From Lachnospiraceae bacterium (GTDB lineage: Bacteria; Bacillota; Clostridia; Lachnospirales; Lachnospiraceae): a stretch of DNA of 46,908 nucleotides. The stretch is from assembly GCA_017619975.1 (NCBI GenBank), contig JAFZRH010000026.1:1-46908 (forward strand), given 5' to 3'. The position numbers and the translations under genes are program-made. Each line of letters starts with the position of its first letter. The stretch's first letter is position 1. Under the pieces are notes generated by a model that was given only the letters and a program-made list of their open reading frames with translations, had not been told where the DNA came from and searched no databases. This document shows positions 1-46,908 of this stretch, piece after piece.

Positions 1-1164
1 CCCTGCATCATCTTCATCGACGAGATCGACGCCATCGGCAAATCGCGCGATTCCCGCTACGGCGGCAACGACGAGCGCGAGCAGACCTTAAATGCCCTGC
101 TGGCGGAGATGGACGGCTTTGATTCGTCGAAGGGCGTGTTCATCCTGGCGGCGACCAACCGTCCCGAGGTGCTGGATCCGGCGCTCTGCCGGCCCGGCCG
201 CCTGGACCGGCGGATCATCGTCGACAAGCCGGACTTAAAGGGCCGTATCGCGGTCCTGAAGGTCCACGCGCGCCACGTCAACATGGGCGACGACGTGGAC
301 TTCGAGGAAGTCGCGCTCGCGACCTCCGGCGCGGTCGGATCCGATCTGGCCAATATGATCAACGAAGCCGCGATCCTGGCCGTGAAGAAGGACCGGAACT
401 ACGTGACGCAGGCGGATCTTCTGGAATCCGTGGAGGTGGTCATCGCCGGCAAGGAGAAGAAAGACCGCGTCATGAACGAAAAGGAAAAGCGCACCGTGGC
501 CTATCACGAAGTCGGTCACGCGCTGGCGGCGGCGCTGCAGAAGCATTCCGAGCCGGTGCAGAAGATCACCATCGTGCCGCGCACCATGGGCTCGCTGGGC
601 TACGTGATGCAGACCCCGGAGGAAGAGCGCTACCTGATGACGCAGGCCGAGCTCGAGACCGAACTGGTCACGCTCCTGGCCGGCCGCGCGAGCGAGGAAC
701 TGTTCTTCGAATCCGTCTCGACCGGCGCGTCGAACGATATCGAAAAAGCCACCAAGCTGGCCCGCTCCATGGTCACCCGTTTCGGCATGAGCAAGGAGAT
801 CGGCCTGATGGGCCTCGAGACCGTCACCGACGAATATCTGATGGCCCGAACGGTCATGAACTGCTCGGACGAGACCTCCGCACTGGTGGATAAAGTCGTC
901 AAAAAGATGCTGGATGAGTCTTACGCCAAGGCGAAGAACCTGCTGGATGAGAACCGCGAGGTCATGCACCGGATCGCGGACTATCTCTTCGAGAAGGAAA
1001 CCATCACCGGCAAGGAATTCATGAAGCTCTTAAAAGAAGTGAAGAGCGACTTCGAAGAAAAGCCGCAGCCGTCTCTGGCGGAAGAAATCAAGGCGGAAGA
1101 AGAGCACCGTCTGCCGCAGCCGGAAGAAACCGCGCAGCAGGCGAAACCGGAAGAAGCGGAATAA
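1..1164 (+). CDS. ftsH: ATP-dependent zinc metalloprotease FtsH (5' end cut off by window)
   Basis: Membrane-anchored AAA+ protease that degrades misassembled membrane proteins and some short-lived cytosolic proteins. The reading frame is open from base 1, so the N-terminal membrane segments and Walker A lie outside; 387 residues are visible. Seen in order: Walker B IIFIDEID (residues 3-10), the second region of homology ending in RPGRLDRR (about 64-71), and the peptidase motif HEVGH (H169, E170, H173; more often HEAGH). A third zinc ligand is likely the Asp of SNDIEKAT (D246). The C-terminal tail is Glu/Pro/Gln-rich, as is common in the family. No gene starts directly behind it; a repeat-rich gap separates it from degV. 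Identification is secure; only completeness is unknown. Confidence 0.97.
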
Positions 1165-1171
1165 AACATAA

Positions 1172-1288
1172 GCGCCGCGAGCCGGACGAAACTCTCCGAA
1201 CGCCCCTTGAGGCGACCTGACTGCTCTTACATTCCGGAAGGTCGCCGAAGCGGGCTGAGGAAAGTTTCGTCCGAGCGCGGAGCGGCGC
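1172..1288. repeat. Intergenic imperfect palindrome, copy 1
   Basis: The outer arms, 1172-1197 and 1259-1288, are near-perfect inverted repeats centred on CGGACGAAAC / GTTTCGTCCG. An inner pair GGCGACCT / AGGTCGCC is exact. Related copies lie at 5658, 9597 and 28372; the copy at 28372 also shares the internal GAGGCGACCTGAC and GGTCGCCGAAGCGGG blocks. It encodes nothing convincing, although an open frame runs through it into degV. Confidence 0.75.
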
Positions 1289-1300
1289 AAAGAGTCTCTT

Positions 1301-1366
1301 GCAAGTCGCCCCCTCCCGCCTGCTTCGCAGGCCCCCTCCCCCGTGTCCGGGGGAGAGCAAGTCGCC
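1301..1366. repeat. Double-hairpin element flanked by 10-bp direct repeats
   Basis: Two perfect hairpins stand side by side: GCCTGC-TTC-GCAGGC (1318-1332) and CTCCCCC-6 nt-GGGGGAG (1336-1355). The block is bracketed by the identical 10-mer GCAAGTCGCC at 1301-1310 and 1357-1366, which resembles a target duplication. The pyrimidine-rich composition matches small intergenic repeats I know from other bacterial genomes, but I could not compare it. Confidence 0.6.
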
Positions 1367-1416
1367 GGGCGCAGCATATCATTGCAAACATAGAAAAGAA
1401 GGAAGAGGAAAGTCCC

Positions 1417-2265
1417 ATGTCCAATTTTATCGTAACAGCCGATACCACAATGGACCTGCCGATGGAGGTCATCAAAGAACTGGATATCCGCCCCATTATC
1501 AGTTATGTCTCCATGGGAGGCGACAACCTGCCCGACTGGCCGGACATCACCTCGCAGGATCTGTTTGATTATGTGAAACAGAGCGGTCAGCTGCCGAAAA
1601 CGGCGGCCGCCAACCCGACGGACTATGAGGACTTCTTCCGAAAGATCCGGGAAGAGGACAGCCGCCCCATCATCCATATCGCCAAGAGCAGCGGCGTATC
1701 CAGCTGCTATGAAAACGCGGTGCTGGCCTCCCGCGAGATTCCGGACGTCTACGTCGTGGATTCGCTGGGCCTGTCCACCGGCAGCGGCATGCTGGTCATG
1801 ATGGCGGCAAAAACGGACAAGACCGATCCGAAGGAACTGGTCGCGGAGCTGGATGAATTCAAGACCCGCATCGAGTGCAGCTTCGTGATCGAGACACTGG
1901 ACTACCTGTACAAGGGAGGCCGCTGCAGCGGTCTGGCGGCGCTGGCGGCCGGGCTTCTGAAGCTCCGTCCCGAGATCGTCATGGAAAACGGCAAGATGCA
2001 CGCAGGCCGCAAGTTCCGCGGTCCGTACGAGAAGTGCCTCTACACCTTCATCGACGAGACGTTCAAGGACATCGAACGCTTCGAACCCGGCATTCTGTAT
2101 ATCAACCACACGATTCAGGACCGCAAGCTCCTGGAAGCGCTGATGCAGCATATCCGGGACTTTAACTACTTCGAGGACGTCAAGGAATTCACCGCCTGCG
2201 CCGCCATTGCGACACACTGCGGACCGAACACCTTCGGCTTCCATCCGGTACGGAAAAAGGCATGA
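1417..2265 (+). CDS. DegV family fatty-acid-binding protein
   Basis: A 282-residue protein of the DegV family, the usual length. DegV proteins bind a fatty acid and in some Gram-positives (FakB) present it to fatty acid kinase FakA; no fakA is in the window, so that role is inference. Seen: the N-terminal strand FIVTADTTMDLP with the family Asp, the TAAANPTDYEDFF segment (usually TSxPs in the family), the IHIAKSSGVSSCYENA segment and the GGRCSGL segment. The start at 1417 follows a GGAAGAGGAAAG ribosome site. An upstream in-frame ATG at 1207 is rejected because it would translate the repeat. Its stop overlaps the next start (ATGA), so it is probably cotranslated with the membrane protein behind it. 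Confidence 0.9.
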   Translation: MSNFIVTADTTMDLPMEVIKELDIRPIISYVSMGGDNLPDWPDITSQDLFDYVKQSGQLPKTAAANPTDYEDFFRKIREEDSRPIIHIAKSSGVSSCYENAVLASREIPDVYVVDSLGLSTGSGMLVMMAAKTDKTDPKELVAELDEFKTRIECSFVIETLDYLYKGGRCSGLAALAAGLLKLRPEIVMENGKMHAGRKFRGPYEKCLYTFIDETFKDIERFEPGILYINHTIQDRKLLEALMQHIRDFNYFEDVKEFTACAAIATHCGPNTFGFHPVRKKA

Positions 2266-3845
2266 AAAAGATCCTGAAAGGCTTCTGGAACTATATAGAC
2301 GGCGTATACGGCCTTCTGTTAAGCCTGTACGCTTCGCTTGCCTTCGGTTCGCAGGCGGTCCTGATCTACGATTCCTTCGCCGATATCGCGCGGGGAATCG
2401 TTCTTTCGATTTTCTTTTCTTTCCTGTTCTGTCCGCTGCTGCTGAAGAAGCTGCGAACGCTGGAGCTGAAAGCGCCCGGCGAAGCGGGACGGAAAGACCG
2501 GCTTCTAAGATGGCTGTTTTTCCTGATCCCGCTGGCGGTCATGCTGATCGCCTTCGCGGCTTTCTATCCGGGCGGTTTCGCGACCGATCCGGTCAATCAG
2601 TACGGGCAGGCGGTAAGCTCTCAGTACGGCGACTGGCATCCCGTCATCCATACGCTGCTGGCCTATAAGCTGCCGCTCCTTCTGACCGGCGGCTGGACCG
2701 GATCCGTCGTGCTGTTCCAGATCCTGTGGCTTTCGGCCGCGGTCGGGACGGTGCTCTGCGTGATCCTGAAATACGCCGGCCGGAAGATCGCCGTTTTTTC
2801 GCTGCTGCTTTTCGTGCTGAACCCGCAGCTTTCGTTCATGGCGATGTTCCCCTTTAAGGACATGAGCTTTGCGGCCTGCACGCTGCTGCTGACCGCCTTC
2901 AGTCTGGAAATCTGTTTCACCAAAGGCGAATGGCTCAGGAAAACGCCCCGCCTGATCGCGTTCATCCTGCTGCTGGCGCTCGCAACGCTTCTTCGGCACA
3001 ACGGCATCCTCTTTACGCTGCCCCTGCTTTTTGCGGTCTTCTGGTTTGTCGGAAAGAAGCGGACCCTGATCGTCGGACTGGGCGTTTTACTGCTGATGGG
3101 GCTGGTCAAGCTGCCGCTGCAGAAGCTTTTAAACGTTCAGAAGGCGGATCAGCGTCAGGTCGAGATGCTGGGCGTTCCGATGTCCGTCATCGGCGCGGTC
3201 GCCGCGAACCGGCCGGACGCGCTGGATGAAGAAACGCGGGAATTCGCTTTCAAAGTCGCGCCGCAGGAGGTCTGGGAGAGGGGCTATATCGACGGCTTCA
3301 ACTACGTCAAATGGGCCCCGGAGACGGACAACGACGTGATAGAAGAGTACGGTGCGGTCAGCGTCGTAAAGATGATGCTGAAGAGCATCAAGGCGTCTCC
3401 CGTGACCGCGCTGAAGGGGCTGATCCGGGTCACCTGCCCGGTCTATTCGCCTTTCTATTACTATCACTTTAAGGACGTCTGGGTCACGGACAATGCCTAC
3501 GGCCTGACGCAGACGGGCCTTCCGGCGCTGCGGAATCTGGAATACCAGTATTCTCAGCTGGCCGGCATCGTCGCGCCGCATCTGTTCTACTGCCTCGGCG
3601 CGATGCACCTTCTGATCCTGGCGGCGGTCCTGGCGAAGTGCCGTTTCCGGAAAAAAGAAGACTTAAAGAAGCTCTGTCTGGCGCTGCCGCTGCTGATCTA
3701 CAACTTCGGCACCGCACTCTTAATGACCGGGGCGGAGGACGCCTGCCGCTTCTTCTTCTACACCTATTTTGTAACGCCGCTGCTGCTGATCCTGTTCTTC
3801 AGGAAGGATGCGCAGGAGAGTCCCATCGCAAAAGGAGACGCATGA
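2262..3845 (+). CDS. Polytopic membrane protein, possibly GT-C-like (resembles DUF6020)
   Basis: A 527-residue integral membrane protein with roughly eleven to thirteen hydrophobic segments across its length. The motif region [14 protein letters not shown] followed by [10 protein letters not shown], then [15 protein letters not shown] and LRHNGILF, resembles a family of uncharacterised membrane proteins (DUF6020 in my memory) that look like GT-C glycosyltransferases: an early acidic loop and a charged FKD motif after a membrane helix. That would imply use of a polyprenyl-linked sugar donor at the outer face, which is inference only. Its start overlaps the degV stop by ATGA, and its stop overlaps the next start the same way, so three products are translationally coupled. 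I do not know its substrate. Confidence 0.8.
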
Positions 3846-5416
3846 TGAAAAAAGTTCTGATCATCGGAGCCGGCCCTGCCGGCCTGACGGCTGCCTACGA
3901 GCTGCTGGACAAGTCGGACGATTACGAAGTCACCGTTCTGGAGGAAAGCGCCTGCCTGGGCGGCATTTCCCGTACCGTAAATTACCGGGGCAACCGGATG
4001 GATATGGGCGGCCACCGCTTCTTTTCCAAGGTGCCGGAGGTCAACGACTGGTGGGAAAAGATGCTGCCGACGCAGGGCGCGATGCCGTTCGACGACGTTC
4101 AGCTGGGCCGCAGCTCCACGACGGTCCCGGGCGGCCCGGATCCCGAAAAGGAAGACCGCGTCATGCTGCGCCGCAACCGCCTCTCGCGCATCTACTTCAA
4201 CAGCAAATTTTTCGATTATCCGATCTCGTTCAAGTTCGAGACCATCAAAAACATGGGCTTCGGCACGACGCTGGTCGCCGGCTTCAGCTATCTGAAAACG
4301 CTGTTCTTCAAGCGGAAAGAAAACTCCCTGGAGGATTTCTACATCAACCGCTTCGGAAAGAAGCTCTATTCCATGTTTTTTGAGCGCTATACGGAGAATC
4401 TGTGGGGACGCCATCCCAGCGAGATCTCGCCCGAATGGGGCGCTCAGCGCGTGAAGGGCCTCTCGATCAAGGCGATCCTGAAGGATATTTTCGGGAAGAT
4501 CTTCCACAAGAAGAACCGCAAGGTCGAGACCTCCCTGATCGAAGAGTTTGCCTATCCCAAGCTCGGCCCCGGCCAGCTCTGGGAGATCACGGCGGCCGAG
4601 ATCGAAAAGAAGGGCGGGAAGATCCTGAAAGAAGCCCGCGTGACGAAACTGGTCAAAGACAGCGAAAACCGTCTGAGCGGACTGGTCTATGAAAAGGACG
4701 GAAAGGAAGTCTTTCTGGAGGGCGATTATATCATCTCCTCCATGCCGGTCAAGGATCTGGTCGCAGGCATGAACGACGTGCCGGCCGAGATCGCCGCGAT
4801 CGCGAAAGGGCTGCCGTACCGCGACTATATGACCGTCGGTGTACTGATCCCGCACTGCAATCTGAAGAACGAGACGAAGATCAAGACCATCGGCAATATC
4901 GTGCCGGACAACTGGATCTACGTGCACGACAGAAACGTGAAGATGGGCCGCCTGCAGGTCTATAACAACTGGTCGCCGTACCTGGTCAAGGATATCGGCC
5001 ACACGGTCTGGATCGGTCTGGAATACTTCTGCAATGAAGGCGACGAGATGTGGTCCATGAGCGATGAGGAATTCGCGAAGATGGGCATTTCCGAGATGGT
5101 GACGATGGGCCTGATCGATTCCGCTGACGAAGTGCTCGACAGCCACGTTGAGCGCGTCAAGAAGGCATACCCCGCGTATTTCGATACCTACGAGCACATG
5201 GACGAGCTCCGCGCGTTCCTGGATACGGTCCCGAACCTGTTCTGCGTCGGCCGCAACGGACAGCACCGCTACAACAACATCGACCACAGCATGTGCACCT
5301 CCTTCGAGGCCGTCAAAAATATCCTTGCCGGAAGCACCGACAAGGACAATATCTGGAAGGTCAATACCGAGCAGGAATACCACGAAACGAAGGCGGAAGA
5401 AGCCGGGGAGAAATAG
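3842..5416 (+). CDS. FAD-dependent amine-oxidase/UDP-galactopyranose-mutase-like protein
   Basis: A 524-residue flavoprotein. The N-terminus [18 protein letters not shown] is a Rossmann dinucleotide-binding motif (GxGxxG), followed by the second FAD segment [23 protein letters not shown]. The C-terminal FAD contact is probably [18 protein letters not shown] (about 476-493). The pattern fits the NAD(P)/FAD-dependent oxidoreductase group (COG1232-like) that includes protoporphyrinogen oxidase and UDP-galactopyranose mutase relatives, often found in polysaccharide loci. Exact chemistry cannot be read. Two adjacent start codons, 3842 and 3845, follow AAAGGAGACGC; 3842 gives the ATGA overlap with the membrane protein. 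A sugar-ring or polyprenyl-sugar oxidoreduction serving that protein is a reasonable guess. Confidence 0.85.
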
Positions 5417-5435
5417 AGACAGATCCCCACGTGAA

Positions 5436-5603
5436 GGGGCTGTGAAAAACGGCATCTCGTGTCATTCTGAGCGACGGCAAAAGCAACTGCTTTTGCCGGA
5501 GTCGAAGAATCTTTTCTCTTACAGCAGTAAGAGAATTCGCCCTTCGGGCGAAAGATCCTTCGCTATGCTCAGGATGACACATTCCGGTGTTTTTTCACAG
5601 CCC
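5436..5603. repeat. Nested palindromic element: multi-hairpin repeat inside a terminator-like inverted repeat
   Basis: The outer inverted repeat is GGGGCTGTGAAAAA (5436-5449) against TTTTTTCACAGCCC (5590-5603). Inside, TGTCATTCTGAG (5460-5471) pairs imperfectly with CTCAGGATGACA (5568-5579), and between them are three perfect hairpins: 5476-5497, 5514-5535 and 5536-5552. CGAAGAATCTTT near 5503 also pairs, with one mismatch, with AAAGATCCTTCG near 5551. The outer arms match the short hairpin at 7713-7747, so the inner block looks inserted into a copy of that hairpin. It lies 19 bp behind the FAD enzyme stop and may still act as its terminator. Confidence 0.75.
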
Positions 5604-5657
5604 TCTGCAAACGGAAGAGACGAAGAACACGGATTAACTGAAACCGATCATGGTTTG

Positions 5658-5737
5658 GGCCGAGCGAGCCGGACAATACTTTCGAGGGACATTGCGAAGC
5701 ACCAGTCCCGAGAAAGTTTTCGTCCGGGCGCGAGGCC
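5658..5737. repeat. Intergenic imperfect palindrome, copy 2
   Basis: Left arm GAGCCGGACAATACTTTCGA (from 5665) is nearly complementary to the right arm ending in AGAAAGTTTTCGTCCGGGC (5711-5729). It is the same family as the copies at 1172, 9597 and 28372 and is closest to 9597. It is followed directly by a 26-bp tandem repeat. Confidence 0.75.
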
Positions 5738-5807
5738 TTTCGTTTTGCCTCGGACGCGAGGCCTTTCATTTTGCCTCGGGCGCGAGGCCTTCACTTCGCG
5801 ATAGCTG
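5730..5807. repeat. 26-bp tandem repeat, about 2.5 units
   Basis: Units start at 5730, 5756 and 5782. Each begins GCGAGGCCTT; the first two continue TCRTTTTGCCTCGG and differ at two bases, while the third degenerates. The unit is itself a small palindrome (CGAGGC / GCCTCG). It appears to grow out of the right end of the palindrome at 5658-5737. There are no spacers, so it is not CRISPR. The rest of 5417-5846 holds no supported gene. Confidence 0.7.
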
Positions 5808-5846
5808 TGGCAGCGACGCCTTGCGCAGGGGGGCTTCTATCTGGAA

Positions 5847-6749
5847 TCATTCCCCGTAGCGCTGCAGATTCCCGAGGACCAGGCGCATCATCCGCTCGTG
5901 ATTCCGGCTCCCCACAAAACTGTTGTGCGGCGAAAGCAGCACGTTCTCCAGCTTCCACAACGGACTCTCCGCAGCCAGCGGCTCCTTCTCAAACACATCC
6001 AAAGCGGCTCCCGCCAGGGGGCCGTTTTTCAGCGCTTCGATCAGCGCTTCCTCGTCGATCAGCGGACCGCGGGCGGCGTTGATGAGCAGGCTTCCCGGCT
6101 TCATGCTTTCAAGAAGATCCCGGCTGATGATGTGCCGGGTCTCGTTCGTCAGCGCCATCGCCAGAATCAGGATATCCGCCTGCGGCAGGAGGGCGGGCAG
6201 ATCACTTAAAAGATGAAACTCATCTACGTTTGGATCGCTCTTGACGCTCCGGTTGACGACGAGGATCTTCGGACCGAAGGGTTTTAAGCGCTTCGCGATC
6301 TCGCGCCCGTAGGCGCCGAAGCCGGCCAAAAGAACGGTCTTGCCGCCCAGCTCGTCCCATTTCCAGCTCTTTTTATACTGTCCGTTCAGCTGTGCGCGAA
6401 AGCCCGCAGGGACGAGTTTTAAGAGCTCCAGGATCCGCATGACGGTCCATTCCGCCATCGGCGCGCTGTACACGCCTTCCGCGTTGTGAAGCTCGACGTC
6501 CCGCCCGCGGAGCCAGTCCAGCGGGAGCCGGTCCAGACCGACGCTGGTTGCCTGAAAATATTTCAGAGCGGTAAAGCCGCTGTAGTCTCCGTAGTAGAAG
6601 AGGCTGTTGCCGATAATGCCTTCATACTGCTCCGGATGATCCACCGGGACCCGCTCGTCGGGGTGCAGAGTGATCTCATGACCGAGTGCTTCCAGATCTT
6701 TGATATCCTTTTCCGTGGCCTTCAGTGAGCCGGTAACCAAAATTTTCAT
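5847..6749 (-). CDS. D-isomer-specific 2-hydroxyacid dehydrogenase
   Basis: A 300-residue NAD(P)-dependent oxidoreductase that would interconvert a D-2-hydroxy acid and the 2-oxo acid. Seen: the nucleotide-binding motif GFGAYG (GxGxxG) in mid-protein, the catalytic Arg in NAARGPLIDEEAL, the Glu in DVFEKEPL and the His in LSPHNSFVG, in canonical order. The family includes PdxB, SerA and glyoxylate reductases; this short form lacks an ACT domain, so serine-biosynthetic SerA is less likely. Substrate unknown. The start at 6749 is chosen over an upstream in-frame ATG at 6938 because AAAGGAAAAG stands just before it and the extra residues are unlike the family. It lies 64 bp behind the LmbE-type deacetylase and is probably cotranscribed with it. 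Confidence 0.88.
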   Translation of the reverse strand: MKILVTGSLKATEKDIKDLEALGHEITLHPDERVPVDHPEQYEGIIGNSLFYYGDYSGFTALKYFQATSVGLDRLPLDWLRGRDVELHNAEGVYSAPMAEWTVMRILELLKLVPAGFRAQLNGQYKKSWKWDELGGKTVLLAGFGAYGREIAKRLKPFGPKILVVNRSVKSDPNVDEFHLLSDLPALLPQADILILAMALTNETRHIISRDLLESMKPGSLLINAARGPLIDEEALIEALKNGPLAGAALDVFEKEPLAAESPLWKLENVLLSPHNSFVGSRNHERMMRLVLGNLQRYGE

Positions 6750-6813
6750 AACTTTTCCTTTCCTGCCGCCCGCCTGCCTTTCCTCACGCAGAGGGGGCGG
6801 CTTGTCACCCGCT

Positions 6814-7584
6814 TTATTCTCCAAACTCCGCCAGTACGTGCATCTGTGCGCTGCCCAGGACCCGGAAGCCTTCCGCGGTCCCGTGATGGGAGCGCAGCCC
6901 GTTCTCAAAAGCCCGCAGCCGCAGATAGGTCTCCACATCCTTCAGCGCGGCAGACCCTTCCGGGAACTGGCTCTTGTGGCACGCAATCGCCCCGATCTGC
7001 TTCCGGATCAGTCCCGTCGTGGCGAGAAAACCCGTCGGCTTCGCCGTCATGTAATACGCGATCGCCTTCACCGGAGCGGGAGAGCAGCCGTACTGCTCCA
7101 TGATCCCCCGGTTGTAGGCAAAGCAGGCGATCTGCCCGGCTGCGCGTCCCACATGCAGATGATCCGGATGGACCTCGTTCGTCGGGGCGGGATCCGGCGC
7201 GAAGATCACGTCCGGCTGAAAGTCCGAGACCGCCTCCGCGATGCCGCGCAGCAGCGCTTCGTCTTCATAAAAGCCGCCGTCGGAAAGATCCAGAAAGCGT
7301 ACGTCCGCAACATCCAGGACGGCAGCGGAGGCCAGCGATTCCTGCCGGCGCAGCCCGGCCAGCGCATCGCAGGAGAGCCCCTGATCCAGGTTTTCCGTCC
7401 CGTAGCGGCCGTCCGTGCAGATCAGAAAAGCGATCTCTTTTCCGGCCTTGCGCAGCGCGGCCACCGACGCGCCGGCGCCGATCTCGATATCGTCCGGGTG
7501 CGGCCCGATGAAGAGATACCGTTCAAAGCCCGTCAGCTTCGGCAGCGGCATGGCCTTCTTCAAAATAGATTTCGTCAGAGACAT
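6814..7584 (-). CDS. PIG-L/LmbE family deacetylase
   Basis: A 256-residue zinc-dependent N-deacetylase-like protein. The hallmark PHPDDIEIG (metal-binding His and Asp, about residues 27-35) and the later HPDHLHVG (third metal ligand region) are both present, so it should be active. Family members deacetylate N-acetylglucosaminyl compounds such as GlcNAc-phosphatidylinositol, GlcNAc-malate (bacillithiol) or antibiotic intermediates; the substrate here cannot be read. Start 7584 is set by GGAGG five bases upstream. A promoter TTGTCC-17-TAGTAT lies just upstream. It leads an apparent two-gene unit with the hydroxyacid dehydrogenase. Confidence 0.88.
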   Translation of the reverse strand: MSLTKSILKKAMPLPKLTGFERYLFIGPHPDDIEIGAGASVAALRKAGKEIAFLICTDGRYGTENLDQGLSCDALAGLRRQESLASAAVLDVADVRFLDLSDGGFYEDEALLRGIAEAVSDFQPDVIFAPDPAPTNEVHPDHLHVGRAAGQIACFAYNRGIMEQYGCSPAPVKAIAYYMTAKPTGFLATTGLIRKQIGAIACHKSQFPEGSAALKDVETYLRLRAFENGLRSHHGTAEGFRVLGSAQMHVLAEFGE

Positions 7585-7613
7585 GATCGTCCTCCGCCTG
7601 TTCTTTGATATCA

Positions 7614-7642
7614 ATACTATCAGATTCCGCGGAAAAGGACAA
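7614..7642 (-). promoter_or_regulatory. Sigma-A-like promoter for the deacetylase operon
   Basis: Read on the minus strand: TTGTCC (7637-7642), a 17-nt spacer, TAGTAT (7614-7619). It is 30 bp ahead of the start codon at 7584. Matches and spacing are good, but the call is by eye. Confidence 0.55.
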
Positions 7643-7712
7643 GACCCGCCGAGGTTTTGCGCGATCCGGAGTTTCTTTGTAATTCGAGGAAGAAGACACA
7701 ACGAAAAAAGAA

Positions 7713-7747
7713 ACTGTGAAAAAACAGCGTTCGGTGTTTTTTCACAG
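7713..7747 (-). terminator. Hairpin terminator behind the M29 aminopeptidase
   Basis: A perfect 13-bp stem CTGTGAAAAAACA / TGTTTTTTCACAG with an 8-nt loop, about 40 bp behind the aminopeptidase stop. The T-run is part of the stem's 3' arm. The same arms flank the nested element at 5436-5603, so this is also a repeat family. Confidence 0.65.
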
Positions 7748-7785
7748 CCCCTTTATGCTTTGTTTTGTGCTTTTTACGGACCGGT

Positions 7786-9009
7786 TCAGAAAGCCCACTT
7801 GCCGCGGCGGAAGATCGGAACCGTCTTCCCGTCGCGGGTGACGGCGTCGATGTCCAGACCTTCGTAGCCGATCATGAAATCGTTGTGCTCCATGGAATCG
7901 TTGACGCCCAGAGCCCGGCACTCTTCGATGGTCTTGTTCTCGTATCCCCGGATCGTGTTGGTAAAGCCCGCGCCCAGCGCCAAATGGCAGGCGGCGTTCT
8001 CGTCGAACAGGGTGTTCCAGAACAGAAGGCCGGATTCGGAGATCGGGGAGTTGACGGGTACGAGCGCGCATTCGCCGAGGTAAGCGGAACCCTCGTCCAT
8101 GCCGATCATCTGCTCCAGCAGGGCCTGATTCTTCTCGGCCTTGACCTCGACGGCCTTGCCGTTCTCAAAGCGGACCCAGAAGTTTTCGATCAGTTCGCCG
8201 TTGTAGGAGAGAGGCTTGGTGGCGTAAACGATGCCTTCCGCCTTGCCGCGCATCGGGGAGGTAAAGCACTCCTCGCTGGGGATGTTGGCGTTAAAGCTGA
8301 TGCCCTGCAGGCTGGTCTCGGAGGCGCCCATAAACGTTCCTTCGGGGATCATGCCTACGGTGAGATCGGTGCCGTTGTCGCCCCGGTAATGCAGCTCGGC
8401 GATACCTAAGCTGTTCAGATAGTCGCAGCGCGCATGCAGATTTTTGTTGTGGGCTTCCCACTCCGCGATGGGATCTTCGGTCACGCGGGAGGTGAAAAGG
8501 ATGGCTTCCCACAGCTTTTCGATGGCCTTGCCCTTCGGCAGATCGGGGAAGAGCTTCTTCGCCCAGGCCGCGCCGGGAACGGCAGCGATGCACCACTGGT
8601 ACTTGTTCTCCATCGAGTCCCAGTACGGCTTGATGATCGGCCAGCGCTTCTGGTCGGCTTTGGCCATCTTGCCCTGATTGATGCCTTTTAAGCCGTCGGG
8701 ATCTTCGGAATCCAGGTAGATGCGGCAGGGCAGCGTATCGTTCCAGAACTGAAGGCGGGCCTTTTCCCACTCCTCCACCTTGGCCATGGTGGTCACGGTC
8801 TGGTGACGGACGTGCAGTTTCTCAAGGGGCTGATAGCTGAATTCCACCTTGACCTTCTTCGCGCCGGCTTTATAGCATTCGTCCACCAGCAGCTGAACGA
8901 ATTTCGGCTGGTCGAGATCGCAGTAGATCAGGACTTCCTGGCCCTTCTGGATGTTGGCGCCCATCCGTGCGATCAGGCGGGCGTATTTGCGCAGGATCGT
9001 TTGCTTCAT
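7786..9009 (-). CDS. Aminopeptidase, peptidase family M29 (AmpS/aminopeptidase T type)
   Basis: A 407-residue cytosolic metallo-aminopeptidase, the normal length. The typical N-terminus (KYARLIARMGANIQKGQEVLI) and the metal-ligand segments of the family are present: NIPSEECFTSP, DEGSAYLGECALV, the His-containing NAACHLALG and the SMEHNDFMIG stretch near the C-terminus. It would remove N-terminal residues from short peptides. The start is supported by AAGGAGATTTCAAC before ATG. It lies 30 bp behind the GNAT gene, likely in the same transcript, and ends ahead of a strong hairpin. Confidence 0.93.
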   Translation of the reverse strand: MKQTILRKYARLIARMGANIQKGQEVLIYCDLDQPKFVQLLVDECYKAGAKKVKVEFSYQPLEKLHVRHQTVTTMAKVEEWEKARLQFWNDTLPCRIYLDSEDPDGLKGINQGKMAKADQKRWPIIKPYWDSMENKYQWCIAAVPGAAWAKKLFPDLPKGKAIEKLWEAILFTSRVTEDPIAEWEAHNKNLHARCDYLNSLGIAELHYRGDNGTDLTVGMIPEGTFMGASETSLQGISFNANIPSEECFTSPMRGKAEGIVYATKPLSYNGELIENFWVRFENGKAVEVKAEKNQALLEQMIGMDEGSAYLGECALVPVNSPISESGLLFWNTLFDENAACHLALGAGFTNTIRGYENKTIEECRALGVNDSMEHNDFMIGYEGLDIDAVTRDGKTVPIFRRGKWAF

Positions 9010-9039
9010 GTTGAAATCTCCTTGTTGAAATATGATGAT

Positions 9040-9558
9040 TTATTTCGTTACGAGATCTTTCTCGTAAACTGTCAGGATGCAGGGACCGCCGTCGCGGGAG
9101 TCTTCCTCGGAATCTTCCCGGACCAGGGAAAAACCGAGCTTTTCGATCAGCCCCCGCGAGGCGGCATTGGTCTTTCGTGCATAGCAGAAAAAGCGACGGG
9201 CGCCGTACTGCTGCACGGCGTAGTCGATCAGAAGCCGCAGGATCTGCTCGCCGTAGCCTAAGCGGAAATAATCCGGTCCCAGGCAGATGCCGCGCTCCTC
9301 CGCGACGCCGGGCTCGGGCGAATGGACGCCGGCAAAGCCGATGGCGCGGCCGCTTTTCTTTTCATAGATCGTCCAGGATTCATGACTCTTCTGAAAGGCG
9401 ATGGTCCGTTCCATGCGGGCCTTCGCGTCTTCTTCGCTTGCGGTCAGGTTCCAGAACATATAGCGGGCGCTTTCCGGCCGGGACCAGACATTTTCGTACA
9501 TGTCCTTCCAGTCGGAGAGCTTGCCCTTATCTAAGATCAGGTCTTTGGTCTCTAGCAT
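9040..9558 (-). CDS. GNAT family N-acetyltransferase
   Basis: A 172-residue protein with the RimJ/RimL-type layout: N-terminal ETKDLILDKGKLSDWKDM, a central strand (IGFAGVHS) and the acetyl-CoA region CLGPDYFRLGYGEQILRLL, where the usual RxxGxG/A loop reads RLGYGE. The C-terminal NAASRGLIEKLGF is characteristic. The acceptor is unknown. Start 9558 follows AAAGGAG with 5 nt spacing. It is upstream of the M29 peptidase and downstream of the ABC genes, from which it is separated by a palindromic repeat. Confidence 0.88.
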   Translation of the reverse strand: MLETKDLILDKGKLSDWKDMYENVWSRPESARYMFWNLTASEEDAKARMERTIAFQKSHESWTIYEKKSGRAIGFAGVHSPEPGVAEERGICLGPDYFRLGYGEQILRLLIDYAVQQYGARRFFCYARKTNAASRGLIEKLGFSLVREDSEEDSRDGGPCILTVYEKDLVTK

Positions 9559-9596
9559 CTGAGCTCCTTTCTTCGTGCGTTCATCTATAGTTTTTG

Positions 9597-9679
9597 GGCC
9601 GGAGCGACGCGAGCCGGACAATACTTTCGAGGGGCCTTTTTTGTGCCCCGAGAAAGTTTTCGTCCGGGCGCGGAGCGGC
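9597..9679. repeat. Intergenic imperfect palindrome, copy 3
   Basis: Left arm CGAGCCGGACAATACTTTCG (from 9610) and right arm CGAGAAAGTTTTCGTCCGGGC (9649-9669) form a long near-perfect hairpin around a T6 loop. It is almost the same as the copy at 5658 in its outer arms and lies between the ABC exporter and the GNAT gene. Confidence 0.75.
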
Positions 9680-9711
9680 GAAGATCCTGGCGCAGCACGG
9701 CTGAATCGGCT

Positions 9712-11526
9712 TTATCCCAGCACGTTTGCCGTCGCTTCGTCCTCGTACTGACGGGTGTAGAGTTCCTTATAGTATCCGTTTAAGGCCAGCAGCTCTTCAT
9801 GCCGTCCCTGCTCCACGATCTTGCCGCCCTTCACGACCAGGATGCAGTCCGCATTCCGGACCGTCGATAAGCGGTGCGCGATCATCACGGACGTGCGTCC
9901 CTTAATGATCGTATCGATCGCGGCCTGGATCTTCTGCTCGGTGATGGTATCTACGGACGAAGTTGCTTCATCCAGTACCAGGATCTTCGGATCGGCCAGG
10001 ATCGCGCGCGCGAAACTGAGCAGCTGCTTTTCACCGGTGGAGAGCAGAGAGCCGTCTTCGCCGACGTCGGTCTCCAGACCTTTTTCCAGCTTGGCGACGA
10101 CCTCGTCCGCCGAGACCAGCTTCAGAGCCCGCTCAATGTCCTCCTCGCCGGCGTTCGGGTTGCCGTAGAGCAGGTTTTCCCTGACGGAGCCGGAGAACAG
10201 GTGAGGCGTCTGCAGCACGTAGCCCAGCGCGCTGTGCAGCCAGAGCTGGCTGCGTTCTCTTGCGTCCTTCCCGTCGATCAGGACCTGTCCTGCCGTGGGT
10301 TCGTAGAAGCGGCAGATCAGGTTCACCAGCGTGGATTTGCCCGCGCCGGTCTCGCCGACGATCGCGATGTTGCTGCCGAAGGGGATCTTCATGTCGAAGT
10401 GTTCCAGCACCATTTCCTCGCCGTCGGGATAGCGGAAGGAAACGTCCTTAAACTCAATGTCGCCGCGGATCTCTTCCCAGTTTTCTTTTTTCGGTTCAAA
10501 GGCGTCGCCGTAGATCCTGACGACTTCTTCGCTGTCCGTCACGTCCGACTTCGTCTCCAGGAGCTTCGTCAAGCGCTCGATATTGACCTGCGTGGTAATG
10601 AAGTCCGAGATGCAGTCGATCATCCAGCGGACCGGCTCCATCATCCCGGTCGCGTAGCTCATGAAGAGGGAGAACGTGCCGACGTCTTCGGCTGCCAGCA
10701 CGCCGCCCTTCCAGAGCACGATCGCGAGCGCCAGCGAGGAGGCCAGGCTGATCGTCGAGGCAAACAGGCCCCGGTAGCGTGCAGCCTTCACGGTGGTGCG
10801 GAGCATTTTGCCGGTCTCGTCCGTAAAATCCCTGCCGATCCGTTCTTCCACGGCCAGCGTTTTGATGGTCCGCGCGCCGGTGATCCCTTCGTTGAAATTG
10901 CCGGTGATGCGGGAGTTGATCTCGCGCACTTCGCGGTTGGTCTGGATCAGACGCGACTGGAAGATGCTGAAGAAGACCGCGATGAGCGGCAGCACCAGAA
11001 GGACCAGCAGCGCCAGCTTCGCGTTCACGATCAGCATGACCACGATCGCGCCGACCAGATAGGAGAGCTGCCAGCTTCCTTCCACCAGCGACCAGGAGAA
11101 GAGGATGCCGATGCGGGACGTATCGCTCATGACCCGGGAGTGGATATAGCCGACGCTGTTCTGATTGTAATAGGCGAAAGACAGCGTCTGCAGATGCTTA
11201 AAGGCCATGCCCCTGAGGTCGCGGTTGATGGAGGATTCCAGCTTCTGCGCGAGATACCCGTTGATGTAGTTGCCTACGCCCGTCACCAAAATGGACAGTA
11301 CGTAGATCAGAATGAACCAGGGCAGGGTGTCCAGCGTACGGTCCCCCACGAAGTGGTTCAGCGCGTAGCGCTGATACAGGGGGATCAGGACGTCGATGAA
11401 ACTGCCTAAAAGCCCCGTAACGATCATGATCAGGATCTCCGGCCGATAGCTCTTCACGTAAGGCAGGATCTTCGGGATCCCGAAAAACGGCAGGGAGACC
11501 TTCTCGTATTTCTCATTATCCGGCAT
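9712..11526 (-). CDS. ABC exporter half-transporter, subunit 2 (catalytic-site Glu present, degenerate signature)
   Basis: A 604-residue ABC transporter half: an N-terminal six-helix exporter domain (about 30-320) followed by a nucleotide-binding domain. Seen: Walker A GETGAGKST (about 389-397), Q-loop VLQTPHLFSG, Walker B ILVLDEATSSVD with the catalytic Glu, and H-loop MIAHRLSTV. The signature is LLSTGEKQ instead of LSGGQ. Its partner has the reverse defect, so the two should form a heterodimer with one degenerate ATP site, as in LmrCD, BmrCD, YfiBC and TM287/288. The start overlaps the partner's end by 11 bp. Export of drugs or lipids is inferred from the family. Confidence 0.93.
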   Translation of the reverse strand: MPDNEKYEKVSLPFFGIPKILPYVKSYRPEILIMIVTGLLGSFIDVLIPLYQRYALNHFVGDRTLDTLPWFILIYVLSILVTGVGNYINGYLAQKLESSINRDLRGMAFKHLQTLSFAYYNQNSVGYIHSRVMSDTSRIGILFSWSLVEGSWQLSYLVGAIVVMLIVNAKLALLVLLVLPLIAVFFSIFQSRLIQTNREVREINSRITGNFNEGITGARTIKTLAVEERIGRDFTDETGKMLRTTVKAARYRGLFASTISLASSLALAIVLWKGGVLAAEDVGTFSLFMSYATGMMEPVRWMIDCISDFITTQVNIERLTKLLETKSDVTDSEEVVRIYGDAFEPKKENWEEIRGDIEFKDVSFRYPDGEEMVLEHFDMKIPFGSNIAIVGETGAGKSTLVNLICRFYEPTAGQVLIDGKDARERSQLWLHSALGYVLQTPHLFSGSVRENLLYGNPNAGEEDIERALKLVSADEVVAKLEKGLETDVGEDGSLLSTGEKQLLSFARAILADPKILVLDEATSSVDTITEQKIQAAIDTIIKGRTSVMIAHRLSTVRNADCILVVKGGKIVEQGRHEELLALNGYYKELYTRQYEDEATANVLG

Positions 11527-13354
11527 AGGAGACTCCTTTCTGCAGATCTGCCGTTCCGGTCTGGATCTCGTAGATCTGCTGATAAATGCCGCCGGCAGTC
11601 TTTAATTCTTCCGGGGTGCCCAGTTCCGTTATGCGGCCCTTGTCCAGCACCAGCACCGTGTCCGCCTGAGAAAGCGTGGTGATGCGGTGAGAGATCAGGA
11701 TGACCGAAGAGCCGGCGAAATGGGACTTTAATGAGGCCCGGATCTTCGCGTCGGTCTCCGTATCCACGGCGGAGAGCGAATCGTCGAAGATCATGATGGG
11801 CGTTCTCTGCGCCAGCGTCCGGGCGATGGCCGCCCGCTGTTTCTGGCCGCCGGAGAGCGTTACGCCGCGTTCGCCCACGAACGTGTCATAGCCCTTGGCA
11901 AAGTCCATGACCGTATCGTCCAGACAGGCGGAGCGGGAGACTTCCCGCACCTCTTCCAGACTCATCTCGGGCCGGGTGATGGCGATGTTTTCCTGCAGCG
12001 TCCGGGAGAAGAGGAAGGGTTCCTGCAGCACCATGCCGATGTTCTTGCGCAGGTAAGCCGTGTCGATATCTTTTATGTCCACGCCGCCGATCGTGATGCG
12101 GCCGCCGTCGTCGGACAAAAGGTACAGCTTGTTCAGGAGCGCCATCAGCGTGGATTTGCCGCTGCCGGTCCCGCCCAGGATCCCCAGCGTTTTTCCCGCG
12201 GGGAGCGTAAAGCTGATGTCGTGCAGCATCTCCGGACTGTCCTCATAGGCAAAGCTGACGTGATCGAATTCGATCGTCTGATCCAGGGGCGGCGTAAGCG
12301 CCTTCTCTGAAGCTTTTTCCTCTTCGGAAGACATGATGTAGGCAATGCGGTCCAGCGACACGCCGGCCTTGCTCATTTCCGCGATCATGCGGCCGAGCAT
12401 GCGGATCGGCCAGATCAGCATGCCGTTGTAGGTAATGAAGGCCACGTATTCGCCGGGCAGCAGCCGGCCGTTAATGCAGCGGGCGGCGCCGACGATCACG
12501 ACCAGCATGACCTGCAGGCTGGCCAGGATATCCGCGCTGCACCAGTAGCGGGCCATTACGCGGGCCAGCCGGATCCACAGGTTGGTATAGGAGGTGTTCT
12601 GCTCGTTGAAGCGGTCCGTTTCCCGGCGCTCCCGTCCGAATGCACGCACCACGCGGACGCCGGTCAGGTTTTCCTGGACCATGGCGGAGAGAGCGCCTTC
12701 GGCCTCGTCCGCTTCCGCAAAGCCTTTCTCGATCCGCTGTGAAAATACATAGGAATAGATCAGGATCAGCGGCATGAGGGAGAGAGCGGTCAGGGTGAGC
12801 GTGACATCCATCCGCAGCATGAAGATGAGCGAAAGGACGACCAGGATCACGATGCGGAAGACCTGCGTCAGCTGTTCCGAGACGAAGTTCTTTAAGGTGT
12901 CGATGTCCGACGTGCAGCGCTGGATGATGTCGCCGGTGCGGTTCTTGCCGTGCCAGGCATAGGGCAGGCGCTCGATATGGGAAAAGAGCGTATCGCGCAT
13001 CGTTTTGACCAGCGTTTCCGAAGCCTTCGTGTCCGAGACGCGGAACAGGTACTGGGCGATCGCTTTGACGAGAGCCACGATGACGATCGCCAGCGCCATG
13101 ATCCAAAGATGCTTGGCCAGACAGGCCATGCCGCCCAGACGGTCCACCAGCTTCAGGACAAACGGCGGCTGCGTCGGTTCGGCGCCGCCCAGCACGTTGT
13201 CGATCGCCATGCGGATGATCTGCGGTCCGACCATGTCGGCGAGGGCGCTGAGGATCGCACTGAGGATCGCTGCGGCGAAAAGGAGGCGGCTCCCCCGCAG
13301 GAAGCGTCCAAGGAGTTTTATATTCTGTTTTGTGTTCTTCTTTTTCTTTTCCAT
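11516..13354 (-). CDS. ABC exporter half-transporter, subunit 1 (Walker B Asp instead of Glu)
   Basis: A 612-residue ABC half-exporter, first gene of the pair. After a Lys-rich N-terminus come six membrane helices (about 25-330), then Walker A GGTGSGKST (about 393-401), Q-loop VLQEPFLFSR, a canonical signature TLSGGQKQR and H-loop LISHRITTL. Walker B ends IMIFDDSLSAVD, so the usual catalytic Glu is Asp. With the partner's altered signature this places both defects in one composite site, the standard asymmetric heterodimer design. No strong ribosome site precedes the ATG; a terminator hairpin, a leader ORF and a promoter precede it, suggesting attenuation. Confidence 0.93.
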   Translation of the reverse strand: MEKKKKNTKQNIKLLGRFLRGSRLLFAAAILSAILSALADMVGPQIIRMAIDNVLGGAEPTQPPFVLKLVDRLGGMACLAKHLWIMALAIVIVALVKAIAQYLFRVSDTKASETLVKTMRDTLFSHIERLPYAWHGKNRTGDIIQRCTSDIDTLKNFVSEQLTQVFRIVILVVLSLIFMLRMDVTLTLTALSLMPLILIYSYVFSQRIEKGFAEADEAEGALSAMVQENLTGVRVVRAFGRERRETDRFNEQNTSYTNLWIRLARVMARYWCSADILASLQVMLVVIVGAARCINGRLLPGEYVAFITYNGMLIWPIRMLGRMIAEMSKAGVSLDRIAYIMSSEEEKASEKALTPPLDQTIEFDHVSFAYEDSPEMLHDISFTLPAGKTLGILGGTGSGKSTLMALLNKLYLLSDDGGRITIGGVDIKDIDTAYLRKNIGMVLQEPFLFSRTLQENIAITRPEMSLEEVREVSRSACLDDTVMDFAKGYDTFVGERGVTLSGGQKQRAAIARTLAQRTPIMIFDDSLSAVDTETDAKIRASLKSHFAGSSVILISHRITTLSQADTVLVLDKGRITELGTPEELKTAGGIYQQIYEIQTGTADLQKGVSYAG

Positions 13355-13374
13355 GATGTTCTGTTTGATTCCAT

Positions 13375-13405
13375 AAAAAAATAGCGCCGCCTTAAAGGCT
13401 CGCTA
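13375..13405 (-). terminator. Intrinsic terminator in the ABC exporter leader (putative attenuator)
   Basis: On the minus strand, TAGCGAGCC (13397-13405) pairs with GGCGGCGCTA (13382-13391), followed by seven T residues (13375-13381). It ends only 20 bp before the ABC start codon and lies downstream of the promoter and the leader ORF, so it must be read through for the operon to be expressed. A second hairpin (GGGAGGC near 13454-13460 with GCCTCCC at 13420-13426) lies just upstream. Confidence 0.8.
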
Positions 13406-13501
13406 CACACAAAAGGTTCGGGAGGCCGATTAAGGTTTCCAGACAGACCGGCCGCCTCCCCATGAGAAGGAAGGATCAGATGCAGGTCTGTACCTGTTCA
13501 A

Positions 13502-13540
13502 TTAGAGGAGATTCGCCTCCCAGCGGACTTTGATGATCAT
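13502..13540 (-). CDS. 12-residue leader peptide upstream of the ABC exporter
   Basis: Short ORF encoding MIIKVRWEANLL. It begins 7 nt after a consensus AAAGGAGG (13548-13555) and about 40 bp after a TTGACA-17-TAGGAT promoter, and stops about 100 bp before an intrinsic terminator. The best ribosome site in this leader therefore serves the short ORF, not the transporter. The 8-mer GGGAGGCG inside its coding sequence (13514-13521) recurs at 13453-13460, and both can pair with GCCTCCC at 13420-13426. This suggests that ribosome position on the leader decides the RNA fold. It has no run of one amino acid, so amino-acid sensing is unlikely. Confidence 0.6.
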   Translation of the reverse strand: MIIKVRWEANLL

Positions 13541-13581
13541 TGATGAGCCTCCTTTCCTGTAATTTTTCATCAATCCCGTTC

Positions 13582-13610
13582 ATCCTACCATTGAAACGAG
13601 CGGATGTCAA
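13582..13610 (-). promoter_or_regulatory. Strong sigma-A-like promoter of the ABC exporter leader
   Basis: Minus strand: a perfect TTGACA (13605-13610), a 17-nt spacer and TAGGAT (13582-13587). Transcription would begin near 13575, about 35 nt ahead of the leader peptide start. Confidence 0.8.
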
Positions 13611-13624
13611 CTGCTTTTTATCTG

Positions 13625-14290
13625 TTATTCCGTTTCCGCCGCGATCACGTGCAGAACGCCGCCTTCCACCCGGAAACGGACGTTGTATTCCGCAAAACGT
13701 ACGCCGTAGATCCGCTCCGGATCTTCCTGATAGGCCGGGCGGGGATCGAGCGAGAGCAGTCCGGTGAGCGCTTCGAGCTTGTCTGCCGGCAGCCGGGACG
13801 CGATACCGTCCGGGATCACGACAGAAAGGCGCCGCGCCTGAAACGCATCGTTTACGCGTGCGTCGGGATAGGCGTCCGCATAAGGCAGATAGGGCTTGAT
13901 ATCAACGATGGGGGTGCCGTTCATTAAGTCCGCGCCGGCCACGACGAGGACCGGCCCCTCCGCCGTTTGCTCCAGCCGGATCAGCTCCACGCAGGAAAGC
14001 CCCAGCCGGTTCGGCCGGAAAGGGGAACGCGTCGCAAAGACGCCCACCCGCGTATTGCCGCCCAGACGCGGCGGTCGGACGGTGGGAGAGAAGGGCGCGT
14101 CCGCCGGGACCTCGGAGAACTCCCAGATCAGCCAGAGATGCGAATAGGCTTCGATCCCCCGGAACGCTTCCGCGGCCCGGTAAGGCGGCTCCATGACGAT
14201 GCGGGAAAGCAGGGCGGGGTTTAAGCCGCTCTGCCGCGGAACACCGAATTTCTCCGTATAATCGTTCTCGATATGTGCGATCGCTCTCAT
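13625..14290 (-). CDS. trmO: TrmO (TsaA/YaeB) family tRNA methyltransferase
   Basis: A 221-residue protein of the TrmO family, which methylates the N6 of t6A37 in tRNA using S-adenosylmethionine. The family signature is plain: RLGGNTRVGVFATRSPFRPN (about 77-96), preceded by SHLWLIWEF and followed by VDIKPYLPYAD. The C-terminal part carries the small domain ending in a beta-hairpin. The start is placed at 14290, after GGGAGGATAACGGC; an upstream in-frame ATG at 14542 would run through the divergent promoter region. A promoter TTGTCT-17-TACATT lies just upstream. The gene ends 15 bp before the exporter promoter. Confidence 0.92.
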   Translation of the reverse strand: MRAIAHIENDYTEKFGVPRQSGLNPALLSRIVMEPPYRAAEAFRGIEAYSHLWLIWEFSEVPADAPFSPTVRPPRLGGNTRVGVFATRSPFRPNRLGLSCVELIRLEQTAEGPVLVVAGADLMNGTPIVDIKPYLPYADAYPDARVNDAFQARRLSVVIPDGIASRLPADKLEALTGLLSLDPRPAYQEDPERIYGVRFAEYNVRFRVEGGVLHVIAAETE

Positions 14291-14309
14291 GCCGTTATCC
14301 TCCCTGAAA

Positions 14310-14338
14310 AATGTATCACAGAAGCACGAAAGAGACAA
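14310..14338 (-). promoter_or_regulatory. Sigma-A-like promoter for trmO
   Basis: Minus strand: TTGTCT (14333-14338), 17 nt, TACATT (14310-14315), ending 20 bp ahead of the start codon at 14290. Judged by eye. Confidence 0.5.
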
Positions 14339-14422
14339 GAGGAAGCCGCAGAAAGAAAGCGGGCGGCCGGAGAAAGCACCCGGACGGAAACACAAAAAAA
14401 AGTATCTTCTTTGCGACAAGTA

Positions 14423-14431
14423 TGCTATAAT
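14423..14431 (+). promoter_or_regulatory. Extended -10 promoter for the sugar transferase operon
   Basis: TGC directly followed by TATAAT (14426-14431) forms an extended -10 element. No good -35 hexamer is present at 17 nt. It lies about 75 bp ahead of the start at 14505 and is divergent from the trmO promoter. Confidence 0.55.
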
Positions 14432-14504
14432 ATTTCGGATCGAAGGGCATCCCGCAGGAGAAAGCCTTCGCTTCCTGTAATTTTTTGAGAGGAAACAACG
14501 CCAT

Positions 14505-15878
14505 ATGGCAAAAGATAAAGAAAAACACGCTTCGACCATCAAGCTCTTAAATACGGGGCACTATCTTCTGAACGTGCTCGGCTTCCTGTTCGTCTTTGTC
14601 AATACCATCGAGCTGGGACCCAGCGAATCCCGGTATTATCTGTACGCGGCCGCGCTGTACGGCGCCCTGCTCTATCTGCTGAACCGTATGTACAACGCCT
14701 ATCTGGTCGGCTTCATGTCGGCCGGAGATATGGCGTACTCCCAGAGCTTGTCCTGCACGCTTTCCATTATGGGGATCTATGCGGTCACGGCCCTGGCCTG
14801 GAAACGCTTTTACAATCCGCTTTACTTCCTGCTGCTGCTGGCGGTGCAGATCCTCTGCAACATTCTCTGGAGCAAGCTGATCACCCGCATCTACTTCAAG
14901 CTGATCCCGCCGCGCAGAACCGCCGTTCTGTACCGCTCCAAGGAAGATCTGCTGCGGATCGAGGAGATTAAAGAAAACCCCCGCAAATTCCGCCTGCTGG
15001 CTTTCCTGCCCGAAGAAAAGCTCGGCGGGGACTTCAAAAAGTCGCTGGCCGGCTATGAGGCGCTGTTCGTGATCGGGATCGATGCCGAGCTGCGCAACCG
15101 GATCACGCAGTACTGTGTGGAAGAGGGGATCCAGGGCTATTTCCTGCCGGACGTGGGCGACGTGATCCTGGCCGGCGCGAAGCATATCCAGTCCTACAGC
15201 GTCCCGGTGCTGAACGTGGAGCGCAAGCAGCCAGTCCCGGAATTCCTGGCTGTCAAGCGGCTTTTCGACATCATTGCCTCCCTGATCGGCCTGATCCTCG
15301 CCAGCCCCTTCATGCTGTTGACGGCGCTGGCCATCAAGCTCTACGATAAAGGCCCGGTCTTCTATACCCAGACCCGTCTGACAAAGGACGCGAAAGTCTT
15401 CCGGATGATCAAATTCCGCAGCATGCGGACGGATGCCGAAAAGGACGGCGTCGCCCGTCTGACGACGGAAAACGACGACCGCATCACGCCGGTCGGCAAG
15501 GTGATCCGGGCCATCCGCATGGATGAGCTGCCGCAGCTGATCAATATCCTGAAGGGGGAGATGAGCATTGTGGGTCCGCGGCCCGAGCGTCCGGAGATTG
15601 CCGAGCAATATGCCAGGGAGTTCCCCGCTTTTCGTCTGAGGCTTCAGGTGAAGGCCGGCCTGACCGGTTACGCGCAGGTCTACGGCCGCTACAACACCGA
15701 TCCCCACGACAAGCTGGAGATGGATCTGATGTATATCAATAAAATGGGCGTCTTTACGGATCTGATGCTGATCTTCGGCACGCTGCGCATCCTCTTTGTG
15801 AGAGAAAGCACCAGCGGGGTCCGGGCGGGGCATATCACGGCGTCGCTGAAGGAAGGAGAGGAGGATCCCGAAGTATGA
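14505..15878 (+). CDS. Polyprenyl-phosphate sugar phosphotransferase (bacterial sugar transferase family)
   Basis: A 457-residue membrane enzyme expected to move a sugar-1-phosphate from a nucleotide sugar to undecaprenyl phosphate, the first step of a surface glycan. Four N-terminal membrane helices (about 15-130) lead to a soluble middle domain, then the catalytic domain (PF02397 type, about 245-440): KRLFDIIASLIGLILASPFM re-entrant helix, KFRSMRTDAEK, MDELPQLINILKGEMSIVGPRP and the KAGLTGYAQVYGR segment. This is the long, WbaP/CpsE-like layout. Its stop overlaps the next glycosyltransferase start (ATGA), so the two probably work on the same lipid-linked glycan. The remaining glycan genes are not in the window. 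Confidence 0.93.
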   Translation: MAKDKEKHASTIKLLNTGHYLLNVLGFLFVFVNTIELGPSESRYYLYAAALYGALLYLLNRMYNAYLVGFMSAGDMAYSQSLSCTLSIMGIYAVTALAWKRFYNPLYFLLLLAVQILCNILWSKLITRIYFKLIPPRRTAVLYRSKEDLLRIEEIKENPRKFRLLAFLPEEKLGGDFKKSLAGYEALFVIGIDAELRNRITQYCVEEGIQGYFLPDVGDVILAGAKHIQSYSVPVLNVERKQPVPEFLAVKRLFDIIASLIGLILASPFMLLTALAIKLYDKGPVFYTQTRLTKDAKVFRMIKFRSMRTDAEKDGVARLTTENDDRITPVGKVIRAIRMDELPQLINILKGEMSIVGPRPERPEIAEQYAREFPAFRLRLQVKAGLTGYAQVYGRYNTDPHDKLEMDLMYINKMGVFTDLMLIFGTLRILFVRESTSGVRAGHITASLKEGEEDPEV

Positions 15879-16786
15879 AGCCGAAGGTCCTGATCCTGCT
15901 GTCCGCGTACAACGGCGAGGCATATCTGACGGAACAGGCCGAGAGCATCCTGACGCAGGAGGGGGCTTTTGACCTGACCCTGCGGATCCGCGACGACGGG
16001 TCGCAGGACAAAACGCCCGAAGTCGCCAGGGCACTTGCCGGACGCTTCCCCGGACGCGTGGAGTATCTGCGCGGGGAAAACCTGGGATACAACGGCAGCT
16101 TCTTTACCCTGATCGACGGGGCGGCCGGCTATGATTTCTACGGTCTGAGCGACCAGGACGATAAATGGCTGCCGGGAAAAGTGGAAGCAGCCGTCGGCGC
16201 TTTAAAAGAAGCGGAGGGACCCGCTCTGTATGCCTGCCCGTCATACACGACAGATGCGGCTTTAAAACCGGTCGGTCAGACCCGGAAGAAGCTCCGGCCG
16301 ATCACGCCGGCCAACACGCTGGTCCAGAACATCTGCCCCGGTCACAACCAGTTCTTCAACAACGAACTGCTGACACTGATACAAAAACCGCGGGATGTTT
16401 CCCGCATCTACGTATACGATCTGTGGATCGCGGGACTGGCGGCGCTGTACGGCCGGATCCTCTTCGATCAGACCCCCCGCACGCTCTACCGCCAGCACGG
16501 GAACAATGAACTGGGTTACGGGAAAAACCTGGTCGGCAAGCTCGTGAAGGACGGCCGGAGCGCCATGCAGGGCAAGGGCAGCCGAAACAAGATCCAGATG
16601 GCTTATTTTGCCGAAGAAAACCGTCCGGCACTGGAAACGCTGGATCTGTATCAGCCGGTACAGGATTTCCTGACAGCCGACAGTTTCGGCAAACGCTTCC
16701 GTGTCCTGCTGTACTGTCCGTTCTACCGGCAGAGCCGGCTGGAAAGTTTTCTGTTCCGCGCCGCCTATCTGTTCGGAAAGTACTAA
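15875..16786 (+). CDS. Family 2 glycosyltransferase
   Basis: A 303-residue GT-A fold glycosyltransferase without membrane helices. Seen: VLILLSAYNGEAYLTEQAES at the N-terminus, the nucleotide-binding DDGSQD, the metal-binding DQDD (in LSDQDDKWLPG, about 93-96) and YRQHGNN near residue 208. The SDQDD and YRQHG signatures are typical of rhamnosyltransferase-like GT2 enzymes of surface polysaccharides; the actual sugar is not readable. Translationally coupled to the priming sugar transferase, suggesting that it adds the second sugar. Confidence 0.9.
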   Translation: MKPKVLILLSAYNGEAYLTEQAESILTQEGAFDLTLRIRDDGSQDKTPEVARALAGRFPGRVEYLRGENLGYNGSFFTLIDGAAGYDFYGLSDQDDKWLPGKVEAAVGALKEAEGPALYACPSYTTDAALKPVGQTRKKLRPITPANTLVQNICPGHNQFFNNELLTLIQKPRDVSRIYVYDLWIAGLAALYGRILFDQTPRTLYRQHGNNELGYGKNLVGKLVKDGRSAMQGKGSRNKIQMAYFAEENRPALETLDLYQPVQDFLTADSFGKRFRVLLYCPFYRQSRLESFLFRAAYLFGKY

Positions 16787-16810
16787 TTTGTTCTGTAAAG
16801 GAGGAGCCCC

Positions 16811-17761
16811 ATGCCTGCCCTGCCGATGACGGTCGACGTCTGGTTTGTGAATCTGGGACTGAAGATCAGTGATATGAAACGGAGTTTCTCCGTTTTCGGT
16901 TATGAGATCTATTTCTACGGCTGTGTGATCGCCGTCTCTGTCCTGATAGGGCTTGCGATCGCCTGTCTGGTTGCCAAAAAGACCGGGCAGGATCCCGAAC
17001 GGTATTTTGAGCTGGTGGTCTATGCCATCATTTTCGGGGTGATCGGCGCCCGCCTGTATTACGTCATTTTTGCCTGGGACAACTATAAAAACGATCTGCT
17101 GCAGATCTTCAATCTCCGGGCCGGCGGCCTGGCGATCTACGGGGCTGTGATCGGCGGCGTCGCGACCGCAGTGATCTACAGCCGAAAGAAAAAACTGAAT
17201 CCGCTGCTGGTGCTGGATACGGCCTGCTGCGGCCTGATCGCGGGGCAGTGCACCGGCCGCTGGAGCAATTTCATCAATATGGAAGCCTTCGGCCGCTATA
17301 CGGACGGCCCGCTGGCCATGGCGCTGAATCTGTCCAAGGTCAATTCGTCCATGGTGGCGGAAGAGCATCTGGCGCATCAGTTCACGGAGAACGGCGTGAC
17401 CTATATTCAGGTCCATCCTACGTTCCTGTATGAAAGCCTCTGGAGCCTCGGCGTTCTGCTGATCCTGCTGTGGTTCTCCCTGAAGAAGAAAAAGAAATTC
17501 GACGGACAGATCTTCCTGATGTATCTGGCCGGGTACAGCCTCGGGCGTTTTTGGATCGAGGGACTGCGCACGGATCAGCTGAAGATCGGGCATACGAACA
17601 TCGCGGTGTCCCAGCTGCTGGCGGCCGTGCTGGTGGCCGTCAGTCTGTGCCTTATGATCGTGATGTTCCGCCGGCAGAAGCTGAAGGCGGCCGCCGTACC
17701 TGCGGAAGAGGCGGTTCCTGCCGCCACACAGGGCGAAAAAACGGAGGAAAAAGACGAATAA
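16811..17761 (+). CDS. lgt: Prolipoprotein diacylglyceryl transferase
   Basis: A 316-residue membrane enzyme that transfers diacylglycerol from phosphatidylglycerol to the lipobox Cys of prolipoproteins. Seen: YFYGCVIAVSVLIG in the first helix, GVIGARLYYVIF, the GGLAIYGAVIGG loop, the signature segment GRWSNFINMEAFG (usually GRxGNFxN, so Ser stands for Gly here), HPTFLYES and GRFWIEGLRTDQ. A roughly 35-residue Ala/Glu-rich cytosolic tail follows the last helix. RBS AAAGGAGGAGCCCC precedes the ATG, 24 bp behind the glycosyltransferase. A terminator follows. Confidence 0.95.
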   Translation: MPALPMTVDVWFVNLGLKISDMKRSFSVFGYEIYFYGCVIAVSVLIGLAIACLVAKKTGQDPERYFELVVYAIIFGVIGARLYYVIFAWDNYKNDLLQIFNLRAGGLAIYGAVIGGVATAVIYSRKKKLNPLLVLDTACCGLIAGQCTGRWSNFINMEAFGRYTDGPLAMALNLSKVNSSMVAEEHLAHQFTENGVTYIQVHPTFLYESLWSLGVLLILLWFSLKKKKKFDGQIFLMYLAGYSLGRFWIEGLRTDQLKIGHTNIAVSQLLAAVLVAVSLCLMIVMFRRQKLKAAAVPAEEAVPAATQGEKTEEKDE

Positions 17762-17820
17762 AAGGAGCCTGTCCGCCACTTTGCCCCACCGGAAAAGACG
17801 GAGCAAACAAGGGTTCGGAA

Positions 17821-17854
17821 AAGACCGGAAATCTGACGGTTTCCGGTCTTTTTT
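17821..17854 (+). terminator. Rho-independent terminator behind lgt
   Basis: AAGACCGGAAA (17821-17831) pairs with TTTCCGGTCTT (17840-17850) around an 8-nt loop, with six T residues at the end. Confidence 0.9.
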
Positions 17855-17901
17855 GTTGCGGAAAACAGAAAAAATTTTTTCAAAAAAGTCTCGAAAACCT
17901 C

Positions 17902-17930
17902 TTGATTTTCCGTCACGTTTCCCGTAGAAT
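17902..17930 (+). promoter_or_regulatory. Sigma-A-like promoter of the dcw cluster
   Basis: TTGATT (17902-17907), 17-nt spacer, TAGAAT (17925-17930), directly upstream of the MraZ-box repeats and about 110 bp ahead of mraZ. Confidence 0.75.
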
Positions 17931-17950
17931 ATGACGCAGAAGGGTGAGAA

Positions 17951-17974
17951 GTGGCAGAAAGTGGTGCGAAGTGG
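17951..17974 (+). promoter_or_regulatory. Putative MraZ-binding repeats
   Basis: Three AAGTGG repeats with exact 10-bp spacing; the GTGG cores start at 17951, 17961 and 17971. This matches the known MraZ operator style (GTGG/TGGG repeats one helical turn apart) and lies just downstream of the promoter, suggesting autoregulation of the cluster by MraZ. Confidence 0.75.
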
Positions 17975-18042
17975 CTCAGAACCGACTTTCAGCCCCTGAT
18001 TTTTTCCCCTCATTTACCGGAGAAGAAAGGAGGAGACAGACC

Positions 18043-18468
18043 ATGCTGATGGGTGAGTTCAATCATACGCTGGATGCCAAGGGCAGGATCATTATTCCGT
18101 CACGGCTCCGCGAACAGCTGGGCGAGATCTTCGTGGTCAGCAAAGGCCTGGACGGCTGCCTCTTCGCTTTCCCTTCCGGAGAATGGGAAAAACTGGTTAA
18201 CAAGATCCAGGCCCTGCCCCTGACCGATAAAAACGCCCGGAAGTTCTCCCGATACCTGTTAGCCGGCGCGTCGGAAACGGAGCTTGACAAACAGGGCAGG
18301 GCCTTACTTCCCCAGACGCTGCGGGAGGCCGCGAAGCTCGAAAAAGACGTGGTCCTCTGCGGCGTAGGAAACCGCCTGGAGATCTGGTCCAAGGAAGCCT
18401 GGACCGCGGAATCACACTACGAGGATATTGACGAACTGGCCGAAATGATGGCGGATCTGGGAATATAG
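18043..18468 (+). CDS. mraZ: Transcriptional regulator MraZ
   Basis: A 141-residue double AbrB-like protein that binds its own promoter region and controls the division cluster. The two tandem halves are visible: GEFNHTLDAKGRIIIPSRLR (about 4-23) and SETELDKQGRALLPQTLRE (about 78-96), each with the DxxGR motif. Start 18043 follows AAAGGAGG with 9-nt spacing. A longer in-frame ORF from 17944 (GTG) is rejected because it would cover the operator repeats. It is the first gene of the dcw cluster, with rsmH 22 bp behind. Confidence 0.96.
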   Translation: MLMGEFNHTLDAKGRIIIPSRLREQLGEIFVVSKGLDGCLFAFPSGEWEKLVNKIQALPLTDKNARKFSRYLLAGASETELDKQGRALLPQTLREAAKLEKDVVLCGVGNRLEIWSKEAWTAESHYEDIDELAEMMADLGI

Positions 18469-18490
18469 CGCAGCGCAAAAAGGAGCCGAG

Positions 18491-19462
18491 ATGGAATTCG
18501 CACACACCCCCGTTCTGTTGACGGAATGTCTGGAAGGACTGAATATCCGGCCGGACGGTGTGTATGCGGACGGGACCGTCGGAGGCGGCGGACATGCCGG
18601 GGAGATCTTCCGGAGACTCTCGGCGGAGGGAACGCTGATCGGCATCGACCGGGACGCGGAAGCTCTGGCGGCGGCAGACAGCCATCTGGCCGGGATCGCC
18701 GCGGAGATGGAAGAAGAGCAGGGAGAACATCCCTCTTACACCTTGATAAAAGCAAATTACGGGGATATGCCGCAGGTGATGTCGGAGCTGAAGATCCGCT
18801 CGGTCAACGGGATCCTGCTGGATCTGGGCATCTCAAGCTATCAGATCGACAATCCCGAACGGGGCTTCTCCTACCTGCACGATGCGCCGCTGGATATGCG
18901 GATGGATGCTTCCGAAGGCGAGACGGCGGCCGATCTGGTGAACCGCTACAGCGAGCAGGAACTGGCCCGGGTCCTTCGGGACTACGGAGAAGAGCGCTTC
19001 GCCAGCTTCATTGCCAGACGCATCGTACTGGCCCGGCAGGATAAGCCGATCCGGACGACCGGCGAGCTGGTGGAAATCATCCGACGGGCGATCCCCATGA
19101 AATATCAGAAAGGCGGCGGGCATCCGGCCAAGCGGACGTTCCAGGCCATCCGGATCGAACTGAATCAGGAGCTGAGCATTCTGGAACAGAGCTTAAGCGG
19201 TCTGATCGATCTGCTCTCGCCGGGCGGAAGGCTGGCAGTGATCAGCTTCCATTCGCTGGAAGACCGGATCATCAAAACAGCTTTCCGGAAAGCCGAAGAT
19301 CCCTGCATCTGCCCGAAGGATTTTCCCCGCTGTGTGTGCGGGGCGGTCAGCAAAGGAAAGGTGATCACCCGAAATCCGATCCTGCCGACCGAAGACGAAG
19401 TGAAAAACAATACACGCTCTGCCAGCGCGAAGCTGAGAGTTTTTGAAAAAGCAGCGGAATGA
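18491..19462 (+). CDS. rsmH: 16S rRNA (cytosine1402-N4)-methyltransferase RsmH
   Basis: A 323-residue SAM-dependent methyltransferase modifying C1402 of 16S rRNA. Seen: HTPVLLTECLEGL at the N-terminus, the SAM motif DGTVGGGGHA (about 27-36), LLDLGISSYQID, RGFSYLHDAPLDMRMD, and near the end AVISFHSLEDRIIK and NPILPTEDEVKNN. RBS AAAAAGGAG before the ATG. It lies between mraZ and ftsL, its usual place. Confidence 0.97.
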   Translation: MEFAHTPVLLTECLEGLNIRPDGVYADGTVGGGGHAGEIFRRLSAEGTLIGIDRDAEALAAADSHLAGIAAEMEEEQGEHPSYTLIKANYGDMPQVMSELKIRSVNGILLDLGISSYQIDNPERGFSYLHDAPLDMRMDASEGETAADLVNRYSEQELARVLRDYGEERFASFIARRIVLARQDKPIRTTGELVEIIRRAIPMKYQKGGGHPAKRTFQAIRIELNQELSILEQSLSGLIDLLSPGGRLAVISFHSLEDRIIKTAFRKAEDPCICPKDFPRCVCGAVSKGKVITRNPILPTEDEVKNNTRSASAKLRVFEKAAE

Positions 19463-19487
19463 CCGGCTGCCGGAAAAGAGGCCCAGT

Positions 19488-19946
19488 ATGGAGAAGAGAA
19501 CACAGATTTATCAGGATGGCAATACACTGCGGACCCGTATCGTTTCCGTGCCGACCCGGGATGAAGAGATCTTATTTATCCCGAAAGCGGAGAGAAAGGT
19601 TCAGGAGCAGCCCCGTCGGCTGAACTGGACCCGCCTGGGTCTGTTTATGGTCATGTCTGCTCTGACACTGGCCTTTGCCGTCATGTGTTTCAGCTTCTTA
19701 AAGCTGAATGCCTCCGTCAACGCTTCCCGCGGCAATATCTATCGCCTGGAACAGCAGCTGGCCCAGCTGAAGGCGGAGAACCAGATGACCCAGAACCGCA
19801 TGAACGCGCAGATCGATCTGGCGGAAGTCTATGAGATCGCAACGGAACAGCTGTGCATGGTGTACCCGGACGCGAATGCTCAGGTCAATTACACGGAGCA
19901 GCTCAGAGAATACGTAAGGCAGTATGAAGACATCCCGGGACAATAA
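19488..19946 (+). CDS. ftsL: Cell division protein FtsL-like
   Basis: A 152-residue single-pass membrane protein: a charged cytosolic N-terminus (1-50), one hydrophobic helix (LGLFMVMSALTLAFAVMCFS, about 53-72) and an extracytoplasmic coiled coil rich in Leu/Gln (about 82-115). Position between rsmH and the class B PBP and the layout identify it as FtsL, which with FtsQ (DivIB) and DivIC activates FtsW/PBP septal synthesis. Sequence alone is weakly conserved. The start at 19488 is preferred over an upstream in-frame ATG (19443) inside rsmH. It overlaps the next gene by 23 bp. Confidence 0.85.
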   Translation: MEKRTQIYQDGNTLRTRIVSVPTRDEEILFIPKAERKVQEQPRRLNWTRLGLFMVMSALTLAFAVMCFSFLKLNASVNASRGNIYRLEQQLAQLKAENQMTQNRMNAQIDLAEVYEIATEQLCMVYPDANAQVNYTEQLREYVRQYEDIPGQ

Positions 19947-21768
19947 TGGCCGCAAAAGGCTGAAACTGAATATTTACATGCGAAGAAAACTGACGATAAC
20001 CTTTGGAGTGGTTTCGGCAGTTTTATTCGCACTTGCGCTATATACCGCTGTCCTGATGCGCAACAACGGCGACGAGTATCAGAAGCTGATCCTCTCGCAG
20101 CAGAGTTATTCCAGCAGTACGATCCCCTTTAAACGGGGCAATATCGTGGATACCAAAGGAACGCTGCTGGCGTACAGCGAAGAGGTGTATAACCTGATCC
20201 TGGATCCTTCCGTGATCCTGTATACGGCGCGCGCGGCGGAGCCCGAACCGAACCGGCAGGCAACGGTGGACGCGCTGGTGGCCTGCTTCGGTTTTGACCG
20301 GACGGACCTGGAAAATACCCTCAGCAATAATCCGGCCGCCATGTATATCCGTTACGCGCAGAAGCTGTCCGCGGAAGACGTCAACCGTTTCACGCTGTAC
20401 CAGAGCAATTACAATACGGCGGAGGACGCCGCCGGAAAAGCGGTTCATAAAGACAAGGTGACCGGCGTCTGGTTTGAGACCGAGTATCAGCGCGCCTATC
20501 CTTATCATGAGAAGGCCTGCACGGTTCTCGGCTTTTCGGGCACGGATTCCTCGGAAGGTCACTGGGGGATCGAAGAGTACTACAACGAATATTTAAGCGG
20601 CATCAACGGAAAAAGCTACAGCTATATCAACCAGGACGGCGAATCGGAAAAAGTCCTTCAGGAAGCGACGGACGGGTATACCGTGGTCAGCACCATCGAC
20701 TGGTTCATTCAGTCGATCGTGGAAGAGAAGATCGGCGCCTACAAGGCGGAAAAAGGGTATAAAAACATCGGCGTGATCGTGATGGATCCTTCTTCTACGG
20801 AGATCCTGGCGATGGCGACGGATAAATGCTTTGATCCTTCCGATCCCACCGATCTGAGTCTGACGTACGGCAAGGAGTCTCTGGAAGGCTTAAGCGAGGA
20901 AGAGCTCGCCGATCTTCAGAATCAGATGTGGCGGAACTTCACGATCAGTGACGTCTTCCCGCCGGGCTCCGTCGCAAAGGAACTGACGGTCGCCATGGCG
21001 CTGGAAGAAGCTGTCGTAACACCGGATACGCTCTTCGTCTGCGACGGCGGCGAGGAATTCGGGGACGGGCTGGTGATCCATTGTCACAACCGTGACGGCC
21101 ACGGCATCCTGAACCTGGAAGAAACGCTGATGAATTCCTGCAACGACGCCATGATGAATATCGCGAGCCGCGTCACGGCCGCGACGATGATCCGCTATCA
21201 GCGCCTTTTCGGTCTCGGATCGCGGACCGGTGTGGATCTTCCGGGCGAAGCCACGGGCATCATTTTTGATGCGAATACCATGTCGGCCGTCGATATGGCG
21301 ACGAGTTCCTTCGGTCAGGGCTTTTCTTCCACCATGATCCAGATGGCGTCTTCGTACTGCTCCCTGATCAACGGCGGCTTCTATTATCAGCCCCGCATCG
21401 TCAGCCGGATCCAGGACGAAAACGGCAATACGGTCAAGAGCTTTGAACCGGAGCTGGTCCGGAAGACCGTCACGGAAGAAACATCCGCGTTCCTGCGGAC
21501 CGCCGCGAAGCATACGGTCGACCAGGGCGTCGGCAATATCGACGGCTACGACATCGGAGGCAAGACCGGTACGGCCAATAAATACCCGATCGAAGAGGAT
21601 CAGTACGTCGTGTCCTTTATGGCTTTTGTGCCGACGGACAACCCGACGCTGCTGGTCTACGCGGTCATCGACGAGCCGGTCCTCAAAGTCAGTAAAGAAG
21701 CGATCGACCTGGAAGTCAGTATCATGAAAGAGATCCTGGAGTACCGGGGCGTTCATAAAGCACAATAA
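19924..21768 (+). CDS. ftsI: Class B penicillin-binding protein (FtsI/PBP2B/SpoVD group)
   Basis: A 614-residue septal transpeptidase that cross-links peptidoglycan with FtsW. One N-terminal membrane helix (about 22-41), the pedestal motif FKRGNIVDTKGTLLAYS, then the transpeptidase domain with SxxK as S349-VAK, SxN as SCN (from S405) and KTG (from K547, in GGKTGTAN). The protein ends shortly after the domain and has no PASTA repeats, unlike SpoVD and PBP2B of many Bacillota. The start overlaps ftsL by 23 bp; an internal ATG at 19978 is possible but less likely. Next gene: mraY, 29 bp on. murE and murF, commonly found here, are absent. Confidence 0.95.
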   Translation: MKTSRDNNGRKRLKLNIYMRRKLTITFGVVSAVLFALALYTAVLMRNNGDEYQKLILSQQSYSSSTIPFKRGNIVDTKGTLLAYSEEVYNLILDPSVILYTARAAEPEPNRQATVDALVACFGFDRTDLENTLSNNPAAMYIRYAQKLSAEDVNRFTLYQSNYNTAEDAAGKAVHKDKVTGVWFETEYQRAYPYHEKACTVLGFSGTDSSEGHWGIEEYYNEYLSGINGKSYSYINQDGESEKVLQEATDGYTVVSTIDWFIQSIVEEKIGAYKAEKGYKNIGVIVMDPSSTEILAMATDKCFDPSDPTDLSLTYGKESLEGLSEEELADLQNQMWRNFTISDVFPPGSVAKELTVAMALEEAVVTPDTLFVCDGGEEFGDGLVIHCHNRDGHGILNLEETLMNSCNDAMMNIASRVTAATMIRYQRLFGLGSRTGVDLPGEATGIIFDANTMSAVDMATSSFGQGFSSTMIQMASSYCSLINGGFYYQPRIVSRIQDENGNTVKSFEPELVRKTVTEETSAFLRTAAKHTVDQGVGNIDGYDIGGKTGTANKYPIEEDQYVVSFMAFVPTDNPTLLVYAVIDEPVLKVSKEAIDLEVSIMKEILEYRGVHKAQ

Positions 21769-21797
21769 AAGCAGAATCAATCGGGGGGATCAGAAAG

Positions 21798-22751
21798 ATG
21801 CAGAACGTATTATGGGCAGGCATTGCTGCTTTTGCTTTGGGACTGGTCTTGACGCCGGTTCTGATTCCGCTGCTGCAGAAACTGAAATTCGGACAGGTGA
21901 TCCGGGAGGACGGACCGCAGGGACACCTGAAAAAAGCCGGAACGCCGACCATGGGCGGTCTGGCTTTTATTGTTTCCATTACGCTGGTCAGTCTTTTCCT
22001 GATCCCGTCTCATCCGGAGATTCTGCCGGTGCTGCTGGTCATGCTCGGCTGCGGAGCCGTCGGCTTCACGGATGATTTTCTGGAGATCATCAAGAAAAAG
22101 AACGAAGGCTTAAAGCCGCTGCAGAAGCTGTCCCTGCAGATCGCGGTCGCGGTCCTGTTTTTCGCGTACCGCATGATCTTTGTGAGCGAGCCGACCCGCA
22201 TCTTCCTGCCGATCAGCGGGAGAGAGTGGACCATGCCCTGGTGGCTGTATTTGCCGCTCTTTTTCCTGATGTTTCTGGGTACGGACAACGGCGTGAACTT
22301 AAACGACGGTCTGGACGGCCTCTGCGCCAGCGTGACCGGTGTGGAAGTGCTGTTCCTGGCGCTTTTATCGATCAAATACGGAGCCGGTCTGGAGCCGATC
22401 TGCACAGCTGCCGGCGGCGCGCTGCTGGCCTACCTGCTTTTCAATACCTATCCGGCGAAGCTCTTCATGGGCGATACCGGCTCGCTGGCCCTGGGCGGCT
22501 TTCTGGCGGCAGCGTTCATTACCCTGCGGCAGCCGCTCCTGATCCTGATCGCCGGCTTCGTCTATTTCGCGGAGAGCGTCTCCGTGATCATTCAGCGCTA
22601 TTATTTCAAGGCGACGCATGGGAAGCGCTTCTTCCGCATGACGCCGATCCATCATCATTTCGAGCTGGGCGGCTGGTCCGAGCCCCGGGTCGTGATCGTA
22701 TTTACGACGGTTACCTTCTGGTGCTGCGTGCTGGCCTATTTCCTGGCGTAA
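21798..22751 (+). CDS. mraY: Phospho-N-acetylmuramoyl-pentapeptide transferase
   Basis: A 317-residue polytopic enzyme making lipid I from UDP-MurNAc-pentapeptide and undecaprenyl phosphate. Seen: KKAGTPTMGG, the DDFLEIIKKKNEGL loop with the Asp pair, the NLNDGLDGLC segment, FMGDTGSLALGG and MTPIHHHFELGG, all hallmarks of MraY. About ten membrane helices. RBS GGGGGGATCAGAAAG. It lies directly before murD. Confidence 0.97.
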   Translation: MQNVLWAGIAAFALGLVLTPVLIPLLQKLKFGQVIREDGPQGHLKKAGTPTMGGLAFIVSITLVSLFLIPSHPEILPVLLVMLGCGAVGFTDDFLEIIKKKNEGLKPLQKLSLQIAVAVLFFAYRMIFVSEPTRIFLPISGREWTMPWWLYLPLFFLMFLGTDNGVNLNDGLDGLCASVTGVEVLFLALLSIKYGAGLEPICTAAGGALLAYLLFNTYPAKLFMGDTGSLALGGFLAAAFITLRQPLLILIAGFVYFAESVSVIIQRYYFKATHGKRFFRMTPIHHHFELGGWSEPRVVIVFTTVTFWCCVLAYFLA

Positions 22752-22762
22752 GGGGGAAAACC

Positions 22763-24124
22763 ATGGACTGGAGAAAAGATCAGCCTGTCTTGGTGGCAGG
22801 CGCGGGCATCAGCGGCACGAACGCGCTGGGACTGATCCTGGGACAGGGCTATACGCCGATCCTGTACGACAGCAACCCGAACGTGAATCTGAATAAAGTG
22901 TACGACAAGCTGGGCCGCCGCGATTTTGAGGTCGTGCTCGGCGAGCTGCCGGAGGAGGTTGTCCGCCGGGTGCGCTTCTGCGTCATGAGTCCCGGCATCT
23001 GGCTGGACCGGCCTTTTGTGAAACAGCTCAAGGCAGCCGGTGTGCCGCTCTTAAGCGAGATCTCGCTGGCCTACCATTTTTCGCACGGAACGGTCGGCGT
23101 AGTGACCGGAACGAACGGCAAGACCACGACGACGACGCTGATCGGCCACATCATGGAGGCCGTGAACCCCGAGACTTATACCGTCGGCAACATCGGACGG
23201 CCGTATTCGGAATACGTCCTGAAGACGACGGACAAAACGCTGACCGTCATCGAAATGTCCAGCTTCCAGCTGGAGACGACGGACGATATCATACCGGATT
23301 TCCTGGTCGTGACCAATATCCGGGCCGATCATCTGGACCGTCACGGCAGCATGGAAAACTATGTGGCTTTAAAGAAGAAGCTCTGTCTCCGTATGACTCC
23401 GGCGCAGTTCGTGGTCTTCAACGGAGACGATCCCTGGCTGGCGGATATCCCTTCCCTCACGAAAGCGCGGACGTACCGCTTCAGCTCGCATCAGGAACTG
23501 GAGGAAGGCTGTTTTCTGCGCGGCCGCATGATCATCCTCAGGATGGACGGTCAGGAGTGGGAGATCTGTCCGACGGATCAGATCCAGCTGCTTGGCATGC
23601 ACAATTACGAAAACGTAATGACCGGCGTGGTGACGGCTTACGCGCTCGGCGCCCCGGTTGACACCATACGCCGTCAGGTGTTAAGCTTTACGGCGGTACC
23701 CCACCGGATGGAATTCACCTGTACAAAACGCGGCGTGAAGTATTACAATGACTCCAAAGCCACCAACCCGGATTCCGTGGTCAAAGCCATGGAAGTCGTG
23801 ACGCCGCCCGTGGTGCTGATCGCCGGCGGATTCGACCGGCATGCGGATTATACGGAGATGGTGGAAAGCTTTAAAGGCAAGGTCCGTTCGGTCGTGGTTT
23901 TAGGGACGACGGCGCAGGATATCGACGACTGCATTCAGCGGGTTTATCCCCTGCCGGTCACGCATGTGAACACGATGGCGGAAGCCGTCCGGGCTGCTTC
24001 GGATCAGGCGCTCCCCGGCGATACGGTCCTGCTTTCTCCTGCCTGCGCCAGCTGGGATATGTATCCGAATTTTGAGATCAGAGGCGAGGAATTCAAACGT
24101 CTCGCGAGGGAAGAAAAAGAGTGA
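22763..24124 (+). CDS. murD: UDP-N-acetylmuramoylalanine-D-glutamate ligase
   Basis: A 453-residue cytosolic Mur ligase adding D-Glu to UDP-MurNAc-L-Ala. Seen: an N-terminal Rossmann-like UDP-binding part (VLVAGAGISG), the ATP loop VVTGTNGKTTTTT (Lys at 120), NIRADHLDRHGSMENY and the C-terminal YYNDSKATNPDSVVKAM. Length is normal. The start at 22763 follows AAGGGGGAAAACC; longer in-frame extensions lie within mraY. Its stop overlaps the GTG start of ftsW (GTGA). Confidence 0.97.
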   Translation: MDWRKDQPVLVAGAGISGTNALGLILGQGYTPILYDSNPNVNLNKVYDKLGRRDFEVVLGELPEEVVRRVRFCVMSPGIWLDRPFVKQLKAAGVPLLSEISLAYHFSHGTVGVVTGTNGKTTTTTLIGHIMEAVNPETYTVGNIGRPYSEYVLKTTDKTLTVIEMSSFQLETTDDIIPDFLVVTNIRADHLDRHGSMENYVALKKKLCLRMTPAQFVVFNGDDPWLADIPSLTKARTYRFSSHQELEEGCFLRGRMIILRMDGQEWEICPTDQIQLLGMHNYENVMTGVVTAYALGAPVDTIRRQVLSFTAVPHRMEFTCTKRGVKYYNDSKATNPDSVVKAMEVVTPPVVLIAGGFDRHADYTEMVESFKGKVRSVVVLGTTAQDIDDCIQRVYPLPVTHVNTMAEAVRAASDQALPGDTVLLSPACASWDMYPNFEIRGEEFKRLAREEKE

Positions 24125-25317
24125 AGGTCAAACGTCTGAATCTGCAGGATCAGCAAGAAAAGCATTCCTATGACATCAGCCTGCTGTTTGTCACGGTCTT
24201 TCTGTGCGTTTTCGGTCTGATCATGGTCTACAGCGCCAGCTACTATACCGCGGAGATGAAAGGTCTGGGCAGCAGTTATTATTTCCGCCGCCAGCTGATC
24301 AGCGATCTGGTGGGACTGGCCGGGCTTCTGCTGCTGTCCTGGCTTCCTTACCGTCTGTATAAATGGGCGGTGCTGCCGGCTTATGCGGTCGCGATCGTTC
24401 TGATGATTCTGACCAACTATACGCGGCTGGGGCATACGGCCGGCGGCCGCACCCGCTGGATCAACCTTTTCGGCATTACCTTCCAGAGCGCGGAGGTGGT
24501 CAAGATCGCCGTGATCCTGGTGGCGGCTTTTCTGATCTTTACCTATGCGCGGGAGTACCGCGGCTGGAAGCTTTGGCTGACGCTGCTGATCCTGACGGCC
24601 GTTCCCGCCGCGCTGGTTTTCAGCAATGACTTAAGCTCCGCTTTTATTATTCTGGCGATCCCGCTGATCATGATCTTCCTGGTCAATGACAACCGGAAAC
24701 TGACGGTATTTCTGATCTTTCTGCTGATCCTGGCCGCCGTGGCGATCCTGCTTCTCAAATTTATGAGTCTGGACCGTCTGATGAAGATCGGTGACTGGCT
24801 GGTGGAGCATACGCCGCTGCATGAATATCAGGTCCGCAGACTGTACGTCTGGAACGATCCCACCTATGACGCACGGGGCGACGGCTATCAGGTCCTGCAG
24901 GGGCTGTACGCGATCGGCTCCGGCGGCATTTTCGGAAAAGGCCTGGGAGCCGGAACGCAGAAGCTCGGCTTCGTCCCGGAGGCCTCCAACGATATGATCT
25001 TTACGATCATCTGCGAGGAACTGGGACTGTTCGGCGCCTTCGCCCTGATCCTGCTGTACATTTTTATGCTGTCCCGGATGGTGCAGATCGCCAACCGCGC
25101 GGATGACATCTTCGGCTCTCTGATCGTGGTCGGGATCATCACGCAGATCGCGGTGCAGGCGGTCCTGCATATCGGCGTTGTGACGAACGTGTTCCCGAAT
25201 ACCGGGATCTCCCTGCCGTTCATCAGCTACGGCGGAACCTCCTCGGCCTTCCTCCTGGCAGAAGTCGGCATGGTGATCAGTGTGGGCCGCGGGAATACGC
25301 TGAGGAAAAAGAAGTGA
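24121..25317 (+). CDS. ftsW: Septal peptidoglycan polymerase FtsW (SEDS family)
   Basis: A 398-residue, ten-helix SEDS glycosyltransferase that polymerises lipid II at the septum. Seen: FGLIMVYSASYY in the first helix, GGRTRWINLFGITFQSAEVVK, the long extracytoplasmic loop with WNDPTYDARGDGYQVLQGLYAIGSGGIFGKG, and the closing NTGISLPFISYGGTSS. RodA or SpoVE are alternatives by sequence, but the dcw position favours FtsW. The start codon is GTG, overlapping the murD stop. No murG follows, unlike in many clusters. Confidence 0.93.
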   Translation: MKVKRLNLQDQQEKHSYDISLLFVTVFLCVFGLIMVYSASYYTAEMKGLGSSYYFRRQLISDLVGLAGLLLLSWLPYRLYKWAVLPAYAVAIVLMILTNYTRLGHTAGGRTRWINLFGITFQSAEVVKIAVILVAAFLIFTYAREYRGWKLWLTLLILTAVPAALVFSNDLSSAFIILAIPLIMIFLVNDNRKLTVFLIFLLILAAVAILLLKFMSLDRLMKIGDWLVEHTPLHEYQVRRLYVWNDPTYDARGDGYQVLQGLYAIGSGGIFGKGLGAGTQKLGFVPEASNDMIFTIICEELGLFGAFALILLYIFMLSRMVQIANRADDIFGSLIVVGIITQIAVQAVLHIGVVTNVFPNTGISLPFISYGGTSSAFLLAEVGMVISVGRGNTLRKKK

Positions 25318-26045
25318 AGAAGTGGATTCTGCCGATTCTTCTGGTCCTGATGATCGCGGCGGCTGCCGTTCTTTTGCTGCTGCCGGCCAACGGCGTCAGC
25401 TACGACGGGACCAGCGTTTATACCGATGAGGAGCTGAACCAGCTGATCTTCGGCACGGATTCCCCGCGGTACTATTATGCACGGATCAGGGAAATCTTCC
25501 GCAAACACCGGGAGATCCCTTTTTTGGCGCGTTATGACGTCGTTTTTGAAGAAGGGCGGAATATCCGGGTCCATCTGTATGAGAAAAGTCTGGCGGGGTA
25601 CCTGCGCTTCCAGAACTATTATTTATATTTTGACTGGGACGGCGTGCTGGTCGAGATCGGAACGCAGCGCGTCGAAGGCATGTATGAGGTCAAAGGCCTG
25701 TCGGTGGAACATGCCGTCAAGGGCGAGGTCCTGCCGTTAAAAGACAGCGGCGTGCTTCATACCATGCTGACGCTGACACAGTTCCTGAACCGGGAGACGA
25801 TCTATCATTCGGGCCGCGAGATCCTTCTGGGCAGCCTCTGCAGCGGGATTTGCTTTAAAAGCGACGGCGTGGAGCTCGAAATGGGAGGTATCACGGTTTT
25901 TCTGGGGGATACGGACAACGTGGAAGGGAAACTCTATGCGATGGAAGATATCCTGCCGGAGCTGGCAGGAAAGCAGGGGACGCTGTATTTGGACAGCTAC
26001 CGTTCCGGCGCGGTCGACCCCCGGTATATCTTCAAAGAAAATTGA
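25314..26045 (+). CDS. ftsQ: Cell division protein FtsQ/DivIB
   Basis: A 243-residue bitopic membrane protein with a very short cytosolic tail (MKK), one helix (about 4-24) and an extracytoplasmic part beginning with a POTRA-like segment (VYTDEELNQLIF), then the conserved YYLYFDWDGVLVEIG patch and the C-terminal GTLYLDSYRSG. It bridges FtsL/DivIC and the septal synthase. The start codon is GTG, overlapping the ftsW stop (GTGA). The family is weakly conserved, but the context is strong. Confidence 0.87.
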   Translation: MKKWILPILLVLMIAAAAVLLLLPANGVSYDGTSVYTDEELNQLIFGTDSPRYYYARIREIFRKHREIPFLARYDVVFEEGRNIRVHLYEKSLAGYLRFQNYYLYFDWDGVLVEIGTQRVEGMYEVKGLSVEHAVKGEVLPLKDSGVLHTMLTLTQFLNRETIYHSGREILLGSLCSGICFKSDGVELEMGGITVFLGDTDNVEGKLYAMEDILPELAGKQGTLYLDSYRSGAVDPRYIFKEN

Positions 26046-26064
26046 AATAATTTCAAAAGAGTAC

Positions 26065-26093
26065 TTGCGATTTTGCCGAAAATTTCATATACT
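26065..26093 (+). promoter_or_regulatory. Sigma-A-like promoter ahead of ftsZ
   Basis: TTGCGA (26065-26070), exactly 17 nt, TATACT (26088-26093), in the 139-bp AT-rich gap between ftsQ and ftsZ. It suggests ftsZ has its own supply of transcript besides read-through from the cluster. Confidence 0.7.
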
Positions 26094-26184
26094 TAATTAC
26101 ACTCTTATTTTATGTCCGGCCGGTTTTTGATCGGCAGGTCCCTTAAGAAGCAAACAGAATAGACATCCGGGAGGTAACAGGGGA

Positions 26185-27393
26185 ATGTTGGAAATAAAAG
26201 TGAATGAGACAGAAAGCGCCGCCAAGATTATCGTGATCGGCGTCGGCGGAGCCGGAAACAACACCATAAACCGCATGATCGAGAGCAATGTGGAAGGGGT
26301 GGAGTTCATCGGAATCAATACCGACCGTCAGGACCTGCAGACCTGCAAGGCGCCCACGGCGCTGCAGATCGGCGAAAAGCTGACCAAGGGACTGGGTGCC
26401 GGCGCGAAGCCGGAGATCGGCATGAAAGCGGCCGAAGAGAGTGAAGAAGAGATTGCGAATGCGATTCAGGGCGCGGATATGGTGTTCGTGACCTGCGGCA
26501 TGGGCGGCGGCACCGGTACCGGTGCGGCTCCCATTATCGCCAAGATCGCTAAAAATATGGGGATCCTGACCGTCGGCGTTGTGACCAAGCCTTTCCGTTT
26601 TGAAGGCAAGGTCCGTATGCAGAACGCGCTGGACGGCATTGAAAACCTGCGTGAAAACGTGGATACCCTCATTGTTATCCCCAACGACAAGCTGCTGGAG
26701 ATCATTGACCGCCGGACTTCCATGCCGGACGCCCTGCATCGCGCCGACGAGGTGCTGCAGCAGGCGGTTCAGGGCATTACCGACCTGATCAATGTTCCGG
26801 CTCTGATCAGTCTGGACTTCGCCGACGTGCAGACCGTCATGCAGGATAAGGGCATTGCCCATATCGGCATCGGCCGTGCCAAAGGCGATGACAAGGCCAT
26901 CGAGGCTGTCAAGATGGCAGCTTCCAGTCCTCTGCTGGAGACCAATATCGTGGGTGCTTCCCATGTGATCATCAACGTGTCCGGCGACATCGGCCTGATG
27001 GAAGTTTACGATGCCGCGAACTACATCACCGAGCTGGTCGGCGAGGAAGCCAATATCATCTTCGGTGCCATGTACGACGACACGATCCAGGATGAAGCGA
27101 CCATTACCGTTATCGCCACCGGTCTGAATGAACCGGCCCCCGGTGCGGTCAGCGCGAAATCGACGCTGAGCGGTTTCCGCTCGGCCGACGGCCTTCTGGG
27201 CGGACGGACTCCGTCTCCGTTCAAGCCGGCCGCCGCGCCCGCTGCTGCGCCTGCCGCGAAGCCGGAAGCCGGTGAGAAGAAGCCGGAAGCGCCGGCTGCG
27301 ACGCCTGCCGCCTATACCCGCCGTCCGGTGGAAGTGCCCGGCAGTTCGGTTCCCCGCCGTGAGATCAATGTTCCCGGCTTTTTAAGAAAATAA
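26185..27393 (+). CDS. ftsZ: Cell division GTPase FtsZ
   Basis: A 402-residue tubulin-like GTPase forming the division ring. Seen: [18 protein letters not shown] (about 13-30), the NTDRQDLQ segment, the tubulin signature [10 protein letters not shown], the T7 loop LISLDFADV (S209, with both Asp residues kept), an Ala/Pro-rich linker and the C-terminal tail peptide [11 protein letters not shown] that binds FtsA/SepF-type partners. In E. coli and B. subtilis the residue at S209 is Asn (NxDxxD), so Ser is unusual. RBS GGGAGG with 10-nt spacing. No ftsA is beside it. A terminator follows. Confidence 0.98.
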
Positions 27394-27413
27394 AGCCGGA
27401 AACTGCTGAAAGA

Positions 27414-27435
27414 GGAGACCTTCGGGTCTCCTTTT
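27414..27435 (+). terminator. Rho-independent terminator behind ftsZ
   Basis: GGAGACC-TTCG-GGTCTCC (27414-27431) with a TTCG tetraloop, followed by TTTTCTTTC. It lies between ftsZ and rapZ. Confidence 0.85.
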
Positions 27436-27467
27436 CTTTCGGGAAGGGTTATACAGAAGGAGAAAGC

Positions 27468-28352
27468 ATGGAATTACTGATCGTGACAGGCATGAGCGGT
27501 GCCGGCAAGACGCAGGCCCTGCGGACACTGGAAGATATCGGCTATTACTGTGTGGACAATCTGCCGCCGCAGCTTTTGGCCTACCTTCTGGACTTTGATT
27601 ACGAGAGCGGCATGGTGCGGGAAAAAACGGCTGTGACCGTGGATATCCGCAGTCAGATGCTCCTCAATCACGTCGATATCGTCCGCAGCGGACTGGCCGA
27701 AAAAGGGGTCACGACCCGGATCCTGTTTTTGGAAGCGGCGGACGAGACGATCCGCCGCCGCTATAAGGAGACCCGCCGTCTGCACCCGCTGGTACAGCAG
27801 GGGAAAGCCGCTTCGCTGACGGAAGCGATCCGGCTGGAGCGGGAAGAACTGGAAGCCTTAAAGGAGATCGCCGACGTCGTGCTGGATACGTCGAACCTAC
27901 AGACCAAGGACCTTCGGCACTGCGTGCTCAAGATCTTCGCGCCGGCGGATCTGGAGACCATGAGCATCGAATTCGTGGCTTTCGGCTTTAAATACGGGAT
28001 CCTGGCGGACGCGGATCTGGTCTTCGACCTGCGCTGCCTGCCGAATCCTTATTACGATGAAAAACTCAGGCTCCTGACCGGCGACGATCAGGCCGTGCGC
28101 GATTATGTGATGCAGGGGGAGGACGGCCCGCTGATGAAGGAGAAGATCCTCGACCTGCTGCGCGTTTCGATCCCTCTGTACCGGAAGGAAGGAAAGTCCC
28201 GCCTGGTCGTGGGCTTCGGCTGCACCGGCGGGCAGCACCGCTCGCTGGCGATGGCCGGCCTTTTACAGGAAGCGCTGGAAGAGGAATATCCCGGCATTCA
28301 GCTGATCTGCCGGGATAAAGATGAAAACCGCTATGAGGTGAGCCGGAGATAA
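27468..28352 (+). CDS. rapZ: RapZ/YvcJ family nucleotide-binding protein
   Basis: A 294-residue P-loop protein of the RapZ (YvcJ) family: Walker A GMSGAGKT (8-15), the VDNLPPQLL segment, FLEAADETIRRRYKETRRLHP, and the C-terminal sensor domain with SFGFKYG-like AFGFKYGILADADLVFDLRC, GCTGGQHRS and ENRYEVSRR. In E. coli RapZ guides RNase E to the GlmZ RNA and senses glucosamine-6-phosphate; in Bacillota the role is less clear. It usually sits with yvcK and whiA, which are not here. RBS AGAAGGAG. The gene converges on rqcH, with a palindromic repeat between. Confidence 0.94.
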   Translation: MELLIVTGMSGAGKTQALRTLEDIGYYCVDNLPPQLLAYLLDFDYESGMVREKTAVTVDIRSQMLLNHVDIVRSGLAEKGVTTRILFLEAADETIRRRYKETRRLHPLVQQGKAASLTEAIRLEREELEALKEIADVVLDTSNLQTKDLRHCVLKIFAPADLETMSIEFVAFGFKYGILADADLVFDLRCLPNPYYDEKLRLLTGDDQAVRDYVMQGEDGPLMKEKILDLLRVSIPLYRKEGKSRLVVGFGCTGGQHRSLAMAGLLQEALEEEYPGIQLICRDKDENRYEVSRR

Positions 28353-28371
28353 AACGCTATTGTGCGATCTT

Positions 28372-28484
28372 ACTGCCGAGCGTGCCCGAATAAACTTTTC
28401 GAGCGCCCCTTGAGGCGACCTGACATTTCTTGCATTCTGGAAGGTCGCCGAAGCGGGTCGAGAAAAGTTTTATCGAGGCAGCGA
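28372..28484. repeat. Intergenic imperfect palindrome, copy 4
   Basis: Arms AATAAACTTTTCGAGC (28389-28404) and TCGAGAAAAGTTTTAT (28458-28473), with exact inner GGCGACCT / AGGTCGCC. It shares its central part with the copy at 1172-1288. It lies between the convergent rapZ and rqcH and may terminate both. Confidence 0.72.
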
Positions 28485-28506
28485 GGCGGGGAGATTGGAC
28501 GAGGGG

Positions 28507-30255
28507 TCATACCAGCATTAACCCTTCCAGCCCCGGTTCGACCACCATCGAATAATTCGTGTGATAGATCACCATGCCCGGTTTGTAATTGCCGGGCTTT
28601 TTTAATTCGCGGCGGCGCGTGTAATCCACCTCGGTCTTGGCGCCTTTCGGAGCGGAAGAATACCAGGCGGCCAGGGCGGCGGCCCGCTCGAAGCCGGCAT
28701 CGGAAAGCTCCTTCGTGCCGGTCTTGACGATCACGTGGCTGCCGGCGATCCCTTTTACGTGGAACCACCAGTCGTTTCCGGAAGCCAGTTCGAAGGTGAC
28801 GGTTTCGTTCTGCAGGTTGTTTTTCCCCACGAAATAATCAAAGCCCTCTTCGCAGACGTAGTGAAGCGGAGCGGCGGTCTTCGGCGTCTTCGGCGCTTTC
28901 CTGCCGGGGACGTTTTTAGCACGCAGATAGCCGCCCGCGATCAGTTCGGCTTTGATCGCGTTCAGATCTTCCTCGCTTTCGGACAGATTCAGCGCGGCCT
29001 CCACGCTGCGCAGATAAGCCAGCTCGGCGTCGGTCTCCTCTAACTGTGTAAGCGTCGCGTCGTACGTGCGCTTCAGCTTCTGATAGCGGTCGAAATAATG
29101 CTTCGCGTTTTCCTGCGGCGTCAGCGTCTCGTCCAGCGGGATCGTGATCTCTTTGTTCCCGTCGTAATAATTCTGAGCCTTCAGCTCGCGCGCGCCGGTT
29201 TCCAGCCCGTAGCCGTAGGCCTGGATCAGCTCGCCGTAAAGCTTGTATTTATCGCGCTTTTCCGCGTCTTTCAGCTGCTTTTCCATGAGCTCCCGCTTGC
29301 GGGAGTCCCGCTCCATGGTCTGGTGCAGGACATGCCGTAAGTCCGCCGACTTCTGCTTGATCCGCGAAGCGGAATTTTTTTCGGCATAGTAGTCGGAGAG
29401 CAGTTCGCTTATGCTTTCGTAGGGCACCGCTTCCTCCGCTGCGTAGAGCATAAGGGGAAAGGCGCTGTATTCGATGAGCTGACCGTTGTGGTAGTAGATC
29501 TGCGGCGCAAAACGGCCCGCAAGGATGCGTTCGGCCAGATCCCGCACGGCTTTTTCCAGACGCAGGATCTCTGCCTCGGTCAGCGAAGCGGCGCTTTCAT
29601 CCCCGCTTAAGGAAGCCTGAAGGATCAGCTCCCGCGCCATCTGCGGACTGATGCCGGTCAGAATCGCGCCTGCGGCTTTTTCCGCCGGACCGGTCTGTTC
29701 GCTCAGTTTTTCCCGGAAAAGCCCGGCGTCAAGGTCCAGCGGCGAGAGCTTGTCCCGCGTGTTCGGAATGAAGTACGGCCGGCCGGGCAGCACCTCGCGG
29801 ACGCTGCTGGTACCGCTGCCGATGCGGCGGATCGCATCCGTGATCACGTCTTCCTGATCGGCCAGGATCAGGTTGCTGTGCTTGCCCATAAGCTCCAGGA
29901 TCAGACGGTGCCGCACGGAATCGCCGAGCTCGTTAAAGTGTTCCGCCGTCAGGAGGATCACCCGTTCCAGCCCGGGCTGCGTGACGGAGACGATGCGGCC
30001 ACCGGCAAGGTGCTTGCGGAGCAGCATCAAAAAACCCGGCGCCTGGGCAGGGGAAGGAAGATTGTTTTCCGTCAGGTAGGCCAGTGGAAGAGAGGGATTG
30101 GCGGAAAGCAGCAGACGGTACTGGTTCCGTCCGTTCTTCACGGTGAGCAGGACAGCGTCCGTTTCCGGCTGCGCGATCTTGCTGATGCGTCCGTCTGTCA
30201 GTTTATCATTCAGTTCTTTGACCAGCGCCGCGACGCTGATGCCGTCGAATGCCAT
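28507..30255 (-). CDS. rqcH: NFACT family protein RqcH (Rqc2 homologue)
   Basis: A 582-residue ribosome quality-control factor that binds split 50S subunits with peptidyl-tRNA and adds C-terminal Ala tails. Seen: NFACT-N start MAFDGISVAALVKEL, LLRKHLAGGRI, RLILELMGKHSNLIL, a long charged coiled-coil middle (about 290-440) and the NFACT-R domain with YFVGKNNLQNETVTF and DWWFHVKGIAGSHVIV. The usual Asp-Arg pair of the N-domain appears here as Glu-Arg (GLERVI). RBS GAGGTACCGCT before ATG. It is alone on this strand, divergent from PFOR. Confidence 0.94.
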   Translation of the reverse strand: MAFDGISVAALVKELNDKLTDGRISKIAQPETDAVLLTVKNGRNQYRLLLSANPSLPLAYLTENNLPSPAQAPGFLMLLRKHLAGGRIVSVTQPGLERVILLTAEHFNELGDSVRHRLILELMGKHSNLILADQEDVITDAIRRIGSGTSSVREVLPGRPYFIPNTRDKLSPLDLDAGLFREKLSEQTGPAEKAAGAILTGISPQMARELILQASLSGDESAASLTEAEILRLEKAVRDLAERILAGRFAPQIYYHNGQLIEYSAFPLMLYAAEEAVPYESISELLSDYYAEKNSASRIKQKSADLRHVLHQTMERDSRKRELMEKQLKDAEKRDKYKLYGELIQAYGYGLETGARELKAQNYYDGNKEITIPLDETLTPQENAKHYFDRYQKLKRTYDATLTQLEETDAELAYLRSVEAALNLSESEEDLNAIKAELIAGGYLRAKNVPGRKAPKTPKTAAPLHYVCEEGFDYFVGKNNLQNETVTFELASGNDWWFHVKGIAGSHVIVKTGTKELSDAGFERAAALAAWYSSAPKGAKTEVDYTRRRELKKPGNYKPGMVIYHTNYSMVVEPGLEGLMLV

Positions 30256-30359
30256 AGCGGTACCTCGTCAGTATTCGTAAAAAGCGGTCGGGCAAGTGCG
30301 TCCGGCCTGGGACAGAGGCCGAAAAACGATGAAAATGGATGAAAACACGGCTGTTTGAC

Positions 30360-30387
30360 TTGACTTTCCCGCTCCAGAGATTATAAT
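30360..30387 (+). promoter_or_regulatory. Sigma-A-like promoter of PFOR
   Basis: TTGACT (30360-30365), 16 nt, a perfect TATAAT (30382-30387), about 60 bp ahead of the PFOR start. The near-consensus -10 suits a highly expressed catabolic gene. Confidence 0.8.
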
Positions 30388-30446
30388 ATAAAAGGTTTAA
30401 TTTGTGTACTCATTTATCCATTTTTATTTTCAGGAGGCAGACAATT

Positions 30447-33400
30447 ATGGCAAGAGCAAGAAAGACCATGGATGGCAATACTGCGGCATCCCACGTTTCC
30501 TACGCGTTTTCGGATGTAGCGGCTATTTACCCCATTACTCCTTCTTCTCCTATGGCCGAGGTGGCGGACAGCTGGGCAACAGAGGGACGCAAGAATATCT
30601 TCGGTCAGGAAGTGAAGATCATGGAAATGCAGTCCGAAGCCGGCGCGGCCGGCGCCGTACACGGATCCTTAACGTCCGGCGCGCTGACCACTACCTACAC
30701 GGCTTCTCAGGGCCTGCTGCTTATGATCCCCAATATGTACAAGATCGCCGGCGAGATGCTGCCCTGCGTCATTGACGTGGCGGCCCGTACGCTTGCGACC
30801 CACGCCCTGTGTATCTTCGGCGATCATTCCGACGTTTACGCCTGCCGTCAGACCGGCTTCGCCATGCTGTGCGAATCCAACGTGCAGGAAGTCATGGATC
30901 TGACCGCGGTCGCGCATCTTTCCGCCATCAAGGGCCGTGTTCCGGTCCTGAACTTCTTCGACGGCTTCCGCACCTCCCACGAGCTGCAGAAGATCGAAGT
31001 CTGGGACTACAAAGATCTGGAAGATATGCTGGATAAAGAGGCTGTGCAGAAGTTCCGCAACGAAGCCCTGAATCCCGAGCATCCCTGCCAGCTGGGCTCT
31101 GCGCAGAACCCGGACATCTTCTTCCAGGTCCGCGAAGCGGCCAACAAGGCTTACGCCGCGTTCCCGGCCGTGGTCGAGGAATACATGAACAAGGTCAACG
31201 AAAAGCTCGGCACCGATTATAAGCTTTTCAACTACTACGGCGCGCCGGATGCGGAGCACGTCATCATCGCGATGGGCTCCGTCTGCGATACCATCGACGA
31301 GACCATCGACTATCTTGTGGCCCGCGGCGAAAAGGTCGGCCTGGTCAAGGTCCGCCTGTACCGTCCGTTCAGCCAGAAGCACCTGCTGGCCGCTCTGCCG
31401 GCAAGCGTAAAGACCATCAGCGTTTTGGACCGCACCAAGGAACCCGGCGCCATGGGCGAACCGCTCTACATGGACGTCATCACGGCTCTTCGCGGCACGG
31501 CCTTCCACAACGTGAAGGTCCAGCACGGCCGCTACGGCTTAGGCTCCAAGGATACCACGCCCGGCCAGATCGTCGCCGTCTTCCGCAATAAAGAAAAGGA
31601 AGAGTTCACGATCGGCATCGAGGACGACGTGACCGGCCTGTCCCTGCCTGTGAAGGAAGATCCGAACACGCAGCCGGCTTCCACCATTTCCTGCAAGTTC
31701 TGGGGTCTGGGCGCGGACGGCACCGTCGGCGCGAACAAGAACTCCATCAAGATCATCGGCGACCACACGGATATGTACGTGCAGGCCTACTTCGAGTATG
31801 ACTCCAAGAAGTCCGGCGGTCTGACCATTTCCCACCTGCGCTTCGGCCACGCCCCCATCAAGTCCACCGACTACCTCAACAAGGCGGATTTCGTGGCCTG
31901 CCACAACCCGTCCTATGTCCGCAAGTACAATATCGTGCAGGAAGTCGTGGACGGCGGCAACTTCCTCCTGAACTGCCCCTGGGATCTGGCGGGTCTGGAA
32001 GAGCATCTGCCCGGCCAGATGAAGCGCTACATCGCGGAGCATAACATCAACCTCTACACCATCGACGCCATCAAGCTGGGCCAGGAGATCGGTCTGGGCG
32101 GCCGCGTGAACACCATCCTGCAGGCTGCCTTCTTCGTGATCTCCGGCGTTATCCCGCAGGAAGACGCCATCCGCTACATGAAGGATGCCGCGACCAAGTC
32201 CTACTTGAAGAAGGGCGAGGACGTGGTCAAGATGAACCATGACGGCATCGACGCAGGCGCCAAGGCTTTCGTGAAGGTCGAAGTCCCCGCCTCCTGGAAG
32301 GATGCGAAGGATGAACCGCTCTTTGAACTGGCAGACGGCAGCCGCGCCGACGTGGTGAAGTTCGTCAATACCATCCAGAAGCCCATCAACGCGCACGACG
32401 GCCAGAACCTGCCGGTCTCCACGTTCATGGATTATGTGAACGGTTCCACGCCGTCCGGCGCTTCCGCTTTCGAGAAGCGCGGCGTCGCGGTCAGCATCCC
32501 GGTCTGGGATCCCGCGAAGTGCATCCAGTGCAACTTCTGCTCCTACGTCTGCCCGCACGCGGTCATCCGTCCGGTGGCCCTGAACGCGGAAGACGTCCAG
32601 AACGCGCCGGAAGGCATGCCGATGAAGGATCTCAACCAGATGCCCGGCTACAAATTCGCGATCACCGTATCCGCCCTGGACTGCATGGGCTGCGGCTCCT
32701 GCGTCAACGTCTGTCCGGCGCCCGGCAAGGCCATCACGATGCAGCCGATGGAAGCCCACAAGGAATGCCAGAAGTACTTCGATTTCGGCGTCAGCCTGCC
32801 TGAGAAGCCCGAAGTCATTGAAAAGTATAAAGTCAGCACCGTCAAGGGCAGCCAGTTCAAGCAGCCGTTGCTGGAGTTCTCCGGCGCCTGCGCGGGCTGC
32901 GGCGAAGCGCCTTACGCGAAGCTGATCACCCAGCTCTTCGGCGACCGCATGTATATCGCGAACGCCACGGGCTGCACCTCCATCTGGGGCAACTCTTCAC
33001 CGTCCACGCCTTACACCGTCAACAAGGAAGGCAAGGGCCCGGCCTGGAGCAATTCCCTGTTCGAGGACAACGCCGAATTCGGTCTGGGCATGGAGCTCGG
33101 CCAGTCCACGCTGCGCGCGGGTCTGGCAAAGAAGCTGCAGGCGCTTGCCGAAAGAACGGACAGCGCCGACGTCAAGGCCGCTGCCGAAGAGTTCTTTGCC
33201 ACCTTCGATGACAGCGCCGCCAACAGCGCCGCCACGAAGAAGCTCGTAAAAGCCCTGGAAGATCTGAACTGCGGCTGCGAAGACGTGAAGTTCCTGCTTC
33301 AGAACAAGGAATTCCTGGCCAAGAAGTCCCAGTGGATCTTCGGCGGCGACGGCTGGGCCTACGATATCGGCTTCGGCGGCCTGGACCACGCGATCGCGTC

Positions 33401-33971
33401 CGGCCGTGACGTCAACATCATGGTCTTCGATACCGAAGTGTATTCCAATACCGGCGGCCAGTCCTCCAAGGCGACCAACGTCGGTGCCGTGGCACAGTTC
33501 GCGGCCGGCGGCAAGGAAGTCAAGCAGAAAGACCTGGCGGCCATCGCCATGAGCTACGGCTACGTCTATGTGGCGCAGATCGCCATGGGCGCGGACTACA
33601 ACCAGACCGTCAAGGCCCTGACCGAGGCGGAGAGCTATCACGGCCCGTCCATCGTCATCGCCTACGCGCCGTGCATCACTCACGGCATCAAGGCCGGCAT
33701 GAGCAAGGCCCAGACCGAAGAGAAGAATGCGGTCCAGGCCGGCTACTGGCATCTGTTCCGCTTCGACCCCCGCAAGGAAGTTCCGTTCCAGCTGGATTCC
33801 AAGGCTCCGACCGGAGACTACAAGACCTTCTTAAAGGGCGAGAGCCGTTACACTTCCTTAACGCTCAAGAATCCGGAGCGCGCCGAAATGCTCTTCGACA
33901 AGTCCGAAGGCTACGCGAAGGAGAAATACGAGCATCTGCTGAAGTTAAAGGAAATGTACGGAAAGCAGTAA
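30447..33971 (+). CDS. nifJ: Pyruvate:ferredoxin (flavodoxin) oxidoreductase
   Basis: A 1174-residue single-chain PFOR, full length. It oxidises pyruvate with CoA to acetyl-CoA and CO2, passing electrons to ferredoxin: the central anaerobic catabolic step. Domain order seen: the pyrimidine-binding domain I (SDVAAIYPITPSSPMAE), domain II, the gamma-like domain, two 4Fe-4S motifs CIQCNFCSYVCPHA and CMGCGSCVNVCPA, the extra-cluster region CAGCGEAPYAK, and the TPP pyrophosphate site GGDGWAYDIGFGGLDH with NTGGQSSKAT. The start at 30447 follows CAGGAGGCAG; the GTG at 30402 is rejected. Single gene with its own promoter and terminator. Confidence 0.98.
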   Translation: MARARKTMDGNTAASHVSYAFSDVAAIYPITPSSPMAEVADSWATEGRKNIFGQEVKIMEMQSEAGAAGAVHGSLTSGALTTTYTASQGLLLMIPNMYKIAGEMLPCVIDVAARTLATHALCIFGDHSDVYACRQTGFAMLCESNVQEVMDLTAVAHLSAIKGRVPVLNFFDGFRTSHELQKIEVWDYKDLEDMLDKEAVQKFRNEALNPEHPCQLGSAQNPDIFFQVREAANKAYAAFPAVVEEYMNKVNEKLGTDYKLFNYYGAPDAEHVIIAMGSVCDTIDETIDYLVARGEKVGLVKVRLYRPFSQKHLLAALPASVKTISVLDRTKEPGAMGEPLYMDVITALRGTAFHNVKVQHGRYGLGSKDTTPGQIVAVFRNKEKEEFTIGIEDDVTGLSLPVKEDPNTQPASTISCKFWGLGADGTVGANKNSIKIIGDHTDMYVQAYFEYDSKKSGGLTISHLRFGHAPIKSTDYLNKADFVACHNPSYVRKYNIVQEVVDGGNFLLNCPWDLAGLEEHLPGQMKRYIAEHNINLYTIDAIKLGQEIGLGGRVNTILQAAFFVISGVIPQEDAIRYMKDAATKSYLKKGEDVVKMNHDGIDAGAKAFVKVEVPASWKDAKDEPLFELADGSRADVVKFVNTIQKPINAHDGQNLPVSTFMDYVNGSTPSGASAFEKRGVAVSIPVWDPAKCIQCNFCSYVCPHAVIRPVALNAEDVQNAPEGMPMKDLNQMPGYKFAITVSALDCMGCGSCVNVCPAPGKAITMQPMEAHKECQKYFDFGVSLPEKPEVIEKYKVSTVKGSQFKQPLLEFSGACAGCGEAPYAKLITQLFGDRMYIANATGCTSIWGNSSPSTPYTVNKEGKGPAWSNSLFEDNAEFGLGMELGQSTLRAGLAKKLQALAERTDSADVKAAAEEFFATFDDSAANSAATKKLVKALEDLNCGCEDVKFLLQNKEFLAKKSQWIFGGDGWAYDIGFGGLDHAIASGRDVNIMVFDTEVYSNTGGQSSKATNVGAVAQFAAGGKEVKQKDLAAIAMSYGYVYVAQIAMGADYNQTVKALTEAESYHGPSIVIAYAPCITHGIKAGMSKAQTEEKNAVQAGYWHLFRFDPRKEVPFQLDSKAPTGDYKTFLKGESRYTSLTLKNPERAEMLFDKSEGYAKEKYEHLLKLKEMYGKQ

Positions 33972-34018
33972 AACGGACCCCGGATCGTGTGATCTGATGT
34001 CCGGGAGAGAAACCATTG

Positions 34019-34051
34019 GCGGCAGGACCGGACGCGGTCCTGCCGCTTTTT
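34019..34051 (+). terminator. Rho-independent terminator behind PFOR
   Basis: GCGGCAGGACC (34019-34029) pairs perfectly with GGTCCTGCCGC (34036-34046), 6-nt loop, five T residues. Confidence 0.92.
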
Positions 34052-34114
34052 GAAGAACGTCTCTTTTCCTACAGATCTGACGGGCGGAGAAGAGTCTGAA
34101 CCGGGAGAAAATGT

Positions 34115-35962
34115 ATGGAGCTTCGTCAGGAAACAGAATTTGATCGGCGTATGGCCAGGCACCGGGATGAGCTGAAATGGCTGTATCTGGAACTGTATCA
34201 CGGAGATACGCAGGCGTATGAGTATTTCATCGGGATGCTGCGGCGGGCCTGGGAAGAACGGAGCGAAGCGCTGCGTGAGCTGGACTTCAGCCGAGAGCAG
34301 GAGCCGGACTGGTATAAAAGCCGTGATCTGACGGGCATGCTGCTCTATGTGAACGCTTTCGCGGGCAGACTGAACGGCGTCCGCGAAAAGCTGGACTATC
34401 TGGAAGACTGCGGCGTCAACTATCTGCATCTGATGCCTCTTCTGGAGAGCCCGGAGGGAAGAAGCGACGGCGGCTATGCGGTCTCGGATTTCCGGAAAGT
34501 CCAGCCTCAGCTGGGAACGATGGAAGACCTGGCTGCCCTGGCGGCGGCCTGTCACGGCCGCGGGATGTCTCTCTGCCTCGATTTCGTGATGAATCATACC
34601 AGTGAGGATCATGCGTGGGCCCGCCGTGCCCGGGCCGGGGAAAAGGAATATCAGGACCGCTATTTTTTCTATGACGACTGGGAGATCCCCCGCCGCTTCG
34701 AGGAAACGGTGCCGCAGGTCTTTCCGACGACCGCGCCGGGCAATTTTTCCTGGTGTGAGGAAGCCGGCAAGGTCGTGATGACGACTTTCTATCCCTATCA
34801 GTGGGATCTGAACTACGCAAATCCCGTCGTGTTCAACGACATGACTGACAATATGCTGTATCTGTGCAACCGGGGCGTGGATATCATCCGGCTGGATGCG
34901 GTGCCGTACATCTGGAAGGAGCTGGGCACGAACTGCCGCAACCTGCCAAAAGTCCATACACTGGTTCGGATGATGCGGATGGCGTGTGAGATCGTCTGCC
35001 CCGGGACGCTGCTGCTGGGGGAGGTCGTGATGGAGCCGTCCCGCGTGGTGCCTTATTTCGGAACCGTGGAAAAGCCGGAATGTCATCTGCTTTACAACGT
35101 GACCACCATGGCGACCATTTGGCATACGGTGGCGACGAAGGACGTCGCGCTGCTCAGACATCAGCTCGGGCAGGTTTTTGCCCTGCCGGGGGAGTATACT
35201 TTCCTCAACTATCTGCGCTGCCACGACGACATCGGCTGGGGACTGGACTACGACTTTCTGGAAAACTTCGGGCAGAAGCAGATCCCGCATAAAAAGTATC
35301 TGAACGATTACCTGACCGGTGCCTGGTACGGTTCGCCGTCCCGCGGCGAGCTGTACAATGACGATCCCGTTTTGGGAGACGCCCGCCTCTGCGGGACGAC
35401 GGCTTCCCTCTGCGGGGTTGAAACGGGCCGACGGGAGCGCGACAAGGAAACGCTGGCCCGGGCCCTGCGGCTGGATGAAATGCTCCACGCTTTGATTTTT
35501 ACGCTGAGCGGCATTCCGGTCCTCTACAGCGGCGACGAGATCCTTGAGGAAAACGACTACAGCTATCATGAGGATCCGCTGAAGGCGGCTGACAGCCGTT
35601 TTCTGCACCGCGGGAACCTGGACTGGGAAGCTGCCGCAAAGCGGAAGGATCCGGCCTCTCCGGAGGGTGACTTCTTTGCCCGGCTGAAGCGGCTGGAGAC
35701 GGTCCGGCGCTCGCACCGGGTCTTTGATGCCGGAGCCGACGTCTGGGTTCTTCGGACCGGCTCGGGCGGCATTCTGGGGATCGGCCGGTACCGGCAGGGG
35801 GAAAAGCTGGCGGCCCTGTTCAATTTTACGGATACGGAGCAGAGCGTCCTGCTGGAGGAGGACGGCGATTTCCGGGATGCGGCAAGCGGGGAAAGGATAG
35901 AGGATAAAAGCTCCGTAAAGCTGCTGTCCGGACAGTTCCGCTGGCTGCTCTGCGAGTTTTAG
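34115..35962 (+). CDS. Amylosucrase-type GH13 enzyme (subfamily 4)
   Basis: A 615-residue alpha-amylase-superfamily protein without a signal peptide, so cytosolic. Amylosucrases turn sucrose into fructose and an alpha-1,4-glucan chain. Matches to the family: SPEGRSDGGYAVSDFR, DFVMNHTSEDHAW, YQWDLNYANP, nucleophile D261 (IIRLDAVPYIW), acid/base E303 (LLLGEVVM), HDDIGW with D371, and DSRFLHRGN, whose Arg matches the -1 pocket Arg of amylosucrases. An N-terminal helical domain (1-75) is present as in the family. Sucrose hydrolase is the main alternative. It starts the sugar region; the HAD phosphatase is 15 bp behind. Confidence 0.88.
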   Translation: MELRQETEFDRRMARHRDELKWLYLELYHGDTQAYEYFIGMLRRAWEERSEALRELDFSREQEPDWYKSRDLTGMLLYVNAFAGRLNGVREKLDYLEDCGVNYLHLMPLLESPEGRSDGGYAVSDFRKVQPQLGTMEDLAALAAACHGRGMSLCLDFVMNHTSEDHAWARRARAGEKEYQDRYFFYDDWEIPRRFEETVPQVFPTTAPGNFSWCEEAGKVVMTTFYPYQWDLNYANPVVFNDMTDNMLYLCNRGVDIIRLDAVPYIWKELGTNCRNLPKVHTLVRMMRMACEIVCPGTLLLGEVVMEPSRVVPYFGTVEKPECHLLYNVTTMATIWHTVATKDVALLRHQLGQVFALPGEYTFLNYLRCHDDIGWGLDYDFLENFGQKQIPHKKYLNDYLTGAWYGSPSRGELYNDDPVLGDARLCGTTASLCGVETGRRERDKETLARALRLDEMLHALIFTLSGIPVLYSGDEILEENDYSYHEDPLKAADSRFLHRGNLDWEAAAKRKDPASPEGDFFARLKRLETVRRSHRVFDAGADVWVLRTGSGGILGIGRYRQGEKLAALFNFTDTEQSVLLEEDGDFRDAASGERIEDKSSVKLLSGQFRWLLCEF

Positions 35963-35977
35963 AAGGAGAAAATAGCG

Positions 35978-36802
35978 ATGGAGAAAAAGCTGATCTTTCT
36001 GGATATCGACGGGACCCTGACGGTGCCGGGGAGCAACATTCCTCCCGCCAGCGCGCAGGAAGCGGTCAAAGAAGCCCGCGGGCAGGGGCATAAGGTCTTT
36101 TTATGCACCGGAAGAAATCCGGGCATGCTGGCTCCGCTCATGCGCTACGGCTTCGACGGTTACGTGGGAAGCGGCGGCGGCTGCGTGGTTCTGGAGGATC
36201 AGATCCTGTTTGACTGTCCGATGTCGCGCCGGCAGCAGGAAACGGCGATGGAGCTGCTGGCTAAGAACGGCGTTTTCCGTACACTGGAGGCCTGGGATGC
36301 GGCTTACGGAGACCGCGGGATGGCAGAGTTCCTGAACCGGACCAGCGGCGGCAACAGCGAGCTGGTGCGCTGGCGGAAAGCCCTGGAGGAAGATCTGAAC
36401 ATCCGCCCCATAGAGGAGTATGACGGCCGGCCGCTGTATAAGATCGTCTATATGTTCGCGAAGGAGGAACAGCTGCGGGAAGCCCGTCTGGCGCTGGAAG
36501 AAGATTTTGAGTTTCTGGTGCAGGATCTGGCAGGCGCCAACTGCCTGAACGGAGAGATGATCAACCGGAAATTCAGCAAGGGCAGCGGCGTGAAACGGAT
36601 CGCGGCCGCGCTGGGCACGGATCTGAAGGATACGATCGGCTTCGGGGACAGCATGAATGACCTGGAGATGATCCGCGCCGTCGGGACTTCCGTCTGCATG
36701 GGGAACGGCAGCCCGGCCTTAAAGAAGATCTGCGACATTGTCTGTCCGCCGGTGGAAGAGGACGGTCTGGCCCGTGCCTTCCGGGATCTTGGACTGATCT
36801 GA
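35978..36802 (+). CDS. Cof-type HAD-superfamily phosphatase
   Basis: A 274-residue hydrolase of the Cof/YidA type. Seen: motif I DIDGTLT (Asp 9 and 11), motif II in FLCTGRNPG, a large C2B cap (about 80-190), then the Lys of FSKGSGVKRI and motif IV GFGDSMNDLEM. These enzymes dephosphorylate small sugar phosphates or FMN-like compounds. Being cotranscribed with the amylosucrase-type gene and ahead of a PTS, it may deal with phosphorylated sugars, but the substrate is not visible. RBS AGAAGGAGAAAATAGCG. Confidence 0.9.
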   Translation: MEKKLIFLDIDGTLTVPGSNIPPASAQEAVKEARGQGHKVFLCTGRNPGMLAPLMRYGFDGYVGSGGGCVVLEDQILFDCPMSRRQQETAMELLAKNGVFRTLEAWDAAYGDRGMAEFLNRTSGGNSELVRWRKALEEDLNIRPIEEYDGRPLYKIVYMFAKEEQLREARLALEEDFEFLVQDLAGANCLNGEMINRKFSKGSGVKRIAAALGTDLKDTIGFGDSMNDLEMIRAVGTSVCMGNGSPALKKICDIVCPPVEEDGLARAFRDLGLI

Positions 36803-36820
36803 TGCCGCATGCGGCTCCAA

Positions 36821-36847
36821 AGAAAAATGCCGAACAGGCATTTTTCT
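36821..36847 (+). terminator. Rho-independent terminator behind the HAD gene
   Basis: AGAAAAATGCC-GAACA-GGCATTTTTCT, an 11-bp perfect stem with a T-rich 3' arm. It separates the amylosucrase/HAD unit from the PTS operon. Confidence 0.85.
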
Positions 36848-36848
36848 A

Positions 36849-36877
36849 TTTACAAGGAAACGAAAATCCGATAAAAT
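36849..36877 (+). promoter_or_regulatory. Sigma-A-like promoter of the PTS operon
   Basis: TTTACA (36849-36854), 17 nt, TAAAAT (36872-36877), right after the preceding terminator and about 50 bp ahead of the permease start. Confidence 0.65.
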
Positions 36878-36890
36878 AAATATATCTGAA

Positions 36891-36901
36891 ACCGTATCGG
36901 T
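36891..36901 (+). promoter_or_regulatory. Possible repressor operator in the PTS leader
   Basis: ACCG-TAT-CGGT, a short palindrome about 13 bp downstream of the -10 element, in a TGAAACCG context that resembles LacI/GalR-type sugar operators. No regulator gene is in the window, so the assignment is weak. Confidence 0.35.
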
Positions 36902-36926
36902 AAAAAATGAATAAGGAGAAAAGCAT

Positions 36927-38837
36927 ATGGCCCTCGATTACCGTAAGTGCGCCGAAGAAATATTTTCTCATCTTGGCGGAAGAGAAAATATTATCAGCGC
37001 TGCCCACTGTGCGACCCGACTGCGCTTAGTCATTGCCGACAATTCCAAACTCGACAAGGAAGCGTTGGAAAACGTGGAAGGCGTCAAGGGGATGTTTGAT
37101 TCCAACGGTCAGCTGCAGCTGATCATCGGAACCGGCACCGTCAACAAAGTGTACGATGAATTCCTGGCTGTGACCGGCATGACGGCGGCTACCAAGGATG
37201 AAGTCAAGGCCGCCGCCGCTTCCAAGATGCCGATCTGGAAGAAGATCCTCAAGACCCCCGGCGACGTTTTCGTTCCGATTCTGCCGGCCATCGTTGCTTC
37301 CGGTCTGATGATGGGGATCGTGGAAGCGATCCCGAAATTTGTTCCGGAGTTTGGAAAGACCGACTGGTTTTCCTTCCTGGATCTGGTCGCCAATACGGCC
37401 TTTGCCCTGCTGCCGGTGCTGGTGGCAGTTTCGGCCGCCCGGGTCTTCGGCGGAAACATTTTCCTGGGGGCGGTCATCGGTCTGATGATGGTCCACCCCG
37501 CCCTCTTAAATGCCTGGAATGCCGGCAATGCGGAGGCCATCAACAAGTTCTTTGAAATCGAGACGGGCGTCGTTCCGCACTGGAAGCTGCTTTTCTTTGA
37601 GGTGCCGAAAGTAGGCTATCAGGGCCATGTGATACCGGTCATCCTGGCAGTCCTTTTGATGTGCACCATCGAAAAATGGCTGCATAAGCACGTACCGGAG
37701 ATGATCGACCTCTTCGTGACCCCCCTGGTCACGGTCGTCGTGACGGCCTTTTTCACCTTCACCGTGATCGGGCCGGTCTTTGCCGTGTTTGAGAACTGGG
37801 TGCTGACCGGCGCGCAGTGGCTGATCTCCGTGGGCTACGGCATCGGTGCCGCGATCATGGGCGCGATCTATCCGCTGACCGTCGTCATGGGCCTGCACCA
37901 CATGTACAACGTTATTGAAGCCGGCATGATCTCCTCGACCGGCGTCAATACCTGGATGCCGATCGCTTCGGCCGCGAACTTTGCGCAGTTCGGCGCCTGC
38001 CTTGCGGTCGCCTTAAAGTGCCGGAACCAGAAGACCAAATCGGTCGCGCTGCCGGCCTCCCTGTCTGCCTCCCTGGGTATTACCGAGCCGGCGATCTTCG
38101 GTATCAACTTCCGCTTCATGAAGCCTTTCGTGGCCGGCATGATCGGCGGTGCCTGCGGCTCTTTATTCGCCTCCTGGATGACGGCGACCAACGCGGCCGG
38201 AGAGACCGTGAAATTCGGCGCCACCACCTACGGCGTAACGGGTATTCCCGGCATTCCCGCCATCAACAATATCCCGATGTATATCATCGAGCTCTTGATC
38301 GCTTCCGGCGTTGCCTTTGCGATCGCCTGGTTCATCTGGAAGGAAGAGGAGCCGAAGCAGGCCAAGATCCCGGATTTGTCCGAGATCAAGGCGGAGGAAG
38401 CGCCTGCCGCTTCCGTGGTCCGCTGCGGAGCCGGCGAACTGCTGCAGCCCTGCAAAGGCCGGGTCATTGCCCGCGAGGATATTCCGGACGAGACCTTTGC
38501 GGCCGGGATCTTAGGCGAAGGCATCGGCGTGGAGCCGGAGGAAGGGATCGTCGTGGCACCGTTTGACGGGACCGTCACGAGCGTCTTTGATACGAAGCAC
38601 GCCATCACGCTGGAGAAGAACGGGATGGAGGTCCTGATCCACGTCGGCGTCAATACCGTCAACATGCAGGGCGAAGGCTTCACCGCCTTTGTGGAAGAAG
38701 GCGCGGAAGTGAAGGCCGGCCAGCGGCTGCTCGGCTTTGACCGGGAAGCGATCAAAAATGCCGGCTACAGCGACTGTGTCGTGATGCTTTTAACCAACTC
38801 GGACGACCTGGAAGGCGTCGAGTGCGGTTTGCTGTAA
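36927..38837 (+). CDS. PTS sugar permease EIIBCA (glucose/beta-glucoside/sucrose superfamily)
   Basis: A 636-residue fusion that imports and phosphorylates a sugar. IIB domain (1-85) with the phosphorylated Cys in HCATRLR (C28); IIC domain (about 105-475) with GDVFVPILPAIVASGLMMG and the GITEPAIFGINFR sugar-site loop; a Pro/Glu linker; IIA domain (about 495-636) with the active His in VLIHVGVNTV (H572). The IIB-IIC-IIA order fits the sucrose/trehalose/beta-glucoside branch. Sucrose is the best guess because an amylosucrase-type gene and a fructokinase-like gene flank it, but the sugar is not proven. HPr and Enzyme I follow in the same operon. Confidence 0.92.
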   Translation: MALDYRKCAEEIFSHLGGRENIISAAHCATRLRLVIADNSKLDKEALENVEGVKGMFDSNGQLQLIIGTGTVNKVYDEFLAVTGMTAATKDEVKAAAASKMPIWKKILKTPGDVFVPILPAIVASGLMMGIVEAIPKFVPEFGKTDWFSFLDLVANTAFALLPVLVAVSAARVFGGNIFLGAVIGLMMVHPALLNAWNAGNAEAINKFFEIETGVVPHWKLLFFEVPKVGYQGHVIPVILAVLLMCTIEKWLHKHVPEMIDLFVTPLVTVVVTAFFTFTVIGPVFAVFENWVLTGAQWLISVGYGIGAAIMGAIYPLTVVMGLHHMYNVIEAGMISSTGVNTWMPIASAANFAQFGACLAVALKCRNQKTKSVALPASLSASLGITEPAIFGINFRFMKPFVAGMIGGACGSLFASWMTATNAAGETVKFGATTYGVTGIPGIPAINNIPMYIIELLIASGVAFAIAWFIWKEEEPKQAKIPDLSEIKAEEAPAASVVRCGAGELLQPCKGRVIAREDIPDETFAAGILGEGIGVEPEEGIVVAPFDGTVTSVFDTKHAITLEKNGMEVLIHVGVNTVNMQGEGFTAFVEEGAEVKAGQRLLGFDREAIKNAGYSDCVVMLLTNSDDLEGVECGLL

Positions 38838-38860
38838 GATCAAAATACGGAGGTTATCAC

Positions 38861-39121
38861 ATGAAATCATTTGAGTACACCATTACGGATCCCGTGGGTA
38901 TCCATGCCCGTCCCGCCGGCCTTCTGGTCAAGGAGATCAAGAACTTCATCGGTACGACGGTCACGATCACCAAGGGAGAAAAGTCCGTCAACGCGTTAAA
39001 GCTGATGGCTCTGATGCAGATGGGGATCAAGAAGGGCGACACCGTCACCGTTCAGGTAGAAGGCGCGAATGAGGAAAGCGCAGCGGCGGCGATCGAAGCC
39101 TTCCTGAAGGCGAATCTGTAA
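38861..39121 (+). CDS. ptsH: Phosphocarrier protein HPr
   Basis: An 86-residue HPr that carries phosphate from Enzyme I to the EII proteins. The active His is H15 in GIHARPAGLLV. The region that in B. subtilis holds the HPr-kinase target Ser46 (NLKSIMGVMSLG) reads NALKLMALMQMG here. With the ends aligned, Lys47 occupies the Ser46 position and no Ser lies within two residues. Start 38861 follows ACGGAGGTTATCAC, 23 bp behind the permease; the earlier in-frame ATG overlapping the permease is rejected. Confidence 0.96.
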   Translation: MKSFEYTITDPVGIHARPAGLLVKEIKNFIGTTVTITKGEKSVNALKLMALMQMGIKKGDTVTVQVEGANEESAAAAIEAFLKANL

Positions 39122-39132
39122 CATCTGACCCG

Positions 39133-39164
39133 AAATACGGCTGTCCCGGGCGGCAGCCGTATTT
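39133..39164 (+). terminator. Intercistronic hairpin between ptsH and ptsI
   Basis: AAATACGGCTG (39133-39143) pairs perfectly with CAGCCGTATTT (39154-39164) around a 10-nt GC-rich loop, followed by CCCTATTTTCTG. It is a weak or partial terminator at best and could set HPr above Enzyme I or protect the ptsH transcript end. Confidence 0.6.
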
Positions 39165-39192
39165 CCCTATTTTCTGAAAGGAGAACTCCCGT

Positions 39193-40860
39193 ATGATCAC
39201 AATTCAGGGCAAAGGGGTCTCGGCCGGCGTTGCCGCAGGACCGCTGTATTTTTACCGCCGTGCCAAAAATACGCTGACCCGCTTCGAGGTCGCGGACCGT
39301 GAAGCGGAGTGGAACCGTTTCAAGGAGGCGCAGGCCAAAGCGATCGAGCAGCTGGGCGTGCTGGCGGAGAAAGCCCGGGAAGAGGCCGGCGACGAAGCCG
39401 CCATGCTGTTTGAGACACATCAGATGATGTGTGAGGATATGGATTATGAGGAGGCCATCGAAGGCTTCATCAAAGAAAACGGCCTGAACGCGGAAGCTGC
39501 CGTCAGCGATGCCGGCGCCATCCAGGCGGAGGCTTTTGCTTCCATGGACGACGACTATTTCAAGGCCCGCGCCGCCGACGTAAAGGATATTTCCGGCCGC
39601 ATCATCGGGATCCTTCTGGGCGTGGTGCAGGGCGGCATCGATTCGGACGTGCCGGTGATCCTGGCTTCCGATGACCTGGCACCCAGCGAGACCGTCCAGC
39701 TGGACAAGAGCAAGATCCTGGGCTTTGTGACCTCCGGCGGCTCCGGCTCCAGCCATACGGCGATCCTGGCCCGCACTATGGGGATCCCGGCCATCATCGG
39801 TGTGGGAGAGCAGCTGAAGGAAGAATATGAGGGCCGGGAGGTGATCGCGGACGGCGGCACCGGCCTCGTAGCGCTGGAACCGGATGAGGCGACGCGCAGC
39901 CGCCTTCTGGCCAAGCAGGCGGAATTAAAGCAGCGTCAGGCCCTGCTCAACGAGCTGAAGGGCAAGCCCAATGTAACGAAGGACGGGCAGAGCATCCGGA
40001 TCTACTGCAATATCGGCAGCCCGGACGACGTTCCGCCGGTCCTGGCAAACGACGGCGGCGGCATCGGCCTGTTCCGCAGTGAATTCCTGTACCTGAACTG
40101 CGATGATTTCCCCACCGAGGAGTATCAGTTTGAGGCGTATAAAAAAGTGCTTTCCGATATGGGAGGGAAGGAAGTCGTTATCCGCACGATGGATATCGGC
40201 GCGGACAAGATGATTGAATATTTCCAGCTGCCGAAAGAAGAAAACCCGGCCCTGGGCAACCGCGCGCTTCGCATCTGCCTGAACCGCCCGGAGATCTTCC
40301 GGACCCAGCTGCGCGCCCTGTACCGTGCTTCTGCCTACGGACGCTTAAGCATCATGTTCCCCATGGTCGCCTCCGTTTGGGAGGTGCAGGAAGCCAAGAA
40401 GGCCTGCGCCGCCGTTCGGGAAGAACTGAAAGCCGAGGGCATTCCTTTTTCCGATGAGGTGGATCTGGGCATCATGATCGAAACGCCGGCGGCCGCCGTG
40501 ATCAGTGACCGGCTGGCAAAGGAAGTGGATTTCTTCAGTATCGGCACCAACGACCTGACCCAGTATACGCTGGCCTGCGACCGGCAGAACAATAATCTGG
40601 GGCGCTTCTTTAACGCGCACCATCCGGCGGTGCTGCGTCTGATCAAGCTGGTGGCGGAGAACGCGCACAAAAACGGGATCTGGTGCGGGATCTGCGGCGA
40701 GCTCGGCGCGGATCTGGAGCTGACGGAGACTTTCCTGTCCATGGGACTGGATGAGCTGTCCGTATCGCCGCGGGCCGTGCTGCCGCTGCGTCAGAAGGTG
40801 CGTGAAACAGAGGTAGAAGCCTGCCGCGAACGTCTCATGGGAGAACTGATGGGAGATTGA
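39193..40860 (+). CDS. ptsI: PTS Enzyme I (phosphoenolpyruvate-protein phosphotransferase)
   Basis: A 555-residue cytosolic enzyme that takes phosphate from phosphoenolpyruvate and gives it to HPr. Seen: the phosphorylated His in GGSGSSHTAILARTMGIPA (H188), then the PEP-binding barrel with GGIGLFRSEFLY, RTMDIGADK, NRALRICL, MFPMVASVWE, GIMIETPAA, FFSIGTNDLTQYTLACDR and the catalytic Cys in WCGICGELGAD. Length is normal. RBS GAAAGGAGAACTCCC. Last gene of the PTS operon; a terminator follows. Confidence 0.97.
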   Translation: MITIQGKGVSAGVAAGPLYFYRRAKNTLTRFEVADREAEWNRFKEAQAKAIEQLGVLAEKAREEAGDEAAMLFETHQMMCEDMDYEEAIEGFIKENGLNAEAAVSDAGAIQAEAFASMDDDYFKARAADVKDISGRIIGILLGVVQGGIDSDVPVILASDDLAPSETVQLDKSKILGFVTSGGSGSSHTAILARTMGIPAIIGVGEQLKEEYEGREVIADGGTGLVALEPDEATRSRLLAKQAELKQRQALLNELKGKPNVTKDGQSIRIYCNIGSPDDVPPVLANDGGGIGLFRSEFLYLNCDDFPTEEYQFEAYKKVLSDMGGKEVVIRTMDIGADKMIEYFQLPKEENPALGNRALRICLNRPEIFRTQLRALYRASAYGRLSIMFPMVASVWEVQEAKKACAAVREELKAEGIPFSDEVDLGIMIETPAAAVISDRLAKEVDFFSIGTNDLTQYTLACDRQNNNLGRFFNAHHPAVLRLIKLVAENAHKNGIWCGICGELGADLELTETFLSMGLDELSVSPRAVLPLRQKVRETEVEACRERLMGELMGD

Positions 40861-40884
40861 TCTGCCGCAGGTCGTTTTGAAGGG

Positions 40885-40914
40885 AAGACCGACGGTTTGC
40901 CGCCGGTCTTTTTT
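40885..40914 (+). terminator. Rho-independent terminator behind ptsI
   Basis: AAGACCGACGG-TTTG-CCGCCGGTCTT with one internal mismatch and six T residues. Confidence 0.9.
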
Positions 40915-40947
40915 CATTCGCTTTTCCTTAAGGCTCACAGGGCTCTC

Positions 40948-40976
40948 TTGACGGAAAGCGGCCGGCCTTGTAAAAT
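40948..40976 (+). promoter_or_regulatory. Sigma-A-like promoter for the phosphodiesterase-kinase-radical SAM operon
   Basis: TTGACG (40948-40953), 17 nt, TAAAAT (40971-40976). Transcription would start about 20 nt before the TTG start codon at 41003. Confidence 0.75.
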
Positions 40977-41002
40977 AAAAGCGAAAAGGAGGCGCTGCGG
41001 GG

Positions 41003-41473
41003 TTGAAGATCTTTGTTTTTTCGGATTCTCACGGGAGAGGAACGCTGATCGTAAAGGCGATCCGCCGGGAAGCCCCGGATTTCGTATTCTTTCTGGGAGA
41101 CGGAGAAAACGATCTGAAGGCCTTGCGGCAGGCCTTTCCGGCGCTGCCCTTTGAGGCTGTCCGGGGAAACTGCGACTTTCGCTCACAGCTGCCGGCGGAG
41201 CTTGTCTGTGCGGTGGGAGGCGTTCGCTTTTTCATCACGCACGGCCACCGCTATGACGTAAAGACAGAGAGAACGCTGGAAAGCTTGAAGCGGGCGGCCC
41301 GTCAGGCCGGCGCGCAGGTTGTGCTGTTCGGCCACACGCATGAACCGTACCTGGAAGAAGAGAAGGAACTGATCCTGCTCAATCCCGGTGCCGCCGGAAG
41401 CTATGGGAATCCCGGCTACGGCGTACTGGAACTGACGGACGGACAGATCCTTGCGCGTCTGGAAACTCTCTGA
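41003..41473 (+). CDS. YfcE/MJ0936-type metallophosphoesterase
   Basis: A 156-residue calcineurin-like phosphodiesterase. All metal-binding motifs are present in order: FSDSHGR (8-11), LGDGEND, GNCDF, THGH and GHTHEP. Relatives hydrolyse cyclic or simple phosphodiesters in vitro; the natural substrate is not known. The start codon is TTG, supported by AAAAGGAGG ahead of it. First gene of an apparent five-gene operon; the PfkB kinase starts 16 bp behind. Confidence 0.9.
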   Translation: MKIFVFSDSHGRGTLIVKAIRREAPDFVFFLGDGENDLKALRQAFPALPFEAVRGNCDFRSQLPAELVCAVGGVRFFITHGHRYDVKTERTLESLKRAARQAGAQVVLFGHTHEPYLEEEKELILLNPGAAGSYGNPGYGVLELTDGQILARLETL

Positions 41474-41489
41474 AAAAAGGAGTGTGATC

Positions 41490-42467
41490 ATGGAGACCAA
41501 AACAATCGATGTCACGGCGCTCGGCGAGCTGCTGATCGATTTTGTGCAGAGCGGAACGGGGCCGCAGGGAAATCCCCTGTTTGAGGCGAATCCGGGCGGG
41601 GCGCCGGCCAACGTGCTGGCCATGCTGGCGAAGCTGGGACGGCGCTGTTCTTTCCTGGGCAAAGTGGGGCAGGATGCCTTCGGCGATCAGCTGGAGAAGA
41701 CGCTTGAGGATCTGAAGATCGATACGGAAGGCCTTAAGCGGGATCCTTTTATCCCGACGACGCTCGCCGTGGTGCATACCCTGCCGGGCGGTGACCGGGA
41801 TTTCAGCTTTTACCGAAAACCCGGCGCGGACCTGATGCTTCGGCCGGAGGAACTGGCGGAAGAAAAGCTTTTAGGCTGCCGCATCTTCCATTTCGGAACG
41901 CTTTCCTTAACGGACGAGCCCTGCCGGAGCGCCACGAAGCAAGCCCTCATGCTGGCACGGCGTGCCGGCGCGCTGATCTCCTTTGATCCGAACCTTCGTC
42001 CCCCCCTGTGGGAGAGTGCGGAGGCGGCCAGGGAGCAGATCGCCTGGGGGCTTGCGCAGGCGGACGTGGTCAAGATCTCGGATAACGAAGTCAGCTTCAT
42101 GACGGGAACAAAGGACTGCCCGGCCGGCGCGGCCCTGCTGAAAGAGCGATTTCCGAATATCCGGCTGCTGAATCTGACCATGGGAGCGGAAGGCAGTCAG
42201 GCTTTTTATGACGGTTACAGCGTATTCGAACCGGCGCTGCACCGGGGCGGCGTCATCGAGACGAGCGGGGCCGGAGATACTTTCGGCGCGCTGGTCCTTC
42301 AGTTCGTACTGGAACACGGCCTGGAGGGCCTGACGGAAGCGGATCTGCACAGTATGCTGAAGACCGCCAATACGGCTGCGTATCTGGTGACGACAAAGAA
42401 AGGCGTGATCCCTTCTCTGCCCCGGGAAGAGGAGATCCAAAGACTGTTATGTCAGGAAGAAAACTGA
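41490..42467 (+). CDS. PfkB-family carbohydrate kinase, probably fructokinase
   Basis: A 325-residue ribokinase-fold kinase. Seen: ALGELLIDFV at the N-terminus, the substrate glycines in NPGGAPANVLAMLAKLG, SFDPNLRPPLW, ISDNEVSFMTG, and the catalytic/anion-hole motif ETSGAGDTFGA. The NPGGAPANVA and FDPNLRPPLW signatures are those of bacterial fructokinases. It would make fructose-6-phosphate from the fructose that an amylosucrase or sucrose hydrolase releases. Start 41490 follows AAAAAAGGAG. Its last 19 bp overlap the first radical SAM gene. Confidence 0.9.
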   Translation: METKTIDVTALGELLIDFVQSGTGPQGNPLFEANPGGAPANVLAMLAKLGRRCSFLGKVGQDAFGDQLEKTLEDLKIDTEGLKRDPFIPTTLAVVHTLPGGDRDFSFYRKPGADLMLRPEELAEEKLLGCRIFHFGTLSLTDEPCRSATKQALMLARRAGALISFDPNLRPPLWESAEAAREQIAWGLAQADVVKISDNEVSFMTGTKDCPAGAALLKERFPNIRLLNLTMGAEGSQAFYDGYSVFEPALHRGGVIETSGAGDTFGALVLQFVLEHGLEGLTEADLHSMLKTANTAAYLVTTKKGVIPSLPREEEIQRLLCQEEN

Positions 42468-43450
42468 ATCTGGTCACAGATCTTTACGGCTGCCCGAACC
42501 GCTGCCGGCACTGCTGGCTGGGCCACATGCCGAATCGGGTCATGGAGCCTGACGCGGACCGCTTTATTGTAGATTTCTTCGATCCGTATTTTGAGCAGAT
42601 CGCCTTCTACAGCTGGCTGCGGGAGCCGGACTTCTGCGAAGACTATGCGGCCCGCTGGGAGCGGGATCTGGCCGTCTCGAAAAATGCCCGGCCGGAACGC
42701 TTCGAGCTGGCCAGCTTCTGGCGCATCGTACGGGACGAAAAATATATACCTTTTCTGAAGTCTGTCGGCGTGGAGAAGGTGCAGCTGACCTTCTTCGGCC
42801 TGGAAGAGACACAGGACCGCTATGTGGGGCGGAAAGGCGCTTTTGCGGAAGTCCTGAAGGCCACGGAGCTTCTGATCCGGGGCGGGATCATCCCGCGCTG
42901 GCAGTGCTTCCTCAACGAGGAAAATATAGAAGAAATCGTCGAAGTGTACCGCCTTTATCGGGAAATCTGGCGGCCGCGCTGTCCGCAGATGGAATTTTTC
43001 GTGCATGAGGGCAGCTGCGACGGCGAAAACCGGAAGCTCTACCCGATCCGGATCCGGAAGGATCATATCCCCGAGGAGCTGATCCCGGTGTATCTGGATT
43101 ATAATGAGCTGCTGACCGAGCGGGAATGCTGCAAAATGCTGCGGGACGATCCTTCCGCTCCCGTTTTTCCTGTGGGTGGGGAGATCACGCTGAATATTTC
43201 CAACGAATACGACGTTTACTATAACTATACCGAGATGAGCCGCCCGTGGGTGATCGGAAACCTGAAAAAGGATGAGGCGGGCGAGCTGGTGCGAAGGATC
43301 GTCTCCGGCGATACGCCGGCACTGCGGCGTCTGAAGAAGGTCAGCTGGCAGGCTCTGGCGGAGCGTTTTGGGGATGCCTCCTCCGAACGGGTCTTCGACC
43401 CTGACGATTACCGGATGTTTCTGGTGAATCGGTATCTGGAAGAAGAGTGA
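42449..43450 (+). CDS. Radical SAM protein, uncharacterised (first of a tandem pair)
   Basis: A 333-residue protein whose N-terminus holds a canonical cluster motif CPNRCRHCW (C15, C19, C22), so it should bind a 4Fe-4S cluster and SAM. Further conserved-looking parts: VQLTFFGLEETQDRYVGRKG (about 109-128), shared with the next gene, and an HEGSCDGENRKLYP stretch. No SPASM-type Cys-rich C-terminus is evident. It resembles radical SAM proteins of gut clostridia that I cannot assign to a pathway. It overlaps the fructokinase gene by 19 bp and is 16 bp from its paralogue, so coupled expression is likely. Substrate unknown. Confidence 0.85.
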   Translation: MSGRKLNLVTDLYGCPNRCRHCWLGHMPNRVMEPDADRFIVDFFDPYFEQIAFYSWLREPDFCEDYAARWERDLAVSKNARPERFELASFWRIVRDEKYIPFLKSVGVEKVQLTFFGLEETQDRYVGRKGAFAEVLKATELLIRGGIIPRWQCFLNEENIEEIVEVYRLYREIWRPRCPQMEFFVHEGSCDGENRKLYPIRIRKDHIPEELIPVYLDYNELLTERECCKMLRDDPSAPVFPVGGEITLNISNEYDVYYNYTEMSRPWVIGNLKKDEAGELVRRIVSGDTPALRRLKKVSWQALAERFGDASSERVFDPDDYRMFLVNRYLEEE

Positions 43451-43466
43451 AAGGAGGTCTCATCCC

Positions 43467-44480
43467 GTGCAGACAACATCTGTTCTGATCCAGAGTCTGT
43501 GCGTTCCCTGCGGGAATTTCTGCCGCTACTGCCTGCTTTCCTGGGACGGCAGCGTATCCGGCGCGCCGTGGGAACGGAGCACGGCACTGGCGGAACGCTT
43601 CTTACGGGAGCTGCGGGAAGAACAGCCGGAGCTTGCCGTTTCCTTCGCCTTCGGCTATTCCATGGAGCATCCTCAGTTAAAAGAAGCGCTCCGGACCCTG
43701 CGCCGGCTCGGCAGCCCCATGGCGGATTTTCTGCAGTGCGACGGCATGAAGATGCGAAGCGTGGCGGAGTGCGGCGAGATGATGCGGATGCTGCGCGGAG
43801 AAGGGATCCGGGAACTGAACTTCACGGTGTACGGTCCGGAAGCATATCACGACCGCTTTGCGGGCCGGAAGGGTGACTTTGCCCTGCTGCTGCGCATGAT
43901 GCAGGCTGCTGGGGAAGCCGGGCTTCCTTTTATGGCAGGGATCCCGCTGACGGCGGAGAATGCGGCGCAGATCGATGCGCTGCTTGCGATCTTGCGGGCC
44001 GCCGGCTGTCAAAAGATCCGTCTGTTCATCCCGCACGAGGAAGGCCGCGGCAAAGTGCTGGCGCCGGTCCGCCTGACTCGAAAAGAGTTCGGGCAGCTTT
44101 CGGAAAATGCCCGGAGCCTGCTGAATCCCAAGGTCTATCAAACGGAAAGCGAGTGGCTTCATCTGCCGCAGCCGCCGGAAGAAACGGAGCGGCAGATCCT
44201 GATCTCGCTCCGTACGGACAACATCGAAGATTATGGGAAGAGAAGCGCCGTCTCCGTCCTTCGGGAGATCGAAGCGCTGGACGAGGCGTATTATGCGGCC
44301 TTCCCGACATTTTCCGAATTGGCGGCTGTTTACGGGGATCCGGACGGCGGTCGTTTCTACAGTTTCCGGGATCTGTTCGCGCATTACCGCAGTCTCTATG
44401 CCGGGGAACACGCGCTGCACCTGTATGACGTGACGGACGAGCGCCTTTCCGGCAGCAGGAGGAGTCAGCAGCATGGATAA
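43467..44480 (+). CDS. Radical SAM protein, uncharacterised (second of a tandem pair)
   Basis: A 337-residue protein with cluster motif CGNFCRYC (C15, C19, C22; C12 just before). The middle segment LNFTVYGPEAYHDRFAGRKG lines up with the same segment of the preceding protein, so they are diverged paralogues. The following IPLTAENAAQIDALLAILR and IRLFIPHEEGRG look like late strands of the SAM barrel. The start codon is GTG after a strong AAAGGAGG. It overlaps the GNAT gene by 8 bp. It lacks the HCW variant of its partner, so the two likely do different steps. Function unknown. Confidence 0.85.
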   Translation: MQTTSVLIQSLCVPCGNFCRYCLLSWDGSVSGAPWERSTALAERFLRELREEQPELAVSFAFGYSMEHPQLKEALRTLRRLGSPMADFLQCDGMKMRSVAECGEMMRMLRGEGIRELNFTVYGPEAYHDRFAGRKGDFALLLRMMQAAGEAGLPFMAGIPLTAENAAQIDALLAILRAAGCQKIRLFIPHEEGRGKVLAPVRLTRKEFGQLSENARSLLNPKVYQTESEWLHLPQPPEETERQILISLRTDNIEDYGKRSAVSVLREIEALDEAYYAAFPTFSELAAVYGDPDGGRFYSFRDLFAHYRSLYAGEHALHLYDVTDERLSGSRRSQQHG

Positions 44481-44970
44481 AGAGAAATTCATTCAAAAAG
44501 AAGAGCGGCCTTTGGCCGTCACGGTCTGTGAATATACGGAAGAAAAGATCCCGGACGTGGTGGACTTTGAAAAACGTCTGCGGGAAGAAGAGGACGTCTG
44601 GGGCTGGGAGATCGATGAGGCGTACGTCAGGAGCGTGAAGGAAAGCTTCCGCGACTGCCGTTTTGAGAATGCGGTCTCTCTTCTGGCCTATACGGATGGC
44701 CACGTGACCGGCCGCATCGACACGGCTCTGATCCCGACCCGGATGGACGGATCCGTGAATGCGTATCTGGACTGGATCTGCGTTCTGAAAAGCGCCCGGC
44801 ACCGGGGCATTGCCCAGGCGCTGCTGGGCGAACTGAAGGCGATCCTGAAGGAGAAAGGCGTAACGACCCTTGTCGCGCTGACCGCTGCCAACGAGGAAGC
44901 GCAGCGCTTTTACAAAAGCGTTCCGGATTCCGAGATGAGAGACGTCGGGATCTGGATCAACATCCGATAA
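44473..44970 (+). CDS. GNAT family N-acetyltransferase
   Basis: A 165-residue acetyltransferase with the acetyl-CoA loop ARHRGIAQALL (R/QxxGxG/A type, about 112-122) after the strand LDWICVLKS, and the C-terminal ANEEAQRFYKSV. It is the last gene of the operon and overlaps the second radical SAM gene by 8 bp, so it may acetylate the radical SAM product or a related compound; that is inference. A terminator hairpin follows directly. Confidence 0.87.
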   Translation: MDKEKFIQKEERPLAVTVCEYTEEKIPDVVDFEKRLREEEDVWGWEIDEAYVRSVKESFRDCRFENAVSLLAYTDGHVTGRIDTALIPTRMDGSVNAYLDWICVLKSARHRGIAQALLGELKAILKEKGVTTLVALTAANEEAQRFYKSVPDSEMRDVGIWINIR

Positions 44971-44975
44971 ACAAA

Positions 44976-45003
44976 AAGCCGCGGCACCGGAGCGCCGCGG
45001 CTT
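44976..45003. terminator. Bidirectional terminator between convergent GNAT genes
   Basis: AAGCCGCGGC (44976-44985) and GCCGCGGCTT (44994-45003), 10-bp perfect stem, 8-nt loop. On the minus strand it is followed by TTT, giving a T5 run; on the plus strand by CTTCCTTT. Confidence 0.85.
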
Positions 45004-45027
45004 CTTCCTTTAAGACAACGCTTTGTT

Positions 45028-45522
45028 TTACAGCTCCAGGACGGCAACGATCTCGTCGCCGTCCCTCTCGCCGTTTTCCCGAAAGCCGAACGAGTGATAC
45101 AGCTTTCTGGCAACCGTGTTTTCCGGCTCGTAGGAGAGCTCGCAGCACTTCGCTTCTCCGCAGGGCCAGGTTCGGATGAAATCCAGAGCCAGCCGAAGTG
45201 CTTCCTTTCCGTAGCCCCGGTTCTGATATCGCTTATCGATCATGAAGCGCCAGAGGCTGTAGTTGTTCTTTACGGCCTGCGGCGGCTCTTCTCCGTCGAT
45301 CTCGTAAAGGGCTGCCTCGTTGAAGCCGATCATCAGGAAGCCGACGGGCTTTTTGTCCCGGCATATGGCAAAGGGAAAGGCCTGACATCCGGTGCCGAGG
45401 GCCGCGTATGCCTGAACCAGACTGATGTCGTTCGGCGCCACGAAATCCTTCTGCGCCCGGCTGACCCTTAAATCGATGACGTCCCAGACGTTTCGGGCAT
45501 CTACCTTTTCCAGACGGATCAT
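45028..45522 (-). CDS. GNAT family N-acetyltransferase, polyamine-acetyltransferase-like
   Basis: A 164-residue acetyltransferase. Seen: N-terminal IRLEKVDARNVWDVIDLRV, the substrate-side strand SLWRFMIDKRYQNRGYGKEAL with the acetyl-CoA loop RYQNRGYG, and the C-terminal PENTVARKLYHSFGF. The layout resembles Blt/PaiA-type spermidine/spermine acetyltransferases, but specificity is not certain. It is 33 bp behind the glycerate kinase gene and probably cotranscribed with it. Confidence 0.85.
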   Translation of the reverse strand: MIRLEKVDARNVWDVIDLRVSRAQKDFVAPNDISLVQAYAALGTGCQAFPFAICRDKKPVGFLMIGFNEAALYEIDGEEPPQAVKNNYSLWRFMIDKRYQNRGYGKEALRLALDFIRTWPCGEAKCCELSYEPENTVARKLYHSFGFRENGERDGDEIVAVLEL

Positions 45523-45555
45523 ACCTTTTGAGCCTCCTGTTTTAAGAAAAGTGAC

Positions 45556-46788
45556 TTACCGCAGCAGCGCCACGGCGACGTCGTTCACATTGGTGCCGGT
45601 CGGGCCGGTGATGATCAGGCCGCCGATTTTCTGAAGGGCGTGATAGGCGTCGTTGTCCTTCAGGACCTCATCGATGATCAGGCCCTGAGCCTTCAGCTCT
45701 TCGCAGCTGAAGCCGTCCACGTAGCCGCCGGCCGCGTCGGTGGGGCCGTCCGTCCCGTCGCTGCCCACCGGGAAGACCGCCGCATTCTCCATCCCGCTGA
45801 TGCCGGCTGCTGCCGCCAGAGCCAGCTCCTGATTGCGGCCGCCTTTGCCGTGGCCGGTGAGTTTGACTACGGTCTCGCCGCCGGCGATGAAGGCCAGCGA
45901 TTTTCCGTCGCCTGCATGCGTCTTTAAGATGGAGGCCAGGAAGCTTCCGGCTTCCTTTGCCTGGCAGGAGAGCTGATCGGTCAAAAGGACCGGCTCATAG
46001 CCCAGCTCCGCTGCGACCCTGGCGGCTGCCGCGCAGAGCTCGCGCACGCTGCCGTTGATCTGTGTATGCACGTTGTCCAGGGCCTTCGGCGTCTCTACTT
46101 TTAAAAGCTGGGAGGCCGTTTCGGACAGCTTCAGTCCGTACTTGTCCGCAATGCGGCGCGCGTCTGTGTTGGTGGAAGAGTCCGGGCAGGCGGGACCGGA
46201 GGCGATCATATCCAGCGGGTCGCCTAAAATGTCGGACAGGATCACGGCTTCCACCTGGGCAGGCGCGCAGAAGAGGGCGAAGCGGCCGCCTTTCACCTGG
46301 GAAAGGCGCTTGCGGATCGTATTGATCTCCACGATATCCGCGCCGCAGGCCAGCAGCTGGTTCGTGATGTCCTGCAGTTCTTCACCGGCAACAAGCGGTT
46401 TCTCGAAGAGAGCGCTGCCGCCGCCGGAGAGCAGGAAGAGGACGGTGTCTTCCGGCTTTAAGCCGTCTACAAGATCCAGCGCGGCCTGCGTCCCTTTAAA
46501 GGAGTTTTCGTCCGGGACGGGATGACCGGCTTCATAGCAGTCGAAATTCGCGATCGGCCCCATCACGTGACCGTACTTGGTCACGACGACGCCTTTTTCG
46601 ATGCGGCTGCCCATGACGTCAGAGGCGGCTTTGGCCATCTGCCAGGCAGCCTTGCCGGCCGCGACCAAAAGGACCCGCCCGGGAAACTGTTTGCCTTCCA
46701 GAGCACGCCGCACGGCGGCATCCGGCTGGACCGCGCTGATGGCTTCGTGTACGATGGCGTCTGCATGAGAACGTAAAAGCTGATTCAT
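45556..46788 (-). CDS. Glycerate 2-kinase, MOFRL/GckA type
   Basis: A 410-residue kinase that phosphorylates D-glycerate to 2-phosphoglycerate. Seen: VLLVAAGKAAWQMAKAA and KYGHVMGPI near the N-terminus, AGHPVPDENS, LLSGGGSALFEKP, the ILSDILGDPLDMIASGP segment, and the C-terminal MOFRL domain with IAGGETVVKL, GKGGRNQELAL, SDGTDGPTDAAGG and ITGPTGTNVND. The start at 46788 follows AAAGGATCTATT; an in-frame ATG at 46902 is rejected because it would translate a terminator hairpin. Confidence 0.93.
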   Translation of the reverse strand: MNQLLRSHADAIVHEAISAVQPDAAVRRALEGKQFPGRVLLVAAGKAAWQMAKAASDVMGSRIEKGVVVTKYGHVMGPIANFDCYEAGHPVPDENSFKGTQAALDLVDGLKPEDTVLFLLSGGGSALFEKPLVAGEELQDITNQLLACGADIVEINTIRKRLSQVKGGRFALFCAPAQVEAVILSDILGDPLDMIASGPACPDSSTNTDARRIADKYGLKLSETASQLLKVETPKALDNVHTQINGSVRELCAAAARVAAELGYEPVLLTDQLSCQAKEAGSFLASILKTHAGDGKSLAFIAGGETVVKLTGHGKGGRNQELALAAAAGISGMENAAVFPVGSDGTDGPTDAAGGYVDGFSCEELKAQGLIIDEVLKDNDAYHALQKIGGLIITGPTGTNVNDVAVALLR

Positions 46789-46827
46789 AATAGATCCTTT
46801 CTTTTTCGGAATAGTATCTGTCCAGAC

Positions 46828-46860
46828 AAAAAAGAAGCGCGCCGCCTTCGGTGCGGCTTC
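46828..46860 (-). terminator. Hairpin terminator 40 bp ahead of the glycerate kinase
   Basis: Minus strand: GAAGCCGCACC (46850-46860) pairs imperfectly with the arm ending GCGCGCTTC (46834-46842), followed by six T residues (46828-46833). It may end a gene beyond the window edge or be a leader attenuator of the kinase; no convincing promoter is visible between it and the start codon. Confidence 0.65.
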
Positions 46861-46908
46861 GATCCTGACTTTAAAACCGCAAATCGTCTGGCTCTGTGCC
46901 ATCTTAGC

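Follow-up and report, generated by a model that had tools for sequence, protein, structure and literature searches.

The stretch of DNA in front of a two-gene ABC exporter of a Lachnospiraceae bacterium raises the question of whether it controls transcription of the exporter and, if so, by which means. The DNA analysed, here called the window, is contig JAFZRH010000026.1 with its 46,908 nucleotides; on its minus strand, a 256-bp unit lies between a TrmO-type gene (TIGR00104 above cut-off) and the exporter. The order within the unit is a promoter, a Shine-Dalgarno sequence (SD), a short ORF encoding the peptide MIIKVRWEANLL, a hairpin-rich stretch and a terminator ending in seven T residues, after which the exporter starts (Table 1). 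A sequence-only reading had proposed that this arrangement acts as a ribosome-mediated attenuator, sensing inhibitors of translation.

The leader and the exporter behind it

Re-reading of the sequence found the near-consensus promoter, the SD, the 12-codon ORF and the T7 terminator at the positions first noted. A scan of positions 13000-14000 returned one promoter-like site, with 0.4 expected, and this is the leader promoter, with TTGACA at 13605-13610 and TAGGAT at 13582-13587. When the best-fitting -35/-10 pair was picked upstream of 12 leaders, all of them displayed a -35 hexamer, TTGACA in 11 cases and TTGACT in one, together with a -10-like hexamer; L005, which is near-identical to L003, is omitted from this and the other 12-leader computations, as well as from the alignments. 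An open frame and its SD are kept in all 12 leaders examined, the latter being an AAGGAG-type site located 5-13 nt ahead of the start codon. A search of the window against Rfam gave no family at gathering score, and a plasmid search for the leader gave no match.

Table 1. Features of the leader unit and of the exporter genes in the window
Feature	Position	Strand	Remarks
Promoter, -35 TTGACA and -10 TAGGAT, TG before -10	13582..13610	-	17-bp spacer
Shine-Dalgarno of leader ORF, AAAGGAGG	13548..13555	-	AAGGAG-type site in relatives
Leader ORF MIIKVRWEANLL, 12 codons and stop	13502..13540	-	K4-V5-R6, motif of macrolide-arrest type
YTGAATA-type motif directly 3' of ORF, here TTGAACA	13495..13501	-	conserved; possible 3' strand of a weak ORF-spanning hairpin
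Hairpin P2, CAGACC/GGTCTG arms	13444..13490	-	same-place hairpins in relatives
C1/C2 element CCTTAATCGGCCTCCCGAACCTTTT, able to pair with leader SD region	13411..13435	-	pairing compared with shuffled targets
Intrinsic terminator hairpin and T7 tail	13375..13404	-	covariation across relatives
ABC exporter subunit 1, 612 aa	11516..13354	-	Walker B FDDSLSAVD, Asp replaces catalytic Glu
ABC exporter subunit 2, 604 aa	9712..11526	-	canonical Walker B LDEATSSVD

The terminator consists of a hairpin at 13383-13404 and of the T-run at 13375-13381, leaving 20 bp to the exporter start at 13354. It was not listed by the promoter/terminator scan of 13000-14000, probably because its stem is interrupted. 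The stem covaries over 10 leaders: 78 of 80 cells are paired and the score is 0.303, each of these values being reached by 0/500 shuffles, and the same holds for the five cells changed on both sides; the pairs changed on both sides are three (reached by 21/500 shuffles) and the further pair types are seven (173/500). L014 was left out of the alignment A3, and hence of this analysis, while L074 is absent from A1-A3. The distance between T-run and exporter start is 8-20 nt in L002, L003, L004 and L007, a gap too short for a promoter, so that the exporter in the window can be reached only by read-through; in the remaining eight of the 12 leaders the distance is 28-219 nt (counted from the first T in L012, where the T-run is broken) and another promoter is possible there. 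No recognisable SD precedes the exporter start in the window (13355-13374) or in L003, L004 and L007.

The exporter belongs to the ABCB-type heterodimers in which one ATP site is degenerate, the condition that arises when Asp takes the place of the catalytic Glu in Walker B. Its matches to known structures include YheI/YheH, which we take to be BmrC/BmrD, the entries 5mkk and 6raf, presumably TmrAB, and TM_0288; these matches rank below eukaryotic ABCB chains. A second ABC exporter gene, distantly related (35% identical), is carried by the same genome, G000 (L027, G000:C5:50415-52019).

Distribution of the leader

Sixty-one genomes were searched for the exporter. An orthologue with at least 67% identity is present in 14 of the 16 genomes of the genus (L002-L015), and an SD, a short ORF and a terminator lie upstream of 12 of these 14 long orthologues. 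A covariance model, named R1, was then built for the ORF segment; applied to the 16 genomes, it gave matches with E 1.4e-4 or better in 13, corresponding to the 12 known leaders and to L074 of genome G007; the latter was found blind, its exporter being cut by the contig end and missed earlier. Leader ORF and terminator are thus found before the orthologous exporter in 13/16 genus genomes. The sequence-only reading had pointed to orthologous exporters as the place where ORF and terminator should recur; this was borne out by the 12 long orthologues and L074, but not by L006 and L008, whose exporters (84% and 80% identical to that of the window) show no leader by eye or with the covariance model. 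The exporter start of L006 is preceded, at about 10 nt, by the end of another ORF, and in L008 a bare promoter is found; the leader and terminator were either lost from these two exporters or never present. Genome G015, which is 67% complete, yielded neither exporter nor leader.

The genes preceding the unit are variable. TrmO is close upstream in 6/13 cases (L002, L009, L010, L013, L015 and L074) and more than 2 kb upstream in L011, and it was not found in the available upstream stretch of L003-L005, L007, L012 and L014; the leader unit accompanies the exporter despite these differing neighbours.

Beyond the genus, the covariance model was used with stricter filters. Among 397 genomes of the family, strong matches were obtained only in G000 and G003, and among 392 genomes of the order, a sample overlapping the previous one, only in G000, with none outside the genus in either search. 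Five order-level matches have E values of 0.009-0.044, which chance alone could give in 392 genomes. Six weak matches away from the exporter were inspected and turned out to be starts of ordinary genes or pieces of coding sequence. Scanning of genome contigs provided 33 loci; when these and 11 other loci were compared with the model, strong matches were found in 8/44, all from genus records (L030, L031, L033, L034, L036, L037, L038 and L058), while in the other 36, among them loci from Oscillospiraceae and from additional Lachnospiraceae relatives, no match had an E value below 0.8. Those genus records that carry a name are metagenome-assembled genomes of uncultured Lachnospiraceae, and most titles mention goat omasum, water buffalo rumen or RUG, presumably for rumen uncultured genome. 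Literature searches listed no description of this leader among the accessible papers, and the string MIIKVR was found in none of these. On these comparisons, the leader can be considered a new family, found here in one genus, for a kind of control that is already known.

An unrelated arrangement is present in an Oscillospiraceae locus (L051:2500-3000), whose exporter is 51% identical: it contains a promoter-like site, an SD, a 30-codon ORF (MTLRRSSVSAATRIDTPEV...) and a T-tailed hairpin. Arrangements resembling an attenuator may thus have originated repeatedly in front of this exporter.

Leader peptides and candidate antiterminators

The leader ORFs of the 13 genomes are 10-15 codons long and encode 11 distinct peptides. 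MIISILWEGHSR is common to three genomes (L003-L005), MIIRTLGEELSR is the peptide of L007, and MIKTRNTRREVSR that of L074, where it is found ahead of the same exporter and downstream of TrmO; besides the peptide of the window, the others are MLSIRIRNFREERIR, MLSMRIRWMRREGSR, MLSIRIRVFREESVN, VIIRIRFFGGKVSR, MIIKVRREASFR, MKNRKEASLN and MIIKVRVEGTLR. An Arg/Lys-X-Arg/Lys motif within residues 2-8 is present in nine of the 11, that of the window included, and is missing in those of L003-L005 and L007. Shuffling of residues gives a mean of 3.2 and 0/20,000 shuffles reach nine, a figure that overstates independence, since the peptides are related and do not represent nine independent events. The motif occupies codons 2-7 and is not C-terminal; only L009 also ends in RIR.

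Other features of the ORF are less informative about the peptide. In the codon-position test, where L007 is poorly aligned and L004 was left out, differences number 255, 262 and 276 at positions 1, 2 and 3; with no third-position excess in the ORFs, selection on the peptide finds no support in this test. The stop codon lies at most 5 nt from the YTGAATA motif in 12/12 leaders, which is weak evidence because the motif itself contains TGA, and some other frame behaves likewise in 7/12.

The motif is known from ribosome arrest: ketolides are described as stalling ribosomes predominantly at Arg/Lys-X-Arg/Lys (PMC8298421), and in the Bacillus subtilis tlrB leader MIIQFIRYR tylosin stalls the ribosome at the RYR end, the middle residue of which occupies the P site, although according to the same source stalling results from only some of these motifs (PMC6851288). 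The sensing of translation inhibitors, which the sequence-only reading had favoured, would thus gain a specific lead from the presence of the motif in 9/11 peptides, and by analogy we infer that the leader senses a macrolide-type drug.

Several pairings had been suggested from the letters of the window. The 8-mer GGGAGGCG was confirmed at 13514-13521 and at 13453-13460, and GCCTCCC at 13420-13426; CCTTAA is also present, although at 13430-13435, one base off the 13431-13436 given at first. TTAAGG is found at 13390-13395, AGGCTC at 13545-13550 and GAGCCT at 13396-13401. Comparison of the 12 leaders speaks against two of the suggested pairings: the match of GGGAGGC in the ORF with GCCTCCC is the longest ORF match in the window only, and CCTTAA with TTAAGG, which covers 6 bp in the window, is down to 5 bp in L013 and 4 bp in L074, with other short matches in its place elsewhere. 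Both the ORF/C2 and the CCTTAA/TTAAGG pairings were dropped, as they are not kept in relatives. For the third one, between the SD region and the 5' arm of the terminator, equivalents of 5-6 bp made of other letters exist in L003, L004, L007, L013 and L015, but not throughout the 12 leaders.

Compared with shuffled targets, pairing of the SD region is more stable with C2 (mean z -1.25; negative in 10/12 leaders), and for the terminator 5' arm the mean z is -0.91, with negative values in 9/12; in a swap test, the leaders' own SD/C pairings were no better than swapped ones. In the ORF-spanning hairpin (UCAR with YUGA), 97.2% of cells are paired and a single pair covaries, but it does not exceed shuffles. 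A hairpin in the position of P2 is also found in L003, L004, L007, L013, L014, L015 and L074, and none comparable to it in L009-L012. The consensus fold of the leaders is weak overall, and the whole leader of the window is no more stable than its shuffles (z -0.82; 40/200 as stable). In L074, the C1 element (TATTACGG) has a perfect complement in eight bases of the ORF (CCGTAATA), and 5-6 ORF bases pair with C1 in L009, L011 and L012; outside the clade of the window, the pairing that functions may be that of the ORF with C1. None of the candidate antiterminators compared is conserved throughout the 12 leaders.

The effect of ribosome position was modelled in two ways. Equilibrium folding with a ribosome footprint barely moved the terminator probability, except in L014, and was set aside as powerless, because the E. 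coli trp leader used as control stayed at 0.96 throughout. It was replaced by folding of a transcript truncated directly ahead of the terminator 3' arm. Here the trp control gave a sequestration of the 5' arm of 0.78-0.83 for a ribosome on either of the two Trp codons, against 0.07 in the free state or at the stop; smaller increases, to 0.39-0.52, were seen at codons 1-3 and 8-9. In L002, sequestration of the terminator 5' arm is 0.70 in the free state, 0.54 at codon 1, 0.09-0.26 at codons 2-4 and 0.54-0.71 from codon 5; in L003/L004 it is 0.65 free, 0.29-0.40 at codons 1-5 and 0.59-0.66 from codon 6. In these leaders, a ribosome positioned within the first 4-5 codons therefore lowers the pairing between SD and terminator, which can form again once the ribosome has reached codon 5-6. 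The pattern is absent from the other 9/12 leaders and the trend is opposite in L009-L011, so that folding of the leader states, the check proposed with the sequence-only reading, yields a plausible ribosome-dependent pairing in L002-L004 but not one conserved across the genus. Since the peptides of L003/L004 are without Arg/Lys-X-Arg/Lys, their signal stands in motif-less leaders. From this modelling, the SD paired with the terminator 5' arm is a plausible antiterminator in a minority of leaders.

The lack of a conserved antiterminator and the unremarkable folding of the whole leader would also suit a leaky terminator that sets a low, constant level of exporter, with an ORF that is translated and senses nothing. 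A comparable case is patAB of Streptococcus pneumoniae, where a terminator before a heterodimeric ABC exporter likewise limits expression and the words "leader peptide" do not occur in the accessible text of the source (PMC4319486). However, a leaky terminator would need neither an SD and ORF conserved in 13/16 genus genomes nor the YTGAATA element, and we regard this explanation as unlikely, if still worth attention. A riboswitch-like leader, in which RNA structure senses a ligand and the ORF is incidental, appears distinctly less probable: it would account for the nucleotides conserved outside the ORF (YTGAATA, C1/C2) and for the codon-position result, but it agrees poorly with an SD and open frame in every leader examined, with the negative Rfam search, with the absence of P2 in L009-L012 and with the weak consensus fold. 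Finally, its own promoter and terminator, and the room left for another promoter by 8/12 gaps, might indicate that the 200-nt transcript belongs to a gene of its own, for a small RNA or a microprotein, whose end lies before the exporter by chance, but this is very improbable, given exporter starts 8-20 nt past the T-run in four leaders and a unit that stays with the exporter beside varying upstream genes.

Proposed control and its relation to known systems

The unit is thus probably a ribosome-mediated transcription attenuator of the heterodimeric exporter. The first proposal is thereby supported in part: the promoter, SD, ORF and covarying terminator in 13/16 genus genomes and the 20-bp gap, where a further promoter would not fit, sustain attenuation, whereas two of the three suggested pairings do not recur as such in relatives. 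RNA polymerase would start at the promoter and a ribosome would translate the 12-codon leader; during normal growth the terminator would halt transcription ahead of the exporter, while disturbed translation of the leader would cause the downstream RNA to fold differently or too late, leading to read-through and production of the exporter. Read-through would thus depend on the position of the ribosome, and the likely trigger would be a macrolide-type drug that stalls it at the Arg/Lys-X-Arg/Lys motif, with Val5 in the P site and Arg6 in the A site. Most likely, the pump is made only in response to a disturbance of protein synthesis, such as an antibiotic may cause.

A tentative candidate for the switch follows from the folding of L002-L004: a ribosome on codons 2-4 would cover the SD, and one held at codon 5 or later would free it for the terminator 5' arm (GGAGGCTC with GAGCCTTT), thus forming the antiterminator, with the C2 element possibly competing for the SD. 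A more far-reaching and rather unlikely proposal is that these leaders are genus-specific, drug-sensing arrest peptides with the Arg/Lys-X-Arg/Lys motif on the N-terminal side, whose own SD is the antiterminator strand: free initiation would mask the SD and lead to termination, while a ribosome at codon 5-6 would block the start codon, expose the SD and open the terminator.

If attenuation is correct, uncultured Lachnospiraceae of the ruminant stomach possess an exporter that can be induced, with a peptide of 12 residues disclosing the trigger, and a second kind of leader, beside the experimentally shown bmrCD one, exists for ribosome-mediated control of a heterodimeric ABC exporter. Such a compact leader would also allow one to ask how short an arresting nascent chain can be, and the leaders of the 13 genomes, with 11 distinct peptides, two of them without the motif, would be a natural series for this question.

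Among known systems, several leaders are similar by description. Those of vmlR, msrD and hflXr likewise attenuate resistance genes in response to translation inhibitors, with different targets (PMC9226507, PMC10314930, PMC6310831), and for the predicted ABC-leader of lactobacilli, from other organisms, premature termination is likewise predicted ahead of an operon for multidrug ABC export (PMC2965389).

Two more similar systems, bmrB-bmrCD and tlrB, are from B. subtilis. In bmrB-bmrCD a heterodimeric multidrug ABC exporter likewise follows a promoter, an ORF for a leader and an intrinsic terminator; this exporter is described as induced by ribosome-targeting antibiotics, with leader translation being required (PMC4191407). 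The layout is not matched, since bmrB is 162 bp long with the terminator inside the ORF (PMC4191407), whereas here the ORF has 12 codons and ends at 13502, and the terminator hairpin begins about 100 nt beyond, at 13404. The tlrB (yxjB) leader is likewise very short, with an MII start, an Arg-X-Arg motif and a terminator before a resistance gene (PMC6851288); the MII start common to tlrB and the window leader is noted and is not claimed as homology. Differently from the leaders described here, where the motif is at codons 2-7, in tlrB it is C-terminal, the target is an rRNA methylase, and the stalled ribosome is reported to block the terminator hairpin directly (PMC6851288). A search for the RlmA zinc ribbon of a tlrB-type gene was negative, with a hit in 0/16 genomes, 10 of the 16 belonging to the genus. 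Taken together, the unit most likely works like the bmrCD and tlrB attenuators, where translation of a leader controls a terminator placed before a resistance-type gene.
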